Position numbers and translations under genes: made by a program
NCBI GenBank assembly: GCA_947500585.1
Contig: CANMSN010000016.1
Coordinates: 1-64,000, forward strand
Direction of reading: 5' to 3'
DNA from: an uncultured Flavobacteriaceae bacterium
GTDB lineage: Bacteria; Bacteroidota; Bacteroidia; Flavobacteriales; Flavobacteriaceae
Length of the DNA: 64,000 bases
The notes under the pieces: model-generated
Database searches by the model: none
Seen by the model: only the letters and a program-made list of their open reading frames with translations
What the model was told of the DNA's origin: nothing
Shown here: piece after piece, positions 1 to 64,000 of the stretch
Layout of the letters: each line of letters opens with the position of its first letter
How positions within the stretch are numbered: position 1 is the first letter of the stretch

Positions 1-176
1 ACCGATTGGCACAATTAGCTGCAGAAGCAAAAGCGCAAGAAGAGGCGGAAGCAAAACGATTAGCTGAAGAACAAGCTAAGGCGGAAGAAGCTGAGCAAGA
101 CCGATTGGCACAATTAGCTGCAGAAGCAAAAGCGCAAGAAGAGGCGGAAGCAAAACGATTAGCTGAAGAACAAGCT
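1..176 (+). repeat. 99-bp tandem repeat coding an Ala/Glu-rich coiled coil
   Basis: Bases 1-77 recur exactly at 100-176, a period of 99 bp (33 codons). The unit encodes alternating KRLAEEQ and AQLAAEAKAQEEAEA blocks. The array may continue upstream of the window. Confidence 0.9.
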
Positions 177-1127
177 GAACAAGAACGATTAGCAGCTGAA
201 GAAAAAGTTACTGATGACCCTAAAACAGATGAGGTTCAAACGCCAGTAGCTACCGATGCTGTTGCAAAATCAATGGAAAATCTAACAAAATTAACTGATG
301 AATCTAAAATGCAGCAAGAAGATTTATTAGATAAATTGAGTCAAAGTATTGATAGTAAACAGAAAGACCTAGATGATTTAAAAGAAGAAAATGATTTAAG
401 CGAACAAGGTATTGTTAGAGATAAACCTAAGGTGTTTAAAAGTGTATCCGCAGAAAATGCAGCTTTAGAATCTTTGCAAGTAGAAATTGATGGTCTTATT
501 GAATCTCAAAATTCAAAAATATCTGAATTAGAAGACCTATATAATGAAAGACTTAAAGAGGTACCAAATGAAGATGATGCTGTTAATGTATTCTATTTAA
601 GAAAAATAAGAGGATTAAAATCCCAGCAAAGACAGGTTAGACAAGCTAAAGCAAACTTATTAACTAAACTAGAGGATATAAAGGTTGCTACTGAGATTGA
701 GCGTAAACGAAGAATTAAACGTGCAGCTTATGATAACCAAGAAGCAAGGTATTTAAAAGATAGAGCTGCTTTAAACTTAATAAAGGAAAATACACCTGTT
801 AGTTCTATTCCGCTTACAGAAGATGATTTCGATTTTGGTGAAAGACAAAACAACATCCAAATTATAAAAGATGTTAAAAACGTTGATAGTGGTTATTATT
901 TAGTAATAGCTGTACATAGCGATGTGTCTAAAAGAGACGAGTTTTTAACCAAAACAGTATCATCAGGACAATCAGATGTAGATTTCTTCTATGATGTGAG
1001 TACGAGTAAATACTTTATTTATCACAAGAAATTTGATAATATAGAAAGCGCTAAAAGTGCTATTGAATCTAAAGGAAACAAACCTTACGATAGTAACATG
1101 TCTATAGTAAAAATAGAAAACCAGTAA
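3..1127 (+). CDS. C-terminal part of a coiled-coil, SPOR-like envelope protein (5' end outside window)
   Basis: The reading frame is already open at the first base, so the N-terminus lies upstream of the window; an internal TTG at 6 is not a credible start. The visible 375 residues begin with an Ala/Glu/Lys/Arg-rich heptad-like stretch built from a 33-residue unit repeated in tandem (bases 1-77 and 100-176 are identical). A longer coiled-coil region full of Glu, Lys and Gln follows to about residue 250. The last 80 residues contain GYYLVIAVHSD and a periodic alpha/beta pattern that resembles a SPOR-type peptidoglycan-binding fold; this is a judgement by eye. It lies 300 bp upstream of a giant SprB-repeat gene on the same strand. 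Genes in that position in Flavobacterium johnsoniae (sprC, sprD) belong to the sprB operon, so a gliding/T9SS role is plausible. The missing N-terminus could be a PorP/SprF or OmpA-type domain, but this cannot be seen. Confidence 0.7.
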   Translation, partial: RLAQLAAEAKAQEEAEAKRLAEEQAKAEEAEQDRLAQLAAEAKAQEEAEAKRLAEEQAEQERLAAEEKVTDDPKTDEVQTPVATDAVAKSMENLTKLTDESKMQQEDLLDKLSQSIDSKQKDLDDLKEENDLSEQGIVRDKPKVFKSVSAENAALESLQVEIDGLIESQNSKISELEDLYNERLKEVPNEDDAVNVFYLRKIRGLKSQQRQVRQAKANLLTKLEDIKVATEIERKRRIKRAAYDNQEARYLKDRAALNLIKENTPVSSIPLTEDDFDFGERQNNIQIIKDVKNVDSGYYLVIAVHSDVSKRDEFLTKTVSSGQSDVDFFYDVSTSKYFIYHKKFDNIESAKSAIESKGNKPYDSNMSIVKIENQ

Positions 1128-1413
1128 TAGTAGTTCTTTTTACAACTATTTCGACTATAGTTAAAAACTTACACTTCACCAAATACAGAAATTTATTTCG
1201 TACAAAATAATATATTTTATCGTTTAAAGTACAAAAAACATCGATTAAACGTAAAATAAATCAATTTTGTCTTTATTCTTAATTTTTTTTTCATGATATT
1301 TACTTCGTTTAAAAACAATTAAATTCGATTAAATACTATTATTGTAAGAATAATAATATATTATTGAATAAGTTAAACAAAGGGCTAGTTTATCTTAACT
1401 TTATTAAGAGGGA
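1128..1413. other. AT-rich gap upstream of the first SprB-repeat gene
   Basis: No coding frame is evident. An imperfect promoter can be drawn for the downstream gene: TTG at 1364-1366, 19 bases, then TAGTTTAT at 1386-1393 in place of TAnnTTTG. An inverted repeat CGTTTAA/TTAAACG lies near 1220-1251 without a T-tract. Confidence 0.4.
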
Positions 1414-1431
1414 ATGCAAAATATAATATTA

Positions 1432-4400
1432 ATGAAAAAAATTACTTGTATAAACTTTGTATTTATTGTTCTGTTTTTACTATTGGGGATTAAAGGAACA
1501 TCTCAAACTTTTGAAACCTTTGCAATTAGGAAAAATATTGAGGTTAATGGAAGTATGCTTGTTATTGGCAACAATATTCTTGGTAAAGATAATTTACCAT
1601 CCAATGATGATTCAATAAACAACCAAGATATATCTATGCAATATATAGATATTGATGGTGATAATTCTACTTTTAGTTCTAGTAGTGCGGAACTTATTAT
1701 GCCAACTCAACCAGATGGTAGTGCTACAACATGTTACAGGATGATATATGCTGGATTATATTGGGGAGCTGTTTTACAAAGTGGAAGTAGGGCAGATATC
1801 AATAAAGTAAAATTAAAACTGCCAAGAAGTGTGACTTATGAGGATATTAATGGTGAAATCATTTATGATGCTATTGCTAGTCCAATTCCAGCAGAAAGTG
1901 GTGAGCCTGAAAATACGCCTTATGCTTGTTATGCAGATGTAACCAATTTATTATCAGGGTTATCAAACGACATAGCAGGCGATTATACTCTAGCTAATGT
2001 TACTTCAAGTGAAGGGTTTAATGGTTCAACAGGATTAAGTGCAGGCTGGACGCTTGTCGTGATTTTTGAAAACCCTAATCTTAACATGAAATCTTTTACT
2101 ACGTTTGATGGGTTTAGTCATATTTACGATAGCCATACAGAAGATATACCTATTACAGGGTTTACAACGCCTCAGGCAGGATCTATAAACTTGCAATATG
2201 CTTATGCCGCCTTGGATGGCGATAAAACGAAAAGAGCTACTAAATTTGAACTTAATGGTAAAGAAATAAATTCACCTCTTAGACCAGCCAATAAATTTTT
2301 TGGTTCAGTAATAGAAAATACTAATGGTGTTTCTAATCCTAGAAATCCTTCCGGAACAAATACCCTGGGATACGACACGGGTTTTTTAGAAGTTAAAAAT
2401 GCAGAGCCAGAGTACATAAAGAATAATGATTCTTCTGCAGACCTTACATTGCAAGTTGCTAAAGGGCAAGCAGACCCCATATTTCTATTTTTTAGCGCTT
2501 TTGCTGTAGATATTATAGCACCAGACATTAATCTTACCAAAATTGTAGTTGATGCTGCAGGTGATGATATTGATGGACAAGATGTAGTTTTAGGTCAAAA
2601 TTTATTTTATGAAATTATATATCAAAGTGTTGGTAGCGATAATGTTACTCAATTTACTTTAAAAGATGTGCTTCCAGATAATGTTGTTTTTGATCCCTCA
2701 ACAGGTATAGATTTAAGTAACGCTGGTGGTGCAACATTACAATCTTATGATGCTGCCACCCGAACACTAATATTTGATATTCCAGATGGATCTGTAGAAA
2801 TCAATGATCCTCAATTTGTTATACGTCTAGCTGTAGAAGTAGTTCCAAATTGTTACGATTTAAGTCAGGCATGTTCTAATGAAATTACAAACCAAGCTTT
2901 TGCTACTTATAGTGGTATTATTAATACCAATGAAATTGTAGAAGAAGGTAGTTTTGCATCAGTAGAGTGTTTAACGACACCTGCGCCTACTAATTTTTTG
3001 GTAGATATATCAAATTGTATATTCGAGAGAGATGAAGTATTATGCGGATCTAGTGTTGTTTTAACAGCTTCTGATGGTTACGATAGTTACTCATGGTCTA
3101 CAAGTTCATCAGGAACACCCGTTATCAGTACAGATCAAACTTATACAGCAACAGAAACTGGAACATATTATGTAAGAAATACAACGTCATCAACATGTGT
3201 GTCTATTAATGAAACCATTAATGTAATACCTTACGGAAACACAATTGTAAATCCAATAATTCCTTTTGCAGATATATTGCCAATTTGTCCAAATGATGGT
3301 AAAGTTTTACCAAATATATTTTTATGTGGCGCCAATGATACAAGAGAAATTAATACGGGAATTAGCGATGCGGTCTCAATTATATGGGAAAAATTAGATG
3401 AAACTAGTTGTGCTGATGTAACAATTGACGACTGTGCCAATGAAAACTCAGCTTGTACATGGAATCAAGTAGCTACTGGACCTAATTATGCAGCAAATAC
3501 TTCTGGCCAATTTAGAATTGTAATAAATTATCCTGGTGGTTGTTTTAGTATTTTTTACTTTGATGTTTTTCAAAACTTATTAAACCCTACTGCTACTTCT
3601 ACTGATTTTCTTTGTGATACACTTGGTTCAATAACCGTAGGCGGCGTACCAACTGGTTACGAATATAGTATTGATGGTACAAACTATCAGTTAAGTAATA
3701 ATTTTTTAGTACCTCCAGCTGGGTATTATACAATTTATATCAGACAAATAGATGTAGATACAAACCCTTGTATTTTTGAAATACCTGATATTTATATAAG
3801 GAATAGAGATTTTAGTGTTACTAGTACTATTACGCAACCAAATTGTAATGGCTATAAAGGAAGTATAAAATTAGCAGTAAACGATGCGCTTCCACAATAT
3901 TATTACAGTATTTATGAAGGTGCCACATTAGTTAATAGTGTTGGTCCTATAATAGGAAGTGACTATACGTTTGATAACTTAAATGATGGAACTTATACTG
4001 TAAATGTTAGTACAGATGATGGTTGTGTATTTACTGAAGATATTGTTATAACAGAACCTGCAGTTTTAACTGCTACTTCTGCTCTAACAACACCATTAAC
4101 TTGTGAAGAAGGTGAAATTACTATTTATCCAGTAGGAGGGACACCACCTTATTTGTATTACATAAATAGTACAACAGATTTTCAAAATACAGCTTTAGTT
4201 TCTGTACCAACTTCTAGCATATTTAATATTACAGTAGTAGATTCTAATAATTGTAGTGCTCAAACATCAATTACTGTAGATGAAATTCCTGCGCCAGTTT
4301 TTAATATGACTAAAACAGATGTTTTATGTTATGGTAACAATTCAGGAGAAATACAATTTGATGTTAGCAATGCCAATGGCTATGTTGTTGAATATAGTAT

Positions 4401-7400
4401 TGATAATGGAACGACTTACTCTACAAGTTCAATATTTCCAAATCTTATTGCGGGAACTTATCCAACAATGATTAAATACTCACTAAACGGAGTTGATTGT
4501 TTTAGTGCTCCTCAAGATATTATTATAAGTGAACCAGCTGCTGCAGTAACTGCTACTGCTGGGGTTTCAAAATTAGCTGGATGTGGGCCTTCAGGAGAAG
4601 GAGCAGTTCGTATTACTAATCCACAGGGCGGTCTTCCCCCTTATGAATATAGTTTTGATAATCAAGCAACATGGACAAATACAAATGAAGAATTTCTAGC
4701 TCCTGGTACTTATACCTTATATATAAGAGATGCCAATGGCTGTACATTTCCAACATCAAACATAACTGTTGACGCAGAACCTATTGCTCCAACTATAGCT
4801 ATTTCCGATCCTGATTTTAATTGTGATGGTTCTGCAAATTCTACAGTAACGGTAACAAACTCTGGTTCTAATTCATTTACCTATACATACTTAATAGATA
4901 ATATAGAAAATCCAAATACTGCAGATCCAACCACATTTTTAAATGTTTCAGATGGTTCGCATACGGTGAGTGTTGTTTATCAATTACAAACTGTACCAAC
5001 TTTCAGTAATTTACTAAATGAAACGTTTGGTTATGGTGAAGATACATCATCACCCGGTATGAATCCAGTATATTATTGTTTTGAAAGACAAGTTGCTGCA
5101 ACACAATGTAAAGGTAATATTAGAATACAAGATGGAGATTATTCAGTGACTTCTAGTATAGTAAGTCCATATGGGGTATGGGTTAATCCAGTTGACCATA
5201 CACCTGCCACAAATCCACCAACAGCAAAAGGAAGGTATTTAGTGGTTAATATAGGAGCTACTATTCCTGCAACCGAAACTTTATATGAAAAACAAATAAA
5301 TGATATTATTCCTAACCAACCAATTAATGTAGAGTTTTTTGCGATGAACTTATTGGAGTCTGGAAATAATCAGGCTAATGCAGATTTAAGAGTTGCTTTA
5401 GTTGATGCAACAGGTGCAGAGATTTCTTCTTTTTCTACGGGAGGTATTCCAAAAACAGAAACATGGGAAAACTATGCAGTAAGTTTAAACCCAGGAGCAA
5501 ATACAAGTTTGAAATTTATAGTAAGATCTAATGTGCAACTAACAAGTGGAAATGATGTTGCCATAGACGATATTAGAGTTTTTCAACTTCCAACCACATG
5601 TACAACTCGAGTAGATTTTCCTATAGTAATTAGTACAGGAAATGCTTTTGACGCTAGTATTGTTAGTGCTAAAGATGTAACATGTTCTGGAGCAAGTGAT
5701 GGAGAAATCGAGATTTCTGCTCAAAATTTTGATCCTATTAAAGGTTTTCAATATTCATTAGATAATGGAACGACTTGGATTACTCAATCAACATCACCTC
5801 ATACCATAACTGGATTGCCAGATGGTAATCAAGATATTCAAATACGTTATGAAGATGCAGCAGATACTTGTATAGTACCACTCAACCAAAATATATCGAC
5901 ACCAACACCTGTTTCAGTATCTGTATCAGCAACACCAATTACTTGTCTTGATGGGTCTACAATTACAGCAACTGGTTCTGGTGGCACACCTTTTTATAGT
6001 TATGAGTTACTAGATTCTAGTTTAAATTTAGTATCAAACTTCCCGAGTAACGGTATTTTAACTAGTGTAGTTGCTGGAGATTATATAATTAGAGTAACTG
6101 ATACTAATGGTTGTACAGGGCTATCAACACCGCTAAACTTGGTGGATCCAACGTCGCCAACTGCTACAATTATTAATGCTGATTACTGTTACGATTCTTC
6201 AAATGGCGCAAGTTTAGAAGTTTCAGCTTCAGGTGGACAAGCCCCATATCAATATAATATTAATGGAAGTGCTTTTACAACAAATCCAGTATTTAATAAT
6301 TTATCTTCTGGAATATATACTATAATTGTGAGAGATGCCTATGGTTGTACGTTCACGTTGCCAGCGGAAACTATAGAACCACAGGTTACTATAAATGCAT
6401 CGCTTACTAAAGAATTAGACTGTACGCTGTTAACTCCTGATGCGACTATAACAGGTACTATAGGAAATGGTTATCCACCTTATGAATATGCTGTGTCTAT
6501 TGATGGAGTTGCTTATACAGATTTAGGACCCATTGGAACGTCTTTTACATATACCCCAACAACAGCTGGAACATACCAATTTAGAGTAACCGATAATAAT
6601 GACTGTGAAAGATTTTCAAATGTCATAACAGTTAATTCTATCAATTTCCCAACTGCTACAACTACAGTTGTAAACCCAAGTTGTAACGGAGATGCTAATG
6701 GATCGGTTCAAATCATACCAGCAAACGGTGTAGGAACATATGAATATAGTTTTGATGGTAGTGTATTTACAACAACCGCATTGTATCCAGGGTTAAGTGC
6801 AGGAACTTACGCTTATGAAGTTCGTGATTCTAAAGATTGTGTATTTAGTAGCTCGGTTACTTTAACAGAACCAACAGTTTTAGTAGCTTCAGCAACTGCC
6901 ACTGCATTTAGTTGTAATGCTTCTAATGCAAAACAATCAGCATTAGTAACTATAGATGTACCAACAACAGGAACAGCACCATATCAATACAGCTTTAATG
7001 GTTCAGGGTATAGTTCAAGTAATACTTTAACTGTAAACGATAACGGAACAAACCAAACGATTACTTATTCTGTTCGAGATGCTAATGGGTGTTTAACAGC
7101 TGTTCAAAATATTATATTAACAGCATTAAACCCACCAACAATTGGCACGATTATAAATACGCCTATAACTTGTAATGTATCCGAATCAACTAGTACAGTT
7201 ACAGTTCTTGTTAGTTCAGGAACAGGTATTGCTCCATTTGCTTATGAAATTATATCAGGCCCTGTAATTAATACTACAGGAGCTATAACAGGTGATTTCT
7301 CAGGTTTATCAGCAGGTACTTATATTTTTAAAGTAACAGATGCTAATGGTTGTTTTGCAACAAAATCACACATAATATTAGATAGAGTAAATATTGATAT

Positions 7401-10400
7401 TGTAGATAGAAATAAAACTGATGTTTTATGTAACGGAGATAATACAGGGTTTGCTAGCTACACAGTTTCTAATTTCACTGGGACTTACTCATACTCAATT
7501 AATAGTGCAACAGCAGTAACAGGGCAAACTTCTACAGTAATTAATTTACCTAATTTAATTGAAGGAACTTATACTGTTGTTGTAACAGATGAAATTACAG
7601 GTTGTACAGATACTACTACTCAAATTATTACAGAACCAGTACCTTTTCAACTTAATTTAACTTCAAATATTAATGCCAATTGTAATAACTTAAATGCCAT
7701 TGTAACTGTAAATGTAGATGCTGTTAACTTTGGTACGCCAGGAAATTACACTTATGCATTTGTAGAAGATGGTGTTACACCATCAAACACAGATTACACG
7801 CTAAATAATATTGCAAACTTAAATCCAACTACAAATTCAGATTGGGATGTGTATGCAAAAGATATTAATGGGTGTGTATCATCTAAATTGGATGTAGCAA
7901 TAACTACAGCTCCGTTGCCAGTAATTGATAGTATAGTAATAACAGATCAATGTACTGGAACAATAACTACTGGTTTTACTATAAATGCTACTGCAAGTGG
8001 AGGCGTAGGGACTTTAGAGTTTAGTATAGGAGGTACTTACAATACGACTGGAATATTTACAGGCGTGCCAGCAGGAACTTATACTTTGACTGTTAAAGAT
8101 GCGAATAATTGTATTGAAACACAGGATTTTACTATAAATGAACCACTTACGGCTCAGGCTAGTTTAACTAAAGACTTAACATGTGCTCCAGCACCTACAG
8201 ATGCTACTATTCTCATTACAGCCGCAAATGGTAATGGACCATATACTTATACAGTTACTACTGCACCGGCTACTTATACTGGTGGGTTAGCAGGTAATTT
8301 GTTTAGTACTGATACTCCAGGAACTTATGGGTTTACTGTTACAGATAGCAATAGTTGTTCTAGAGTCACCAACACAGTTACTATTGCTCCAATTATATAT
8401 CCAGACATTACATCTGTAAGTATAATTACTCCTATAACGTGTAATGGTGATTTAGCAACGGTTCAAGTAAATTATGATACCACATTTGGAGTAGCACCTT
8501 TTACTTTTAGTTATACCAATACTGCAGGAACTTTAACAGGTAATAACACAACAGGTATTTTTAATTTACCTGCGGATATTTATACATTTACAATTACGGA
8601 TAATAAAGGGTGTACAGATATCGAGACACCTATTAATATTCCAGAACCTGCAGTTATTAATGCTATTGTAGAAGGAAAACCTATAACTTGTACAAGTGTA
8701 CTTGGAGTACCCACTTCTCTTGGATCTGTAGAAGTTACCAGTGTTTCAGGTGGAACAGGTCCATATGATTATTATATTACTGGCCCAGGATATACCAACT
8801 TCGAATTAGATCACCTAGGTACGTCTCCTTTTACTTTTGATGTCATTAATTTTGGTATTTATCAAGTTAATATTGTTGATGATAACGGTTGTACTGTTTT
8901 GAAAAGTGATGTAGTTGTAGCTTCAGCTCCTGATGATTTAGATATTGATGTTACTAGCTTACCAGTTGATTGTGCTGCTAGTTCAGCCAGTGCCATTGTT
9001 TCAATTGGTGCATCGTCATCAATAACAGGTAGTGGCCCATTCTATTTTGCAATTTATGATGGTTCTGTGCCTAACTATCCTACACCCCTTGCGACGGGTC
9101 CATGGTTGGCTGAGGATATACCATTAAGTAAATCAGCAACTTTCAACGGCTTAATACCAGGGGTAACCTATACTTTTATTGTTTTTGATGCTGATATATT
9201 AAATGGAGGAACAGGTTCAGGTTGTTATTATTATGAAACCGCTACGCAACCAGTTAATAGTAGTTCAACCCTTGATATCGCTTTAACACCTTCTAATAAT
9301 TTTACCTGTACAGGTTCATCTTCTGGTAACGTAAGTTTTGAAATTACGAGTATTTACGCTGTGGATACTAATATTACTTATGAAATTCTCGATGCTTTAA
9401 CTTTAAATGTAGTTGAAACTGCAGTTGCAGATGTTGTTCCTGGAACAGGAACAGGAACACCAGTTTTATCTGTTTCAAATTTCGGGAATCTTCCTTTTGG
9501 TGATTATATAGTATTGATTGAGGAAACTTCAGGACCCAATATGGGCTGTGGCATAAGTTCCACTCGTTTCAATATCGCTGAATCTGCTGTCCCCGTTGAT
9601 GTAGTAGCTAGTTTAGTTAAAGATGAAACCTGTAACGATTTGGGTGTAGTTACTGCCATAGGTAGTAATGGTACAGCACCTTATGAATTTATTATTTCTA
9701 CATCTGCTACATCACCTGCAATTACTGATACTTCTTGGGATCTTGCAGCTAATTTTTCTGTTGCAGCGGGTACACATTATGTACATATAAAAGATGCTTT
9801 TAATTGTATAGCAACGTCTCTTCCTGTAGTTGTTGATATAGATACTGAACCAATTATTGCATTATCTACTCCAGATGCATGTGCTGAAGAGGGTAGTTTT
9901 GCTATAGAGGTTAACTTAACTACCGCTGGAATAGCTAACTATACGTTACAGTTAGATTCAAATGCTGCTATAAGCATAAGCAGTTTTCCATATACTTTTA
10001 ATGGTTTAAATTCAGGTGCTTATACTGTTACTATAACTGATGCTAATGGTTGTACTGATGTTGAAACCATAACTTTAGTTAAAAAACTAAGTTTAAACCC
10101 AGTAGTAACGAAAGAGCTAGACTGTACTGCTAATCCTGATGCTGAGATAACACTAAATCTTTCAGATGGTACAAGTGTATTTACATATTTAGTTGAAATA
10201 GATGGTACAGGTGGTTTTAATCCAGCTACCATTACTGGAGGTGTTTACACTGCGACAACAGCAGGGTCTTATGTTTTTAGAGTTATAGATTCTAATTCGT
10301 GTCAATTTACTTCACTACCAATTGTAATAGAACCAATTACTAATCCAGTAATAAATTCTTATCCAACTGAGATACCTTCTTGTCCTTTAAGTACAGATGG

Positions 10401-13400
10401 TACAGTTACCATTAATGCAACTGGAGGAGAACCAGCACTTGCAGGCTATACTTATACTGTTACACAAACGCTACCTATTGCGGGAACACCAGTAGTGCAA
10501 ATTGGGAATAATTATTTTACAGGTCTTGGAGCTGGAACATATTCTATTGAGGTTAGAGATGCTAAAAACTGTTCTGATACAGACACTTTTACAATTACAG
10601 ACCCAACTCCTTTAGCTTTTGATCCTCCAACTGTTGATGCTTATTCTTGTAGCGCTACAAATGTGCCACAACCAGCTAAGGTAACAGTTAATGTTACTCC
10701 TGGAACAGGTACTCCACCGTATAAATATAATTTTGATGGCGGTAGTATGTACTATGATGCAAAAGAACTGATAGTAATTGACAACGGATTTGATCAAACT
10801 ATTAATTATTATGTTCAGGATTCTAAAGGATGTACTGCTGACGGAAGTATTATAGTACCAGCTTTTCAAAACATAACAGATATTAACTTTACTATTGATA
10901 GAGATCCAACATGTCCTTTACCAACAGCCGATGTTAGTTTAATAGTTGTTGGAGGGGCTACTCCAATAGCTAAATATGAAATTATTTCTCCTACAGCTGC
11001 TATTTTAGATAATGGGACAAATAATACATTTTTAAATTTAACGCCCAATGTTGTTTATTTATTTAAAATAACAGATGCTAATGGATGTTCATACGAAAAG
11101 TCGTTTGAGTTTGATGATGTTGAGCCGATAGTTATATCTGGTCAATTATTTAATAGTATTAGTTGTAATCCACTTAGTGGTATTAGTGATAATGGAGAGG
11201 CTAAATTTGTGGTTTCAGATTTTAGTACTTCTGGTAATTATAGTATTACAGTAAATACTACTCCAGCATCATTACCGTACACATTATCACAGCTTGGTGA
11301 TGAGATTACCTTATCTGATCTGTCATCAGGTATCTATGAGGTTGAGGTAACAGATTTGACTACTAACTGTAGTGATTCTGATTCAGTAACTATACCTGAA
11401 CCAACAGCTCTAACATTAACATTAACAACATATATAAAAGCAAATTGTAATTTTGGAGCTCAAGTAAGTGTAACAGCAGGCGGTGGCACACCTAATTATA
11501 CCTATGCTTTTGTTGAAGATGGTCAATCCCCAATAGGGCTTTATGCATCTAGTGATAGCGCTGTATTAGATCCTGCAACCAATACAGATTGGGATGTTTG
11601 GGTAATGGATGCTAACGGATGTACAGAACAAATTGATATTGAAATTGATACCGATGATTTACCAATAGTTACTGTTCCTGCATTGGCTTCAAACCAATGT
11701 AATTTGAATGGTAATGCTTATACATTTGATGTCTTAAGTACTACTGGAATAGCACCATTTACATATTCTATAGGAAATGGGTTTCAATCAGGCACAACAT
11801 TTACAGTAGCTTCACCTGGAGATTATTTTGTAACTGTTAGAGATGCGAATGGCTGTGAAACCACTAGTACAGCTTCAGTAACGGTTTACCCAGCTTTAGA
11901 TTTATCACCATCAGTAACCACATTACCAAGTTGTGCAGATGATGATGGCGTTATTACTATGACAGGTTCAGGAGGCTCTGGTAATTATGTTTTTACGATT
12001 AATTCAAGTGCAGCATCAATTTCATATTCAGGAACAGGAAACAATATTATTTCTGGTGTTCCAGCTGGAACATATACCGTTACTATTGAAGATACAATAA
12101 CATCATGTACAAGAAATATAGGTGTAATTGTAGATGCCCCAACACCAGTAACATTTACTTTAGATGCCACACCAGTTTCCTGTAATGGTTTTGATGATGG
12201 TACCATTACAGTAAATTTACCAACAAGTAACGATAATCCAATCTATACCTATAGCTTAGATGGTGGCGTTACAACACAAACATCAAATATATTTTCAGGT
12301 TTAGTTGCAGGAAATTATAATGTTACAGTAACTTCTGGAAGAAATTGTTTTGATGAAAAAACTATAAACGTTGGTACACCAAGTGTTATTAATGTACCAA
12401 CACCAATGGTAGTGGAATATGCTTGTACAGTAGATACGAATAGTACAAATTTTGCAACCATTACAGTAAATGGTGTAAATGGAGGTTCTCTAAATTACAC
12501 GATTTATGAATTTATAAAAGGAGGAACTATTGTTCAAGCTAATGCTAGTAATGTGTATACCGAAGCTGATTTATCAGGAGGTACCTATACTATTAATGTT
12601 TATGATGATAATGGATGTGTAGGTAGTACAACAGCAGATATTCAACCATTTATAAGATTGGATACTCTAGATGTAACAGTAGATAATGCTATAACATGTA
12701 CCAATGATGAAGATATTACTGTTTCAGTGACGAGTGCTGGTGGTATGCCAACAAATTTAGAGTATACTGTAAAAAGTACAGTAGGTAGCCCAACGGGAAA
12801 TAATTATGATCAAACAAATACAAACGGAATTTTCACAAGCTTACCAATAGGGAATTACTTAGTAACTGTTCTTAATTTAGATACAAACTGTAGCTTACAA
12901 ACCACACATTATGTTAATGAACCCAATACGTTTGATTTAACGGTAGATAATGTAGTAGATGTAACTTGTTTTAATGATTCAGACGGCAGTGTAGATGTAA
13001 CTTTTATGGATAGATCACCAACACCAACAGATGAGTCTGGGGCTTTTGGATACGATCTTTTTGATAATTTAGGGAATCTTATTACATCAGATACATCAGT
13101 AGACGCAGGGCCAATTACAATTTCTGGTTTAGTATCAGGTACTTACACAATAACTGCTAGTCTAGTTAATACACCATTTTGTACAATTAGTAAGAACTTT
13201 ACTGTTACTGCACCAACGGAAGCATTAGCAATTTCTGAAACACATACAGAAATTACATGTATAGCTGGTAATAATGATGGTACAATTTCAGCGAGTGCAA
13301 CAGGTGGTTGGCCAGGAGATTATGAATATGAATTGGAATTAATAGGTAGTGGAATTGTTTCAACATATAGCTCAATATTTAATTTTACTGGCTTAACTGC

Positions 13401-15504
13401 TGGAGATTATACAGTACGAGTTAAAGACTCTAAAGGTTGTGTGGCTACTACAGATGTATTATTAGAAATTCCAGATCCAATTGATGCTGAAGCAAATGAA
13501 ACACCATCACTTCTTTCATGTTTTGGGGATACAAACGCAAGCATAACGGTAAGTAATGTTTCGGGAGGACAAGAATCTAACTATACATATACACTTAATA
13601 TGGTATCTCCAACACCAACTTCATCTGGACCACAAACATCACAGGTGTTTAATGGATTAGGAGCAGGAACTTACAACGTTACTGTAAGAGACGGCTATAA
13701 TTGTGAATTTACCACAGAAGATGTTGTTATTACAGAACCAACAGCTATTGAAGCAACGTTAGTTAAGGCAACATCGCAAACTTGTGGTAATAGAGCAACC
13801 TTAACATTAAGTGCAACTGGTGGCACAGGACTATATGAATATAGCGAGACAGCAAACTTTACAACAGTATTGAGCCAATTTGCTACAGATATAACTTTTG
13901 AAGTAGACCAAGGTACATATCAATATTATGTAAGAGATGCCAATGCATGTGAACCAGCTATTTCAAATGAAATTACTATAGAACCCTTTATTGACTTAGA
14001 TTTAGGTATTGATGAAACAAATGCAACTATTAATTGTACTGGTGATCTTACTGGTATTATTGTAGCCAATGCTACAGGAGGTTTAGGTGATTATACATAT
14101 ATTTTACAAGATGAATTTGACACCGACATTACACCAGCACCAACACAAAATAGCCCAGGTGTATTCACAGAACTTCCAGCGGGTATATACCAAGTTAGAG
14201 TATCCAGTGGTGTAGATTGCGAGGAAGTATCAAGACAAGTAGAAATTACACAGCCTGATTCAGCCTTACAGGTTAGCTTTTCTGTTACAGATGTAGCATG
14301 TAGTGGAGGTGATGACGGGGTATTAGAAATTACTGCTAATGGGGGAACAGGTATTATTAAATACGCTATATCACCGCAATTGAATCAGTTTTTTGATTCG
14401 CCAATTTTTGAAGGATTATCTGCTGGAACTTATCAAGCCATTGCACAAGATGAGTTAGGTTGTTATGTTCTCATCGATGATTTTGTTGTAGATGAGCCAG
14501 AACCAGTAATTTTAGGTTTAGTGCCAAATTCAATTATACCGGAAGCATGTGTAGATGAGCTGGATGGTGCATTTAGTGTTGATATTTCTGGTGGAAACTT
14601 ACCTTACAGTGTGAGTTTAGATGATATCAATGGCACCTACACAACAGGAACTTTAACACAAACAGAATTTGATTTTGATGATTTAGCTGGAGGCGATCAT
14701 ATTGTATATGTTCGTGATAACCTAGGTTGCGAATCTGAATGGAATATTTCTTTTCCAGAATCTGTACGCATCAATACAGCATTAGATATTGCATATTGTA
14801 CAGATAATTTAAGTGATGCATCTGTTAATATGTTAACGGTGATGGTAGATGAGACACTAGTTAACCTTAGTGATCTAGATTATTCTTTGGATGGAGCAAC
14901 TTTCCAGCTTGACAATACATTTGCCAATATTCCTCCAGGAGATCATTATGTAATTGTTAGACATACCAATACTTGTGAAGTTATTGTTGATTTTGAAGTG
15001 GAGCAATTTGATCCTTTACAAATTTCAATAGCTGATGGGAACATAAATGAGATTATAGCATCGACTTCTGGTGGATCTGGAGTTTATGAATATGAATTAC
15101 AATTAGAAAATTCATCAAATAGTGAATCTTTTACGAACACAAACACATTTATTATTTATGAATCTGGAAATTATACGGTAACTGTAACCGATAGTAGCGG
15201 TTGTAGTGCTGTAGCCACGGCATTCTTCGAGTATATTGATGTGTGTATAGATAATTATTTTACCCCTAATAATGATAATAGACAAGATGAGTGGGGACCG
15301 GGTTGTACAGACCAATATCCAAATATGACAGTCGCTATTTTTGATAGGTATGGGCGTAAAGTCTATGATTTAAGAGTGGGTCAAACATGGGATGGTACTT
15401 ATAAAGGTAAAAACCTTCCTTCTGGGGATTATTGGTACGTATTAAAACTAAATGACCAAAGAGACGATAGAGAATTTGTAGGACACTTTACACTTTATAG
15501 ATAA
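1432..15504 (+). CDS. Giant SprB-repeat cell-surface adhesin with T9SS type B sorting domain (copy 1)
   Basis: About 4690 residues. I chose the ATG at 1432 over the in-frame ATG at 1414 because it begins a clean signal peptide (MKKITCINFVFIVLFLLLG, ending GTS before QTF). Residues about 25-360 form an N-terminal domain (IGNNILG, YIDIDGD, AGLYWGA motifs) shared with the second copy. Next come a DUF11-like beta-sandwich (about 363-500) and an Ig/PKD-like segment (about 520-600). From about 720 to 4520 there are roughly 40 SprB-type repeats of 70-100 residues, most ending in a D-x-N-G-C motif. A beta-rich module without that motif interrupts the array at about 1185-1385. The last 85 residues are a gliding-motility-associated C-terminal domain (FTPNNDN, FDRYGRKVY, WDGTYKGKNLPSGDYWY), the type B T9SS signal. 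It is expected to be exported by T9SS and to act in adhesion or gliding, like SprB. Its stop overlaps an upstream ATG of the downstream PorP/SprF gene. Confidence 0.93.
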   Translation: MKKITCINFVFIVLFLLLGIKGTSQTFETFAIRKNIEVNGSMLVIGNNILGKDNLPSNDDSINNQDISMQYIDIDGDNSTFSSSSAELIMPTQPDGSATTCYRMIYAGLYWGAVLQSGSRADINKVKLKLPRSVTYEDINGEIIYDAIASPIPAESGEPENTPYACYADVTNLLSGLSNDIAGDYTLANVTSSEGFNGSTGLSAGWTLVVIFENPNLNMKSFTTFDGFSHIYDSHTEDIPITGFTTPQAGSINLQYAYAALDGDKTKRATKFELNGKEINSPLRPANKFFGSVIENTNGVSNPRNPSGTNTLGYDTGFLEVKNAEPEYIKNNDSSADLTLQVAKGQADPIFLFFSAFAVDIIAPDINLTKIVVDAAGDDIDGQDVVLGQNLFYEIIYQSVGSDNVTQFTLKDVLPDNVVFDPSTGIDLSNAGGATLQSYDAATRTLIFDIPDGSVEINDPQFVIRLAVEVVPNCYDLSQACSNEITNQAFATYSGIINTNEIVEEGSFASVECLTTPAPTNFLVDISNCIFERDEVLCGSSVVLTASDGYDSYSWSTSSSGTPVISTDQTYTATETGTYYVRNTTSSTCVSINETINVIPYGNTIVNPIIPFADILPICPNDGKVLPNIFLCGANDTREINTGISDAVSIIWEKLDETSCADVTIDDCANENSACTWNQVATGPNYAANTSGQFRIVINYPGGCFSIFYFDVFQNLLNPTATSTDFLCDTLGSITVGGVPTGYEYSIDGTNYQLSNNFLVPPAGYYTIYIRQIDVDTNPCIFEIPDIYIRNRDFSVTSTITQPNCNGYKGSIKLAVNDALPQYYYSIYEGATLVNSVGPIIGSDYTFDNLNDGTYTVNVSTDDGCVFTEDIVITEPAVLTATSALTTPLTCEEGEITIYPVGGTPPYLYYINSTTDFQNTALVSVPTSSIFNITVVDSNNCSAQTSITVDEIPAPVFNMTKTDVLCYGNNSGEIQFDVSNANGYVVEYSIDNGTTYSTSSIFPNLIAGTYPTMIKYSLNGVDCFSAPQDIIISEPAAAVTATAGVSKLAGCGPSGEGAVRITNPQGGLPPYEYSFDNQATWTNTNEEFLAPGTYTLYIRDANGCTFPTSNITVDAEPIAPTIAISDPDFNCDGSANSTVTVTNSGSNSFTYTYLIDNIENPNTADPTTFLNVSDGSHTVSVVYQLQTVPTFSNLLNETFGYGEDTSSPGMNPVYYCFERQVAATQCKGNIRIQDGDYSVTSSIVSPYGVWVNPVDHTPATNPPTAKGRYLVVNIGATIPATETLYEKQINDIIPNQPINVEFFAMNLLESGNNQANADLRVALVDATGAEISSFSTGGIPKTETWENYAVSLNPGANTSLKFIVRSNVQLTSGNDVAIDDIRVFQLPTTCTTRVDFPIVISTGNAFDASIVSAKDVTCSGASDGEIEISAQNFDPIKGFQYSLDNGTTWITQSTSPHTITGLPDGNQDIQIRYEDAADTCIVPLNQNISTPTPVSVSVSATPITCLDGSTITATGSGGTPFYSYELLDSSLNLVSNFPSNGILTSVVAGDYIIRVTDTNGCTGLSTPLNLVDPTSPTATIINADYCYDSSNGASLEVSASGGQAPYQYNINGSAFTTNPVFNNLSSGIYTIIVRDAYGCTFTLPAETIEPQVTINASLTKELDCTLLTPDATITGTIGNGYPPYEYAVSIDGVAYTDLGPIGTSFTYTPTTAGTYQFRVTDNNDCERFSNVITVNSINFPTATTTVVNPSCNGDANGSVQIIPANGVGTYEYSFDGSVFTTTALYPGLSAGTYAYEVRDSKDCVFSSSVTLTEPTVLVASATATAFSCNASNAKQSALVTIDVPTTGTAPYQYSFNGSGYSSSNTLTVNDNGTNQTITYSVRDANGCLTAVQNIILTALNPPTIGTIINTPITCNVSESTSTVTVLVSSGTGIAPFAYEIISGPVINTTGAITGDFSGLSAGTYIFKVTDANGCFATKSHIILDRVNIDIVDRNKTDVLCNGDNTGFASYTVSNFTGTYSYSINSATAVTGQTSTVINLPNLIEGTYTVVVTDEITGCTDTTTQIITEPVPFQLNLTSNINANCNNLNAIVTVNVDAVNFGTPGNYTYAFVEDGVTPSNTDYTLNNIANLNPTTNSDWDVYAKDINGCVSSKLDVAITTAPLPVIDSIVITDQCTGTITTGFTINATASGGVGTLEFSIGGTYNTTGIFTGVPAGTYTLTVKDANNCIETQDFTINEPLTAQASLTKDLTCAPAPTDATILITAANGNGPYTYTVTTAPATYTGGLAGNLFSTDTPGTYGFTVTDSNSCSRVTNTVTIAPIIYPDITSVSIITPITCNGDLATVQVNYDTTFGVAPFTFSYTNTAGTLTGNNTTGIFNLPADIYTFTITDNKGCTDIETPINIPEPAVINAIVEGKPITCTSVLGVPTSLGSVEVTSVSGGTGPYDYYITGPGYTNFELDHLGTSPFTFDVINFGIYQVNIVDDNGCTVLKSDVVVASAPDDLDIDVTSLPVDCAASSASAIVSIGASSSITGSGPFYFAIYDGSVPNYPTPLATGPWLAEDIPLSKSATFNGLIPGVTYTFIVFDADILNGGTGSGCYYYETATQPVNSSSTLDIALTPSNNFTCTGSSSGNVSFEITSIYAVDTNITYEILDALTLNVVETAVADVVPGTGTGTPVLSVSNFGNLPFGDYIVLIEETSGPNMGCGISSTRFNIAESAVPVDVVASLVKDETCNDLGVVTAIGSNGTAPYEFIISTSATSPAITDTSWDLAANFSVAAGTHYVHIKDAFNCIATSLPVVVDIDTEPIIALSTPDACAEEGSFAIEVNLTTAGIANYTLQLDSNAAISISSFPYTFNGLNSGAYTVTITDANGCTDVETITLVKKLSLNPVVTKELDCTANPDAEITLNLSDGTSVFTYLVEIDGTGGFNPATITGGVYTATTAGSYVFRVIDSNSCQFTSLPIVIEPITNPVINSYPTEIPSCPLSTDGTVTINATGGEPALAGYTYTVTQTLPIAGTPVVQIGNNYFTGLGAGTYSIEVRDAKNCSDTDTFTITDPTPLAFDPPTVDAYSCSATNVPQPAKVTVNVTPGTGTPPYKYNFDGGSMYYDAKELIVIDNGFDQTINYYVQDSKGCTADGSIIVPAFQNITDINFTIDRDPTCPLPTADVSLIVVGGATPIAKYEIISPTAAILDNGTNNTFLNLTPNVVYLFKITDANGCSYEKSFEFDDVEPIVISGQLFNSISCNPLSGISDNGEAKFVVSDFSTSGNYSITVNTTPASLPYTLSQLGDEITLSDLSSGIYEVEVTDLTTNCSDSDSVTIPEPTALTLTLTTYIKANCNFGAQVSVTAGGGTPNYTYAFVEDGQSPIGLYASSDSAVLDPATNTDWDVWVMDANGCTEQIDIEIDTDDLPIVTVPALASNQCNLNGNAYTFDVLSTTGIAPFTYSIGNGFQSGTTFTVASPGDYFVTVRDANGCETTSTASVTVYPALDLSPSVTTLPSCADDDGVITMTGSGGSGNYVFTINSSAASISYSGTGNNIISGVPAGTYTVTIEDTITSCTRNIGVIVDAPTPVTFTLDATPVSCNGFDDGTITVNLPTSNDNPIYTYSLDGGVTTQTSNIFSGLVAGNYNVTVTSGRNCFDEKTINVGTPSVINVPTPMVVEYACTVDTNSTNFATITVNGVNGGSLNYTIYEFIKGGTIVQANASNVYTEADLSGGTYTINVYDDNGCVGSTTADIQPFIRLDTLDVTVDNAITCTNDEDITVSVTSAGGMPTNLEYTVKSTVGSPTGNNYDQTNTNGIFTSLPIGNYLVTVLNLDTNCSLQTTHYVNEPNTFDLTVDNVVDVTCFNDSDGSVDVTFMDRSPTPTDESGAFGYDLFDNLGNLITSDTSVDAGPITISGLVSGTYTITASLVNTPFCTISKNFTVTAPTEALAISETHTEITCIAGNNDGTISASATGGWPGDYEYELELIGSGIVSTYSSIFNFTGLTAGDYTVRVKDSKGCVATTDVLLEIPDPIDAEANETPSLLSCFGDTNASITVSNVSGGQESNYTYTLNMVSPTPTSSGPQTSQVFNGLGAGTYNVTVRDGYNCEFTTEDVVITEPTAIEATLVKATSQTCGNRATLTLSATGGTGLYEYSETANFTTVLSQFATDITFEVDQGTYQYYVRDANACEPAISNEITIEPFIDLDLGIDETNATINCTGDLTGIIVANATGGLGDYTYILQDEFDTDITPAPTQNSPGVFTELPAGIYQVRVSSGVDCEEVSRQVEITQPDSALQVSFSVTDVACSGGDDGVLEITANGGTGIIKYAISPQLNQFFDSPIFEGLSAGTYQAIAQDELGCYVLIDDFVVDEPEPVILGLVPNSIIPEACVDELDGAFSVDISGGNLPYSVSLDDINGTYTTGTLTQTEFDFDDLAGGDHIVYVRDNLGCESEWNISFPESVRINTALDIAYCTDNLSDASVNMLTVMVDETLVNLSDLDYSLDGATFQLDNTFANIPPGDHYVIVRHTNTCEVIVDFEVEQFDPLQISIADGNINEIIASTSGGSGVYEYELQLENSSNSESFTNTNTFIIYESGNYTVTVTDSSGCSAVATAFFEYIDVCIDNYFTPNNDNRQDEWGPGCTDQYPNMTVAIFDRYGRKVYDLRVGQTWDGTYKGKNLPSGDYWYVLKLNDQRDDREFVGHFTLYR
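4988..5590 (+). other. Non-repeat beta-sandwich-like module inside the SprB array of copy 1
   Basis: Residues about 1185-1385 interrupt the Cys-containing SprB repeats with a segment lacking the D-x-N-G-C motif. Motifs include LLNETFGYG, GRYLVVNIGA and VAIDDIRVF, the last being typical of the final strand of jelly-roll (CBM/MAM-like) domains. No equivalent is present in the second copy. A carbohydrate- or ligand-binding role is only inferred. Confidence 0.55.
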
Positions 15505-15542
15505 TGGAAAGGGGTACTACTAATTGCAAAACAAATATTAAG

Positions 15543-16526
15543 ATGCGAAAACTAATCACATATTTATTTTTTCTGTCTATCGTTAATGGCTTTAGTCAAG
15601 AATTAAACTTACCTGTGTTTACACAATATTTGGCAGACAATAACTTTGTTGTATCGCCTACATATGCGGGTATTGGTGATAATTTAAAAATAAGAGCTAA
15701 CGGATTAACACAGTGGGTAGGTATCAAAGGAGCACCTGATAATCAATCATTATATGGCGATTTTAGAATTGCTGACCGCTCTGGAGTAGGCCTCTCGCTT
15801 TACAATGATAAAAATGGTAACACCATTCAAACAGGTATTAAATTCTCTTTTGCACATCACCTTATTTTAGATTATTATTCAAAACAATATTTGTCATTTG
15901 GTATTTCGTATAACATAAATACCTTTAGAATCAATACAGGCAAGTTTACAGCTTATGATACAAACGGAGATTTAACAGGTTTAGACCCATTTGTTACTGA
16001 TGATAGAAGAACTGCTAATAATAACTTTGATGTGGGAGTTTTATATAGAAATAAAGGCTATTTTTTAAGTTTTAATGCCAATAATATTCTTGAGAAACAA
16101 ATAGATGAAGCTATAAGAGTTTCAGAACCAAACTTGCTTTTAAACTATCAAATATATACAGGTTACACGTTTAAAGGACCTAAAAAGAGTAGAATAGAGT
16201 ATGAACCTTCTGTATATTACCAAATGTTTAGTAGCGACAAAAGATCCAGTACCGATTTAAATTTTAAATTCAGAAAATATAATAGAAAGGAAGACTATTT
16301 CTGGGCTGGAATTTCATATCGTTTTTTAAACGATCAGTTACTTAAACCTCTCAATGTCGGTCCTATGGTAGGATTTCAAAAATCTAAGTTCTACTTTGGA
16401 TATGCTTACCAAATAACAACTAATGAGTTGTCGGCTTATAATTCAGGAACACACGCTGTTACTATTGGATTAAACTTTTTACAAGGTATTAGTAATTGCC
16501 CTTGTACTCAGAGTCCAATTCATTAG
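15543..16526 (+). CDS. PorP/SprF family T9SS outer-membrane protein (copy 1)
   Basis: I place the start at 15543, where MRKLITYLFFLSIVNGFS before QELNLP is a good signal peptide; the frame is open from an ATG at 15504 that overlaps the previous stop. The mature protein begins with the family hallmark LPVFTQYLADNNFVVSPTYA, followed by GDNLKIRANGLTQWVG, many alternating beta strands and a C-terminal GLNFLQG, as expected of a PorP/SprF outer-membrane beta-barrel. In F. johnsoniae, SprF is encoded directly downstream of SprB and is needed for its export or surface attachment; the same adjacency here implies this protein serves the giant adhesin just upstream. A nearly identical paralogue follows the second adhesin. 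Confidence 0.92.
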   Translation: MRKLITYLFFLSIVNGFSQELNLPVFTQYLADNNFVVSPTYAGIGDNLKIRANGLTQWVGIKGAPDNQSLYGDFRIADRSGVGLSLYNDKNGNTIQTGIKFSFAHHLILDYYSKQYLSFGISYNINTFRINTGKFTAYDTNGDLTGLDPFVTDDRRTANNNFDVGVLYRNKGYFLSFNANNILEKQIDEAIRVSEPNLLLNYQIYTGYTFKGPKKSRIEYEPSVYYQMFSSDKRSSTDLNFKFRKYNRKEDYFWAGISYRFLNDQLLKPLNVGPMVGFQKSKFYFGYAYQITTNELSAYNSGTHAVTIGLNFLQGISNCPCTQSPIH

Positions 16527-16946
16527 TATAAATTTTGATGATTTATAGATGCTTTAATAGTGCCATCGTTGTCCTTAAAATCTCTATTTATAATCAACCG
16601 ACTTACCTATATACATTTAAATAATAAAAATTATTTAATTAATTTTTAATAATGGACTATATCCGTTATTGAATATTAGTTGTTTTTCCTACTTTATTGA
16701 TGTGAAAAAGCTGAAATGCTAAAATAATCGATGAACGGTAAATCCCAACGACAAGACGTCGAATTTATTGTACGTAACTTCAAATAAATAAAAAATATAT
16801 CGATATTTAACCTGATTAAGAGCTAAAATAATAGGATAAAAGGAATTAAATGTAGCTTTATACTTATTTTTTAGTCTTAAAAAATTAATAAAATTTCTTT
16901 TTGAAACGCCCCCAAGTAAAAAAGAAATACCAAAACTTAACCGACT
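16527..16946. other. 420-bp gap between the two adhesin/SprF pairs
   Basis: AT-rich with stops in all frames. A short hairpin CGAC-AAGAC-GTCG lies near 16749-16761. I see no TAnnTTTG promoter and no T-tailed terminator, so it is unclear whether the second pair has its own promoter. Confidence 0.5.
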
Positions 16947-19900
16947 ATGAGAAAATCTACTTATGTAAACTCTGGATTAGTTGTCTTATTACTATTATTA
17001 AGTATCCAAATTTTTGCACAAAACTATGTACCTTTTGCACCTCGATTTAATCAAGATTTAAAAGGAGATATAGTTTTAATTGGGAATAATATTTTAGGAC
17101 CGGATAATAATGCTTTTAACGATAATACGGTATACAATCATAATGTTGATATGCGATATATCGATATTGATAGTGATCCTACAACCTTTAGTTCTTCTAG
17201 TGCTGATTTAGTAATTGCAAATCCAGGTTGTTATAGAATTATTCATGCAGGTCTTTATTGGGGAGCAGTAAATAGTGGCTCAGAACCCATTACAAATGTT
17301 AAATTAAAGGGGCCTTCTGGAGGTTATAATGATATTACGGGAACCATAGTTTTTGACGCAAATGGAACCTCCGTTGATGCTGGAGATAGTTTTCCTTATG
17401 CTTGTTACGCAGATGTAACTAACATTGTTACAAGTTTAGCAGTAAACTTAGGTACTTATACCATTGCTAATGTATCGAGTGCAGAGGGTGAAACAGGTGC
17501 TTTAACCCCAAGGAATGGTACGGGGCATTCAGCAGGTTGGTCCTTATTTATTGTATATGAAGACCCAACATTACCAGGGAAATCAATTACAAGTTTTGAT
17601 GGTTTTAGTGCTATTAGTGTTCCAGGTGGAAATCCATCGCTTGATATTCCAGTTTCTGGATTCAGAACTGTTCCTGCACCAGCACCTGTAAGGGCTAATT
17701 TTGCTTTTGCTACTTTAGAAGGAGATAGCCCAATTTTGGGAGATCAATTATTATTAAATGGAGTAAACCTATCAACTACGGATCGACCAGCAACAAACTT
17801 TTTTAATAGTTCTGTTACTCAATTAAATGCTACACCAGTAAATAATAGAAATCCAAATAGTACAAATACATTAGGTTTTGATACAGGTGTGATGGTGGTC
17901 CCAAATCCTGGAAATTCAGTTATTGCAAATAATGCTACATCTGGTACAGTTAGATTAGAAACAAGTGGAGATACGTTTTTTCCATATTTTTATGCTTTAG
18001 CAGTAGATATAATTCAACCAAACATTGTACTGACAAAAGTAGTAGAAGACTTGTCAGGTAATGATATTGGTGGGCAATCAGTTAATCTTGGAGATCAATT
18101 AAATTATGTTATTGGATTTCAAAATAATGGAAATGATAATGCTACTAATTTAATTATAAGAGATATTCTTCCAACAAATATTATTTTTAACTACCCAACA
18201 GATATAGAGATGTTGCCTCCTGGCGTTACTGTACAAAGTTATAACCCAACGACTAGAGAACTTATTTTTGCGGTTGACAATTCAGTAGTTGAAGTTAATG
18301 ATCCTGTTCAAGAAATTCGTTTTAAAGTAACTGTAGTAACTACATGTAGCTTGTTAAGCAATGCCTGCTCTAATATTATTAGTAATCAAGCGTTTTCTAC
18401 ATATAATGGTACATTAAATCCATCATTTACTATTTCAGATGATCCAAGTTTTAGCAGCAATACAGGATGTTTATTAACGCCAGCAGCAACCAATTTTTTG
18501 GCAGATATTAATTGTACATTTAACGAGCAAGTTATACTCTGTGGTGCTAGTACCATATTGAGTGCAGCAGATGGATATGACACATATTCATGGTCTAGAA
18601 ATCCATCTGGGACTCCTGTAATTGGAACAACACAATCAATTACAGTTACAGAACCTGGTATGTATTACTCTGCAAATACAGCGATAGCACCTTGTCAATC
18701 TATAGAACAAGAATTTGAAGTTATTACTTTTGGTGCGAATGTTACAAACCCAGTGATTCCTTTTGCAGATGAAGTTGTTGTTTGTCCAAATGATGGAAAA
18801 GAATTACCTAACTTTTATTTATGTGGAGCTAATGATTCTAGGCTTATTCAAACAGGTATTACAGATACAACATCTATAATTTGGGAAAGATTAGACGAAT
18901 CGAGTTGTACAGCTGTTGTTGACCAAGATTGTGCTAATGAAGATCTTTCATGTGCTTGGATTGAAGAAGGCACTGGGTCAGATTTTACTATAATTAATTC
19001 TGGGCAATATAGATTAACATTGAATTATACTGGTGGATGTTTTAATCGGTTTTATTTTAATGCATTTACAAATGAATTAATGCCAACTGTTACTTCAAGA
19101 GATATTATATGTACTACACCAGGTGAAATAGTTGTTGGTGGTGTGCCAAGTGGCTATGAGTATAGTATTGATGGTGTTAATTACCAAACTAGTAACACTT
19201 TCCCTATAAATATACCAAATATTTACAGTGTTTATGTAAGACAAATAGGTGTTACGCCAAATCCATGTATTTTTTCAGTACCAGATATTCAAATACGAGA
19301 AAGAGATTTTACAGTGTCCAATATTGTAACGCAACCTTTTTGTAATGGCGAATTAGGTAGTGTAATAGTAGGAGCAAACGATGCACGACCGCAATATTTT
19401 TATTCAATTTATGATGGAGCAACGCTTGTAAATAGTGTTGGACCAATAGTTGAAAGCGACTATACATTTGAAAATTTAAGTCCAGGTATTTATACCATAA
19501 ATGTTTCAACAGAGGATGGTTGTACGTTCACAGGTGATATAGAAATTATAGATCCGCCTACACTAACGGCAACTTCTGCACTTACTAAACCTTTAACCTG
19601 TACCAATGGAGAAATAACGGTATACCCAGAAGGCGGTACAGCACCTTATTTCTATTATGTAAACAGTACTACAGTTTTTCAAACGAGTCCAATAATAGAT
19701 GTAGCAACTGCTGGTACTTTTAATATTACTGTTGTAGATTCTAATAACTGTTCAACAGATACATCAATAATAGTAAACCCAACGCCAGCTCCAGAATTTA
19801 CCATATCAAAAACAGATATTTTATGTGCTGATGCGGTTAACTCGGGTAGTATAGATGTTAACGTTAGTAACCCAAATGGAAATACTTTAGAATATAGTAT

Positions 19901-22900
19901 AGATAATGGTGTTACATTTTCTAATTCGCCAGTGTTTAATGGATTAACTGCTGGGGATTATGAAGTTGTAGTGCAGTACGCTTTAGGGTCTGATGTTTGT
20001 ACATCAGACCCACAAACTATTACTATTAATATAGCTAGTACAATTTCTGGTACAGCAACATTAACGACACCTTATACGTGTATAACAAATGGCGTTATAA
20101 CTGTTTCTGGAGTTTCAGGAGGAACTGCGCCATATACATATAGTATAGATGGTATTAATTTTCAAACAGGGTTAATATTCAATGGATTAACCAATGGAAC
20201 TTATAATGTTACTATAAGAGATGCAGGTGGTTGTACTTTTTTAACCGCTCCTATTACGATAGATCCTTTAAATCCTCTAACAGATTTAACATTTAGTAAT
20301 ACGCCATTAAGTTGTCCTGCTATAACATCTGATGTTACATTAACAGCAACAGGAGGCACGTTGCCTTTACAATACCAAATAATTTTACCAGCGGCTTCAG
20401 CTACTGGGTACCAAAGTTCAAATACTTTCTTAGGATTATCACCAGATACTTATACGTTTCGGGTAAGAGATACTAACGATTGTGTTTATAGCGAATCATT
20501 TACTATTGCCCCATTAGTACCATTAACAGTAACTACTGTAATCACAAAAGATTTAGATTGTACAGCTTCTCCAGATGGTATTATTACAGGTAATATTTCT
20601 GGTGGTAATGCACCATATACCTATCAAGTAGATTTTGATGGAGGAGGTTATGGCTCTTCGACTGCAATTACTGGAACATCTTTTTCTCATCCTGCTCCAG
20701 CCGATGGTACTTATCAATTTTTAATAACAGATGCTAGCGGCTGTACTGTAGAATCTGGTATTCAAACCATCAATCCTTTAGTTGCGGTAACCGCATCTAA
20801 TACAGTAAATAATCCTACTTGTAATGGTTTTAGTGATGGTTCTATAAGATTAAATGCTTTAACTGGTCAGGCACCATTTACTTACAGTATTGATGGCGGA
20901 ACAACTTTTGTGTCATCAAATGTTTTTGGTGGTTTAGTTGCTGGTAGTTATGATTATGTTGTTAGAGATAGTAAAAGTTGTGAGGTTGATGGTACAGTTA
21001 GTTTATCAGACCCTTTAATTATAGATGCTGCTATAAGTATAGTTTCAGTTCAATGTTTAGCAGATGTAAATATTCCTGGAAGCTTAATAGCAACTATTAA
21101 CTCTGGTGGAGAAGCACCTTTCACTTATACGTTATTTGATAATTCATTTACACAAATTGGTCCAGCTGTTAATACAGTATTAACAACAAATACTTTTTCA
21201 GGATTATCTTTTGGAGACTATTACGTGAGTATTGTAGATTCTAATGGTTGCGAGTATAGAAGTGATAGACAAAGAATAGATACACCCCCTACTTTTGTTG
21301 TAGATGCATTTCCTTCTTCAGGAACATGTGCTACAGGGGCTACAATTGATGTATCGGTTACAGGTACTAGTTCGTATATATATTCGATAATTGGACAACC
21401 AACGTTTACTTTTGGTCCAACAGCATCTACAATGCATACATTTTTTGGATTAGATCATGGTGTAACATATCAAGTTCAAGTTGAAGATGCTGGAGGATGT
21501 ATATCAGTTGAAGAAGCTGAAACACCAATTTTATCTCCTATAGCTATTGATCCTATTAGTAATACAAATGTGAGTTGTTATGGTGTAAATAGTGCTACTG
21601 CAAGCTTTACAGTTATAGATTATCATGCATCTGTTACTACTTTATATTATGAAGTGCGTGATGAATTAACAAATACGTCTATAACTCCAGCAATAAATGG
21701 AACACTTACTACAGTAGGTTTAGCAGGAGCTCCAGTGAGTACAACTATTACTGGCTTATCTGCGGGCAACTATACGTTATTTGTTAGAGAAGATGATGGT
21801 ACATTATGTACAACCTCTCGAACATTTCAAGTTACGCAACCTATACAGCCACTTATTTCTGCTGTTTCTGCAAAAGAAAATGCAAATTGTAATGTAGGCG
21901 CTCAAGTTACTGTAACTACCTCAGGGGGTACAGGGCCTTATTCATATGCTGTTGGAGCTCCAGGTTTTACGCCTTCAACAGGAGATTTTGGAACTAGCAA
22001 TGTCTTAAATTTAGATTATGCAGTTAGTACAACCTGGGAAATTGTTGTTAGAGATGCAAATGGCTGTGAAGTAACACTTAACGAGACTATAGATATTGAC
22101 CCAGAACCAATAATTACAGCAACACTAAATAACCAGTGTACAGTTACCGAGGGTAATTTTGAAATTGATGTTGTGTTAGTTACTGCAGGAATAACTCCAT
22201 ACACTTATAGTATTGATGGTGGAGCATTTCAAACAGGAACAGCACCATTTACCATTACAAATTTAGCATCAGGAACACATACTTTTGAGGTTCAAGACGC
22301 AAATGGTTGTGGTAATTTAGTTTCAGTTGTTATAGAAGCTCCAATAGATTTAATACCCGATGTTTCAGCTTTACCAACTTGTAATGACAACGATGGTGAA
22401 ATAACAATTACAGGTTCAGGAGGATCTGGAACATATACTTATAGTATTAGTCCGAATCCAGCATCTATTAGTTTAACAGGAAATGTATTTTCAGGTGTGC
22501 CATCTGGAACTTACACTGTAACTATAACTGATGCAACAACAACTTGTTTTGAAAACGTATCTGTGTTTGTTCCAGCTGCAATTCCAGTAAGTTTTACAAC
22601 TACTACAACACCTATTACGTGTATAGGAGATCCTGGAACAATTGGAATAAACATTACAGGAGTTTATAACGGACCTTACAATTACGAAATATTCGATAGT
22701 TTAGGAGCTTCTGTAACTACAGGAACTGGTAATTCTACAATTACAAATCCAGAAATAGTTACTGGACTTACTGGTGGTAATTATACCGTAGTTGTTACAG
22801 AAACTGCGAGCCCGTTTTGTTCAACGACATCAGGTATAATAACAATACCATCGCCATTAGACCCATTAACACTTATTGCCACTGAAACATCAAACGTAAC

Positions 22901-25106
22901 TTGCGATAATGATAAAGGCACTATCACTGCAGTAGCCAATGGCGGTTGGGGTTCTTATGAATACGAACTGACAGGAGCTGCAACTGTAGCTTATTCACCA
23001 AACGGAACATTTACAAATTTATCTGCAGGCGCATACACTGTTAATGTAAGAGATGCTGGAAATTGTATTGTTTCTGAAGCTGTGTTACTTGAAATACCAC
23101 AACCAATAAATGGTATGGTATCAGCAAGCATACCAACGTTGTCTTGTTTTGAAGATGATAATGCGACTATTACAGTTAGCTCAGTAACAGGTGGACAAGG
23201 AAGTAATTTTACATATACGCTTAATATGATTGCACCAACGGTAAGTTCATCTGGTCCACAAACGACACCAGTATTTAATAATTTAGGTGCTGGAGTTTAT
23301 AATGTGGTTGTTACTGATGGTTATAACTGTTCGTTTAATTCACCAAATGTTACAATAAACGAGCCTGCTCAAGTCGTAGCTAGTTTAGTTAAAGAAACAA
23401 CGCAAACGTGTTTAACAAACTCAACCTTAACCTTAAGTGCTAGAGGAGGAACAGGTTCATATACGTTTAGTGACACAGCATCATTTGCAACGGTTTTAGG
23501 ATCTTTCACTAATTCAGTAACGCTTTCTGTTTCACCAGGAACTTATCAATACTATGTTAGAGATGCTAACGGATGTATAGCATTTGTAACAAATGAAATA
23601 ACTATAGATCCTTTACCATCATTAACTATAAATCTAGATGTTGCCAATGCTACAATTAATTGTGCAGGAGATAACACAGGTGTTATAATAGCAACTGCTC
23701 AGGGTGGTTTAGGTAATTATGTTTATACATTACAGGATACTTCAGGAAATGATATTACGCCTGTAACACAAGACAGTCCAGGTGTTTTTACAAATTTAGT
23801 GGCTGGTAACTACCAAATACGAGTTGATAGCGGCGATTGTTTAGTGACAAGTGCTCAAATTCCTATTACTGAACCTTCAGCGCCATTAACTGCTAGCTTT
23901 GATCCAACAGGTATTACTTGTGTTGGTACTAATAATGGTCGATTAGAAATAACAGCTTCTGGTGGTACGGGAATTATTAAATACGCCATTTCACCAAGGT
24001 TAGATCAGTTTTTTGATTCACCAGTTTTTGAAGACCTTGAACCAGGAACGTATCAAGCATTGGTTCAAGATGAATTAGGATGCTTTGTTATATCAGATTT
24101 CACAATAAACGATGCAACACCAGTTGTATTAAATATTGTACCTAACTCTATTATGTTGGCACCTTGTGTTGATGATTTTGATGGCGAATTTAGTGTAAGT
24201 ATTTCTGGTGGTAATCTGCCTTATAGTGTAAGTTTAGATCATATTGATGGTGTATATACTACGGGTACTGCAACACAAACAGAGTTTGATTTTACTGGTT
24301 TAGAAGGTGGTGATCATACTGTATATGTTCGTGATAACTTAGGTTGTGAATCAGAATGGGTTATTACGTTCCCAGAATCAGTAAATATTGATGCAACACT
24401 AGATATTGCTTATTGTACAGATAATACAGATGCTACAAGTAATCTGGTAACTGTAACAGTTGATGAAACCTTGGTTGATATTACCGACTTAGATTTTGCT
24501 TTAGATGGCGGTGTTTTTAAGCTTGAGAATACGTTTATAGATCTTACTCCAGGTGATCATTTTATTACAGTAAGGCATACGAATACTTGTGAAGTGGTTA
24601 TTAATTTTGAAATTGACCAACTAGATCCTTTACAACTATCTATAGCTGATGGTAGTGCTAATGAAATTATAGCTTCTGCTACTGGTGGATCTGGAGTTTA
24701 TACCTATGAAGTACAATCTGAGTTCAGTTCTTCTAGTGAACCTTATGGAGATACTAATACGTTTGTTATTTATGAATCAGCCAATTATACGGTAACTGTT
24801 ACTGATAGTAATGGTTGTGTAGCAACGGCAACTAGATTTTTTGAATTTATTGATATCTGTATTCCTAACTATTTTGTGCCAGAAAATGAAGGATGGGGGC
24901 CAAACTGTACAAACGAATATCGAAACATCACATTCGACATATTTGATAGATACGGTCGAAAAGTTGCCAGATTAAATGTGGATGAAAAGTGGGACGGGAA
25001 ATATAATGGTAAAGAGTTACCATCTGGTGATTATTGGTATGTTGTAAAACTAAACGAACAAAAAGATAATAGAGAGTTTGTTGGGCACTTTACACTTTAC
25101 AGATAA
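16947..25106 (+). CDS. Giant SprB-repeat cell-surface adhesin with T9SS type B sorting domain (copy 2)
   Basis: 2719 residues, a shorter paralogue of the adhesin upstream. The signal peptide is MRKSTYVNSGLVVLLLLLS, ending IFA before QNYVPF. The N-terminal domain keeps IGNNILG, YIDIDSD, FSSSSADL and AGLYWGAV. A DUF11-like domain lies at about 355-500 and an Ig-like segment at about 510-590. Some 21 SprB-type repeats run from about 713 to 2625, and a type B sorting domain occupies the last 85 residues (FDRYGRKVARLNV, GKELPSGDYWYVVKL, REFVGHFTLYR). The first and last few hundred residues are very close to copy 1, while the repeat number differs about two-fold. It should be exported by T9SS and work with the PorP/SprF protein encoded 39 bp downstream. 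Whether it acts in gliding, adhesion or biofilm cannot be read from sequence. Confidence 0.93.
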   Translation: MRKSTYVNSGLVVLLLLLSIQIFAQNYVPFAPRFNQDLKGDIVLIGNNILGPDNNAFNDNTVYNHNVDMRYIDIDSDPTTFSSSSADLVIANPGCYRIIHAGLYWGAVNSGSEPITNVKLKGPSGGYNDITGTIVFDANGTSVDAGDSFPYACYADVTNIVTSLAVNLGTYTIANVSSAEGETGALTPRNGTGHSAGWSLFIVYEDPTLPGKSITSFDGFSAISVPGGNPSLDIPVSGFRTVPAPAPVRANFAFATLEGDSPILGDQLLLNGVNLSTTDRPATNFFNSSVTQLNATPVNNRNPNSTNTLGFDTGVMVVPNPGNSVIANNATSGTVRLETSGDTFFPYFYALAVDIIQPNIVLTKVVEDLSGNDIGGQSVNLGDQLNYVIGFQNNGNDNATNLIIRDILPTNIIFNYPTDIEMLPPGVTVQSYNPTTRELIFAVDNSVVEVNDPVQEIRFKVTVVTTCSLLSNACSNIISNQAFSTYNGTLNPSFTISDDPSFSSNTGCLLTPAATNFLADINCTFNEQVILCGASTILSAADGYDTYSWSRNPSGTPVIGTTQSITVTEPGMYYSANTAIAPCQSIEQEFEVITFGANVTNPVIPFADEVVVCPNDGKELPNFYLCGANDSRLIQTGITDTTSIIWERLDESSCTAVVDQDCANEDLSCAWIEEGTGSDFTIINSGQYRLTLNYTGGCFNRFYFNAFTNELMPTVTSRDIICTTPGEIVVGGVPSGYEYSIDGVNYQTSNTFPINIPNIYSVYVRQIGVTPNPCIFSVPDIQIRERDFTVSNIVTQPFCNGELGSVIVGANDARPQYFYSIYDGATLVNSVGPIVESDYTFENLSPGIYTINVSTEDGCTFTGDIEIIDPPTLTATSALTKPLTCTNGEITVYPEGGTAPYFYYVNSTTVFQTSPIIDVATAGTFNITVVDSNNCSTDTSIIVNPTPAPEFTISKTDILCADAVNSGSIDVNVSNPNGNTLEYSIDNGVTFSNSPVFNGLTAGDYEVVVQYALGSDVCTSDPQTITINIASTISGTATLTTPYTCITNGVITVSGVSGGTAPYTYSIDGINFQTGLIFNGLTNGTYNVTIRDAGGCTFLTAPITIDPLNPLTDLTFSNTPLSCPAITSDVTLTATGGTLPLQYQIILPAASATGYQSSNTFLGLSPDTYTFRVRDTNDCVYSESFTIAPLVPLTVTTVITKDLDCTASPDGIITGNISGGNAPYTYQVDFDGGGYGSSTAITGTSFSHPAPADGTYQFLITDASGCTVESGIQTINPLVAVTASNTVNNPTCNGFSDGSIRLNALTGQAPFTYSIDGGTTFVSSNVFGGLVAGSYDYVVRDSKSCEVDGTVSLSDPLIIDAAISIVSVQCLADVNIPGSLIATINSGGEAPFTYTLFDNSFTQIGPAVNTVLTTNTFSGLSFGDYYVSIVDSNGCEYRSDRQRIDTPPTFVVDAFPSSGTCATGATIDVSVTGTSSYIYSIIGQPTFTFGPTASTMHTFFGLDHGVTYQVQVEDAGGCISVEEAETPILSPIAIDPISNTNVSCYGVNSATASFTVIDYHASVTTLYYEVRDELTNTSITPAINGTLTTVGLAGAPVSTTITGLSAGNYTLFVREDDGTLCTTSRTFQVTQPIQPLISAVSAKENANCNVGAQVTVTTSGGTGPYSYAVGAPGFTPSTGDFGTSNVLNLDYAVSTTWEIVVRDANGCEVTLNETIDIDPEPIITATLNNQCTVTEGNFEIDVVLVTAGITPYTYSIDGGAFQTGTAPFTITNLASGTHTFEVQDANGCGNLVSVVIEAPIDLIPDVSALPTCNDNDGEITITGSGGSGTYTYSISPNPASISLTGNVFSGVPSGTYTVTITDATTTCFENVSVFVPAAIPVSFTTTTTPITCIGDPGTIGINITGVYNGPYNYEIFDSLGASVTTGTGNSTITNPEIVTGLTGGNYTVVVTETASPFCSTTSGIITIPSPLDPLTLIATETSNVTCDNDKGTITAVANGGWGSYEYELTGAATVAYSPNGTFTNLSAGAYTVNVRDAGNCIVSEAVLLEIPQPINGMVSASIPTLSCFEDDNATITVSSVTGGQGSNFTYTLNMIAPTVSSSGPQTTPVFNNLGAGVYNVVVTDGYNCSFNSPNVTINEPAQVVASLVKETTQTCLTNSTLTLSARGGTGSYTFSDTASFATVLGSFTNSVTLSVSPGTYQYYVRDANGCIAFVTNEITIDPLPSLTINLDVANATINCAGDNTGVIIATAQGGLGNYVYTLQDTSGNDITPVTQDSPGVFTNLVAGNYQIRVDSGDCLVTSAQIPITEPSAPLTASFDPTGITCVGTNNGRLEITASGGTGIIKYAISPRLDQFFDSPVFEDLEPGTYQALVQDELGCFVISDFTINDATPVVLNIVPNSIMLAPCVDDFDGEFSVSISGGNLPYSVSLDHIDGVYTTGTATQTEFDFTGLEGGDHTVYVRDNLGCESEWVITFPESVNIDATLDIAYCTDNTDATSNLVTVTVDETLVDITDLDFALDGGVFKLENTFIDLTPGDHFITVRHTNTCEVVINFEIDQLDPLQLSIADGSANEIIASATGGSGVYTYEVQSEFSSSSEPYGDTNTFVIYESANYTVTVTDSNGCVATATRFFEFIDICIPNYFVPENEGWGPNCTNEYRNITFDIFDRYGRKVARLNVDEKWDGKYNGKELPSGDYWYVVKLNEQKDNREFVGHFTLYR

Positions 25107-25145
25107 AAAACTAGTAGTACAACTACTAAATAGAAGATGATGCAA

Positions 25146-26108
25146 ATGCGAAAACTAATTACATATTTATTTATTCTAACTATAGCTAAAAGCTTTGGTC
25201 AGGAGTTGAATTTGCCTGTTTTTACACAGTATCTTGCGGATAATCATTTTGTAGTCTCACCAACCTTTGCAGGTATTGGCGATAATTTAAAAATAAGAGC
25301 CAATGGTTTAACACAATGGGTAGGCATTAAAGGCGCTCCGGATAACCAATCTATTTATGGTGATTTTAGAATTTCTGATCGCTCAGGTGTTGGACTTTCA
25401 TTCTATAATGATAGAAATGGTAATACGATACAATCGGGTGCTAAATTTTCATTTGCGCATCATTTAACTTTAGATTATTATACGAGACAATACTTATCTT
25501 TTGGTATTTCTTATAATATTAATAGTTTTAGAATAGACATAAATAATTTTGATAATGGTAACGGAAACCCAACTATAAATCCTTTAGTTACCGATGATAG
25601 AAGAACCACAAACCATAACTTTGATGCTGGTTTTCTTTACAGATTTAAAAATTATTATTTAAGTTTTAATGTTAACAATTTATTAGATAAAAATTTTGAT
25701 GCTAATATTAGAGAATTAGAGCCTAATTTGCTTTTAAACTATCAGATATTTACGGGCTATACCTTCAACGGTCCTAAAAAGAGTGGGTTAGAATTTGAAC
25801 CATCCATTTTTTATCAAATGTTTACAAGTGATAAGCGCTCAAGTACAGATTTAAATTTTAAAGTTAGAAAATATGATAGAAACGAAGATTATTTCTGGGG
25901 AGGCATTTCATACCGTTTTTTAAACGATCAGTTTTTAAAACCTCTTAATATTGGTCCTATGGTAGGTTTTCAAAAATCGCTCTTTTACTTTGGGTATGCC
26001 TACCAAATAACAACTAATGAGTTGTCTGCTTTTAATTCTGGTACCCACGTTGTAACTATTGGTTTAAACTTTTTGCAAGGTACTAGTAATTGCCCTTGTA
26101 CACAGTAA
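25146..26108 (+). CDS. PorP/SprF family T9SS outer-membrane protein (copy 2)
   Basis: Three in-frame ATGs occur (25137, 25140, 25146). I prefer 25146 because it matches the start of the first copy (MRKLITYLF) and gives a signal peptide ending SFG before QELNLP. The mature protein has the PorP/SprF hallmarks LPVFTQYLADNHFVVSPTFA and NLKIRANGLTQWVG and is very similar to copy 1 along its length; the clearest difference is a short, divergent Asn/Gly-rich loop around DINNFDNGNG. It forms the second adhesin/SprF pair and is the likely outer-membrane partner of the adhesin immediately upstream. Its stop lies 8 bp from the stop of the convergent YceI-like gene. Confidence 0.92.
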   Translation: MRKLITYLFILTIAKSFGQELNLPVFTQYLADNHFVVSPTFAGIGDNLKIRANGLTQWVGIKGAPDNQSIYGDFRISDRSGVGLSFYNDRNGNTIQSGAKFSFAHHLTLDYYTRQYLSFGISYNINSFRIDINNFDNGNGNPTINPLVTDDRRTTNHNFDAGFLYRFKNYYLSFNVNNLLDKNFDANIRELEPNLLLNYQIFTGYTFNGPKKSGLEFEPSIFYQMFTSDKRSSTDLNFKVRKYDRNEDYFWGGISYRFLNDQFLKPLNIGPMVGFQKSLFYFGYAYQITTNELSAFNSGTHVVTIGLNFLQGTSNCPCTQ

Positions 26109-26116
26109 AGTTCATA

Positions 26117-26716
26117 TTAATTCTTTAAACTAGAGAGTTCTTTAAATAATAATTGAAAATCTATTTCAATTATATTATTTACTTTCAAAATACCTAAAAG
26201 TTTCTTAGGAGGCTCCAAATTGAAATCAGAAATATTTAAAGCTAATGTACCTGTAACAAATAGTTTGTTTTTGTTATTTTCTATTTTCACTGGAAAGTTA
26301 TAAGATTTAAAAATTCCTGCAATTTCCATATCTAAAAGAACTTTTGAAGTTGAATCTTTTAAATTAAAATTTTGCATTTCTTTTAAATGAATAAAAATTT
26401 GTGGATAGCTATTTGTCTTTAATAAAGATTTAAAGTCTTTATTTATATTTTTATTACCACAATCAAAACAATCATTTTTTAAGATAAGTTCAGTTTCTTT
26501 AAAAACCATTTTGTCGTTCTTAATTTCAAAGCTTACAGGAATAGGCTTTTGTAATTCTGAGGTATTAAAATGACAATTGAATTTATTAATATTTGTTGTT
26601 CCTTTTATTATTAACTTACTCTCAGGTTCAATAATAATAGCGGTTTCTATCACAAAACTAATGTATGTAAAACCAGATATAAATAATATTAAAATGAATA
26701 TAAAAATTCTTTTCAT
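26117..26716 (-). CDS. YceI-like family protein (first of two)
   Basis: 199 residues with a hydrophobic N-terminus (MKRIFIFILILFISGFTYIS), either a signal peptide or a membrane anchor; no cleavage site ending in Gln is seen, unlike its neighbours. The body matches the YceI lipocalin-like pattern: IKGTTNINKFNCHF near the start, KDFKSLLKTNSYPQIFIHL in the middle and LNISDFNLEPPKKLLGILKVNNIIEIDFQL at the end. YceI proteins form a beta-barrel that can bind isoprenoid-type lipids; the ligand here is unknown. It is the last gene of a minus-strand YceI-porin-YceI set. Confidence 0.75.
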   Translation of the reverse strand: MKRIFIFILILFISGFTYISFVIETAIIIEPESKLIIKGTTNINKFNCHFNTSELQKPIPVSFEIKNDKMVFKETELILKNDCFDCGNKNINKDFKSLLKTNSYPQIFIHLKEMQNFNLKDSTSKVLLDMEIAGIFKSYNFPVKIENNKNKLFVTGTLALNISDFNLEPPKKLLGILKVNNIIEIDFQLLFKELSSLKN

Positions 26717-26810
26717 TATACTTTTTTATAAACAAATCTCTATACCATTTTAAATTTATAAGATTCATTTTTTAGGCATAGAGACTTGTATAACTCTTTT
26801 AGAATTTATT

Positions 26811-28076
26811 TTAGAAACTTATTACTGCTTCTGCCATTAAGCCATCAAATTTACCATCATCAAAAATACTAGTGTTACTATACCCATCATGTTTTTGAGA
26901 CACATATTCTAGTTTTAACAATATGTTCTTTGTCATAAACCATCCTGCGCCTAGTTGAAATCTAGATATCTCTATATCATCTCCACTGATATCTTCAGTG
27001 TCTACTTTGTTATAACGCGTACCCAAATAGAAGTTTTCTGTTTGCCCAAATCTATAAATCAGTTCTCCAGCAAATTGATTTGCAGTTCTGTCTTCAGTCT
27101 CTGTATTGGCTTTACCTGTAGCAGACTCAATAGTTCCAAAAAACTCTAAACCTTTATATTTTATAAAAGGGTTAAACATGATTGCTGTAATTTCATTGGT
27201 CAAGTTTGGGTTATAACGACCTGATCTAAAATTATCAGATGCACTAGCATCTTCGTCTTCTAAAACCAAATAATATCTAGAACCAGCTCTATCTGCATTA
27301 TATAAGTAAGATCTTCTTACAGCTCCAGTATTGTAAATAGATCCTGTTAATCTAAATCTAAAATCATCATTTAATTGCTTATCGTATCCTAATTTTGCTA
27401 GGAAAGATGCACCCCCAGTATCAGGATTATCAACAGCTTGGTTTAACTTACCGTTTGTAAAACCAACCATTCCTAAAAAGCCATTATCACATCGGTAATA
27501 CAATTCAGCACCAACCTCTGTAGTGAAACTATCCATTATTAAATTACCTACAAACGGATTATAAATAGTTTGAGAATTATCACTTCTTCTAAAATGTGCA
27601 TCACCATAATTGTTTTCCATGTGACCAATCTTAAGAGTCGCATGCTTCATGAAGTTTTCTAAAAACCCTTCACTAATAAAGTCTAATTTATCAATTTGAA
27701 AATATCCACCTTTCACATAGGGTTCTGGGTGGTGACGGGATGATAAATAGGTGCGTAAATGCATTCTAACGCCATCAGCTAAAGCGACATCTAAATCTAA
27801 ATTGGCTGTTGCTAAGTTAAAGTTTGTACTAATTTCTTTTAATGGTACAGCTCCAGAGTTTTCATGACTTAAAGCTTGTAATTGAAGTGTTGATGAACCA
27901 CCAATTCTAACTTTAACTTCATCAAAAGTAGAAATTGTGTCTTTAGGAGCTTCAAAAACGTTAATTCCATTTTTGTTTGGTTGCCTAAAATTATCTAGGT
28001 TTCTGTTTTGAGCGATTATACTCAAACTACTCAGCATTACTAATGATGCTAATGTACATTTAAAAATTGTTTTCAT
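26811..28076 (-). CDS. Outer-membrane porin-like beta-barrel protein
   Basis: 421 residues with a signal peptide (MKTIFKCTLASLVMLSSLSIIA before QNRNLD). The rest is a series of amphipathic beta strands alternating with polar loops, ending in an aromatic residue (AEAVISF), the usual outer-membrane barrel signature. Segments such as FDEVKVRIGGSSTLQLQAL, FLENFMKHATLKIGHMENNYG and YRFGQTENFYLGTRYNKV resemble Bacteroidota porin-family proteins. Substrate is not predictable. It lies 13 bp downstream of one yceI-like gene and 94 bp upstream of another, suggesting one transcription unit. Confidence 0.75.
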   Translation of the reverse strand: MKTIFKCTLASLVMLSSLSIIAQNRNLDNFRQPNKNGINVFEAPKDTISTFDEVKVRIGGSSTLQLQALSHENSGAVPLKEISTNFNLATANLDLDVALADGVRMHLRTYLSSRHHPEPYVKGGYFQIDKLDFISEGFLENFMKHATLKIGHMENNYGDAHFRRSDNSQTIYNPFVGNLIMDSFTTEVGAELYYRCDNGFLGMVGFTNGKLNQAVDNPDTGGASFLAKLGYDKQLNDDFRFRLTGSIYNTGAVRRSYLYNADRAGSRYYLVLEDEDASASDNFRSGRYNPNLTNEITAIMFNPFIKYKGLEFFGTIESATGKANTETEDRTANQFAGELIYRFGQTENFYLGTRYNKVDTEDISGDDIEISRFQLGAGWFMTKNILLKLEYVSQKHDGYSNTSIFDDGKFDGLMAEAVISF

Positions 28077-28089
28077 CTTATTAAGTTAT

Positions 28090-28677
28090 TTAATTGAATA
28101 TTGATTTGAATTTTATAGTTATTTCATTTCCAGTAGTTATTGTTCCAAATAAAGCCTTGGGAGGTTCGATATTAAAGTCGGTCATTTTTAATGTTTTTTC
28201 ACCTGTAAGAATTATTGATTTAGCTGATGATGCATCAACATCAAAATTTATTGAAATCTGTTTTTTAACTCCGGTTATAGTTAAATCTCCTAATGCTTTT
28301 ACTGAAAATTTTTTATCTACTTTTTTCGAAATATTATCTACTTTTATTATTTGAAAAGTGATATTTTCATAATCATCTGTTTTTAAAGCCTTATAAGTGT
28401 TTTTGTCCATCGCTTTTTTTCCACTCTTTAAACTTTCTGCTTTTACAGAAATATCTAATTTTTGTATATCAGATGTATTAATGTCTTTAAAAACAATTTT
28501 TCCATTTTGATTTTCTGTTGTAATGTTCCAATCGTGTAAACTAGAAGTTCCGTATACAATTAATGTAGATTCTTCATTGTTTAAATTATATTGTTGCGAA
28601 AAAGATAAGTTTGAGCAAAGTAAAAACACAGCAAAAATGCTTATTAGAGTTTTAATTTTATTGATATCTAATTTCAT
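28090..28677 (-). CDS. YceI-like family protein (second of two)
   Basis: 195 residues. A signal peptide (MKLDINKIKTLISIFAVFLL, ending SFS before QQYNLN) is followed by the YceI pattern: STLIVYGTSSLHDWNI, MDKNTYKALKTDDYENITF, GDLTITGVKKQISINFDV and the closing KMTDFNIEPPKALFGTITTG. The product should be a periplasmic or secreted lipocalin-like carrier. It is the first gene of the YceI-porin-YceI set and has a TATCTTTG element 26-33 bp upstream of its start. Confidence 0.85.
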   Translation of the reverse strand: MKLDINKIKTLISIFAVFLLCSNLSFSQQYNLNNEESTLIVYGTSSLHDWNITTENQNGKIVFKDINTSDIQKLDISVKAESLKSGKKAMDKNTYKALKTDDYENITFQIIKVDNISKKVDKKFSVKALGDLTITGVKKQISINFDVDASSAKSIILTGEKTLKMTDFNIEPPKALFGTITTGNEITIKFKSIFN

Positions 28678-28702
28678 TTCCTAGTAGTATTAGTTTATAC
28701 CA

Positions 28703-28710
28703 CAAAGATA
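28703..28710 (-). promoter_or_regulatory. -7 element for the YceI-porin cluster
   Basis: The plus strand reads CAAAGATA, which is TATCTTTG on the minus strand and a perfect match to TAnnTTTG, just upstream of the YceI-like gene. No TTG at the usual distance was found, so this is moderate evidence. Confidence 0.5.
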
Positions 28711-29082
28711 TCTTGTGTATCAATTTTAAAACATGATTTTTGTCATATACTAAATATATAGGGGTTTACCGAAGAGATATTTAGTGTATTGTTGTTTTTA
28801 GGGCAGTTTTCAGTAGATATTAATAATTTAAAATTTAGGAAATAAACTCTATATTAATTAAAATCAACTCTATTAAAGAAAAGAAAGGGGATTTATATGA
28901 TGAATATTTGGGAAAGTACAATTATGAAAATGCTAAATCAAAAACGCATTACTAACAAATAAATTAATTGTATAGAAACTAGATTAATAAGTAAAAAAAT
29001 ATCTTGATTTTGTCATTCCGAGGCAACGAGGAATCTCATTAAATATCAACAGATTCTTCACTTCGTTCTGAATGACAAAATA
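28711..29082. other. Gap between YceI-like gene and cyclotransferase gene
   Basis: Mostly AT-rich. A short open stretch on the plus strand ending at 28955 (about 36 codons, ending YENAKSKTHY) has no start codon and could be a relic or chance. The only clear structure is the palindromic element at 29011-29077. Confidence 0.4.
29011..29077. repeat. REP-like palindromic element with TGTCATTC/GAATGACA ends
   Basis: The 67-bp segment starts TGTCATTCCGAGGCAACGAG and ends CTTCGTTCTGAATGACA; the outer 8 bp are a perfect inverted repeat. Elements of this style are dispersed in many Bacteroidota genomes. It sits 5 bp past the stop of the cyclotransferase gene. Confidence 0.7.
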
Positions 29083-30123
29083 TTATAATTTTTTCTCAAT
29101 AATTTCAACTTCAAATAATTTATCCCAGCGTTTACCAGTTACAAAAACAGTTTTAGTATTTGGGTTATAAGCGATACCATTAAGTACATCTAAACCATCA
29201 TGTTTAGTTACTTTTTCTTTTAACGATGTAAAATCTATAACACCAGTAACAGCTCCATTTTCTGGATTAATAATAGCTACACCGTTTTTTTGGTAGCGAT
29301 TAGCGTAAATTTTGCCTTCAATCCATTCCATTTCATTAATACCGGTAATTTTACCTTTATTGGTAAATACTTGAATATAGTCTTCTTCAACTAAAGTTTT
29401 AGGATTTAGTAACCATATTTTTTCGGTACCATCACTCTTAAAAATAGCTTCTTCATTATTACATAAACCCCAGCCTTCTTTACTATTTCCGTATTTAAAA
29501 CTACTTAATTTGTCAAAGGTATTTACGTCGTAAACAAAGCCCGTGCCTTCTTGCCATGTTAATTGATATACTTTATTATCTAAAATGGTTAAGCCTTCAC
29601 CAAAATATTCATCAGCTAGATTAATGTTTTTAATGACTTTCCCAGTTTTATAATCTACTTTTCTAAGCTTAGACTCTTTTTTCTGTCCTGTGCTTTCATA
29701 AAGCGTATCATTAAAAAACTCAAGTCCTTGGGTGTAAGAAGTAATATCATGAGGATATTCGTTTATAATTTTATAAGTATAAATTTTTGGTGTTTCACTA
29801 TTTAATATGGTTACAGTTGTACTTACTGTTTCTTTCTCATTATTGTAATAAACAGTAGCTTCAATGGTTTGTTTCCCTAATTTAAAATTGGCTAATGTTA
29901 CAGTTTCGTCTATTATTTTACCATCAAGTGTGTAACTAACAGAATCTATGATATGGTTTTTTTTGTTTTCTAATGAAATTTTTAAAGTTTCATTATTAGA
30001 AATATTCCCTTTTTCGGCATTAGTATTAATAGAAAAATCCTTTTTTTTAGTTCCAGTATTTGACCCACAACTAGCAAGAAATCCACTTATAAATATGATT
30101 ATTAGGCATTTAAATATCTTCAT
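29083..30123 (-). CDS. Glutaminyl-peptide cyclotransferase lipoprotein
   Basis: 346 residues. The N-terminus is a lipoprotein signal with the lipobox Cys (MKIFKCLIIIFISGFLASC). A beta-rich segment of about 90 residues follows, then a beta-propeller-like domain from about residue 110: HDITSYTQGLEFFNDTLYES, EYFGEGLTILDNKVYQLTWQ, EGWGLCNNEEAIFKSDGT, INEMEWIEGKIYANRYQ, VLNGIAYNPNTKTVFVTGK. These are the hallmarks of the plant/bacterial glutamine cyclotransferase family, which converts N-terminal Gln to pyroglutamate. The protein is anchored in the envelope, where exported proteins with new N-terminal Gln appear, and several neighbours have signal peptides ending just before Gln. It appears to be a single-gene unit. 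Confidence 0.9.
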   Translation of the reverse strand: MKIFKCLIIIFISGFLASCGSNTGTKKKDFSINTNAEKGNISNNETLKISLENKKNHIIDSVSYTLDGKIIDETVTLANFKLGKQTIEATVYYNNEKETVSTTVTILNSETPKIYTYKIINEYPHDITSYTQGLEFFNDTLYESTGQKKESKLRKVDYKTGKVIKNINLADEYFGEGLTILDNKVYQLTWQEGTGFVYDVNTFDKLSSFKYGNSKEGWGLCNNEEAIFKSDGTEKIWLLNPKTLVEEDYIQVFTNKGKITGINEMEWIEGKIYANRYQKNGVAIINPENGAVTGVIDFTSLKEKVTKHDGLDVLNGIAYNPNTKTVFVTGKRWDKLFEVEIIEKKL

Positions 30124-30176
30124 TTTTATCTTAAATTTTAAGCAAGATATTTATTTAAAATCAGTTTAAAAAATCA

Positions 30177-30206
30177 TTGTGAAAATTTTAAAAGGTTGTA
30201 TCTTTG
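30177..30206 (+). promoter_or_regulatory. Promoter of the SRP RNA gene
   Basis: TTG at 30177-30179, 19 bases, then TATCTTTG at 30199-30206 (perfect TAnnTTTG). Transcription would start about 4-7 bases downstream, where the folded RNA begins. Confidence 0.8.
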
Positions 30207-30209
30207 CAG

Positions 30210-30307
30210 CCGGCAAGTCCTACACAACCAGCTCCTGTTGAATCCTCCAGGTCGGGAACGAAGCAAAGGTAAATGGTCGTAGCGGTGTGATGTAGGTAGC
30301 TTGCCTT
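30210..30307 (+). ncRNA. ffs: Signal recognition particle RNA, small bacterial (4.5S) type
   Basis: About 98 nt. The ends pair (GGCAAG at 30212-30217 with CTTGCC at 30300-30305). The apical region has the conserved SRP54-binding signature around CAGGTCGGGAACGAAGCAA (30248-30266), with a GGAA-type tetraloop and the AGCA side of the symmetric loop. A run of T directly after the closing stem forms the terminator. The short open frame on the opposite strand here is not a gene. The RNA works with Ffh to deliver nascent membrane proteins. Confidence 0.92.
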
Positions 30308-30434
30308 TTTTTGTACAATAAACTTAAATCTTGAAAGCTTTGGCGAATCAAGATTTTTTAGTTTATTGAACATTCTTATGAAGGTGGAAACCTTTTGATT
30401 ATTATCGTATTTTTAACAAATTAAATAATATGGA

Positions 30435-31238
30435 ATGTCTAAAGTTGTTTTAATAACAGGTGGTTCTTCTGGAATTGGAAAATCTGTTGGTGAGTTTTTA
30501 ACAGAAAAAGGTTTTGTAGTTTATGGTACTAGCAGAAATTCAGAAAAGTATAAGGATAGTAAATTCCCTATTTTAACTTTAGATGTAAAGAAAAACGATA
30601 CGATTCTTAAAACCGTCAAAACAATACTTGATAAAGAAGGTCAATTAGATATTCTTATAAATAACGCTGGAGCTGGAATTACAGGTCCTATAGAGGAAAT
30701 ACCAGAAGCAGAGATAAAAGCTAATTTTGATACTAATTTTTTTGGTCCCATAAATGTTATAAAAGCTGTTTTACCACAAATGCGAAAGCAAAACTCGGGT
30801 TTAATTATTAATGTAACGTCAATTGCAGGTTATATGGGATTGCCTTATCGAGGTATTTATAGCGCTAGTAAAGGCGCATTAGAACTTTTAACAGAAGCTT
30901 TTAGAATGGAGTTAAAAGATTTTAATATAAAAATGACTAATGTAGCTCCAGGCGATTTTGCTACCAATATAGCTTCTGGTAGATATCATGCACCATTATT
31001 AGATAATTCTCCATACAAAAAACCTTATGGCGAAACCTTAAGTTTAATAAATTCGCATGTGGATAACGGGAGCGACCCAAATGTAATGGCTCAAGCTGTT
31101 TTTAAAATTATACAAACTAAAGACCCCAAAGTGAGTTATAAAGTAGGGGAGTTTCTTCAAAAATTTTCAATAGTTTTAAAACGAATGTTACCAAGTAAGG
31201 TTTATGAAAAGATGTTGATGAAGCACTATAAGCTTTAA
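30435..31238 (+). CDS. Short-chain dehydrogenase/reductase (classical SDR)
   Basis: 267 residues with a Rossmann fold. TGGSSGIG (residues 8-15) is the cofactor-binding loop, INNAGAG the structural motif, and Ser129, Tyr142 and Lys146 (YSASK) the catalytic set. Residue pattern and length fit a cytoplasmic classical SDR. GTSRNSEKYKD after the second strand contains an Arg that would suit NADP(H), but this is an inference. The substrate cannot be predicted. It stands between the SRP RNA gene and a small lipoprotein gene. Confidence 0.9.
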   Translation: MSKVVLITGGSSGIGKSVGEFLTEKGFVVYGTSRNSEKYKDSKFPILTLDVKKNDTILKTVKTILDKEGQLDILINNAGAGITGPIEEIPEAEIKANFDTNFFGPINVIKAVLPQMRKQNSGLIINVTSIAGYMGLPYRGIYSASKGALELLTEAFRMELKDFNIKMTNVAPGDFATNIASGRYHAPLLDNSPYKKPYGETLSLINSHVDNGSDPNVMAQAVFKIIQTKDPKVSYKVGEFLQKFSIVLKRMLPSKVYEKMLMKHYKL

Positions 31239-31286
31239 TTTTTTTCGGCATATTATTTGATTATTACTTGCTAAAATCTCATAATA

Positions 31287-31718
31287 ATGAGACCATATAT
31301 ACCTGTAATTCTTTTAATTTCCTTTTTTTCTTTAACTAGTTGTGAAGATGTTTTAGATTGTATTATTAATGTAAGGCCAGAGCTAAGTGATAAAGTCTTG
31401 GAAGTTGGATTCGTTGATGAGTACTATTTTGATAATATTACTGCACAAATAAATAATGAACCCCGCGACAACGATTATGACTATTATTTTAATGTTACAG
31501 GAAGGCTTCCCGAAGGCTTAGAGGTGTATTACGATAAATACAGAGAAGTAATTTTTGAAGGTGTTCCAAAAGAATCTGGACGATTTAGAATTACGGTATC
31601 TTTGGAGGTTGTAGCTCTAAACGGAGGATATTATTATGATGACTTTGGTAATGAACGATTTAATGATCCGCTTTGTTCTGATTATACGTCTAAAACCTAT
31701 GTTTTAGCAATTAAGTAG
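31287..31718 (+). CDS. Small lipoprotein with a putative Ig-like domain
   Basis: 143 residues. MRPYIPVILLISFFSLTSC is a lipoprotein signal; the acylated Cys is followed by Glu-Asp. The mature part is one beta-sandwich-like unit: LPEGLEVYYD, then VIFEGVPKESGRFRITVSLE, the pattern of putative Ig (He_PIG-like) domains. Function unknown. Start at 31287 gives a 48-bp gap after the SDR gene, so co-transcription is possible. The stop lies 5 bp from that of the convergent gene. Confidence 0.7.
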   Translation: MRPYIPVILLISFFSLTSCEDVLDCIINVRPELSDKVLEVGFVDEYYFDNITAQINNEPRDNDYDYYFNVTGRLPEGLEVYYDKYREVIFEGVPKESGRFRITVSLEVVALNGGYYYDDFGNERFNDPLCSDYTSKTYVLAIK

Positions 31719-31723
31719 ACAGC

Positions 31724-33145
31724 TTATCTATTTATTAACCCTAGCAATTGTTCTTCAAATTTATTAGAGAACATATTGGTATTACTGTTTACAATCTTTT
31801 TATCCTTATCAACAATGATGGTTTTTGTCATAGGATGAATAGCTAAAACTTCTATTGATTCTTTAGGATTTTTAAAGTAATATTGATCATTACAAGAAAA
31901 GCGGTTGTTTTTTAGTGAGCTTTTAGATTTTTCTAATCCATAATCATCAATATTAATGGCTATAAATTTAATTTCTGGATACTTCTTTTTTAAATTCTTT
32001 ATCTTGTAATGACTCTCTTTAAAATGATTGTAAAACGTATGAGACCAGAAGCTTACAACAGTGGGAGATTCAATAACTGAAGTAATATCAATTTCAGAAT
32101 TGTTATAATTAACTAATTTTATATTTGGGAAATCTGAACCCTCTCGTAAATTATTTAAGGATTTAGTAAACTGAGTCATCATTTCTTTTCCCTTTTCATT
32201 TTTACTTTTGCTTAAAAAGGAGTTTAAAATAGTATTATTGTTATCATAATTATCACTTCTTGCCAAATAGCTTACTGTAAAATGGTATAGTAAATCATCT
32301 TTAATATAATTATTTTTAACTAAGCTATCAATAAGACTTAACCGATCTATATTATAACACAAAGACATTCTTCTAAATGAATCGCCATTGGAATGCTCAA
32401 AATGTTTTTGTAGTGCTAGATTACTAAAATTAGACTTTAAGAATGTGTTGTATACTATGTTATCCTTGAGAAGCTCACTATTGTAATCAATGTCTTTTCT
32501 ATAATTATAAAAATCTTTTGGTAAAGATTTTAAAAAATCATGTTTGTTTTTTGAATGATGCCATATAGGATAGACTTCTTTACTAAAATAAAAGGTGTAT
32601 TTATTATTAGTTTCAGCAATTTCATTAAATAAATCAGATGTGGGGTACTTCTTCTTAAAAGCATTTAACTTTTTCGTTTTTGCATATTTTAAAGAATCGA
32701 GTTTATTAATATATTCAGGTACATTTAATTGGCAGTACTTATAAATCTTTTTCTCAATTTTTTCATTCTCTAAAAAGTCATTAATAAAGTAGTTGTTTTT
32801 TTTAGCTCCAATTCCTGTATAAACTAAAGATTCATCAAAATCGAGTGTATTTAAGCGAAATAATAAACTGTCATTAGGTTCTAATAAAACCATTTGAAAT
32901 TCTCCGCCATGCTTAAAAGTATATATGCCAGCTTCTAAGTTTTTAATTTTATGCAGAAATCTATTCCTACCATCAAGTTTAATGGTATCAATAACAGATT
33001 CAGATTTATAAAGAATAACGAAACCAGTATTAGGGTTAATAATTTCACCACCCAAATAGGCAATATCACCATCGGCCTCATTTGCATCATTCTTACAACT
33101 ACAAACCGTAAGTAATAGTATTATAATTAATGTAAATTGTTTCAT
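31724..33145 (-). CDS. TlpA-like thioredoxin-fold lipoprotein lacking the CxxC active site
   Basis: 473 residues. The N-terminal lipoprotein signal is MKQFTLIIILLLTVCSC. An N-terminal beta-rich domain (AYLGGEIINPNTGFVILYKS, LEAGIYTFKHGGEFQMVLLE) resembles DUF4369-type domains, and a long alpha-helical middle follows. The C-terminal thioredoxin-like domain has GSDFPNIKLVNYNNSEIDI and VVSFWSHTFYNH. In active TlpA proteins the last motif reads FWATWCGPC, so the two cysteines are replaced by Phe371 and His374. The later AIHPMTKTIIVDKDKKIV matches the cis-Pro strand. It is therefore unlikely to be a disulfide oxidoreductase and may have a binding role. A paralogue with intact CxxC lies at 47910-49289. 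Confidence 0.8.
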   Translation of the reverse strand: MKQFTLIIILLLTVCSCKNDANEADGDIAYLGGEIINPNTGFVILYKSESVIDTIKLDGRNRFLHKIKNLEAGIYTFKHGGEFQMVLLEPNDSLLFRLNTLDFDESLVYTGIGAKKNNYFINDFLENEKIEKKIYKYCQLNVPEYINKLDSLKYAKTKKLNAFKKKYPTSDLFNEIAETNNKYTFYFSKEVYPIWHHSKNKHDFLKSLPKDFYNYRKDIDYNSELLKDNIVYNTFLKSNFSNLALQKHFEHSNGDSFRRMSLCYNIDRLSLIDSLVKNNYIKDDLLYHFTVSYLARSDNYDNNNTILNSFLSKSKNEKGKEMMTQFTKSLNNLREGSDFPNIKLVNYNNSEIDITSVIESPTVVSFWSHTFYNHFKESHYKIKNLKKKYPEIKFIAINIDDYGLEKSKSSLKNNRFSCNDQYYFKNPKESIEVLAIHPMTKTIIVDKDKKIVNSNTNMFSNKFEEQLLGLINR

Positions 33146-33253
33146 AAATCCCTATACAAAGTATTAAATACTTATAATAAGCAAAAATATAGCTTGTACT
33201 TATAAACTCCTGTTAATGCGTTGTTAAATATTTACTAACTAAATATGCTGTAA

Positions 33254-34966
<1,713 letters not shown>

Positions 34967-35200
34967 TCATTCTTGCAACTCTGAAGTAATGTTTTTTATC
35001 ACTTCGGTAGCTTTATCAAGTTCATCTTTGTGAACATGAATTTCTTGAAGTAAGTGTCCTCCATAAATTTTAGGATCAAGACCTGATTCATTTTGTTCTC
35101 TCTTAACAGCATTAATTCCGATATCTGCTAATTCTTGTACAATTCTTTGAACAATAATTAAATTGCCGGTATATAGTTTTATGTAGTTTGAATTAGACAT
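34967..35200 (-). CDS. DUF2007-type small protein
   Basis: 77 residues from the ATG at 35200; an upstream ATG would add 20 poorly conserved residues. The sequence (YIKLYTGNLIIVQRIVQELA, then AVKREQNESGLDPKIYGG, EIHVHKDELDKATEVIKNI) fits the DUF2007/putative signal-transducing small ferredoxin-like fold, in which a short protein binds or presents a small ligand. Cytoplasmic, function unknown. It is downstream of pheT but separated from it by a terminator. Confidence 0.75.
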   Translation of the reverse strand: MSNSNYIKLYTGNLIIVQRIVQELADIGINAVKREQNESGLDPKIYGGHLLQEIHVHKDELDKATEVIKNITSELQE

Positions 35201-35248
35201 GACTTTTTGTTTTAAGTATATTAATAAATATACGATATTTTTAATAAA

Positions 35249-35272
35249 AAAAACCTGCAATCAGCAGGTTTT
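35249..35272 (-). terminator. Intrinsic terminator after pheT
   Basis: The hairpin AAACCTGC-AATCA-GCAGGTTT (35251-35271) has an A-run on its left flank, which is a U-tract for transcripts on the minus strand. It lies 20 bp past the pheT stop. Confidence 0.8.
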
Positions 35273-35292
35273 AAATTTTATATGTACAAAAA

Positions 35293-37719
35293 CTATCTTA
35301 ATTCTGCACCCAATTGACTTTCAAAGCTTGATTGCAGTTTATTCATAATTTTATCAATTTGCTTATCGGTAAGTGTTTTGTTTTCATCTTGTAAAGTAAA
35401 ACTAACCGCATAACTTTTTTTGCCTTTTGGCAGGTTTTTACCTTGATAAACATCAAACAAGTTTACACTTTTTAGCAACTGTTTTTCGCTTTGTTTTGCA
35501 AGTTTGTAAATAGATTCAAAAGTTATATTTTTATCTAAAAGTAATGCGAAATCACGTTTTACTTCAGGATATTTGGTGATGCTTTTGAATGTAATTTTAT
35601 TTCTTTTAACAATATCTAAAATAGCATCCCAGTAGAAATTTGCAAAAAGTACTTCTTGTGAAATGTCAAAATGTTTTAAAATAGATTTCTTAACTAAACC
35701 AAAATCTACAAGTTTGGTTTTTCCTAAACTTAAGGTTAAACCTTCATTAAATAAATCGTTTTTTATTGGAGTTTCATTAAATCTTGAAATACCCAAACGT
35801 TCAAGAATGCTTATAATACTTCCTTTAATGAAGAAAAAATCACTTGTTTTACTTGGGCTAATCCAGTTTTCTCTTGATTGATTTCCTGTAGCAAATAATG
35901 ATAAATGCTTAAATTCCTCACGTTTATCATTAAATCCATGATAAGTTTTTCCGAATTCAAATAGTTTTAAATCGCCTCGCTTTCTATTAATATTAAAGGA
36001 CAAAGCTTCTAAACCTGAAAATAGTAGCGATTGCCTTAAAACCGATAAATCATTACTTAAAGGATTAAGCATTGAAATATTATGTTCGCCTTTAAGTTGT
36101 TCACTTAATGCTACATAATTAGGTGTTGTAAGCGAATTAGAAAGAATTTCGAAAAACCCTTGTGCTGCTAATTGATTTCCAACAATATTTTGAATGTTAT
36201 GATCTTCAAACCTAGAAGTTCTAGAAATTGATGCATTCAATTTTTCAGAAACACCAATATTATTATAACCGTAAACCCGAAGAATTTCTTCAATAACATC
36301 GGCTTCTCGTTGAACATCATTACGATATGCAGGCACAGTTAATCCTAAACCAGCTTCTGTTACATTATTTACTTTAATATCAAGTGAGGTTAAAATACGC
36401 TTGATGACTTCTTTAGGAATTTCTTCACCAATAAGTTTTTTTGAATTCTCAAAACTCAAACGGACTTCAAAATCTTTAATTTTCTTAGGATAAACATCAA
36501 TAATATCGCTTGTAATTTCACCCCCAGCTATTTCCTGAATTAATAAGGCAGCACGTTTTAAAGCATATTCAGTAATGTTAGGATCTATACCACGTTCAAA
36601 CCTAAAAGAAGCATCCGTATTTAACGCATGCCGTTTCGCCGATTTACGAATACTTACAGGGTTAAAATAAGCACTTTCTAAGAAAATACTCGTTGTGCTC
36701 TCTGTTACTCCTGAATCTATACCTCCAAAAACACCAGCAATACACATGGGTTTGTCGGCATCACAAATCATTAAATCATCTTCGTGTAATTCGCGTTCAA
36801 CGCCATCAAGCGTTGTAAACTTTGTACCAGACTTTAATCTTTTTACTTCTATTTTATTACCAGAAATTTTAACAGCATCAAAAGCATGCAATGGTTGTCC
36901 TAAATCGTGAAGCACATAATTTGTAGCATCAACAATATTATTTATAGGGCTTAAACCAATAGCTTTTAAGCGGTGTTGTAACCAAGCTGGAGATTCTTTT
37001 ACTTTCAAGCCAGAAATAGTCACGCCGCAATATCGAGGTGCTAAATCTTTATCTAAAACATCTACATCAATTTTTAAAGTACGGTTTTCAACATGAAACG
37101 AACTTACAGATGGTGTAATAAGTTCTAAATTAATATCTTTTTGTACTAAACCTGCTTTTAAATCGCGAGCGGTTCCTAAATGACTCATGGCATCAGCTCT
37201 GTTTGGCGTTAAGCCAATTTCAAAAACTTGATCGTTTTCAATGTCAAAAATATCAGCAGCAAGTGTTCCCACTTTTACGGTTTTATCTAAAACCATAATA
37301 CCATCGTGAGATTTTCCAAGACCAAGTTCATCTTCAGCACAAATCATTCCGTGGCTTTCTTCGCCTCTAATCTTCCCTTTTTTAATGGTCCACGCTTCAC
37401 CTTCAGCTGTGTATAAAGTTGTTCCAATAGTAGCAACGGGTACTTTTTGTCCTCCAGCCACATTTGGTGCTCCACAAACTATTTGTAATGGATTATTTAA
37501 GCCAATATCTACAGTAGTAATTTTTAATTTATCAGCATTTGGATGTTTTATACAGGTTAAAACCTCGCCAACTACAATACCTTCTAAACCTCCTTTAACA
37601 GATTGATAAGCTTCTACACCTTCAACTTCTAAACCTAAATCAGTAAGTAATTCGCTAGTTTGTTCTGGTGTCCAATCAGTTTTTAAAAATTGTTTTAACC
37701 AGTTATATGAAATTTTCAT
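35293..37719 (-). CDS. pheT: Phenylalanine-tRNA ligase beta subunit
   Basis: 808 residues, the normal length for PheT. It starts MKISYNWLKQFLKTDW. The tRNA-binding (EMAP-type) domain follows at about 40-150 (VVGEVLTCIKHPNADKLKIT, VCGAPNVAGGQKVP). Next are B3/4 (GQPLHAFDAVKI, MCIAGVFGGIDSGV, NTDASFRFERGIDP), B5 (about 400-470) and an anticodon-binding FDX-ACB domain at the C-terminus (YPEVKRDFALLLDKNI, FTLQDENKTLTDKQID). It pairs with PheS, not in this window, to charge tRNA-Phe in the cytoplasm. It has its own promoter and terminator. Confidence 0.97.
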   Translation of the reverse strand: MKISYNWLKQFLKTDWTPEQTSELLTDLGLEVEGVEAYQSVKGGLEGIVVGEVLTCIKHPNADKLKITTVDIGLNNPLQIVCGAPNVAGGQKVPVATIGTTLYTAEGEAWTIKKGKIRGEESHGMICAEDELGLGKSHDGIMVLDKTVKVGTLAADIFDIENDQVFEIGLTPNRADAMSHLGTARDLKAGLVQKDINLELITPSVSSFHVENRTLKIDVDVLDKDLAPRYCGVTISGLKVKESPAWLQHRLKAIGLSPINNIVDATNYVLHDLGQPLHAFDAVKISGNKIEVKRLKSGTKFTTLDGVERELHEDDLMICDADKPMCIAGVFGGIDSGVTESTTSIFLESAYFNPVSIRKSAKRHALNTDASFRFERGIDPNITEYALKRAALLIQEIAGGEITSDIIDVYPKKIKDFEVRLSFENSKKLIGEEIPKEVIKRILTSLDIKVNNVTEAGLGLTVPAYRNDVQREADVIEEILRVYGYNNIGVSEKLNASISRTSRFEDHNIQNIVGNQLAAQGFFEILSNSLTTPNYVALSEQLKGEHNISMLNPLSNDLSVLRQSLLFSGLEALSFNINRKRGDLKLFEFGKTYHGFNDKREEFKHLSLFATGNQSRENWISPSKTSDFFFIKGSIISILERLGISRFNETPIKNDLFNEGLTLSLGKTKLVDFGLVKKSILKHFDISQEVLFANFYWDAILDIVKRNKITFKSITKYPEVKRDFALLLDKNITFESIYKLAKQSEKQLLKSVNLFDVYQGKNLPKGKKSYAVSFTLQDENKTLTDKQIDKIMNKLQSSFESQLGAELR

Positions 37720-37742
37720 GAATCATTCTCGTATTAAGTGAG

Positions 37743-37772
37743 CAAAGATAAAATATTGCAGTTAGCATTCAA
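37743..37772 (-). promoter_or_regulatory. Promoter of pheT
   Basis: On the minus strand TTG (37770-37772), 19 bases, then TATCTTTG (37743-37750). This fits TTG-N17-23-TAnnTTTG exactly and lies 24-53 bp upstream of the pheT start. Confidence 0.75.
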
Positions 37773-37857
37773 ACAATGCCTTCTAAATTGTGGTTTAAAA
37801 AAGACTTTTTTGTTAGTATCTTGCAATAAAGTCGATTAATCTATTTTAAAAACTATT

Positions 37858-39069
37858 ATGAAGTCATTTACTTTAATATTATTGACATTACTAGCTTTTT
37901 CTTGCAAAAAGGGAAAAGAAATTGACTTGCTTGAAACAGAAACTTTTAGAGCAGAGTTAAAAGTGAATGATTCTACTAGTTTACCCTTTAATTTTGAAGT
38001 GCTTTCCGAAAACAAACTCAATATTTTTAATGCTGAAGAAGTTATAGAGGTTGATGATATTGAATACAAAAATGATTCCGTTTACATTAATATGCCAGTT
38101 TTTGATGGGTTTATAGTTGCAAAGATTAACGAAGGGAAGCTTAACGGATATTTTAAAACGCCTGGGTTAAATAGGCAAATGATATTCATGGCAGAAAAAA
38201 ATACGACTAGATTTGACAAAGGTTTAAAAGCCAATTTTAATATTTCGGGTAATTGGGAAACTGTTTTTAGTCCAGATTCTGAAGCTGATAAATATATAGC
38301 TAAGGGTATTTTTAAACAAAATGGAAGTAAGGTTACTGGAACTTTTAGAACCACTACAGGGGATTACAGATTTTTGGAAGGTGTTTTAAATGGTAATCAG
38401 TTAAAACTATCTACATTTGATGGTGCCCATGCGTTTTTGTTTACCGCAACGGTAACAGATAGTACTTTAAATGGTATGTTTTATTCAGGAACACATTGGG
38501 AAGAACTTTTCACAGCAAAGCGGAATGAGACTTTTGAGTTGCCAGATGCTAACGAACTTACTTTCTTAAAGGAAGGTTATGGTACTGTTGAATTTTCATT
38601 TCCTGATGAAAACGGGAACTTAGTATCTTTAAGTGACGAGCGTTTTAAAAACAAAGTGGTTTTAGTTCAAATTATGGGAACATGGTGTCCCAATTGTTTG
38701 GATGAAAGTAAATACTTTGCGGAGTTTTATAAAAACAATAAAAATAAAGATTTTGAAATTATTGCTTTGGCTTTTGAGTATGTGAAAATTAAAGAAGCTG
38801 CGTTTAAAAACATTGAGCGACTTAAAGCAAGAACAGGAATAAGTTATCCTGTTTTATTAGCACAATTTGGATCAAAAAGTAAGGAGGAAGCTAACCATAA
38901 ACTACCCATGCTAAACCATGTGTTATCTTACCCAACTACTATTTTTATTGATAAAACAGGAACGGTTAGAAAAATACATACAGGTTTTAACGGGCCAGCA
39001 ACAGGAGAAAAGTTTACTGAGTTTAAGACTGAATTTGAGAGTTTTGTAAATGAGTTATCGAGTGAATGA
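37858..39069 (+). CDS. TlpA-type thioredoxin-fold lipoprotein with CxxC
   Basis: 403 residues. MKSFTLILLTLLAFSC is a lipoprotein signal. A beta-rich N-terminal region of about 240 residues (FNISGNWETVFSPDSEADKY, SKVTGTFRTTTGDYRFLEGV) precedes a C-terminal TlpA/ResA-like domain with the redox motif GTWCPNC (Cys277, Cys280) and the cis-Pro strand SYPTTIFIDKTGTV. It should act as a periplasm-facing thiol-disulfide reductase tethered by lipid, possibly in cytochrome c or oxidative protein maturation. It is transcribed away from pheT. A T-run of 14 bases starts just after the stop, though without a clear hairpin before it. Confidence 0.87.
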   Translation: MKSFTLILLTLLAFSCKKGKEIDLLETETFRAELKVNDSTSLPFNFEVLSENKLNIFNAEEVIEVDDIEYKNDSVYINMPVFDGFIVAKINEGKLNGYFKTPGLNRQMIFMAEKNTTRFDKGLKANFNISGNWETVFSPDSEADKYIAKGIFKQNGSKVTGTFRTTTGDYRFLEGVLNGNQLKLSTFDGAHAFLFTATVTDSTLNGMFYSGTHWEELFTAKRNETFELPDANELTFLKEGYGTVEFSFPDENGNLVSLSDERFKNKVVLVQIMGTWCPNCLDESKYFAEFYKNNKNKDFEIIALAFEYVKIKEAAFKNIERLKARTGISYPVLLAQFGSKSKEEANHKLPMLNHVLSYPTTIFIDKTGTVRKIHTGFNGPATGEKFTEFKTEFESFVNELSSE

Positions 39070-39083
39070 TTTTTTTTTTTTTT

Positions 39084-39491
39084 GAATTTCTTGCTCTGAA
39101 GAAATATGTATTTAGCTTAAAATTGCTTGTTGTTTAACTCATGTCTTCTTAAGTTTGTAATTCACTAAATTTAATTAATAATCAGAAAGAATAAAAGAGG
39201 GAATTAAGGTTAGTATACAAAGTGAGGCCTAGACTTCGACAACATTGATAACCCTATCTTTTTTAATACTTAAACTTCGTTCAGTCTATTTATTCAGCAT
39301 TTGAGTTAATTCAGTCGTTTGTAGATTTAGTAAACTTGCTCAAATTCCGTTTTTTAGTTTTATTCAGCAGAGTGGAAGTCAAAAGCAATTTTATTCAATT
39401 CCGATTTCCAATTTCACATTTTTGTCAAATTCCGCACAGCATTTCATTCCGATTATGAGTGAGCAATTCAGTGATATGGTAATTTTTGTCT
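39084..39491. other. Non-coding gap with no clear gene
   Basis: AT-rich; no frame with protein-like composition. An inverted repeat ATTTCTT/AAGAAAT is at 39086-39105. GTAAACTTGCTC at 39330-39341 is repeated at 39771-39782, so the two copies flank the small membrane gene. ACTTCGACAA near 39233 resembles worn copies of a common Flavobacteriaceae intergenic palindrome. Confidence 0.4.
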
Positions 39492-39746
39492 TTATTTTAA
39501 ATTTCGTTCCTTTAAAAGACTTTCAATTTCTCCTTTTTTATACTTGTTTTTATTAGCCAATTTATAGATTGCGTATAAAAGTATTAGTCCAAAAAAGAAG
39601 TTAAAATTACCCGCAAAAATACTGTAAACTAAAATCCCAATTAAAATTCCTATCATAGTTGCCTCTATGATATTTGCGGATTTTAACTTTTTAGCTTCTT
39701 TTAATAATTCCTCGTTTGTTAATTCTTTAAGTTTATTTTTTTCCAT
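39492..39746 (-). CDS. Small two-helix membrane protein, unknown function
   Basis: 84 residues from the ATG at 39746 (MEKNKLKELTNEELLKEAKK); an ATG at 39800 would add 18 residues that do not look protein-like. An N-terminal charged helix is followed by two adjacent hydrophobic segments (ATMIGILIGILVYSIFA, FFFGLILLYAIYKLA) and a basic tail (NKNKYKKGEIESLLKER). The pattern of small proteins beginning KNKLKELTNEEL with two membrane helices recurs in Bacteroidota, but I know no function. It is isolated, flanked by non-coding DNA and a 12-bp direct repeat, which hints at local insertion or duplication. Confidence 0.65.
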   Translation of the reverse strand: MEKNKLKELTNEELLKEAKKLKSANIIEATMIGILIGILVYSIFAGNFNFFFGLILLYAIYKLANKNKYKKGEIESLLKERNLK

Positions 39747-39918
39747 TTTATTATTGAGAATTTTAATTCCGTAAACTTGCTCCAGCATTAAAGCTAACAT
39801 GCTATACAGTAACTTTTATCACTCATATCCCGTAAATAAGTTAGGATATAGTAAGTTATTTGTAGCTGTTATCCTGTAAAGATAATTATTAATTTTTTGA
39901 AATAAATAGCTATAAACA

Positions 39919-40091
39919 CTAACCCTCTTTAGGAAACGTAATATGCAGATAAGTGCCTAAATCTGGATTTGTAGTTCTACTAACATTTAAAATATCAAAA
40001 GGTACTTGTGTAGCAAAAGAAGTTAAGCCTTTGTTTATAGCTGCTGATTCATCACAATAAATTGCATATTTAAATCTGAATACTTTAAAGT
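39919..40091 (-). pseudogene. Possible 3' remnant of a gene
   Basis: On the minus strand an open stretch of about 57 codons reads protein-like (FKVFRFKYAIYCDES, SFATQVPFDILNVS, DLGTYLHITFPKEG) and ends in TAG at 39919, but has no start. It runs upstream straight into a palindromic repeat and then the thrC stop region, so it looks like the C-terminal end of a gene whose front was lost. I do not recognise the family. It may also be chance. Confidence 0.35.
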
Positions 40092-40093
40092 GG

Positions 40094-40113
40094 ATTCCTG
40101 CCTTCGCAGGAAT
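40094..40113. repeat. 20-bp perfect hairpin element downstream of thrC
   Basis: ATTCCTGC-CTTC-GCAGGAAT, an 8-bp perfect stem with a 4-base loop, followed by GAC. The same palindrome occurs at 41421-41440 in the opposite orientation, so thrC is bracketed by inverted copies. It may also slow or end transcription after thrC, although no T-tract follows. Confidence 0.8.
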
Positions 40114-40120
40114 GACAATA

Positions 40121-41413
40121 TCACTTTAGCAAAAATCCTTTTAAATCCTCATAAGTAGAGATAATAACAGATTCTTTTTCTCTTCCCATAACCGATTGAA
40201 TTTGCTTTGGTAAAGGTTGTTCTTTTTTAATAACATCTTCAACAACCTCTAAAAACTTAGTTGGATGTGCTGTTTCTAAAAATACACAATGTGCCTTTGG
40301 GTTTTCTTTTAAATACGCTTTACAGCCTAAATAACCTACAGCTCCATGCGGATCTGCAACATAATTGTATTTGTTATAAATTTCAAGCATCGCTTCTCTC
40401 GTTTCTTCATCAGTAAAACTATAAGAAGATAAATTTCCTTTTAAAGTATCAAATTTGTTTTTATAAATTTCTTGAATACGAATAAAGTTACTTGGTGCTC
40501 CAACATCCATAGCATTACTGATAGTTTGTACAGATGGTTTTGGTTCGTATAATTTCGACATTAAATAGCGCGTTACTACATTGTTTTCATTATTAGAAGC
40601 CACAAAGTGGGAGATGGGTAATCCTAATTGTTGCGCCATCATACCAGCACAAATATTACCAAAGTTTCCACTAGGTACAGAAAAAACAATATTATTATGC
40701 GCTTTATGTAATTGCTTGTAAGCAAACATAAAGTAGAATAATTGGGGTAACCAACGCGCCACATTTATTGAGTTTGCAGAAGTTAATTGCATTTTACTAA
40801 TCAATTCTTCATCTAAAAAAGCCGTTTTCACCATCGCTTGACAATCATCAAACGTGCCATTTACTTCTAAGGCTTTTATATTTTGTCCTAATGTAGTTAG
40901 CTGCATTTCTTGAATATCACTCACTTTTCCGCTAGGGTAAAGAATCACAACATTAACACCTTTTACACCTAAAAACCCGTTTGCAACTGCACCACCAGTA
41001 TCGCCAGAAGTGGCTACTAAAACAGTAACTTCATTGGTGTTGTCTTTATTAAAATAACCTAAACAACGCGCCATAAAACGAGCGCCAACATCTTTAAATG
41101 CCATGGTTGGTCCATGAAACAACTCTAAAGTAGAGATATTATCGTTTAGTTTAATCACAGGAAAATCAAAAGACAAGGTTTCTTCAACAATCGTTTTTAA
41201 AACGTATTCTGGAATTTCTGGAGACACAAATTGTTTAATAGCCTCATAAGCCATTTCAGAATATGATAAATTATCTATATCATCCCAAAATGATTGAGGC
41301 AAAGGTGTTATGTTTTCTGGAAAGTATAATCCTTTATCTGGCGCTAAGCCTTTTATAACAGCATCTTTAAATGATGTGTTTGGTGCTTGTTTGTTTAAAC
41401 TATAGTAATTCAT
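40121..41413 (-). CDS. thrC: Threonine synthase
   Basis: 430 residues from the ATG at 41413 (MNYYSLNKQAPNTSF). An earlier in-frame ATG at 41422 lies inside a repeat element and is less likely. PLP-fold signatures: PTMAFKDVGARFMARCLGYF, whose Lys binds pyridoxal phosphate; VATSGDTGGAVANGFLG; and SVPSGNFGNICAGMMAQQLG for the phosphate loop. The enzyme converts O-phosphohomoserine to threonine, the last step after the ThrA and ThrB reactions. It is the last gene of the minus-strand thrA-thrB-thrC set. Confidence 0.96.
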   Translation of the reverse strand: MNYYSLNKQAPNTSFKDAVIKGLAPDKGLYFPENITPLPQSFWDDIDNLSYSEMAYEAIKQFVSPEIPEYVLKTIVEETLSFDFPVIKLNDNISTLELFHGPTMAFKDVGARFMARCLGYFNKDNTNEVTVLVATSGDTGGAVANGFLGVKGVNVVILYPSGKVSDIQEMQLTTLGQNIKALEVNGTFDDCQAMVKTAFLDEELISKMQLTSANSINVARWLPQLFYFMFAYKQLHKAHNNIVFSVPSGNFGNICAGMMAQQLGLPISHFVASNNENNVVTRYLMSKLYEPKPSVQTISNAMDVGAPSNFIRIQEIYKNKFDTLKGNLSSYSFTDEETREAMLEIYNKYNYVADPHGAVGYLGCKAYLKENPKAHCVFLETAHPTKFLEVVEDVIKKEQPLPKQIQSVMGREKESVIISTYEDLKGFLLK

Positions 41414-41420
41414 TTCTGTC

Positions 41421-41440
41421 ATTCCTGCGAAGGCAGGAAT
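41421..41440. repeat. 20-bp perfect hairpin element upstream of thrC
   Basis: ATTCCTGC-GAAG-GCAGGAAT, the inverse of the element at 40094-40113, located 7 bp upstream of the preferred thrC start in the mRNA leader between thrB and thrC. Confidence 0.8.
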
Positions 41441-41474
41441 CTGTTTATTAGTAATTTATAATTTTAATCTATTC

Positions 41475-41569
41475 GTCATTGCGAAGCAAATTTTATTTGC
41501 TGTGGTAATCTATTGAAGATGAACTCCAATTTAAAAGATTGCCACGTCGCAAAAACGACTCGCAATGAC
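41475..41569. repeat. REP-like element between thrB and thrC
   Basis: A 95-bp segment bounded by a perfect 10-bp inverted repeat, GTCATTGCGA (41475-41484) and TCGCAATGAC (41560-41569). Inside are GGTAATCT and AGATTGCC, which can pair. The layout is typical of the palindromic elements dispersed in Flavobacteriaceae genomes. It ends 5 bp from the thrB stop. Confidence 0.75.
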
Positions 41570-41574
41570 ATTCA

Positions 41575-42495
41575 TTATAATATTTTCACACCCTCGGTGT
41601 TAATCTTCGATACATGAATATCAAATTCAATTCCTGTTTTAGAATACACGCTTTTAATTGCATCTTCCACATTTTTAGCATTTTGAATCCCTTTACATAA
41701 TGTAAATATTGAAGGCCCAGAACCTGATATTCCTGCGCCCAAAGCACCTGCGTTTATTGCTGCTTCTTTTACTTTATTAAAACAAGGAATGAGTTTGCTT
41801 CTGTGCGGTTCAACTATCACATCAAGCAACGAATTTTTAATTAAATCATAGTCGCTAGTATGTAATGCATGAATCAAACTTCCAAAATTAGCCCATTGCG
41901 TAATTGCATCACTTAAAGCAATTTGTTTTGGTAAAATAGCCCGCGATTCAGATGTTTTTATTTCTATTTGTGGATGAACTATAGTTGCATATAAATCATC
42001 TGGTGATGGGATTTCTAAAATTTGTAATGGAGAAATACTTTTAACCAAAGTAAAACCACCAAAAAGGGCAGGAGCGAGGTTATCCGCATGTTCGCATTTA
42101 CTTGCTAGAGCTTCTCCTTTAATTGCAAATTCAGTTAATTGTGTTTTATTAAATGGCTTCCCAATTAATTCGTTTATTCCAAAAACACTACCTACAGCAC
42201 TCGCAGCACTACTGCCAATACCACTTCCAGGTTTTATATTTTTATAGATTTCTATTTCGAAACCAAAATCAACATCAATAGCATTATACATTGCCAAAGC
42301 AGAAACACCTGCAACGTTTAATTCAGATTCAAACGGTAAATCGAACCCTTCAATTTTTGTGATGTGAATCCCTTTTTTATCAGTTTTTCTAATCACCATC
42401 TCATCACCAACACTATCCAAACAAAAGCCTAACACATCGAATCCGCAGGACACATTGGCTACTGTAGCTGGTGAAAATATTTTTATTTCGTTCAT
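41575..42495 (-). CDS. thrB: Homoserine kinase
   Basis: 306 residues, a GHMP kinase. It starts MNEIKIFSPATVANVSCGFD, has the ATP loop PGSGIGSSAASAVG near residue 90, and closes with the third GHMP motif GALGAGISGSGPSIFTL. It phosphorylates homoserine from ThrA to give O-phosphohomoserine for ThrC. It lies 89 bp after thrA and 161 bp before thrC on the same strand. Its length is normal. Confidence 0.96.
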   Translation of the reverse strand: MNEIKIFSPATVANVSCGFDVLGFCLDSVGDEMVIRKTDKKGIHITKIEGFDLPFESELNVAGVSALAMYNAIDVDFGFEIEIYKNIKPGSGIGSSAASAVGSVFGINELIGKPFNKTQLTEFAIKGEALASKCEHADNLAPALFGGFTLVKSISPLQILEIPSPDDLYATIVHPQIEIKTSESRAILPKQIALSDAITQWANFGSLIHALHTSDYDLIKNSLLDVIVEPHRSKLIPCFNKVKEAAINAGALGAGISGSGPSIFTLCKGIQNAKNVEDAIKSVYSKTGIEFDIHVSKINTEGVKIL

Positions 42496-42531
42496 TTTTT
42501 AAGAATAAAGATTCAAGACCATTTCACTTTA

Positions 42532-42579
42532 AGAATCAAGAGTTTCGTCTTTACTCCTGGCTCTTTAAATCTTGATTCT
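42532..42579. repeat. Inverted repeat between thrA and thrB
   Basis: AGAATCAAGA at 42532-42541 and TCTTGATTCT at 42570-42579 form a perfect 10-bp inverted repeat with a 28-base spacer. A third near-copy, AGATTCAAGA, starts near 42509. It differs in sequence from the elements around thrC. Confidence 0.65.
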
Positions 42580-42584
42580 AAAAT

Positions 42585-45029
42585 TTAATCATTTCCAATT
42601 CTAATAATGTCAGCAAACAAACCTGATGCTGTAACATCGGCGCCTGCGCCTGCGCCTTTAATAATCATAGGTTGATTTGCGTAACGTTGTGTGTAAAACA
42701 TAACAATATTATCACTTCCTTCTAAATTATAAAACGGATGTCTTTCAGGGATTTCTTGTAAACTCACGCTTGCTTTTCCATTATCAAATTTTGCAACATA
42801 TTTTAATTGACAATTATTCGCTTTCGCGGAAGCATATAAACTTTGGTAATGCGTTTCATCATCTATTAGTGTTTGATAAAAATCATCAACAGTGTCACTT
42901 TTTAATCCAGATTCTGATAAGAAAGGAGAGTTGTTTATATCTTCTAAATTCATTTCAACACCACTTTCTCTTGCCAAAATCAATATTTTTCTTGCTACAT
43001 CAACACCGCTTAAATCTATTCTAGGATCAGGCTCGGTATAACCCTCAGCAGCAGCTTGTTTTACAACATCGTAAAACCTAGTTGAATTATTAAAGTTATT
43101 AAAAACAAAGTTTAAGCTACCCGATAAAACAGCCTGAATAGATGTTACTTTATCGCCAGATGCCATTAAATTGTTTAATGTATCAATAATAGGCAAACCT
43201 GCGCCTACATTGGTTTCAAATAAATAAGGTGCATTGTATTTTAATGATAAACGTTTTAATAGCTTATAGTTTTCAAAATCGCTAGAACAGGCAATTTTAT
43301 TACACGCAACAACGCCAATACTTTGTCTTAAATACTGTGCATACAATTCTGCTACATCTTTATTGGCAGTAACATCAACAAAAATACTATTGCGTAAGTT
43401 TAAAGCTTTTGTGTTTTCGAAAAAGCCTTCTAAAGATGCCTTTTTACCTTGTGCAAGTTGCTCTTTCCAATTTTTTAAATCTATACCATCTTCATTGAAA
43501 ATCATGGTTCTAGAATTTGATAAACCAGCAACACGTAAATTAATTTTTAAGTTTTCTTTTAAATATTTTTTTTGTTGCTTTATTTGCTCAACTAAGCGCT
43601 CACCAACGTTTCCAACACCTGTAATAAATACGTTTAGTTGTTTTGTCTTAATTTCAAAAAACTGTTCATGCAACGCATTTAGTGCTTTTTTTACATCGTT
43701 TTCAGAAATAACTGCTGATATGTTTTTCTCTGAAGCACCTTGCGCAATGGCTCTAATATTAATATTGTTCTTACCAAGCGTACTAAACATTTTCCCGCTA
43801 ATACCTTGATGATTTTTCATACTATCACCAACTAAGGCTATAATAGATAAACCGGTTTCAACTAGTATTGGATCTATTTTATGAAGTTCAATTTCATTTT
43901 CAAAAGCAACATCAATAGCAACTTTTGCCGTTTCAGCTTCTTTTTCATCAATACCCAAACAAATAGAATGTTCTGAAGATGCTTGAGTAATTAAAATAAC
44001 ATTAATTTTTTCTTGTGATAAGGTTTCAAACAATCGTTTTGAAAACCCCGGAATACCAACCATTCCACTCCCTTGAAGCGTTAATAAAGCAATTCCATTA
44101 ATATTACTAATGCCTTTTACAGGTTTATTTCCATTGGTTTCATCATTAGAAATTATAGTCCCAACAGCATCTGGTTCCATAGTATTTTTAATGTGAATAG
44201 GGATGTTTAAATCTAAAACAGGTTGTACTGTTGGTGGATATAAAACTTTAGCACCAAAATGCGATAACTCCATTGCCTCTTGATATGAAATTTTATCAAT
44301 AGGATAAGCTTGTTTTACAAGTTTTGGGTTTGTGGTAAACATGCCACTTACATCTGTCCAAATTTCTAACTGCTCAACATTTAAGGCAGCAGCAATTATG
44401 GCTGCTGTAAAATCTGATCCACCACGACCTAAAGTAGTCTGTTCTCCTAGTTTAGATTTTGAAATAAACCCAGGAAGTATCGTTATACTTTGCGATGCCG
44501 ATTTAAAATAATCTTGGATGTTTTTATTCGTAATATTATAATCAACTTCAGCTTTTGTAAAGTTTGAATTTGTTATAATTAATTCCTGCGAATTTTTACG
44601 TTCTGCTGATAAGGCTCTATTTTTAATAGTTTCAGCAATAATAAACGATGATAATTTTTCTCCAAAACTTACTAGCTTATCTGATGTTTTTGGCGATAAT
44701 TCATTAATTAAATAGATGCCATCTAACAAACTTTTAAGTTCATTTAGTTTATCATTAGTGTAGCTTAAAATAGCATCATTATTATCAGGATTTAGATCTT
44801 TAATAATATCGAAATGGCTAGCCTTTATAGTGTTTAATGTGTCTAAAAACGCATCATCTTTATTTTTAGCTTGTTTTCCAGCGAGTAGTAGCTTATCAGT
44901 AATTCCGCCAACTGCAGAAACGACACATACCACCGAACTATTTTTTGAATAAGCTTCTAAAATACTTATTACTTTATTTATGTTTTTTGAAGAACCAACT
45001 GAAGTTCCACCAAATTTTAAAACTTTCAT
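42585..45029 (-). CDS. thrA: Bifunctional aspartokinase/homoserine dehydrogenase
   Basis: 814 residues, the fused ThrA/MetL arrangement. The kinase domain starts MKVLKFGGTSVGSSKNINKV and includes TTLGRGGSDFTAAIIAAAL and WTDVSGMFTTNP. Paired ACT regulatory domains lie at about 310-460 (LTLQGSGMVGIPGFSKRLF, ISIIALVGDSMKNHQGISGK). The dehydrogenase domain starts with the NADP loop VFITGVGNVGERLV and includes NVGAGLPIIDTL and the catalytic-region EGYTEPDPRIDLSGVDVARK. It catalyses the first and third steps from aspartate to homoserine. The ACT domains suggest threonine feedback, although the specificity cannot be read. First gene of the thr operon. Confidence 0.97.
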   Translation of the reverse strand: MKVLKFGGTSVGSSKNINKVISILEAYSKNSSVVCVVSAVGGITDKLLLAGKQAKNKDDAFLDTLNTIKASHFDIIKDLNPDNNDAILSYTNDKLNELKSLLDGIYLINELSPKTSDKLVSFGEKLSSFIIAETIKNRALSAERKNSQELIITNSNFTKAEVDYNITNKNIQDYFKSASQSITILPGFISKSKLGEQTTLGRGGSDFTAAIIAAALNVEQLEIWTDVSGMFTTNPKLVKQAYPIDKISYQEAMELSHFGAKVLYPPTVQPVLDLNIPIHIKNTMEPDAVGTIISNDETNGNKPVKGISNINGIALLTLQGSGMVGIPGFSKRLFETLSQEKINVILITQASSEHSICLGIDEKEAETAKVAIDVAFENEIELHKIDPILVETGLSIIALVGDSMKNHQGISGKMFSTLGKNNINIRAIAQGASEKNISAVISENDVKKALNALHEQFFEIKTKQLNVFITGVGNVGERLVEQIKQQKKYLKENLKINLRVAGLSNSRTMIFNEDGIDLKNWKEQLAQGKKASLEGFFENTKALNLRNSIFVDVTANKDVAELYAQYLRQSIGVVACNKIACSSDFENYKLLKRLSLKYNAPYLFETNVGAGLPIIDTLNNLMASGDKVTSIQAVLSGSLNFVFNNFNNSTRFYDVVKQAAAEGYTEPDPRIDLSGVDVARKILILARESGVEMNLEDINNSPFLSESGLKSDTVDDFYQTLIDDETHYQSLYASAKANNCQLKYVAKFDNGKASVSLQEIPERHPFYNLEGSDNIVMFYTQRYANQPMIIKGAGAGADVTASGLFADIIRIGND

Positions 45030-45087
45030 TTTTAATGCATTGAAAAATTAAAAATATTTTTTTGAGAAGGTGTGATTTTTGAAATCA

Positions 45088-45121
45088 CAAAGATAACCGA
45101 AGAATAATATATAACTAGCAA
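45088..45121 (-). promoter_or_regulatory. Promoter of the thr operon
   Basis: On the minus strand, TTG (45119-45121), 23 bases, then TATCTTTG (45088-45095). The leader to the thrA start would be about 50 nt. I see no Thr/Ile-rich leader peptide, so classical attenuation is not supported. Confidence 0.6.
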
Positions 45122-45154
45122 CCCCAAAGGGTAATTGTATTTGTAGTTGTCGCA

Positions 45155-45206
45155 AAAATAGAGGTAATTACCATTGTATAAAATGGTAAAATTAAATCTC
45201 TATTTT
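45155..45206. repeat. Long imperfect hairpin upstream of thrA
   Basis: AAAATAGAG (45155-45163) pairs with CTCTATTTT (45198-45206), and the inner parts (TTACCATT and AATGGTAA) pair as well. The whole forms a stem of about 20 bp upstream of the thr promoter. Role unknown; it might be a terminator for readthrough, a repeat, or an operator. Confidence 0.5.
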
Positions 45207-45277
45207 GGTTCAAATGATTCATTATAGTTATATAATACTAGCCAAAAGTATTACTTTTAGACTTATAAAAAAACAAA

Positions 45278-45403
45278 AACTATTTTTTTACAGTATTCTT
45301 ATATGGATTCCGATTCTGTAAAAAAAAAGTTGAAAAATATATTAAGGATTGAAAAATCAATAATTATAATTAGATGAAAATATTTTCGAAAGAACAAATT
45401 TAA
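45278..45403 (+). pseudogene. Truncated duplicate of the nnr upstream region and first codons
   Basis: Bases 45335-45402 are identical to 46284-46351, which is the leader and start of nnr (68 bp, offset 949). The similarity continues upstream with mismatches to about 45278 (ACAGTATTCTTATAT in both). The copy has an ATG at 45374 followed by MKIFSKEQI and then TAA, where nnr has TAC, so it is a dead start. Weak similarity continues a few bases beyond the stop. The copy and the real nnr start flank a lipoprotein gene. Confidence 0.85.
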
Positions 45404-45506
45404 GAAGTTGAGAATGGATTAATTAGCAAGGTCACATTTATTCAATAATATCGTTTTTTAGTTTTTTTATATATATTAGGCGTCTAAATCTATTAAACCT
45501 ACAATT
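45404..45506. other. Gap before the inserted lipoprotein gene
   Basis: AT-rich; no clear TAnnTTTG box. It follows the dead nnr start and leads to the lipoprotein start. Confidence 0.4.
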
Positions 45507-46118
45507 ATGAAAAACAAAAACTATCACTTAGTTTTATTTCTATTTTTATCATTATTTCTTATACAATCTTGCGAAAATAAAGACGATGACGCCACTAATA
45601 CTATTCTAAAAGAAATTACATTTGGAGATGAAACATTTTCCTTAGAGAATGCTAACCTGTATATACTGAGAGATTCAAATTCTGGTATTTGGAAATATCG
45701 AGATTACATCATTTCTGATGGGGCCTATAAAGACAATGGTTCTATCGGTTGGAATATAGAAGATTATGAAAATGCAACTTATGCTTTAGTCATTGAACTT
45801 GCTGTACGGTCTGAAGAAACATCTGAGACAATAATAACTGGTGAATATCCACAATGGTCAAGTTGGAACACAGCAGCAAGTTCAGATGAGAACATGATCA
45901 GTTATGTGTATATGGTAACTAGTGAGGGAAGCTATGAAACACTATCTGAATCTGATGGTGGAGACCACCCAACAATTGTAGTATCTGGAGGTGTAGAAAA
46001 TGGAGAAAAGATGATCTTTAACTCCGAAGGTATTATGGCATATGATAACGGTACTGATAACATACCTGTAAACTTTACCCTAAGTTTTGAAGGCACTGTA
46101 ATGGATAAAGTCAATTAA
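45507..46118 (+). CDS. Acidic lipoprotein of unknown function
   Basis: 203 residues. MKNKNYHLVLFLFLSLFLIQ, then SC, gives a lipoprotein signal; the Cys is followed by ENKDDD, an acidic stretch similar to signals that send Bacteroidota lipoproteins to the cell surface (inference). The mature part is rich in Ser, Glu and Asp and reads as one or two beta sheets (LKEITFGDETFSLENANLYI, NATYALVIELAV, PTIVVSGGVENGEKMIF, PVNFTLSFEGTVMDKV). I do not recognise the family. A hairpin terminator follows. It lies between a dead copy and the living copy of the nnr 5' end. Confidence 0.75.
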   Translation: MKNKNYHLVLFLFLSLFLIQSCENKDDDATNTILKEITFGDETFSLENANLYILRDSNSGIWKYRDYIISDGAYKDNGSIGWNIEDYENATYALVIELAVRSEETSETIITGEYPQWSSWNTAASSDENMISYVYMVTSEGSYETLSESDGGDHPTIVVSGGVENGEKMIFNSEGIMAYDNGTDNIPVNFTLSFEGTVMDKVN

Positions 46119-46149
46119 ACAAACATATTACCATCTAAAGCAATTAAAG

Positions 46150-46172
46150 AAGGTCACCTGGTCACCTTTTTT
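46150..46172 (+). terminator. Intrinsic terminator after the lipoprotein gene
   Basis: AAGGTCACC-T-GGTCACCTT forms a stem of five base pairs, a C-C mismatch and two to three more pairs, followed by a run of T. It begins 32 bp past the stop. Confidence 0.55.
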
Positions 46173-46322
46173 CGTTCAAAAATTTTCATGTAACTTTATC
46201 TGTCATTGATAGTATTGAAAAACAAAATCTATTTTTTCACAGTATTCTTATATTGATTTCGTTTTTGTAAAAAAATAAGTGATAAATATATTAAGGATTG
46301 AAAAATCAATAATTATAATTAG

Positions 46323-47873
46323 ATGAAAATATTTTCGAAAGAACAAATTTACGAAGGGGATAAACTAACAACTGAAAGGCAGAATATTTCTTCAACCGAT
46401 TTGATGGAACGTGCGGGGACGCAAATTTTTAATTGGATGCATATGCGCATGCAAGGTGCACAAGTACCTATTCATGTATTTTGTGGAATTGGGAATAATG
46501 GCGGTGATGGTTTGGTAATAGCCAGACACCTAATTCTAGATGGTTATAATGTTAATACTTACATTATTAATTGTAGTGATAAACGCTCTAAAGATTTTTT
46601 AATTAATTATGATCGGATAAAAAATGTTACTAAAAAGTGGCCGACTCTTTTAAGTTGCAAAGAAGATTTTCCAGAAATACACCAAGATGATATTATTGTA
46701 GATGCTGTTTTTGGTATTGGTTTAAACCGACCCGTTGATGATTGGGTAAAAGCTTTATTTATTCACTTTAGAACAACGAAAGCATATACATTATCCATTG
46801 ATATCCCTTCGGGTTTGCGGACAGATGAAGCCATTGCAGACGAAGACGCAGTAGTTTGGGCAGGTTTTACATTAAGTTTTGCAACACCAAAATTGGTTTT
46901 CTTTTTGCCTGAAACCGCCAAATTTACAGTGCAATGGGAAGTTTTAGATATTGGTTTAGATCAAGAATTTCTATTCACAACCACAACAGAAGCAGAATTA
47001 ATAGGTAAAAATGAAGTTTTGCCTATGTATATTCCTAGAGATAAATTTTCTCATAAAGGGCAATTTGGACATGGTTTAATCATAGGTGGAAGTTATGGAA
47101 AAATAGGTGCGGTAACATTAACCAGTAGAGCTACTTTATCAGCTGGTTCAGGTTTGGTTTCAGCATATGTTCCTAAATGTGGGTATATCCCGCTACAATC
47201 ATCTTTTCCAGAAGCTATGGTAATTACAGATGTAGATGATGAAAAAATCACTTCTATTAATTTTGACATAGATCCAAACGTTATTGGTTTTGGTATAGGC
47301 ATAGGAACAGACAACAAAACAATTCAGGCTTTTGAAACCTTTTTAAAGACAAATAAAACGCCTTTGATTATTGATGCTGATGGTATTAATATATTGGCTA
47401 AGAAAAAAACTTTATTAAAATTATTGCCATTACAAACAGTTCTTACACCACATCCAAAGGAACTTGAGCGTTTAATTGGATCATGGAAAAATGATTTTGA
47501 TAAACTTAAAAAGGTTAAAGCGTTTTCAAAAAAGTATAGTGCAATTGTAGTTATTAAAGGTGCTAATACTATTACGGTTTTTCAAGATAAGCTTTATGTT
47601 AATACTACTGGAAATCCTGGATTAGCAACTGCTGGTAGTGGTGATGTTTTAACAGGTATAATAACTGGATTAATCTCTCAAGGATATACGCCATTGATAG
47701 CAACAGTTTTTGGTGTGTATTTGCATGGGAGGTCAGCAGATATTGCTGTAGAAGATTTTGGTTATCAAAGTTTAATAGCGAGTCATGTTATAGATTACTT
47801 AGGTGAGGCTTTTATTGATTTATTTAAACAGCCCGAGCAACCAGAAGTACAACAAGAAACTGATGAGGCATAA
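46323..47873 (+). CDS. nnr: Bifunctional NAD(P)H-hydrate repair enzyme (epimerase and dehydratase)
   Basis: 516 residues. The N-terminal YjeF_N epimerase domain (about 1-220) has STDLMERAG, HVFCGIGNNGGDGLVIARHL and TLSIDIPSGLRTDE. The C-terminal ribokinase-like dehydratase domain (about 230-505) has HKGQFGHGLIIGGSYGKIGA, TPHPKELERLIG and the hallmark NPGLATAGSGDVLTGIITGL near residue 430-450. It epimerises and dehydrates NADHX/NADPHX back to NAD(P)H. The first nine codons and leader are duplicated 949 bp upstream. A strong bidirectional terminator follows. Confidence 0.95.
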   Translation: MKIFSKEQIYEGDKLTTERQNISSTDLMERAGTQIFNWMHMRMQGAQVPIHVFCGIGNNGGDGLVIARHLILDGYNVNTYIINCSDKRSKDFLINYDRIKNVTKKWPTLLSCKEDFPEIHQDDIIVDAVFGIGLNRPVDDWVKALFIHFRTTKAYTLSIDIPSGLRTDEAIADEDAVVWAGFTLSFATPKLVFFLPETAKFTVQWEVLDIGLDQEFLFTTTTEAELIGKNEVLPMYIPRDKFSHKGQFGHGLIIGGSYGKIGAVTLTSRATLSAGSGLVSAYVPKCGYIPLQSSFPEAMVITDVDDEKITSINFDIDPNVIGFGIGIGTDNKTIQAFETFLKTNKTPLIIDADGINILAKKKTLLKLLPLQTVLTPHPKELERLIGSWKNDFDKLKKVKAFSKKYSAIVVIKGANTITVFQDKLYVNTTGNPGLATAGSGDVLTGIITGLISQGYTPLIATVFGVYLHGRSADIAVEDFGYQSLIASHVIDYLGEAFIDLFKQPEQPEVQQETDEA

Positions 47874-47874
47874 A

Positions 47875-47897
47875 AAAAGCCGCTATTAGCGGCTTTT
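47875..47897. terminator. Bidirectional intrinsic terminator
   Basis: AAAAGCCGCT-ATT-AGCGGCTTTT is a perfect 10-bp stem with A and T runs, lying between convergent nnr and the TlpA/DUF4369 gene; it can serve both. Confidence 0.85.
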
Positions 47898-47909
47898 AAT
47901 TTTAATCTT

Positions 47910-49289
47910 TTAAATATTTAGTTCATTGAATAATTCTATCAGTTTAGGACTTGAAGGTCTCGGCGCATTTGAGTCTACAATATTGCCATCAGGATCTATT
48001 AAAATAAAACGCGGAATACCGTTAATTTGATAATCTTTAACAAAACCAGAATTCCAATCGTTATCTGCAAATAATTGAACGCCTCCTAATTCTTTTTCTT
48101 CAACCATGGTTTTCCATTTTTCATGGTCGGAAGCTTTATCAATAGATATACTTACAAATTCAATGTTTTTATCATGATATTGTTTTTCTACTTCTTTTAA
48201 AGCTGGTATTTCGCCTATACATGGTCCGCACCAAGTAGCCCAAACGTCTATATAAACATATTTCCCTTTTAAATCTTCTAATGATGTTGTGCCTCCGTTG
48301 TAGTTTACATAATTAACAAATTTTGGAGAAGGTTTTCCTGACTTTAAACCAACTAGTTTGTTGTATTTTTCAGTTATAAGTGCATTATTTTTTTCATCAG
48401 TAGAATTTTCAATAAACAATTTATAATAAGCTTCAACATCTTTTGAATACGCCATTTTATTTGTTGCATGTTCAAATAATAAACCGTTTTTTATAATATT
48501 ACTTTTAATATTACTAACAGTTTTAATAAAAGCTATATCTACTTTAATAGAATCTTTTTCCCTTATTTCCTTTGCTTTTTTTTCGTAATGGTTTCTAACC
48601 AATGATTTGTAAAAATCAGAAAACTCATAATCTTCTTCCTTTGAATAATCTATACTATTTAATTCTTCTAAAAAATCATTAGAGACTTTGAAATCACTAT
48701 TTTTAGTGAAATGTTTGTGAGCATCTTCGTAATCAATTAGCATTCTTAAATAAAAATAATTTAAATTTCTTTCCTCTTTTTCTATATATTCACTCGAAAT
48801 GCCTTTTGAATCGGTTAGAAGTTTATTTTGTGCATCTGTAATTGAGCGAATTTTGTTTTTATATTCTGTTTCGTTAGCCCCATATAAAGCAGCAAGACTT
48901 ACGCCTATTAAATCTATTTCAATTTTCCTTTTAGCTATTAGGTAATTATTAACTTCTGAACCTACGCCACTTATAACTAACGAATTACTGAAGTCTTTAA
49001 AATCATAATTAACATTTAAATTAAATCCATCTTCAATATGTAAAAAAACAGGGTTTTTGCCATCATAAAGTACGTAAGGTTGTATATCGGTATTTAAGGT
49101 GTCAATAAAACTTCCATCTTTTGAAATTTCAATGGGTTCGGTAAAAGTTCTATCTATGCTATTGATAGTTATATCATTAGTAGGTCTATTTATTATTTTA
49201 CCAGAAATTATAGCGTAGTCTACAGCTGAATCTTTTTTGCAGGCTACAAATATTATAGTTACTATTATAAAAAAAAGGATTTTCTTCAT
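47910..49289 (-). CDS. TlpA/DUF4369-type thiol-disulfide lipoprotein
   Basis: 459 residues. Lipoprotein signal MKKILFFIIVTIIFVAC. The N-terminal beta-rich domain (YAIISGKIINRPTNDITI, EISKDGSFIDTLN, FLHIEDGFNLNVNYDF) fits DUF4369. A helical middle follows. The C-terminal TlpA/ResA domain (about 320-459) has PSPKFVNYVNYNGGTTSLED, VYIDVWATWCGPCIGEIPAL with redox Cys354 and Cys357, and the cis-Pro loop NGIPRFILIDPDGNIV. It should be a membrane-tethered reductase facing the periplasm. It shares architecture with the gene at 31724-33145, which lacks the cysteines. Confidence 0.9.
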   Translation of the reverse strand: MKKILFFIIVTIIFVACKKDSAVDYAIISGKIINRPTNDITINSIDRTFTEPIEISKDGSFIDTLNTDIQPYVLYDGKNPVFLHIEDGFNLNVNYDFKDFSNSLVISGVGSEVNNYLIAKRKIEIDLIGVSLAALYGANETEYKNKIRSITDAQNKLLTDSKGISSEYIEKEERNLNYFYLRMLIDYEDAHKHFTKNSDFKVSNDFLEELNSIDYSKEEDYEFSDFYKSLVRNHYEKKAKEIREKDSIKVDIAFIKTVSNIKSNIIKNGLLFEHATNKMAYSKDVEAYYKLFIENSTDEKNNALITEKYNKLVGLKSGKPSPKFVNYVNYNGGTTSLEDLKGKYVYIDVWATWCGPCIGEIPALKEVEKQYHDKNIEFVSISIDKASDHEKWKTMVEEKELGGVQLFADNDWNSGFVKDYQINGIPRFILIDPDGNIVDSNAPRPSSPKLIELFNELNI

Positions 49290-49354
49290 TTGTTTTTATT
49301 TTAAAGTATTGGGTATTATGAGTTTTTATTAGAATTAATATTTTAATTCCTAGT

Positions 49355-50209
49355 CTATAGTCTAAAAATTAATTCATTATAATCAATAATCTTTGGAATA
49401 ATATTTAAATTAAAAAGTTCTTTCTGAACATTCATAATTGTCTTTTCATCAATTAAATTTTGAGACCATTCTGTAATACTTAACCATTCTTGAACATCTT
49501 CTAGTTTTTGTTCGTATCGATTGGCTATAGTTTTATCAATACTCGGAATATCTTTAAACTCTTGGGTTGTATTATTAATAATTTCTAAAATGGTTTTTAA
49601 GTCGTTTTTTTGATCTTTTATAAATCCATCTCTAACAGCAATTACAAAACAAGGCCATGGAGATGGACAATTATCGATACGTCTAAAAACACCATTATCA
49701 ACTAATGGTTTTGTGGTAAATTTTTCCCATAAAAAATAATCTGCCATGCCTTCTGTTAAACCTTCTACTGCGCCATCTAAGTTTTTTATGACTTCAAAAT
49801 CTAAATCTTTTTCTAAATCCCAGTTGTTATTTTCAGCATTAATATATGCCATTAAGTGAGATCCAGAGCCATATCTACTAATAGCTGCTTTTGTACCTTT
49901 TAAGTCTTCAACAGTTTTATATGATGAATCATTTGCTACATGCACACCCCAGATAAGAGGTGTTTCTATAAAAGTCTGCACAATTTTGCTTGGGTTTCCT
50001 GCAATAATATCTTTTATAATACCTTCTGTAAGTATAACGGCTATATCAATTTCACCTTCTCTAAGTGCTTTACACATGGCGCCTGTACCACCATGATAAT
50101 CATGCCAACGTAAATTAATACCTTGGTCCTTATATTCTCCATTTTTAAGTGTTAAATACCAGGCTAAATTAAAATGCTCTGGTACGCCACCAATATTAAC
50201 TTGCTTCAT
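49355..50209 (-). CDS. Cytosolic NMT1/ThiY-like substrate-binding-fold protein
   Basis: 284 residues with no signal peptide or lipobox (MKQVNIGGVPEHFNLAWYLT). The fold resembles type 2 periplasmic binding proteins of the NMT1/THI5-SsuA group: GVPEHFN at the first strand, YHGGTGAMCKALREGEIDIAV, YKTVEDLKGTKAAISRYGSG, and AVEGLTEGMADYFLWEKF. Most such proteins are exported transporter subunits, so the absence of a leader and of permease genes nearby points to a cytoplasmic role. Signal-less members are known in fungi and some bacteria, with unclear function. It lies 12 bp after the nucleoside phosphorylase gene and is probably the last gene of the five-gene operon. Confidence 0.8.
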   Translation of the reverse strand: MKQVNIGGVPEHFNLAWYLTLKNGEYKDQGINLRWHDYHGGTGAMCKALREGEIDIAVILTEGIIKDIIAGNPSKIVQTFIETPLIWGVHVANDSSYKTVEDLKGTKAAISRYGSGSHLMAYINAENNNWDLEKDLDFEVIKNLDGAVEGLTEGMADYFLWEKFTTKPLVDNGVFRRIDNCPSPWPCFVIAVRDGFIKDQKNDLKTILEIINNTTQEFKDIPSIDKTIANRYEQKLEDVQEWLSITEWSQNLIDEKTIMNVQKELFNLNIIPKIIDYNELIFRL

Positions 50210-50221
50210 TAAATCAATCTA

Positions 50222-51091
50222 TTATTCAATAATTTTATTAAGCGTATATTTTATAAGATTTTCAACAATTTGTCCTGGATTTTCACTAAAAGTTCCGTTG
50301 GCTCTATTAGCTATAATAGCATTCAAAGATAATGCATGATGTCCCATTAATTTTGAAAGACCATATATAGCAGACGTTTCCATTTCTAAGTTTGTGACTC
50401 TCACTCCATCTAAATCAAAAGAATCTATTTTATCATTCAATTTTGCATCCTGCAGCGGTAATCGTAAAACGCGCCCTTGAGGCCCATAAAAACCTCCTGC
50501 AGTTGCTGTAATACCTTTATGAATTATATTGCTTTGAAATTTATTTTCTAAAACAGAACTATTTTTTACTACAATAGGTTTTGATTTATTTTCACCCCAA
50601 TTGGTATGATTTATAAATGCATTTTCAATACCTGAATTTTGAATTGTATTTATTTGGTAGGCATGAAGCATACCATTAAGATCTAAGCCATAAGTGCTTA
50701 AAAGAAAAGAATCTACAGGAATGTCTTTTTGTAAAGACCCTGAAGTTCCTATTCTAATAATATCTAGACTTTTTAGATGTTCTTTTGGTTTTCTTGTATC
50801 TAAATTAATATTTACAAGAGCGTCTAACTCATTTAAAACAATATCGATATTGTCAGGTCCTATTCCCGTTGAAATTACTGTAATACGTTTGCCTTTATAA
50901 AAACCAGTTTGTGTTTTAAACTCTCTTTTTTGAGTTTCAAATGCAATAGTATCAAAATGTTTTGTTACTTTTTCTACTCTGTTTTGATCTCCAACAAATA
51001 TAATTGTATCGGCTATGTTTTCTGGTTTTAAATTTAAATGGTAAACACTACCATCTGGATTTAAAATAAGTTCAGATTCTTTAATAGGCAT
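50222..51091 (-). CDS. Nucleoside phosphorylase (uridine phosphorylase-like)
   Basis: 289 residues of the PNP/UDP phosphorylase family. Signatures: TIIFVGDQNRVEKVTKHFD (phosphate-site region), VISTGIGPDNIDIVLNELD, IRIGTSGSLQKDIPVDSFLL (ribose/base region) and NLEMETSAIYGLSKLMGHHA (the Glu-Met-Glu purine/pyrimidine-binding motif). It should cleave a nucleoside with phosphate to the base and ribose-1-phosphate, but the base preference cannot be fixed. The start at 51091 overlaps the end of the DUF1835 gene by 11 bp, indicating translational coupling. Confidence 0.88.
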   Translation of the reverse strand: MPIKESELILNPDGSVYHLNLKPENIADTIIFVGDQNRVEKVTKHFDTIAFETQKREFKTQTGFYKGKRITVISTGIGPDNIDIVLNELDALVNINLDTRKPKEHLKSLDIIRIGTSGSLQKDIPVDSFLLSTYGLDLNGMLHAYQINTIQNSGIENAFINHTNWGENKSKPIVVKNSSVLENKFQSNIIHKGITATAGGFYGPQGRVLRLPLQDAKLNDKIDSFDLDGVRVTNLEMETSAIYGLSKLMGHHALSLNAIIANRANGTFSENPGQIVENLIKYTLNKIIE

Positions 51092-52022
51092 TTAAGGCAG
51101 ATTTTACGAGTTTGTTTTCTGATTTATTGAATTGAAACTCTATTTTATTAACACCCCCATAAGTCATGCTATTGTCAATTTCTAATGCAAAATTATACTG
51201 CCCTAATAAGGCTTCATGTCCTTTTCTATTTAAAGCTAAACTGTCATTTTCTAAAGTATAAAATATACTAAGCTGATCTATAATTCTTGATAATTGTAAA
51301 TCGCCATATCCATAAAAACCTTGATAATTAAGTGCGTAGCCTAATAAATGATTTTTAGATGTTACGGTGCGTTTTTTAATAATTTCTAAGATGTTTTTTT
51401 CAATGATATTTAATCCGTCAACAGAATCTGGAAATCGTTTTAAGTGTGCTTTTAAGCAATTACTCAAATACTCAAATGATGATGATTTTACAATAAAAGG
51501 TTTTAATAGGTTGTGGTCAATACCACAGTAAATACCCCAAATAGTAGTTGCTAAATCAATACCATTAGCATCTAATAAAACCTTGTTTTTGTAATGCTTT
51601 ATTAATTGTTCTGATGATAACTCAGATAAGGCTTTTAAGTTTTTTTCTCCTTCAACCCGTCCGCTACAAACTAAATAAATGGGAAGTTCAATTTTTTTCT
51701 GTTGAATAAGACTAATAACAGCTACCATGTTGATGTGACAGAATAAATCATATTCAAACCAAAGTATAATTTCTGAATAGTTTTCAGTGTGATTTAATTT
51801 ATCTAACTCATTTTTAATGAGATCAATATCTAAATCGATATCGTAGAATTCATTAAAAAAAGATTTTCGAAGATTTAAAAACTCTTCAGAATCTAATAGT
51901 TCTGAAGTTGGACCTTCACAAAGCATTTCCTGCCATGTAAGTTTCTCACCTTCAATACCTAATTTATTAATTGTTTTAGTGAGAATTGTTCCGTTGGTAA
52001 TGTGTAGTGGTAGTTTTTTCAT
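51081..52022 (-). CDS. DUF1835 domain protein
   Basis: 313 residues, cytoplasmic. It begins LPLHITNGTILTKTINKLGI and has GEKLTWQEMLCEGPTSELLD, ILWFEYDLFCHINMVAVISL and a C-terminal part with NHLLGYALNYQGFYGYGDLQ and NRKGHEALLGQ. These match DUF1835 proteins, whose conserved Asp/Glu/His pattern (LWFEYDLFCQ-like) suggests an enzyme, but no activity is known to me. It overlaps the nucleoside phosphorylase gene by 11 bp, so the products may act together. Confidence 0.8.
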   Translation of the reverse strand: MKKLPLHITNGTILTKTINKLGIEGEKLTWQEMLCEGPTSELLDSEEFLNLRKSFFNEFYDIDLDIDLIKNELDKLNHTENYSEIILWFEYDLFCHINMVAVISLIQQKKIELPIYLVCSGRVEGEKNLKALSELSSEQLIKHYKNKVLLDANGIDLATTIWGIYCGIDHNLLKPFIVKSSSFEYLSNCLKAHLKRFPDSVDGLNIIEKNILEIIKKRTVTSKNHLLGYALNYQGFYGYGDLQLSRIIDQLSIFYTLENDSLALNRKGHEALLGQYNFALEIDNSMTYGGVNKIEFQFNKSENKLVKSALNAY

Positions 52023-52025
52023 AAT

Positions 52026-52352
52026 TTATCCGCCTACACGTTTTACGTTAAAGCCTTTATCTTTTAGCATTTTCATAATCTTGTCACGATAATCACCTTG
52101 AATAATAATTTTATCATCTTTAAAGCTGCCACCAACGCTTAATTTTGTTTTAATTTCTTTGGCTAGTGCTTTAAAATCTTCGTTAGCACCCGTATAACCT
52201 TCAAGAATAGTTATAGGCTTTCCTTTTCGTTTTTCGTATTTGCAAATAATGGGATCATCTTGCATCCAGATATTTGATGCATCACTTTGTTCTTCTTTTA
52301 TTTCTTCCTTGTGATCTGGGAATAAATTTTTTAGCTGATCTTGTAAATCCAT
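52026..52352 (-). CDS. SUI1/eIF1-type translation factor (YciH-like)
   Basis: 108 residues. The C-terminal half has the SUI1 fold: CKYEKRKGKPITILEGYTG, FKALAKEIKTKLSVGGSFKD, KIIIQGDYRDKIMKMLKDKG. YciH-like proteins bind the 30S subunit and affect initiation fidelity in enteric bacteria. The N-terminal 30 residues are acidic and probably disordered. It lies 3 bp upstream of the DUF1835 gene and 5 bp downstream of the oxygenase gene, so it is part of the operon. Confidence 0.92.
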   Translation of the reverse strand: MDLQDQLKNLFPDHKEEIKEEQSDASNIWMQDDPIICKYEKRKGKPITILEGYTGANEDFKALAKEIKTKLSVGGSFKDDKIIIQGDYRDKIMKMLKDKGFNVKRVGG

Positions 52353-52357
52353 AACTT

Positions 52358-53308
52358 CTACTTCTTGATAAGACCAAGTTCAACTAAGCGCTCATTTAAA
52401 AACTCGCCAGCTGTAATGTCATCAAATTGTTTTGGATTTTTCTCATCAATACAACCTTCTAAAACATTTAATTTCATATCACTTATTGGATGCATAAAGA
52501 AAGGAATTGAATAACGTGATGTCCCCCAAAGTTCTTTCGGTGGGTTTATAACACGATGTATAGTAGATTTTAATTTGTTATTGGTATGTCTAGAAAGCAT
52601 ATCTCCAACATTTATCATAAGCTCGTTTGGTTGCGCAATAGCATCAATCCAATCACCTTTAAGATTTTGAACTTGCAAACCACGGCCTTGAGCGCCCATT
52701 AGAAGCGTAATTAAATTTATGTCACCATGAGCTGCTGCTCTAACTGCTTCCTTAGGTTCTTCAGTAATTGGTGGGTAATGAATAGGTCTTAAAATTGAAT
52801 TCCCATTATGGATATAGCCATCAAAATAGGTTTCATCTAACCCTAAATGTAATGCTAAAGCGCGTAATACATATTTAGCAGTTTTTTCAAGCATTTTGTA
52901 GGTTTCTTTTCCAACTTTATTGAATTCAGAAAGTTCTTCAACAATAACATTATCGGGGTATTCTTCTTTGTATTTTTCATCATCTTCAACATACTGTCCA
53001 AAATGCCAAAACTCTTTTAAATCGCCTTCTTTTTTTCCTTTAGCACTTTCTTTTCCAAAAGACACATAACCGCGTTGGCCTCCAATACCTGGTATTTCAT
53101 ACTTCTTTTTAGTTTCGGTTGGTAAACTGAAAAAATTCTTGACTTCACTATATAAGTTTTCAACTAAAGTATCATCTAAAAAATGACCTTGTAACGCAAC
53201 AAAACCTATTTCTTCGTAGGCTTTACCTATAGCATCTACAAATTTTTGCTTTCTAGATGGATCGTCAGAAATAAAGTCTTTTAAATCAACACTTGGAATA
53301 CTAGTCAT
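52358..53308 (-). CDS. Isopenicillin N synthase-family 2-oxoglutarate/Fe(II) oxygenase
   Basis: 316 residues. The N-terminal DIOX_N part starts IPSVDLKDFISDDPSRKQKF and has IGKAYEEIGFVALQGH. The double-stranded beta-helix core has HGDINLITLLMG (first His and Asp iron ligands), then KSTIHRVINP (second His) and RYSIPFFMHP (Arg and Ser for the 2-oxoacid carboxylate). The fold and length (about 310-340 residues) fit IPNS-like oxidases of unknown substrate, common in Bacteroidota. It is the first gene of the operon and has TACATTTG 27-34 bp upstream of its start. Confidence 0.9.
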   Translation of the reverse strand: MTSIPSVDLKDFISDDPSRKQKFVDAIGKAYEEIGFVALQGHFLDDTLVENLYSEVKNFFSLPTETKKKYEIPGIGGQRGYVSFGKESAKGKKEGDLKEFWHFGQYVEDDEKYKEEYPDNVIVEELSEFNKVGKETYKMLEKTAKYVLRALALHLGLDETYFDGYIHNGNSILRPIHYPPITEEPKEAVRAAAHGDINLITLLMGAQGRGLQVQNLKGDWIDAIAQPNELMINVGDMLSRHTNNKLKSTIHRVINPPKELWGTSRYSIPFFMHPISDMKLNVLEGCIDEKNPKQFDDITAGEFLNERLVELGLIKK

Positions 53309-53334
53309 GAGGAATGTTATTATAGAATGTGTTA

Positions 53335-53342
53335 CAAATGTA
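53335..53342 (-). promoter_or_regulatory. -7 element for the oxygenase operon
   Basis: The plus strand reads CAAATGTA, TACATTTG on the minus strand and a full TAnnTTTG match. No well-spaced -33 TTG is seen. Confidence 0.45.
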
Positions 53343-53387
53343 CAAAAACATTACAAAGTTTAATACTATCTCAATTAGATAACTTTA

Positions 53388-53418
53388 TTGAAAATATATT
53401 GTTTTTATGGTATATTTG
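53388..53418 (+). promoter_or_regulatory. Promoter of the 2-oxoacid dehydrogenase gene
   Basis: TTG (53388-53390), 20 bases, TATATTTG (53411-53418). The start codon is 21 bp downstream. It is divergent from the oxygenase operon element. Confidence 0.7.
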
Positions 53419-53439
53419 ATATGGTAAGACAACCAACTA

Positions 53440-55443
53440 ATGGAAAGAGAATCTTATTCAATTCATATAAATTATAATACTGAAAATCTGGATACTACCA
53501 CATTAATTCAGCTATATAAAAATATACTGAAACCAAGAATGGCAGAGGAGAAGATGCTTGTTTTGTTGCGCCAAGGAAAAATAAGCAAATGGTTTTCAGG
53601 CATTGGGCAAGAAGCCATAGCTGTAGGTATCACTATGGCTTTAAATAGTGATGAGTATATTTTACCCATGCACAGAAATTTGGGTGTTTTTACAACACGG
53701 AATATCCCGTTATATCGCTTATTTGCCCAATGGCTAGGCAAAGCTTCTGGTTTTACAAAAGGTAGAGATCGTTCTTTTCATTTTGGAACTCAACAATATA
53801 AAATTGTCGGAATGATTTCGCATTTAGGTCCTCAATTGGGTGTTGCAGATGGTATTGCTTTAGCTATAAAATTGAAAAATAAAAATGAAGTTACTGCTGT
53901 TTTTACTGGAGAAGGTGGCACTAGTGAGGGCGATTTTCATGAAGCATTAAATGTGGCATCAGTATGGCAGCTTCCTGTTTTATTTTGTGTAGAAAATAAT
54001 GGTTACGGGTTATCTACGCCGACACATGAACAATATAATTGTGAAAATATAGCTGATAGAGGAATAGGCTACGGCATAGAATCACATATTATCGATGGTA
54101 ATAACATTATAGAAGTTTACACAAAAGTTTCTGAGATAGCTGCGAGTATTCGCGAAAATCCACGTCCAGTTTTGTTGGAATTTAAGACGTTTCGTTTGCG
54201 TGGACATGAAGAAGCGAGTGGTACAAAATATGTTCCTGAGGACATCATGAATGCTTGGAAAATGAAAGATCCGGTAACTAATTTTGAGTCTTTTTTAAAG
54301 GCAAATAATGTTTTGAGTGAAGATGCTGAACTTAAAATAAAAGATGAAATAACTGATGAAATTAATGAGCATTTAGAAGTAGCTTTTAAGGAAAGTGATA
54401 TTATTCCTGATTTAATAAATGAATTAGATGATGTATTTCAAAAATCAATTTACCAAGAAGTTAGCGTCAATAATGAATTAAAAGAAATTCGATTTATTGA
54501 TGCTATTTCTGAAAGTTTGAAGCAAAGTATGGAGCAACATAATGACTTAGTTATTATGGGGCAAGATATTGCAGAATATGGTGGTGCTTTTAAAATTACT
54601 GAAGGTTTTGTTGAGCAATTTGGAAAAGACCGTATTCGTAATACACCTATTTGTGAGTCGGCAATTATTGAAACCGCCATGGGTTTGTCCATTGCTGGAA
54701 TAAAGAGTATTGTAGAAATGCAATTTGCTGATTTTGTAACCTCTGGATTTAATCCTGTAGTTAATTATTTGGCAAAATCATATTATAGATGGAATCAAAA
54801 CGCGGATGTTGTTATACGGATGCCTTGTGGAGGAGGCGTTGCTGCTGGTCCATTTCATTCTCAAACTAATGAGGCTTGGTTTACCAAAACTCCAGGTTTA
54901 AAAGTTGTTTATCCAGCATTTCCTTATGATGCTAAAGGACTTTTAAATACAGCTATAAACGACCCGAATCCTGTATTGTTTTTTGAGCATAAGGGTTTGT
55001 ACAGAACTATTCGTCAAGATGTTCCAACAGATTATTACACAATACCTTTTGGAAAAGCATCTTTATTAAGAACAGGAACAGCTGTTACTGTAATTAGTTA
55101 TGGTGCTGCAATACATTGGGCTTTAGAAACTTTAGATAATAATTTAGAAGTTTCAGCTGATGTTATCGATTTAAGAACACTTCAACCTTTAGATACTGAA
55201 ACTATTTTTGCATCAGTAAAAAAGACAGGAAAAGCTATTATTTTGCAAGAAGACTCTCTGTTTGGTGGTATAGCCAGTGATATTTCTTCTCTAATCATGG
55301 AAAACTGTTTTGAATATCTTGATGCACCAGTAAAACGTGTTGCTAGTATTGAAACTCCAATTCCATTTGCTAGTCAATTAGAACAGCAATACTTACCAAA
55401 AAATAGATTTGAAATAGTTTTGAAGGAGTTATTATACTATTGA
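53440..55443 (+). CDS. Fused 2-oxoacid dehydrogenase E1 alpha-beta (probably branched-chain)
   Basis: 667 residues, E1 alpha and beta in one chain, as is usual in Bacteroidota. The alpha part (about 15-330) has LRQGKISKWFSGIGQEAIAV, the thiamine diphosphate motif GEGGTSEGDFHEALNVAS to ENNGYG, and RLRGHEEASGTKYVPED. The beta part (about 345-667) has VIMGQDIAEYGGAFKITEGF, RIRNTPICESAIIETAMGLS and VVIRMPCGGGVAAGPFHSQT. It decarboxylates a 2-oxoacid and transfers the acyl group to the E2 lipoyl domain. Similarity in these motifs favours the branched-chain enzyme over pyruvate, but the substrate is not certain. E2 and E3 are not in the window. Confidence 0.92.
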   Translation: MERESYSIHINYNTENLDTTTLIQLYKNILKPRMAEEKMLVLLRQGKISKWFSGIGQEAIAVGITMALNSDEYILPMHRNLGVFTTRNIPLYRLFAQWLGKASGFTKGRDRSFHFGTQQYKIVGMISHLGPQLGVADGIALAIKLKNKNEVTAVFTGEGGTSEGDFHEALNVASVWQLPVLFCVENNGYGLSTPTHEQYNCENIADRGIGYGIESHIIDGNNIIEVYTKVSEIAASIRENPRPVLLEFKTFRLRGHEEASGTKYVPEDIMNAWKMKDPVTNFESFLKANNVLSEDAELKIKDEITDEINEHLEVAFKESDIIPDLINELDDVFQKSIYQEVSVNNELKEIRFIDAISESLKQSMEQHNDLVIMGQDIAEYGGAFKITEGFVEQFGKDRIRNTPICESAIIETAMGLSIAGIKSIVEMQFADFVTSGFNPVVNYLAKSYYRWNQNADVVIRMPCGGGVAAGPFHSQTNEAWFTKTPGLKVVYPAFPYDAKGLLNTAINDPNPVLFFEHKGLYRTIRQDVPTDYYTIPFGKASLLRTGTAVTVISYGAAIHWALETLDNNLEVSADVIDLRTLQPLDTETIFASVKKTGKAIILQEDSLFGGIASDISSLIMENCFEYLDAPVKRVASIETPIPFASQLEQQYLPKNRFEIVLKELLYY

Positions 55444-55447
55444 ATAA

Positions 55448-55479
55448 AAAAAGACGCCAGCACTGCTCGACGTCTTTTA
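55448..55479 (+). terminator. Intrinsic terminator after the E1 gene
   Basis: AAAGACG (55450-55456) pairs with CGTCTTT (55471-55477) around a 14-base loop; T-rich tail. It begins 4 bp after the stop. Confidence 0.65.
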
Positions 55480-55831
55480 TCTTTAATATTAAAGTAATTT
55501 TTTCATGAGGAAAATACATAACCTCCAATTTTGAGTAACTAAATAAGTTACTTAATAAAACATACAACCGCTAAGCCATATATACGAAAACCATGTCTGC
55601 ATTGGTATTGCAGTAGTTATTAGTTGTTTCATAACTCGCCCGTCTTTGAAGTGCATTCCCTTAGCGGCTTCTGACATTAAAACAAGAATAGCTTAATACG
55701 ATGAATACTTGCCTTAAAGGATATAAGGGTTATTCTTAATTATATAAACAACTCGCCAGACAAAATTAAAGTTTAATTAATAAATTTTTGACCTTAAAAG
55801 AAAAACGTTATGAACAAGTTTTCAACAAGAA
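55480..55831. other. Gap between E1 and dipeptidase genes
   Basis: Contains the possible 41-codon reading frame at 55552-55677 on the minus strand and two inverted repeats: CCGCTAAG/CTTAGCGG at 55568-55575 and 55660-55667, and AGTAACT/AGTTACT near 55535-55553. The remainder is AT-rich. Confidence 0.5.
55552..55677 (-). CDS. Possible 41-residue small protein or structured RNA
   Basis: ATG to TAA on the minus strand. It starts MSEAAKGMHFKDGRV and ends in a hydrophobic, aromatic-rich tail (TWFSYIWLSGCMFY). An 8-bp inverted repeat (CCGCTAAG/CTTAGCGG) encloses most of the frame and a hairpin lies just past the stop. No promoter was found. It could be a small membrane-active peptide, a structured RNA with a closing stem, or a relic; the sequence does not decide. 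Confidence 0.3.
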   Translation of the reverse strand: MSEAAKGMHFKDGRVMKQLITTAIPMQTWFSYIWLSGCMFY

Positions 55832-57142
55832 CTATTGAATTGTTTTAGCCACAGCTTCAACTTCGTCCAAAACACGAAGTAAATTTCCACTCCAAAGCAT
55901 TTCTATGTCATCTTCAGTGTAACCTCGCTTTACAAGTTCCAAAGTCACATTAAACGTTTCAGAAGCATCACTCCAGCCTCCAATGCCGCCACCACCATCA
56001 AAATCACTACTAATACCAACATGTTCAATCCCTATTTTCTCAACTAAATAATCAATGTGGTTTACAAAATCTGAAACATCAACCATTGGAGGGATATCGT
56101 CTCTTTTGCTCGCTTTTTCGTTTGCAATCATATTTATTTTTCCTCTAAGACTATAAAATTTATCTTTTTCGTCTTTATCTAGTGTTTGTCGTTCTTTTGC
56201 GTTATACCATTTAGTGCCTAGAGAATCGGCTATTTTCATTCTAATTTCAAGTAATGCTTTGTTTCTTGCCTTATTTTTTTCTGTGTTTAGATAAGCTTGA
56301 AAAGCAACTGTTTGAACAACACCTCCATTTTCTTTCATGAGTTCTAATTGCTCATCATCTAAATTTCTACTATGGTCGCATAAGGCTCTTGCAGAAGAAT
56401 GTGACGCTATAATTGGGGCTTTACTTAGTGCAATCATTTGCTTCATGGCTTCTTTTGATGGGTGAGACACATCTATCATCATGCCTAATCTATTCATTTC
56501 TTTAATGACGTCTTTTCCTAAATCACTCAATCCATTATGCAACCAAATATCATCAGCTTCCCCTGTATTACTATCACATAACTGACTATGTCCATTATGA
56601 GCAAGAGACATGTACCTCGCTCCTAGATTATAAAACTTCTCAACGTTTGAAATATCTAAACCCACAGGATAACCGTTTTCAATACCAATCATGGCAACTT
56701 TTTTACCAGATTTAGAAATGCGTCTTACATCATTGGAAGTTGTAGCCAATTCAATATCATTTGGCGCTATTTCTTTAACTAATTTATGAATAGCTTCAAA
56801 CTTAGACATCGCATTTTCGTATGCTTTTTTATAACCTTCAGCATTTAAAGCGTCTTGACCTGTATAAACAATAAACCAAGCCACATCCAATCCGCCAGAT
56901 TTCATTTTTGGCAATGTTATTTGCGTATCTAAATCTTGTGTGTAATTAATTGAATCTGTGAAATTTTTAACATTAATATCACAATGTGTATCAAGAGTAA
57001 TCACACGTTCATGAATTTTTTGTGCACGTTCTATAAGTGCAATCGAATCGTTAGTTTTCATTATGCTTTCGGTTGATTTTGATTCGTTTTTACAAGAAAA
57101 AAAAGATATTAAAACGGAAAAAACAAAAAGTTGATATTTCAT
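55832..57142 (-). CDS. Membrane dipeptidase, M19 family, lipoprotein
   Basis: 436 residues from the ATG at 57142, chosen because it begins a lipoprotein signal (MKYQLFVFSVLISFFSC); the frame extends 13 codons further upstream. Renal-dipeptidase motifs with zinc ligands: VITLDTHCDINVKNF, GIENGYPVGLDISNVEKFYN, YMSLAHNGHSQLCDS, MIDVSHPSKEAMKQMI, PIIASHSSARALCDHSRN and EHVGISSDFDGGGGIGG. It should hydrolyse dipeptides, perhaps D-amino-acid-containing ones, in the periplasm. It is transcribed divergently from the 3D-domain gene, with 86 bp between the starts. Confidence 0.93.
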   Translation of the reverse strand: MKYQLFVFSVLISFFSCKNESKSTESIMKTNDSIALIERAQKIHERVITLDTHCDINVKNFTDSINYTQDLDTQITLPKMKSGGLDVAWFIVYTGQDALNAEGYKKAYENAMSKFEAIHKLVKEIAPNDIELATTSNDVRRISKSGKKVAMIGIENGYPVGLDISNVEKFYNLGARYMSLAHNGHSQLCDSNTGEADDIWLHNGLSDLGKDVIKEMNRLGMMIDVSHPSKEAMKQMIALSKAPIIASHSSARALCDHSRNLDDEQLELMKENGGVVQTVAFQAYLNTEKNKARNKALLEIRMKIADSLGTKWYNAKERQTLDKDEKDKFYSLRGKINMIANEKASKRDDIPPMVDVSDFVNHIDYLVEKIGIEHVGISSDFDGGGGIGGWSDASETFNVTLELVKRGYTEDDIEMLWSGNLLRVLDEVEAVAKTIQ

Positions 57143-57228
57143 TGATTTTATATATGAAGCGTTAATCTTGTGAAGATACAAAATAGACTTAAATTAAATG
57201 GGAATAGTAAAATTTGTATCTTTAATGT

Positions 57229-57624
57229 ATGCGTTTAATAATATTTGCAATACTATTGGTTACTTTTAGTTGTAAAGAAAGCCCAAAGGAATTATACACA
57301 TGGCAATCTATGGAAGTAACAGCTACAGCCTATAATTCATTAGCGTATCAAACAAGTTCTGAGCCTAATATTACTGCATTTGGAGATAGTTTACAGCCAG
57401 GAAAAAAATATATTGCAGTGTCAAGAGATTTATTAAAACTGGGTTTAAAACATAATATCCCTGTCAAAATTGAAGGTCTTGAAGGGATATATTTGGTTAA
57501 GGATAAAATGCATTCGCGATGGCGTAAAAAAATCGATATTTACATGGGCGAAGATGTTAAAGCCGCCAAATTGTGGGGCAAAAAAACAGTGTGTATCGAT
57601 TATGGAATTCCAATAAGCGAATAG
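57229..57624 (+). CDS. 3D-domain lipoprotein (murein-active type)
   Basis: 131 residues. MRLIIFAILLVTFSC is a lipoprotein signal. The rest is a single 3D domain (double-psi beta-barrel): EVTATAYNSLAYQTS, ITAFGDSLQPGKKYIAVSRD, and the defining end IDIYMGEDVKAAKLWGKKTV, whose Asp residues give the family its name. Related domains occur in lytic transglycosylases (MltA) and spore cell-wall proteins, so a cell-wall role is likely, but activity is not proven. Its stop is 1 bp from the exbD stop. Confidence 0.85.
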   Translation: MRLIIFAILLVTFSCKESPKELYTWQSMEVTATAYNSLAYQTSSEPNITAFGDSLQPGKKYIAVSRDLLKLGLKHNIPVKIEGLEGIYLVKDKMHSRWRKKIDIYMGEDVKAAKLWGKKTVCIDYGIPISE

Positions 57625-57625
57625 T

Positions 57626-58183
57626 TTATTTCGTTTCAGCTTCCGATAATACAAACGGATAAGCGTCTTTTACTTGCTGCAATTGGTCTGTTGATAAATC
57701 TTCGGGTAATTTATTAAATACTTGTTTTGCATAATCTTTTCGTAAATCGAAATAAGCTTTAGTTAATTCATCTTGCACTTGAATGAATTGATTATAAGAC
57801 GTATTTCTATCATTTTGTAATGAAATTACAGCTTTTTTTGGGTTATCTGATAATTCTGAAGATTTAAAACCGCTACAATAACTACAACTACCATCTAGGT
57901 TATTATCTAAAAACTGTTTGGCTATATCTTTTAATTCAGCAATATTAATAATATCATCCTCAACCATGATTTCATCATTTGCATTGATTGAAATTCTTAA
58001 AAGATTATGCTCTTTTATTTTGCTATCACAGTCTATTCCTTGCGGACATTCTGCTGGTAATTTTCTAGTAATTCCTTTGTCTTTAGGAATTGCAGCGGTA
58101 ATTAAAAAGAAAATAAGTAATAGAAATGCTATGTCTGCCATAGAACCAGCATTTACTTCAGGCATTAATTTTGAACGTCTCAT
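57626..58183 (-). CDS. ExbD/TolR family protein
   Basis: 185 residues. Short cytoplasmic N-terminus (MRRSKLMPEVNAGSMAD), then one membrane helix, IAFLLLIFFLITAAI; the Asp of MADIAFLLL is the proton-path residue conserved in ExbD/TolR/MotB proteins. The periplasmic part contains a CSYCSG pair of cysteines and a longer C-terminal extension (YFDLRKDYAKQVFNKLP). ExbD works with ExbB to energise outer-membrane import or envelope machines, but no exbB gene adjoins it here. Three very small genes lie immediately upstream on the same strand. Confidence 0.9.
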   Translation of the reverse strand: MRRSKLMPEVNAGSMADIAFLLLIFFLITAAIPKDKGITRKLPAECPQGIDCDSKIKEHNLLRISINANDEIMVEDDIINIAELKDIAKQFLDNNLDGSCSYCSGFKSSELSDNPKKAVISLQNDRNTSYNQFIQVQDELTKAYFDLRKDYAKQVFNKLPEDLSTDQLQQVKDAYPFVLSEAETK

Positions 58184-58250
58184 AATTATAGTTTTATATG
58201 TTAATATGACGTTTAAGTCACAAAAACAATACCAAAAAAGAGACTTCTAA

Positions 58251-58385
58251 TTAATGAAAATAACGCTTTGTACCTTTCCAAACAGTGGTGTCTGAAGTAT
58301 TAATATTTAAGACGCATCTGCAATTAAGCAAATTTTCTTGTGTAATATTATTTAAGTGTTTAGATATTTTATTGAATGTTTTCAT
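58251..58385 (-). CDS. Small gene 3 upstream of exbD, 44 residues
   Basis: ATG to TAA on the minus strand, 67 bp upstream of exbD. It begins MKTFNKISKHLNNITQEN and contains a CRC motif in the middle; it ends VWKGTKRYFH. No signal peptide or membrane segment. The Trp/Lys-Arg/Tyr ending resembles those of the two 28-residue products encoded just upstream, but the rest is unrelated, so common ancestry is uncertain. No known family. Confidence 0.45.
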   Translation of the reverse strand: MKTFNKISKHLNNITQENLLNCRCVLNINTSDTTVWKGTKRYFH

Positions 58386-58396
58386 TTTTGATTTGA

Positions 58397-58434
58397 TTTT
58401 GATACTGAAACAGGTTCAGCACAGGTTGATGAAA
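58397..58434. repeat. REP-like 38-bp repeat, copy 1
   Basis: Identical to 58555-58592. It contains CTGAA-ACAGG-TTCAG, a small hairpin typical of palindromic elements in Flavobacteriaceae. It separates small genes 2 and 3. Confidence 0.85.
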
Positions 58435-58444
58435 GATTTTGGAT

Positions 58445-58472
58445 TAAAAAGACGTTATTAATTATAACGTCT
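58445..58472 (-). terminator. Intrinsic terminator overlapping the end of small gene 2
   Basis: On the minus strand AGACGTTAT, 5-base loop, ATAACGTCT, then a run of five T. The stem spans the last codons and the stop. The equivalent place in small gene 1 has no complete stem. Confidence 0.6.
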
Positions 58473-58544
58473 CTTTGAATTCCATTGATTACTTTTAGTA
58501 GTACTTAAAGTCCCTGATAATTGATTGTTGTTTAAAGTTCTCAT
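58458..58544 (-). CDS. Small gene 2, 28-residue product, paralogue of small gene 1
   Basis: ATG to TAA. The product reads MRTLNNNQLSGTL (1-13), then a Ser/Thr-rich link, TKSNQWNS and KRRYN. 23 of 28 positions match small gene 1, located 157 bp upstream in the same orientation. Between the two, five codons differ silently (Ser10, Gly11, Asn19, Asn22, Lys24) and five change the residue, always among small polar or basic types, which favours a real coding frame. An intrinsic terminator stem overlaps the last codons and stop. Family and function unknown. Confidence 0.5.
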   Translation of the reverse strand: MRTLNNNQLSGTLSTTKSNQWNSKRRYN

Positions 58545-58554
58545 GATTGTTGTT

Positions 58555-58592
58555 TTTTGATACTGAAACAGGTTCAGCACAGGTTGATGAAA
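58555..58592. repeat. REP-like 38-bp repeat, copy 2
   Basis: Identical to 58397-58434 (offset 158 bp); separates small genes 1 and 2. With the small genes it makes a 157-158-bp tandem unit. Confidence 0.85.
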
Positions 58593-58614
58593 ATAGTTTT
58601 TAAAAAGGTGGCTA

Positions 58615-58701
58615 TTATCTATAACGTCTTTTTGTGTTCCATTGGTTACTTTTAGTTTGTGTTAAAGTACCCGATAATTGATTGTTGCTTAAAGTTCTCA
58701 T
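58615..58701 (-). CDS. Small gene 1, 28-residue product, first of the tandem pair
   Basis: ATG to TAA. Product: MRTLSNNQLSGTL (1-13), TQTKSNQWNTKRRYR (14-28). No signal peptide, no Cys, basic and polar, with a single Trp. It lies about 38 nt downstream of the predicted transcription start. The leader CAACAAT before ATGAGAAC is shared with small gene 2. It could be a bacteriocin-like or modified peptide precursor, a regulatory leader peptide or a small protein partner; nothing in the sequence decides, and I see no modifying enzyme nearby. Confidence 0.5.
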   Translation of the reverse strand: MRTLSNNQLSGTLTQTKSNQWNTKRRYR

Positions 58702-58745
58702 AATTGTTGTTTTTTGATTGTTATACTAGATAGACGACAGGAATT

Positions 58746-58775
58746 CAAAATTGTTACAGTACTATGCATAACAAA
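58746..58775 (-). promoter_or_regulatory. Predicted promoter of the small-gene cluster
   Basis: On the minus strand TTTG (58772-58775), 18 bases, CAATTTTG (58746-58753), one base off TAnnTTTG. Transcription would start near 58739, leaving a 38-nt leader. Confidence 0.45.
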
Positions 58776-58911
58776 GTAATAAATTAACATGTTTTAACTG
58801 TTTTAATACGAAATAGGGGAGTTAAACTATGTAATCACTATTATATTCTTCGACTAAATAGTTTTAGGAATGGTTTTTGTATTAATTAAATCCTAAATAT
58901 TAAGGACTTAG

Positions 58912-58942
58912 TTGATGTTTTCAACATAAAAAAATATCTTTG
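58912..58942 (+). promoter_or_regulatory. Promoter of the secreted-protein gene
   Basis: TTG (58912-58914), 20 bases, TATCTTTG (58935-58942). The start codon is 34 bp downstream. Confidence 0.7.
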
Positions 58943-58976
58943 AGCCATTATTGTAATAATAGATCACAAAAAACAG

Positions 58977-59660
58977 ATGAAACTTTATTTTTCATTTTTT
59001 ATTATAATGCTTTTTTCATTATCAGCTTTTTCACAAATTGATAATCAGAAACGATCTATAAGTATTCCTGCTGTTGAAAGTAAAAAAGATTCTGCAGATA
59101 CCAGAAAACTATTACTGTCAAAGCCTATAAACAGTAATAATAACAGTGTTAATCCACTAAATGCTCCAAAAGTATCTACCAATTTAAATTTACCTAAGAA
59201 GGAGTTTTCTATGTTTCCTCAAGAAAAATTTGGAAACCCTGGAGAACTTTATGTAAAGCAGGTTAACAAAAACATAGCAGATTTAAAACTTTCACCAGAG
59301 GAAGTTGAGCAACGAAATGGGAGTCAAACAGATCAGTTTTTAGGTGATTTTAAAAGTGGTGCTAAATTTGTAAATATAGTTTACAGAGATCATGGTTTTA
59401 CTGATGGCGACGTTATTCAAGTTTTAGTGAATGATGATATAATTCATGCGCGAGTTTTTCTAACTGGAGGATACAAAGGGTTTAAATTAGACTTACAACC
59501 TGGATTTAACAAAATTGATTTTTTAGCCTTAAACCAAGGGAGTTCTGGACCTAATACAGCAGAATTTCAGGTGGTTGATGATGCTGGAAATCTAGTGTCG
59601 CACAACCAATGGAACCTTGCTACAGGGGTTAAAGCCACTATTGTTATTGTTAAGGAATGA
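58977..59660 (+). CDS. Secreted protein of unknown function
   Basis: 227 residues. Signal peptide MKLYFSFFIIMLFSLSAFS before QIDNQK. A disordered Asn/Ser/Lys-rich segment (about 20-85) leads to a beta-rich domain with NIVYRDHGFTDGDVIQVLVN, HARVFLTGGYKGFKLDLQPG, NKIDFLALNQGSSGPNTAEF and a C-terminal KATIVIV. The spacing of GDVIQVLVND and INKIDFLALNQG suggests a compact beta-sandwich. Similar secreted proteins occur in Bacteroidota, but no function is known to me. No T9SS sorting domain. Its stop is 3 bp from that of the convergent aldo-keto reductase gene. Confidence 0.75.
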   Translation: MKLYFSFFIIMLFSLSAFSQIDNQKRSISIPAVESKKDSADTRKLLLSKPINSNNNSVNPLNAPKVSTNLNLPKKEFSMFPQEKFGNPGELYVKQVNKNIADLKLSPEEVEQRNGSQTDQFLGDFKSGAKFVNIVYRDHGFTDGDVIQVLVNDDIIHARVFLTGGYKGFKLDLQPGFNKIDFLALNQGSSGPNTAEFQVVDDAGNLVSHNQWNLATGVKATIVIVKE

Positions 59661-59663
59661 TTT

Positions 59664-60677
59664 TTAGGATATAACTTTTTCTATAAATTTTAACTCATCA
59701 TTAGTAAACTCTAAATTATCTAAAGCCTTTACATTTTCTTTTAACTGATTGGTAGAACTTGCTCCAATAAGCACAGAAGCTACTTGTGGTTGTCTTAAAA
59801 TCCAAGCAATTGCCATTTGAGATAATTTTTGACCACGCCTTTCAGCAATTTTAGCTAACTCTTGAATTTTTTCAATATTATTATTTACCGTTTCTGTATT
59901 TAAAAAAACAGAATCTCCACCTGCACGAGAATTTTTAGGAATACCATTTAGGTACTTGTCGGTAAGCATACCTTGGGCTAAAGGCGAAAATGTAATACAA
60001 CCTACACCGTTTTGTTCTAAAGTATCTAAAAGTCCATCTTCAACCCAACGGTCAAACATAGAATATCTAGCTTGGTGTAATATAAAAGGCGTTTTTAATT
60101 CTCGTAATAATTCGGCAGCTTTTTTGGTGTCTTCTGGCTGATAGTTAGAAATACCAACATAAAGTGCTTTTCCCTGTATAACAATATCTGCTAAAGCTCC
60201 CATGGTTTCTTCTAGTGGTGTATCGGGGTCTGGTCTATGATGATAAAATACATCTACATAATCCAAATTCATACGCTTCAAACTTTGGTCTAAACTTGAT
60301 ATTAAATATTTTCTAGACCCTAAATTTCCATAAGGACCATCCCACATATCAAAACCAGCTTTTGTAGCAATGAACAACTCATCTCTGTATGATTTGAAAT
60401 CGGAATTTAAAATGGTACCAAAATTTTCTTCAGCTGATCCAGACGGTGGCCCATAATTATTAGCTAAATCAAAGTGTGTAATACCTAAATCGAAAGCACA
60501 TCTTAAAACATCTCTAGCGTTTTTAATATCATCTACATGACCAAAATTATGCCATAAACCTAATGAAATTGCAGGTAAAAGGACGCCGCTTTTTCCAGAC
60601 CTTTTGTAAGTCATTGTTTTATAGCGTTCTGATGAAGCATCGTATTTTATAGGTTGAGTATTGTTGTCAATTTGCAT
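59664..60677 (-). CDS. Aldo-keto reductase (YghZ-like, L-glyceraldehyde 3-phosphate reductase type)
   Basis: 337 residues. The first 20 residues (ending SERYKTMTYKRSGKSG) line up with the E. coli YghZ N-terminus, so the start at 60677 is supported. Motifs: LPAISLGLWHNFGHVDDI, THFDLANNYGPPSGSAEENF with the catalytic Asp and Tyr, FIATKAGFDMWDGPYGNLGS with the catalytic Lys, YVDVFYHHRPDPDTPLEETM and VASVLIGASSTNQLKEN for NADPH. It reduces aldehydes in the cytoplasm; YghZ acts on L-glyceraldehyde 3-phosphate and detoxifies methylglyoxal in E. coli. Confidence 0.93.
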   Translation of the reverse strand: MQIDNNTQPIKYDASSERYKTMTYKRSGKSGVLLPAISLGLWHNFGHVDDIKNARDVLRCAFDLGITHFDLANNYGPPSGSAEENFGTILNSDFKSYRDELFIATKAGFDMWDGPYGNLGSRKYLISSLDQSLKRMNLDYVDVFYHHRPDPDTPLEETMGALADIVIQGKALYVGISNYQPEDTKKAAELLRELKTPFILHQARYSMFDRWVEDGLLDTLEQNGVGCITFSPLAQGMLTDKYLNGIPKNSRAGGDSVFLNTETVNNNIEKIQELAKIAERRGQKLSQMAIAWILRQPQVASVLIGASSTNQLKENVKALDNLEFTNDELKFIEKVIS

Positions 60678-61013
60678 TATATTTCTAGATTTAGATAAAG
60701 TGATAAAAATAGAAATAAGTTTTTAAGCATCAATAAAAGTTGAGAATAAATCAATTAATATTTTTTGTAGTTCAGAATATAATTCGGTTTTATATAGATG
60801 TGTCTGCACTTCGACAAGACGAAATAGTAAACAGAGCTAGTTAGAAAAACGCAAATCGAGTTATAATTAAAAGATTATTTAGTTTTCTGAAAAATGTATT
60901 GAGTATTACACCATACAAAACATGTTTAGTTTAATTCATTTTAAATTTTCACATAAAATAGTCGTCAAAAACCTTTTAAAGGTGTTATTTTTGCACGTCA
61001 ATAAATTGAAAAT
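60678..61013. other. Gap before the helicase gene
   Basis: AT-rich, non-coding. TATTTTTG at 60986-60993 is a perfect TAnnTTTG box for the helicase gene, 20 bp upstream of its start; no clear -33 element. CTGCACTTCGACAAGAC near 60808 may be a worn copy of a Flavobacteriaceae palindromic repeat. Confidence 0.5.
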
Positions 61014-62570
61014 ATGTCCAAAATATCTACTATTGAATTAGAAGAAAGAGCCGAAGGCAAGAGTTTATATAGCTATCAAAAAGGTGCTATTGATAAAATT
61101 TTTACAGCATTTGAAGAATCACCAGACGATTACCATTTGCTCTATCAATTGCCAACTGGAGGGGGTAAAACGGTTATATTTTCTGAGATTGTAAGACAAT
61201 ATCTTAAACATCATCAAAAAAAGGTATTGGTAATGACACATCGTATTGAATTGTGTAAACAAACCTCAAATATGCTTACAGAGTTTGGTGTGGTTAATAA
61301 GGTTGTTGATAGTAAAGCAGATTTAAGCGATCAGGGAAATTACAGCTGTTTTGTAGCCATGGTTGAAACCTTAAACAACCGTTTAAATGATGATAAATTA
61401 GATATTTCTGATATTGGTTTAGTTATTATTGATGAGGCACATTATAATTCTTTCACAAAGTTATTTAAGTTTTTTAGTCAGTCTTTTATTTTGGGTGTTA
61501 CAGCAACACCTTTAAGTTCGAGCATGGATTTACCTATGACCGATAATTATGATGAACTTATAGTAGGTGAAAGTATAGAATCGTTAATAGAAAATGGATT
61601 TTTGGCACGTGCTGAAATGTTTTCATACAATGTTGGCTTAACATCTTTAGTTGTAGGTGCTAATGGAGATTACACAGTAAAATCCTCAGAAGATTTATAT
61701 ACGGCTAACGATATGCTTACTAAGCTCATACAGGCTTATGAAGAGCGTTGTAAAGGCAAAAAAACATTGATTTTTAACAATGGTATTAACACCTCATTGC
61801 ATGTTTATGACACCTTTAGAAGAGCAGGATACCCGATTGCACATCTAGATAATACCAATACCAAAAAGGAGCGTGCCATGATTTTAAAATGGTTTAAGAA
61901 AACGCCAGATGCCATATTAACTTCGGTTAGTATTTTAACCACAGGTTTTGATGAGCCAACAGTTGAAAGTATTATTCTAAATAGAGCAACAAAATCGTTA
62001 ACGCTTTATTACCAAATGATTGGTCGTGGTTCACGTATCTTGAAAGATAAAAGTACATTTTCTGTTATAGATTTAGGAAATAATTTTCATCGATTTGGCC
62101 CATGGGGCGATGATTTAGACTGGCAACGTATTTTTAGATCTCCAAACTATTATTTAGATGCTATTTTAAGTGATGAAGAACTTGAAAGTAATTTTAGGTA
62201 TGAAATGCCCGATGAATTGCGAGCAGAGTTTTCAAAATCAAAAGATGTGTATTTCGATATTCAAAAAACCTACGTAGATTCTATTCGAGCCGGAGAATCA
62301 ACAAAAGTAGTTTTAGAACGCTCTATAGAACAACATGCAAAAATTTGTATTGAAAATAGTGAAGATGTTTACGATGCATTAGCCTTAGCAAAGATGCTGG
62401 GAGATGATGTTGATTTTAGAATTCAGCGTTATACCAAATGCATTAGCAAAAGTACATTCAACTTTGTAGAATGGCTAAAAGGAGATTATAAAAAGAAGTT
62501 AAATGCTTATTTACGTTCAAATTTTGACGAAGTTTTTGAGCAAATTCACGGTTATCCGCCAGAAGACTAA
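61014..62570 (+). CDS. DEAD/DEAH-box (ResIII-type) superfamily 2 helicase
   Basis: 518 residues. Motif I LPTGGGKT (47-53, Walker A), motif Ia VLVMTHRIELCKQTS, motif II DEAH (140-143), motif III GVTATP, motif V SILTTGFDEPTVESII and motif VI YYQMIGRGSR (334-341). This is the plan of ResIII/Ssl2-type helicases, with a C-terminal region of about 150 residues without recognised domain (IQKTYVDSIRAGESTKVVLE). It probably unwinds or translocates on nucleic acid in the cytoplasm. No methylase or nuclease gene accompanies it, so a restriction role is not supported. A cold-shock-domain gene follows 96 bp later. Confidence 0.9.
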   Translation: MSKISTIELEERAEGKSLYSYQKGAIDKIFTAFEESPDDYHLLYQLPTGGGKTVIFSEIVRQYLKHHQKKVLVMTHRIELCKQTSNMLTEFGVVNKVVDSKADLSDQGNYSCFVAMVETLNNRLNDDKLDISDIGLVIIDEAHYNSFTKLFKFFSQSFILGVTATPLSSSMDLPMTDNYDELIVGESIESLIENGFLARAEMFSYNVGLTSLVVGANGDYTVKSSEDLYTANDMLTKLIQAYEERCKGKKTLIFNNGINTSLHVYDTFRRAGYPIAHLDNTNTKKERAMILKWFKKTPDAILTSVSILTTGFDEPTVESIILNRATKSLTLYYQMIGRGSRILKDKSTFSVIDLGNNFHRFGPWGDDLDWQRIFRSPNYYLDAILSDEELESNFRYEMPDELRAEFSKSKDVYFDIQKTYVDSIRAGESTKVVLERSIEQHAKICIENSEDVYDALALAKMLGDDVDFRIQRYTKCISKSTFNFVEWLKGDYKKKLNAYLRSNFDEVFEQIHGYPPED

Positions 62571-62666
62571 CCACTTCAGCTAATTTAGAACGCATATTAT
62601 TATAATAGCCTTAAAATAAGGCGTATCTTTACGTTCTAAAATTTAAAAAAACATTCTACGTAAACT

Positions 62667-63119
62667 ATGGCTAAATCACAAGTAACTTTTAACAAAATAG
62701 AAAAAGAAAAAAAACGCTTAAAAAAGAGAGAGGAAAAGCAAAAGAAAAAAGAAGCTCGAAAAGCAGAGGCTAAAGAAAACCCTCAAGGTATTCAATTTGC
62801 TTATGTTGATTTTAATGGCAACCTAACCGACACGCCTCCAGACCCAGCAATGCGCGAAAAAGTTGAAGCCGAAACTATTGAGTTAGGTATTCCTAAAAAG
62901 GAAGATAGACCAGAAGAGGTGTTTACAGCAAAAGAGGGGAAAGTATCTTTCTTTGATCATTCTAAAGGTTTTGGATTTATCATAGATAGCGTTAATCAAG
63001 AAAAATATTTCGTTCATGTTAGTGGCTTACTTGAAGATATTGAAGAAAACGACAAAGTTACTTATGAATTAGAACGCGGACAAAAAGGTATGAATGCCGT
63101 TCGTGTAAAAAAGATTTAA
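62667..63119 (+). CDS. Cold-shock-domain protein with a basic N-terminal extension
   Basis: 150 residues. The N-terminal 45 residues are a Lys/Glu-rich charged region (KEKKRLKKREEKQKKKEARK). The cold-shock domain lies at about 91-150: GKVSFFDHSKGFGFIIDSVN contains the RNP1 motif KGFGFI, and KYFVHVSGL is the RNP2-like strand. Typical CspA proteins are about 70 residues, so the N-terminal half is an extra. RNA binding is the likely function. An imperfect TATCTTTA element sits upstream near 62624, next to the helicase gene. Confidence 0.93.
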   Translation: MAKSQVTFNKIEKEKKRLKKREEKQKKKEARKAEAKENPQGIQFAYVDFNGNLTDTPPDPAMREKVEAETIELGIPKKEDRPEEVFTAKEGKVSFFDHSKGFGFIIDSVNQEKYFVHVSGLLEDIEENDKVTYELERGQKGMNAVRVKKI

Positions 63120-63153
63120 TTTCTTTTAATTTTTTAACAAGCCTTTATTATAT

Positions 63154-64000
63154 ATGGGTGCCCCTCGCAAAACAATTGTTATTGTATTAGCATTTTTTGC
63201 TATTTACGTTATATGGGGTTCTACTTATCTTCTTAATAAAATTGCAGTAACAGAATTGCCTCCATTTTTCTTAGCATCCATTCGCTTTGTTGTTGCAGGT
63301 ATACTTATTTTTATTATTGCCAAAATTTTAAAAGTAGATATTTCAATTACTAAAAAGCAACTTATAAATACTGCTGTTGCAGGTTTTTTGTTTTTAACTT
63401 TTGGCAATGGTGTTGTTGTATGGGCACTTAAATATGTAGATAGTGGCTTTGCAGCCTTAGAAATTTCTGCTCAACCTTTGGTAGTTTTAATTTTGATGCG
63501 TATTCTTCAAGGTAAAAAGATTTCAGCAATGTCTTATGTTGGCGTTTTTTTTGGGTTTATAGGTATTTATCTTCTAGTCAGTCAAAAGCAACTTATAAGT
63601 CAGGAAGGACAAATTACTGGTATGATCATGATTTTTATCTGTATGATAAGTTGGGGATATGGTAGTTTATTTGTTGGAAAAGCAGATTTACCTAAAAACT
63701 TTTTTGTAAATACAGGTTATCAAATGTTTTCAGGTGGTATTATGTTAGCTATAGCTAGTATTTGTTTTGGTGAAGCTTGGAGTTTGCCAACAACGTGGAG
63801 TTTAAATGTACAATGGTCTATGCTGGCACTTATTCTTTTTGGAAGCATTATTGCTTTTACGGCATTTAATTATTTACTTAAAGAAGTTTCGCCAGAAAAA
63901 GTAGCGACATCAACCTATGTAAATCCAATTATAGCTTTAATTTTAGGATGGTGGATTTTAAATGAAACGATTACTTTACAATCTATAATTGCCGCTGTGG
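63154..64000 (+). CDS. EamA/DMT-family transporter (3' end beyond the window)
   Basis: The ATG at 63154 opens a frame that stays open to the window end (282 residues). It begins MGAPRKTIVIVLAFFAIYVI and has the EamA features WGSTYLLNKIAVTELPPFFL, GNGVVVWALKYVDSGFAAL, GVFFGFIGIYLLVS and, in the second half, FGSIIAFTAFNYLLKEVSPE and ATSTYVNPIIALILGWW. About nine hydrophobic helices are visible of the usual ten. It is an inner-membrane metabolite exporter of unknown substrate; the last helix is cut off. Confidence 0.92.
   Translation, partial: MGAPRKTIVIVLAFFAIYVIWGSTYLLNKIAVTELPPFFLASIRFVVAGILIFIIAKILKVDISITKKQLINTAVAGFLFLTFGNGVVVWALKYVDSGFAALEISAQPLVVLILMRILQGKKISAMSYVGVFFGFIGIYLLVSQKQLISQEGQITGMIMIFICMISWGYGSLFVGKADLPKNFFVNTGYQMFSGGIMLAIASICFGEAWSLPTTWSLNVQWSMLALILFGSIIAFTAFNYLLKEVSPEKVATSTYVNPIIALILGWWILNETITLQSIIAAV

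Follow-up and report, generated by a model that had tools for sequence, protein, structure and literature searches.

Small proteins that are induced by stress under alternative sigma factors are short, conserved and mostly unannotated, and many of them are membrane peptides. Those controlled by ECF sigma factors are a known kind, and genes of 28 codons usually fall under annotation limits. In the Bacteroidota, the EcfO/Reo system of Bacteroides and Phocaeicola has been described as an envelope-stress ECF sigma factor with a small regulon (PMC9308784, PMC13114119). In F. psychrophilum, promoters of the SM6 type carry a CGT box in the -10 region, and among them are those of an ECF sigma/anti-sigma pair and of a rhodanese-related protein; T9SS and Band-7 genes appear in the published SM6 table, whereas a peptide array does not, and a conserved structured RNA, Rfp11, is among these ECF-type promoters (PMC9723704). 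Leader peptides offer a further comparison, given that one of them, peTrpL, is described as able to act in trans (PMC7298713).

The locus reported here, a tandem array of very small genes, has features of each of these systems. Its peptides resemble the stress-induced small proteins in being short, conserved and tied to a stress-type sigma factor, but unlike many of them they are hydrophilic and cationic, occur in tandem and end in a fixed C-terminal tail. As in the SM6 regulon, compared here by its description only, the promoter box also precedes a rhodanese gene and a sigma gene, whereas the SM6 table has no counterpart of the array. The likeness to EcfO/Reo lies in an ECF sigma factor of the Bacteroidota with a small regulon. 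The anti-sigma factor of that system is described as large and reaching the outer membrane, in contrast to the putative one here, which has 146 aa in one genome, and the published EcfO/Reo descriptions (PMC9308784, PMC13114119) do not support identifying our sigma factor as EcfO. As in attenuator leaders and peTrpL, as far as described, the end of a small open reading frame (ORF) overlaps a terminator-like hairpin; unlike them, the array has several equal copies, a hairpin almost only at the last of these and no constant downstream gene.

The window is the whole stretch of 64,000 nucleotides that was analysed. An earlier note, made from the letters of this stretch, had placed three short minus-strand frames between a promoter and exbD. 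The three frames are confirmed, and a promoter does lie upstream of them, although the site has to be corrected to an ECF-type box at 58731-58758. The features of the locus are as follows.

58731-58758, minus strand: ECF-sigma promoter, TGTAAC-N16-CGTCTA, ahead of the peptide array
58615-58701, minus strand: first copy of the 28-aa peptide (MRTLSNNQLSGTLTQTKSNQWNTKRRYR), from its ORF, the family profile and dN/dS
58458-58544, minus strand: second copy of the 28-aa peptide (MRTLNNNQLSGTLSTTKSNQWNSKRRYN), the final 28-mer of the array, with an ATG start
58446-58476, minus strand: terminator-like hairpin, an inverted repeat with 12 of 13 pairs
58397-58434, with a second copy at 58555-58592, minus strand: 38-bp spacer with the dispersed element TGCTGAACCTGTTTCAG, from a repeat search
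58251-58385, minus strand: 44-aa peptide (MKTFNKISKHLNNITQENLLNCRCVLNINTSDTTVWKGTKRYFH) of a second family, from its ORF and the collection of 43/44-mers
58219-58234, minus strand: sigma-54-like box TGGTATTGTTTTTGTG before exbD, outside the peptide unit and conserved in relatives
57626-58183, minus strand: exbD, 185 aa (Pfam ExbD, E = 7.9e-20), adjacent to the array without being its dedicated partner

The promoter box starts 57 nt before the ATG of copy 1, and copy 2 has a longer GTG frame besides its ATG start. A recount confirms that the two 28-mers are identical at 23 of 28 residues, and the tandem unit, given earlier as 158 bp, measures 157-158 bp, with 84% identity over one repeat of 116 nt and 100% over another of 38 nt. 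Five silent codons and five replacements, counted by eye, also stand, but the replacements are not all conservative as had been claimed (Q/T and R/N are not). The codons for KRRY in copy 2 form the 5' arm of the hairpin, the stop codon lies in and beside its loop and a T-run closes the 3' arm. The earlier note also recorded a shared spacer. Its identity is no evidence for the peptides, because the spacer holds a dispersed element: TGCTGAACYTGTTTCAG, which lies inside the identical 38-bp spacers, has 17 copies in the genome, against none for a reversed control. The element is REP-like and sits at 58397-58434 and 58555-58592.

Both the 28- and the 44-aa frames have the look of translated genes, with purifying selection acting on the protein. 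Over 80 independent pairs of 28-mers, dN/dS (Nei-Gojobori) is 0.15 in frame, compared with 2.3 and 1.0 in the other two frames, and change at synonymous sites is free (pS 0.32); 13 pairs of 44-mers give 0.19. The earlier view of the frames as translated sequence is supported, given that codons vary while residues stay fixed. By part of the 28-mer, dN/dS is 0.17 at the N-terminus, 0.24 in the middle and 0.05 at the C-terminus, the last value being biased downward because the C-terminal motif served as a collection filter. Constraint does not depend on position in the array: inner copies (0.19, 35 pairs), last copies with a hairpin (0.19, 23 pairs, at a stem threshold of 7) and last copies without one (0.22, 30 pairs) have overlapping bootstrap ranges. 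That inner and last copies are about equally constrained argues that selection sees the peptide itself, and similar constraint with or without a hairpin points to action in trans. Among 152 units, A is frequent in the start context at -3 (95%), -6 (74%), -12 (95%) and -13 (86%); in F. johnsoniae, A at those upstream positions is reported to promote initiation (PMC6847099).

The 28-mer family is widespread in the bacterial family of this genome, the Flavobacteriaceae to judge from the named relatives. A single 28-mer of the window used as query gave matches in 31 of 99 genomes at E <= 10, and a profile of 34 rows gave matches in 140 of 397 genomes of this bacterial family at E <= 0.01. In 126 of the 397 the best E was below 1e-4, a count that omits 14 of the 140 genomes whose best E exceeds this value. 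The earlier note had named a lack of homologues in related genomes as refuting; homologues are present in these 126 genomes, with open frames. Among 295 genomes sampled class-wide, at least eight of them further members of the same family, this genome alone had a match at E <= 1e-4. A scan of named genomes gave 288 related stretches, of which the best 80 were taken as named loci (L095-L174), covering Algibacter, Lacinutrix, Flaviramulus, Flavivirga, Winogradskyella, Aquimarina and others; conservation within them is partly by construction, because an N-terminal pattern and a selection for high identity were used. The loci carry one, two, three or four tandem copies of the 28-mer (38, 34, 7 and 1 loci, respectively). 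Dispersal within a genome also occurs: one (G005; L011, L053, L188 and others) has about ten copies over several loci, at least three of which have their own ECF box.

The ends of the 28-mer are fixed, with MRTL at the N-terminus and W-N-x-[KR]-R-R-[YF]-R ahead of the stop. In 168 distinct units, W21, N22, K24, R25 and R26 are invariant and the codons vary for all but Trp; to enter this set, a unit had to have W21 and K24, with R or K accepted at 25 and 26 and any of YFHWLIV at 27, whereas N22 was not part of the filter. When the first ORFs behind the promoter that start with M[RK][TS] are taken instead (n = 79), 70 keep W..K[RK][RK][YFHWLI] and the other nine have WNxRRR[YF]R, that is, a change from Lys to Arg. 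Versions of 19-20, 28 and 43-44 aa have similar ends and a variable middle. Short versions of 19 aa with similar ends were seen in L026 (1510-1569) and L049; no ECF box was seen in L026, the weak match of which may be a real 19-aa member. The 44-mer tail, W-x-G-x-K-R-Y-A-H, resembles that of the 28-mer, in line with the earlier claim that the third frame of the window shares the end pattern, here a related W..KR[YF] motif. A possible likeness of WKGTKRY to the tail of a ribosomal protein was considered and set aside. The predicted structure of the 44-mer, a single helix with a mean pLDDT of 71.7 and a pTM of 0.33, is uninformative.

The 28-mers are hydrophilic (n = 152), with a median net charge of +6 and no hydrophobic stretch. 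No membrane-spanning segment of the type I toxin kind was found in the same 152 sequences, in which the best 15-aa hydropathy window is at most -0.07, or in 48 43/44-mers, in which it is at most 0.61. The first 28-mer and the 44-mer of the window have no Pfam match at E <= 10, and one member of each peptide family has no NCBIfam match at E <= 1, in agreement with the earlier remark that no family was known for these peptides. Our literature search found no publication that bears their motif strings or treats them. The 28-mer family and its arrayed layout appear to be new, and a family found in about one-third of the sampled genomes of its own bacterial family has apparently stayed unnamed because 28-codon genes escape annotation.

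The array has its promoter in common with a sigma gene. A scan of 620 kb of named loci on both strands for [TCG]GTAAC-N14-16-CGTC found 81 sites, 79 of which stand 57-109 nt before an ORF of the family, in 78 of the 80 named loci and always with an N16 spacer. One of the two remaining loci, L169, has no box because the locus starts 66 nt before the ORF. The other, L104, has no ECF box in its full sequence and carries TGGCAC...TTGCT upstream instead, which we take, from the sigma-54 consensus, to be a sigma-54 promoter. This locus (3724-3866) is a three-copy array, and its sequence suggests a swap of the ECF type of promoter for a sigma-54-like type. Over 12 genomes, TGTAACA-N14-16-CGTCT occurs 65 times, compared with 12 for a reversed control. 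In the genome of the window TGTAAC-N16-CGTC occurs ten times (two in the reversed control), and eight of these sites lie 54-159 nt ahead of a gene: the peptide array itself, the sigma gene, DUF456-, DUF4870-, Pmp3- and ankyrin-like genes, and genes for an 84-aa and a 286-aa protein, the names being given by likeness to Pfam-scanned proteins of relatives. Of the other two sites, one falls within an ORF and one stands 348 nt away from the first ORF listed. In relatives the box precedes genes for an ECF sigma factor with a putative anti-sigma factor, ankyrin, DUF456, Pmp3, DUF4870 and rhodanese proteins and a protein of 84-85 aa; the other sites inspected there look like chance. The putative anti-sigma factor, encoded after the sigma gene, has no anti-sigma match in Pfam and was judged by its position only. 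The 84-85-aa proteins (MEL[VL]L..., with a hydrophobic C-terminus; L247, L038, L039, L048 and L193) form a family of their own, the ORF in L247 standing 56 nt after the box and the one member scanned having no Pfam match.

A relative of the sigma factor (E <= 1e-20) was found in 51 of 60 genomes of the same family, in single copy in all but one. Within 200 nt of the sigma gene, TGTAAC-N15-17-CGTC is present in 29 of 30 loci (the best 30 of 61 matches), including this genome, a count for which shuffles predict 0.02. The sole failure, L217, has a wrong offset, and the locus is apparently cut by a contig end. All 22 strongly array-positive genomes have a sigma relative, as against 29 of the 38 others (n = 60, p = 0.02), a co-occurrence that is confounded by phylogeny, with seven of the nine sigma-less genomes being of 2.6 Mb or less. 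No array match was found in these nine even at E <= 10. From such a box the ECF sigma factor seems to drive its own gene, and a conserved sigma factor of the stress type appears to switch on the peptide family.

As an overall explanation we propose a stress-inducible micropeptide array under an ECF sigma factor, acting in trans via its C-terminal tail, which we regard as fairly probable. The sigma factor would drive one transcript with one to four copies of the 28-aa cationic peptide, followed at roughly every second named locus by the 43/44-aa relative. Between the two there often stands a terminator-like hairpin built in part from the KRRY codons of the final 28-mer. From that position, the hairpin would keep the level of the 44-mer below that of the 28-mer, leaving the latter in excess. 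The peptides would be free cytosolic products acting in trans, with copy number setting the dose. Since the ends are kept while the middle varies, the tail (W-N-x-K-R-R-[YF]-R, or its 44-mer counterpart) is the likely contact and would be the working end. When the envelope is under stress it would most likely dock on a partner with negative charge, to judge from the charge and the regulon; candidates are RNA, the ribosome, the polymerase and the inner-membrane surface, with the ribosome/RNA or the RNA-polymerase surface as our leading guess. A bolder version would make the peptides a new class of stress effector, in which, under envelope stress, near-identical micropeptides from the arrays fill the cytosol and attach by the WNxKRRYR tail to the machinery of translation or transcription, copies scale the dose and the hairpin within the codons of the tail fixes the ratio of 28-mer to 44-mer; this is conceivable, but we hold it to be doubtful. 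The sigma factor, the promoter rule and the short tail motif are at hand, so that deletion, tagging and pull-down are straightforward, and work on the array would give access to how a major family of marine bacteria responds to envelope stress.

The hairpin also speaks for an alternative already raised in the earlier note, that the peptides are leaders acting in cis, the position of the ribosome on the last 28-mer deciding whether the hairpin terminates transcription before the 44-mer and the genes downstream. A stem with the KRRY codons as its 5' arm (score >= 9, in a set that includes the window) is found in 22 of 33 last copies that precede a 43/44-mer, compared with eight of 40 other last copies, one of 46 inner copies and two of 119 shuffles. 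A hairpin in every copy was considered and rejected on these counts, the structure being mainly confined to the last copy. In 37 distinct hairpins, a set picked by stem length, third-position changes mostly preserve pairing (at codon 26, T-A in 21, T-G in 10 and C-G in 5), which speaks for the leader reading. However, inner copies and last copies without a hairpin are about as constrained as those with one, no more than 39 of the 80 named loci yielded a 43/44-mer (48 distinct sequences were collected in all), and tandem identical copies are hard to reconcile with control in cis. Across the 80 named loci there is no constant downstream gene, as an attenuator would have. A leader role is therefore disfavoured for the 28-mers, and we consider this reading unlikely. 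One part of it weighs against a purely trans-acting array: where the hairpin precedes a 44-mer, the last 28-mer could also regulate the 44-mer in cis.

Some RiPP-like precursors are likewise short, with conserved ends and multiple copies, and the array could be read in the same way, the C-terminal W-N-x-K forming a core that is modified by an enzyme encoded elsewhere and then exported. The short length, the conserved N-terminus, the conserved aromatic and basic C-terminus and the copy number fit. An initial view that there was no exporter nearby was overturned: an OEP efflux gene lies about 1-2.7 kb upstream of the array in nine of the 80 loci (L122, L126, L130, L133, L140, L143, L147, L161 and L165), preceded by a gene for an HlyD-family protein in eight, and a 2OG-Fe(II) oxygenase gene is present in 34. 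The nine loci form one group, however, and the exporter pair is parted from the array by one or more opposite-strand genes. In the genome of L140 an ABC-transporter-like and a regulator-like protein, named by eye, precede the OEP and HlyD genes, but the ABC-like protein has, again by eye, no extra N-terminal stretch of peptidase size. Enzymes of the radical SAM, YcaO or ATP-grasp type were absent from the 22 recurrent neighbour clusters; of the proteins beyond these clusters, all but three, which were scanned, were judged from the start of the sequence. In many RiPPs the pattern of conservation is the reverse of that seen here, where the C-terminus is best conserved and the middle variable. 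We think it improbable that the peptides are precursors of this kind.

Sigma-ECF-dependent sRNAs are well known, and the frames could be incidental to such an RNA. The presence of the structured RNA Rfp11 among the SM6 promoters of F. psychrophilum, as described, would favour this (PMC9723704). Against it stand the contrast in dN/dS between the coding frame and the other two, the free change at synonymous sites and the absence of an Rfam match at E <= 1 in 57600-59700 of the window; an RNA with incidental frames is very unlikely.

The array is independent of exbD. The earlier note had suggested that the peptides might be small partners of the neighbouring ExbD motor, and exbD is indeed downstream on the same strand in 39 of the 80 named loci, in 37 of them as the next long gene. 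But in 11 it is found upstream or at another place, and 30 of the fetched loci, some few of them truncated by contig ends, do not contain it; in Winogradskyella-type loci it stands before the array with an opposite-strand gene between, and dispersed arrays occur with no exbD seen. The array and exbD also each have their own upstream box. A conserved box like TGGTATTGTTTTTGTG, presumably a sigma-54 promoter by its consensus, is found in 28 of the 80 loci and stands 31-36 nt before the exbD start in 16. ExbD as the dedicated partner can thus be dropped, and we give a partnership with its motor hardly any chance. A role of the array as leader of exbD was likewise rejected, on the grounds of the variable synteny and by the gene's own upstream box. 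That the frames are functionless by-products of a repeat, as the dispersed element in the spacer might suggest, is next to impossible in view of the conservation in 126 of 397 genomes, the open frames, the strong purifying selection and the conserved promoter.

The commonest neighbour of the array is a divergent gene for 227 aa (58977-59660, plus strand, in the window), a relative of which is present in 73 of the 80 fetched loci with variable adjacency and which has neither a Pfam nor an NCBIfam match. The 22 recurrent neighbour clusters, four of them scanned via the copies of the window and one via that of another genome, gave Pfam matches for all but three, and the families include dehydrogenase E1, ExbD, 3D domain, aldo/keto reductase, 2OG-Fe(II) oxygenase and helicase proteins, S9 and M19 peptidases, HSP20, cold-shock and sulfatase proteins, and others. 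A family of 113-aa proteins, possibly exported to judge from the start of the sequence, lies inside or right after some arrays (L097, L139, L149 and L152); the one member scanned had no Pfam match. In L122, a protein with a Pfam match to PycTM (Pycsar effector) is encoded at 1804-2361 on the minus strand, between the exporter and a cold-shock gene.
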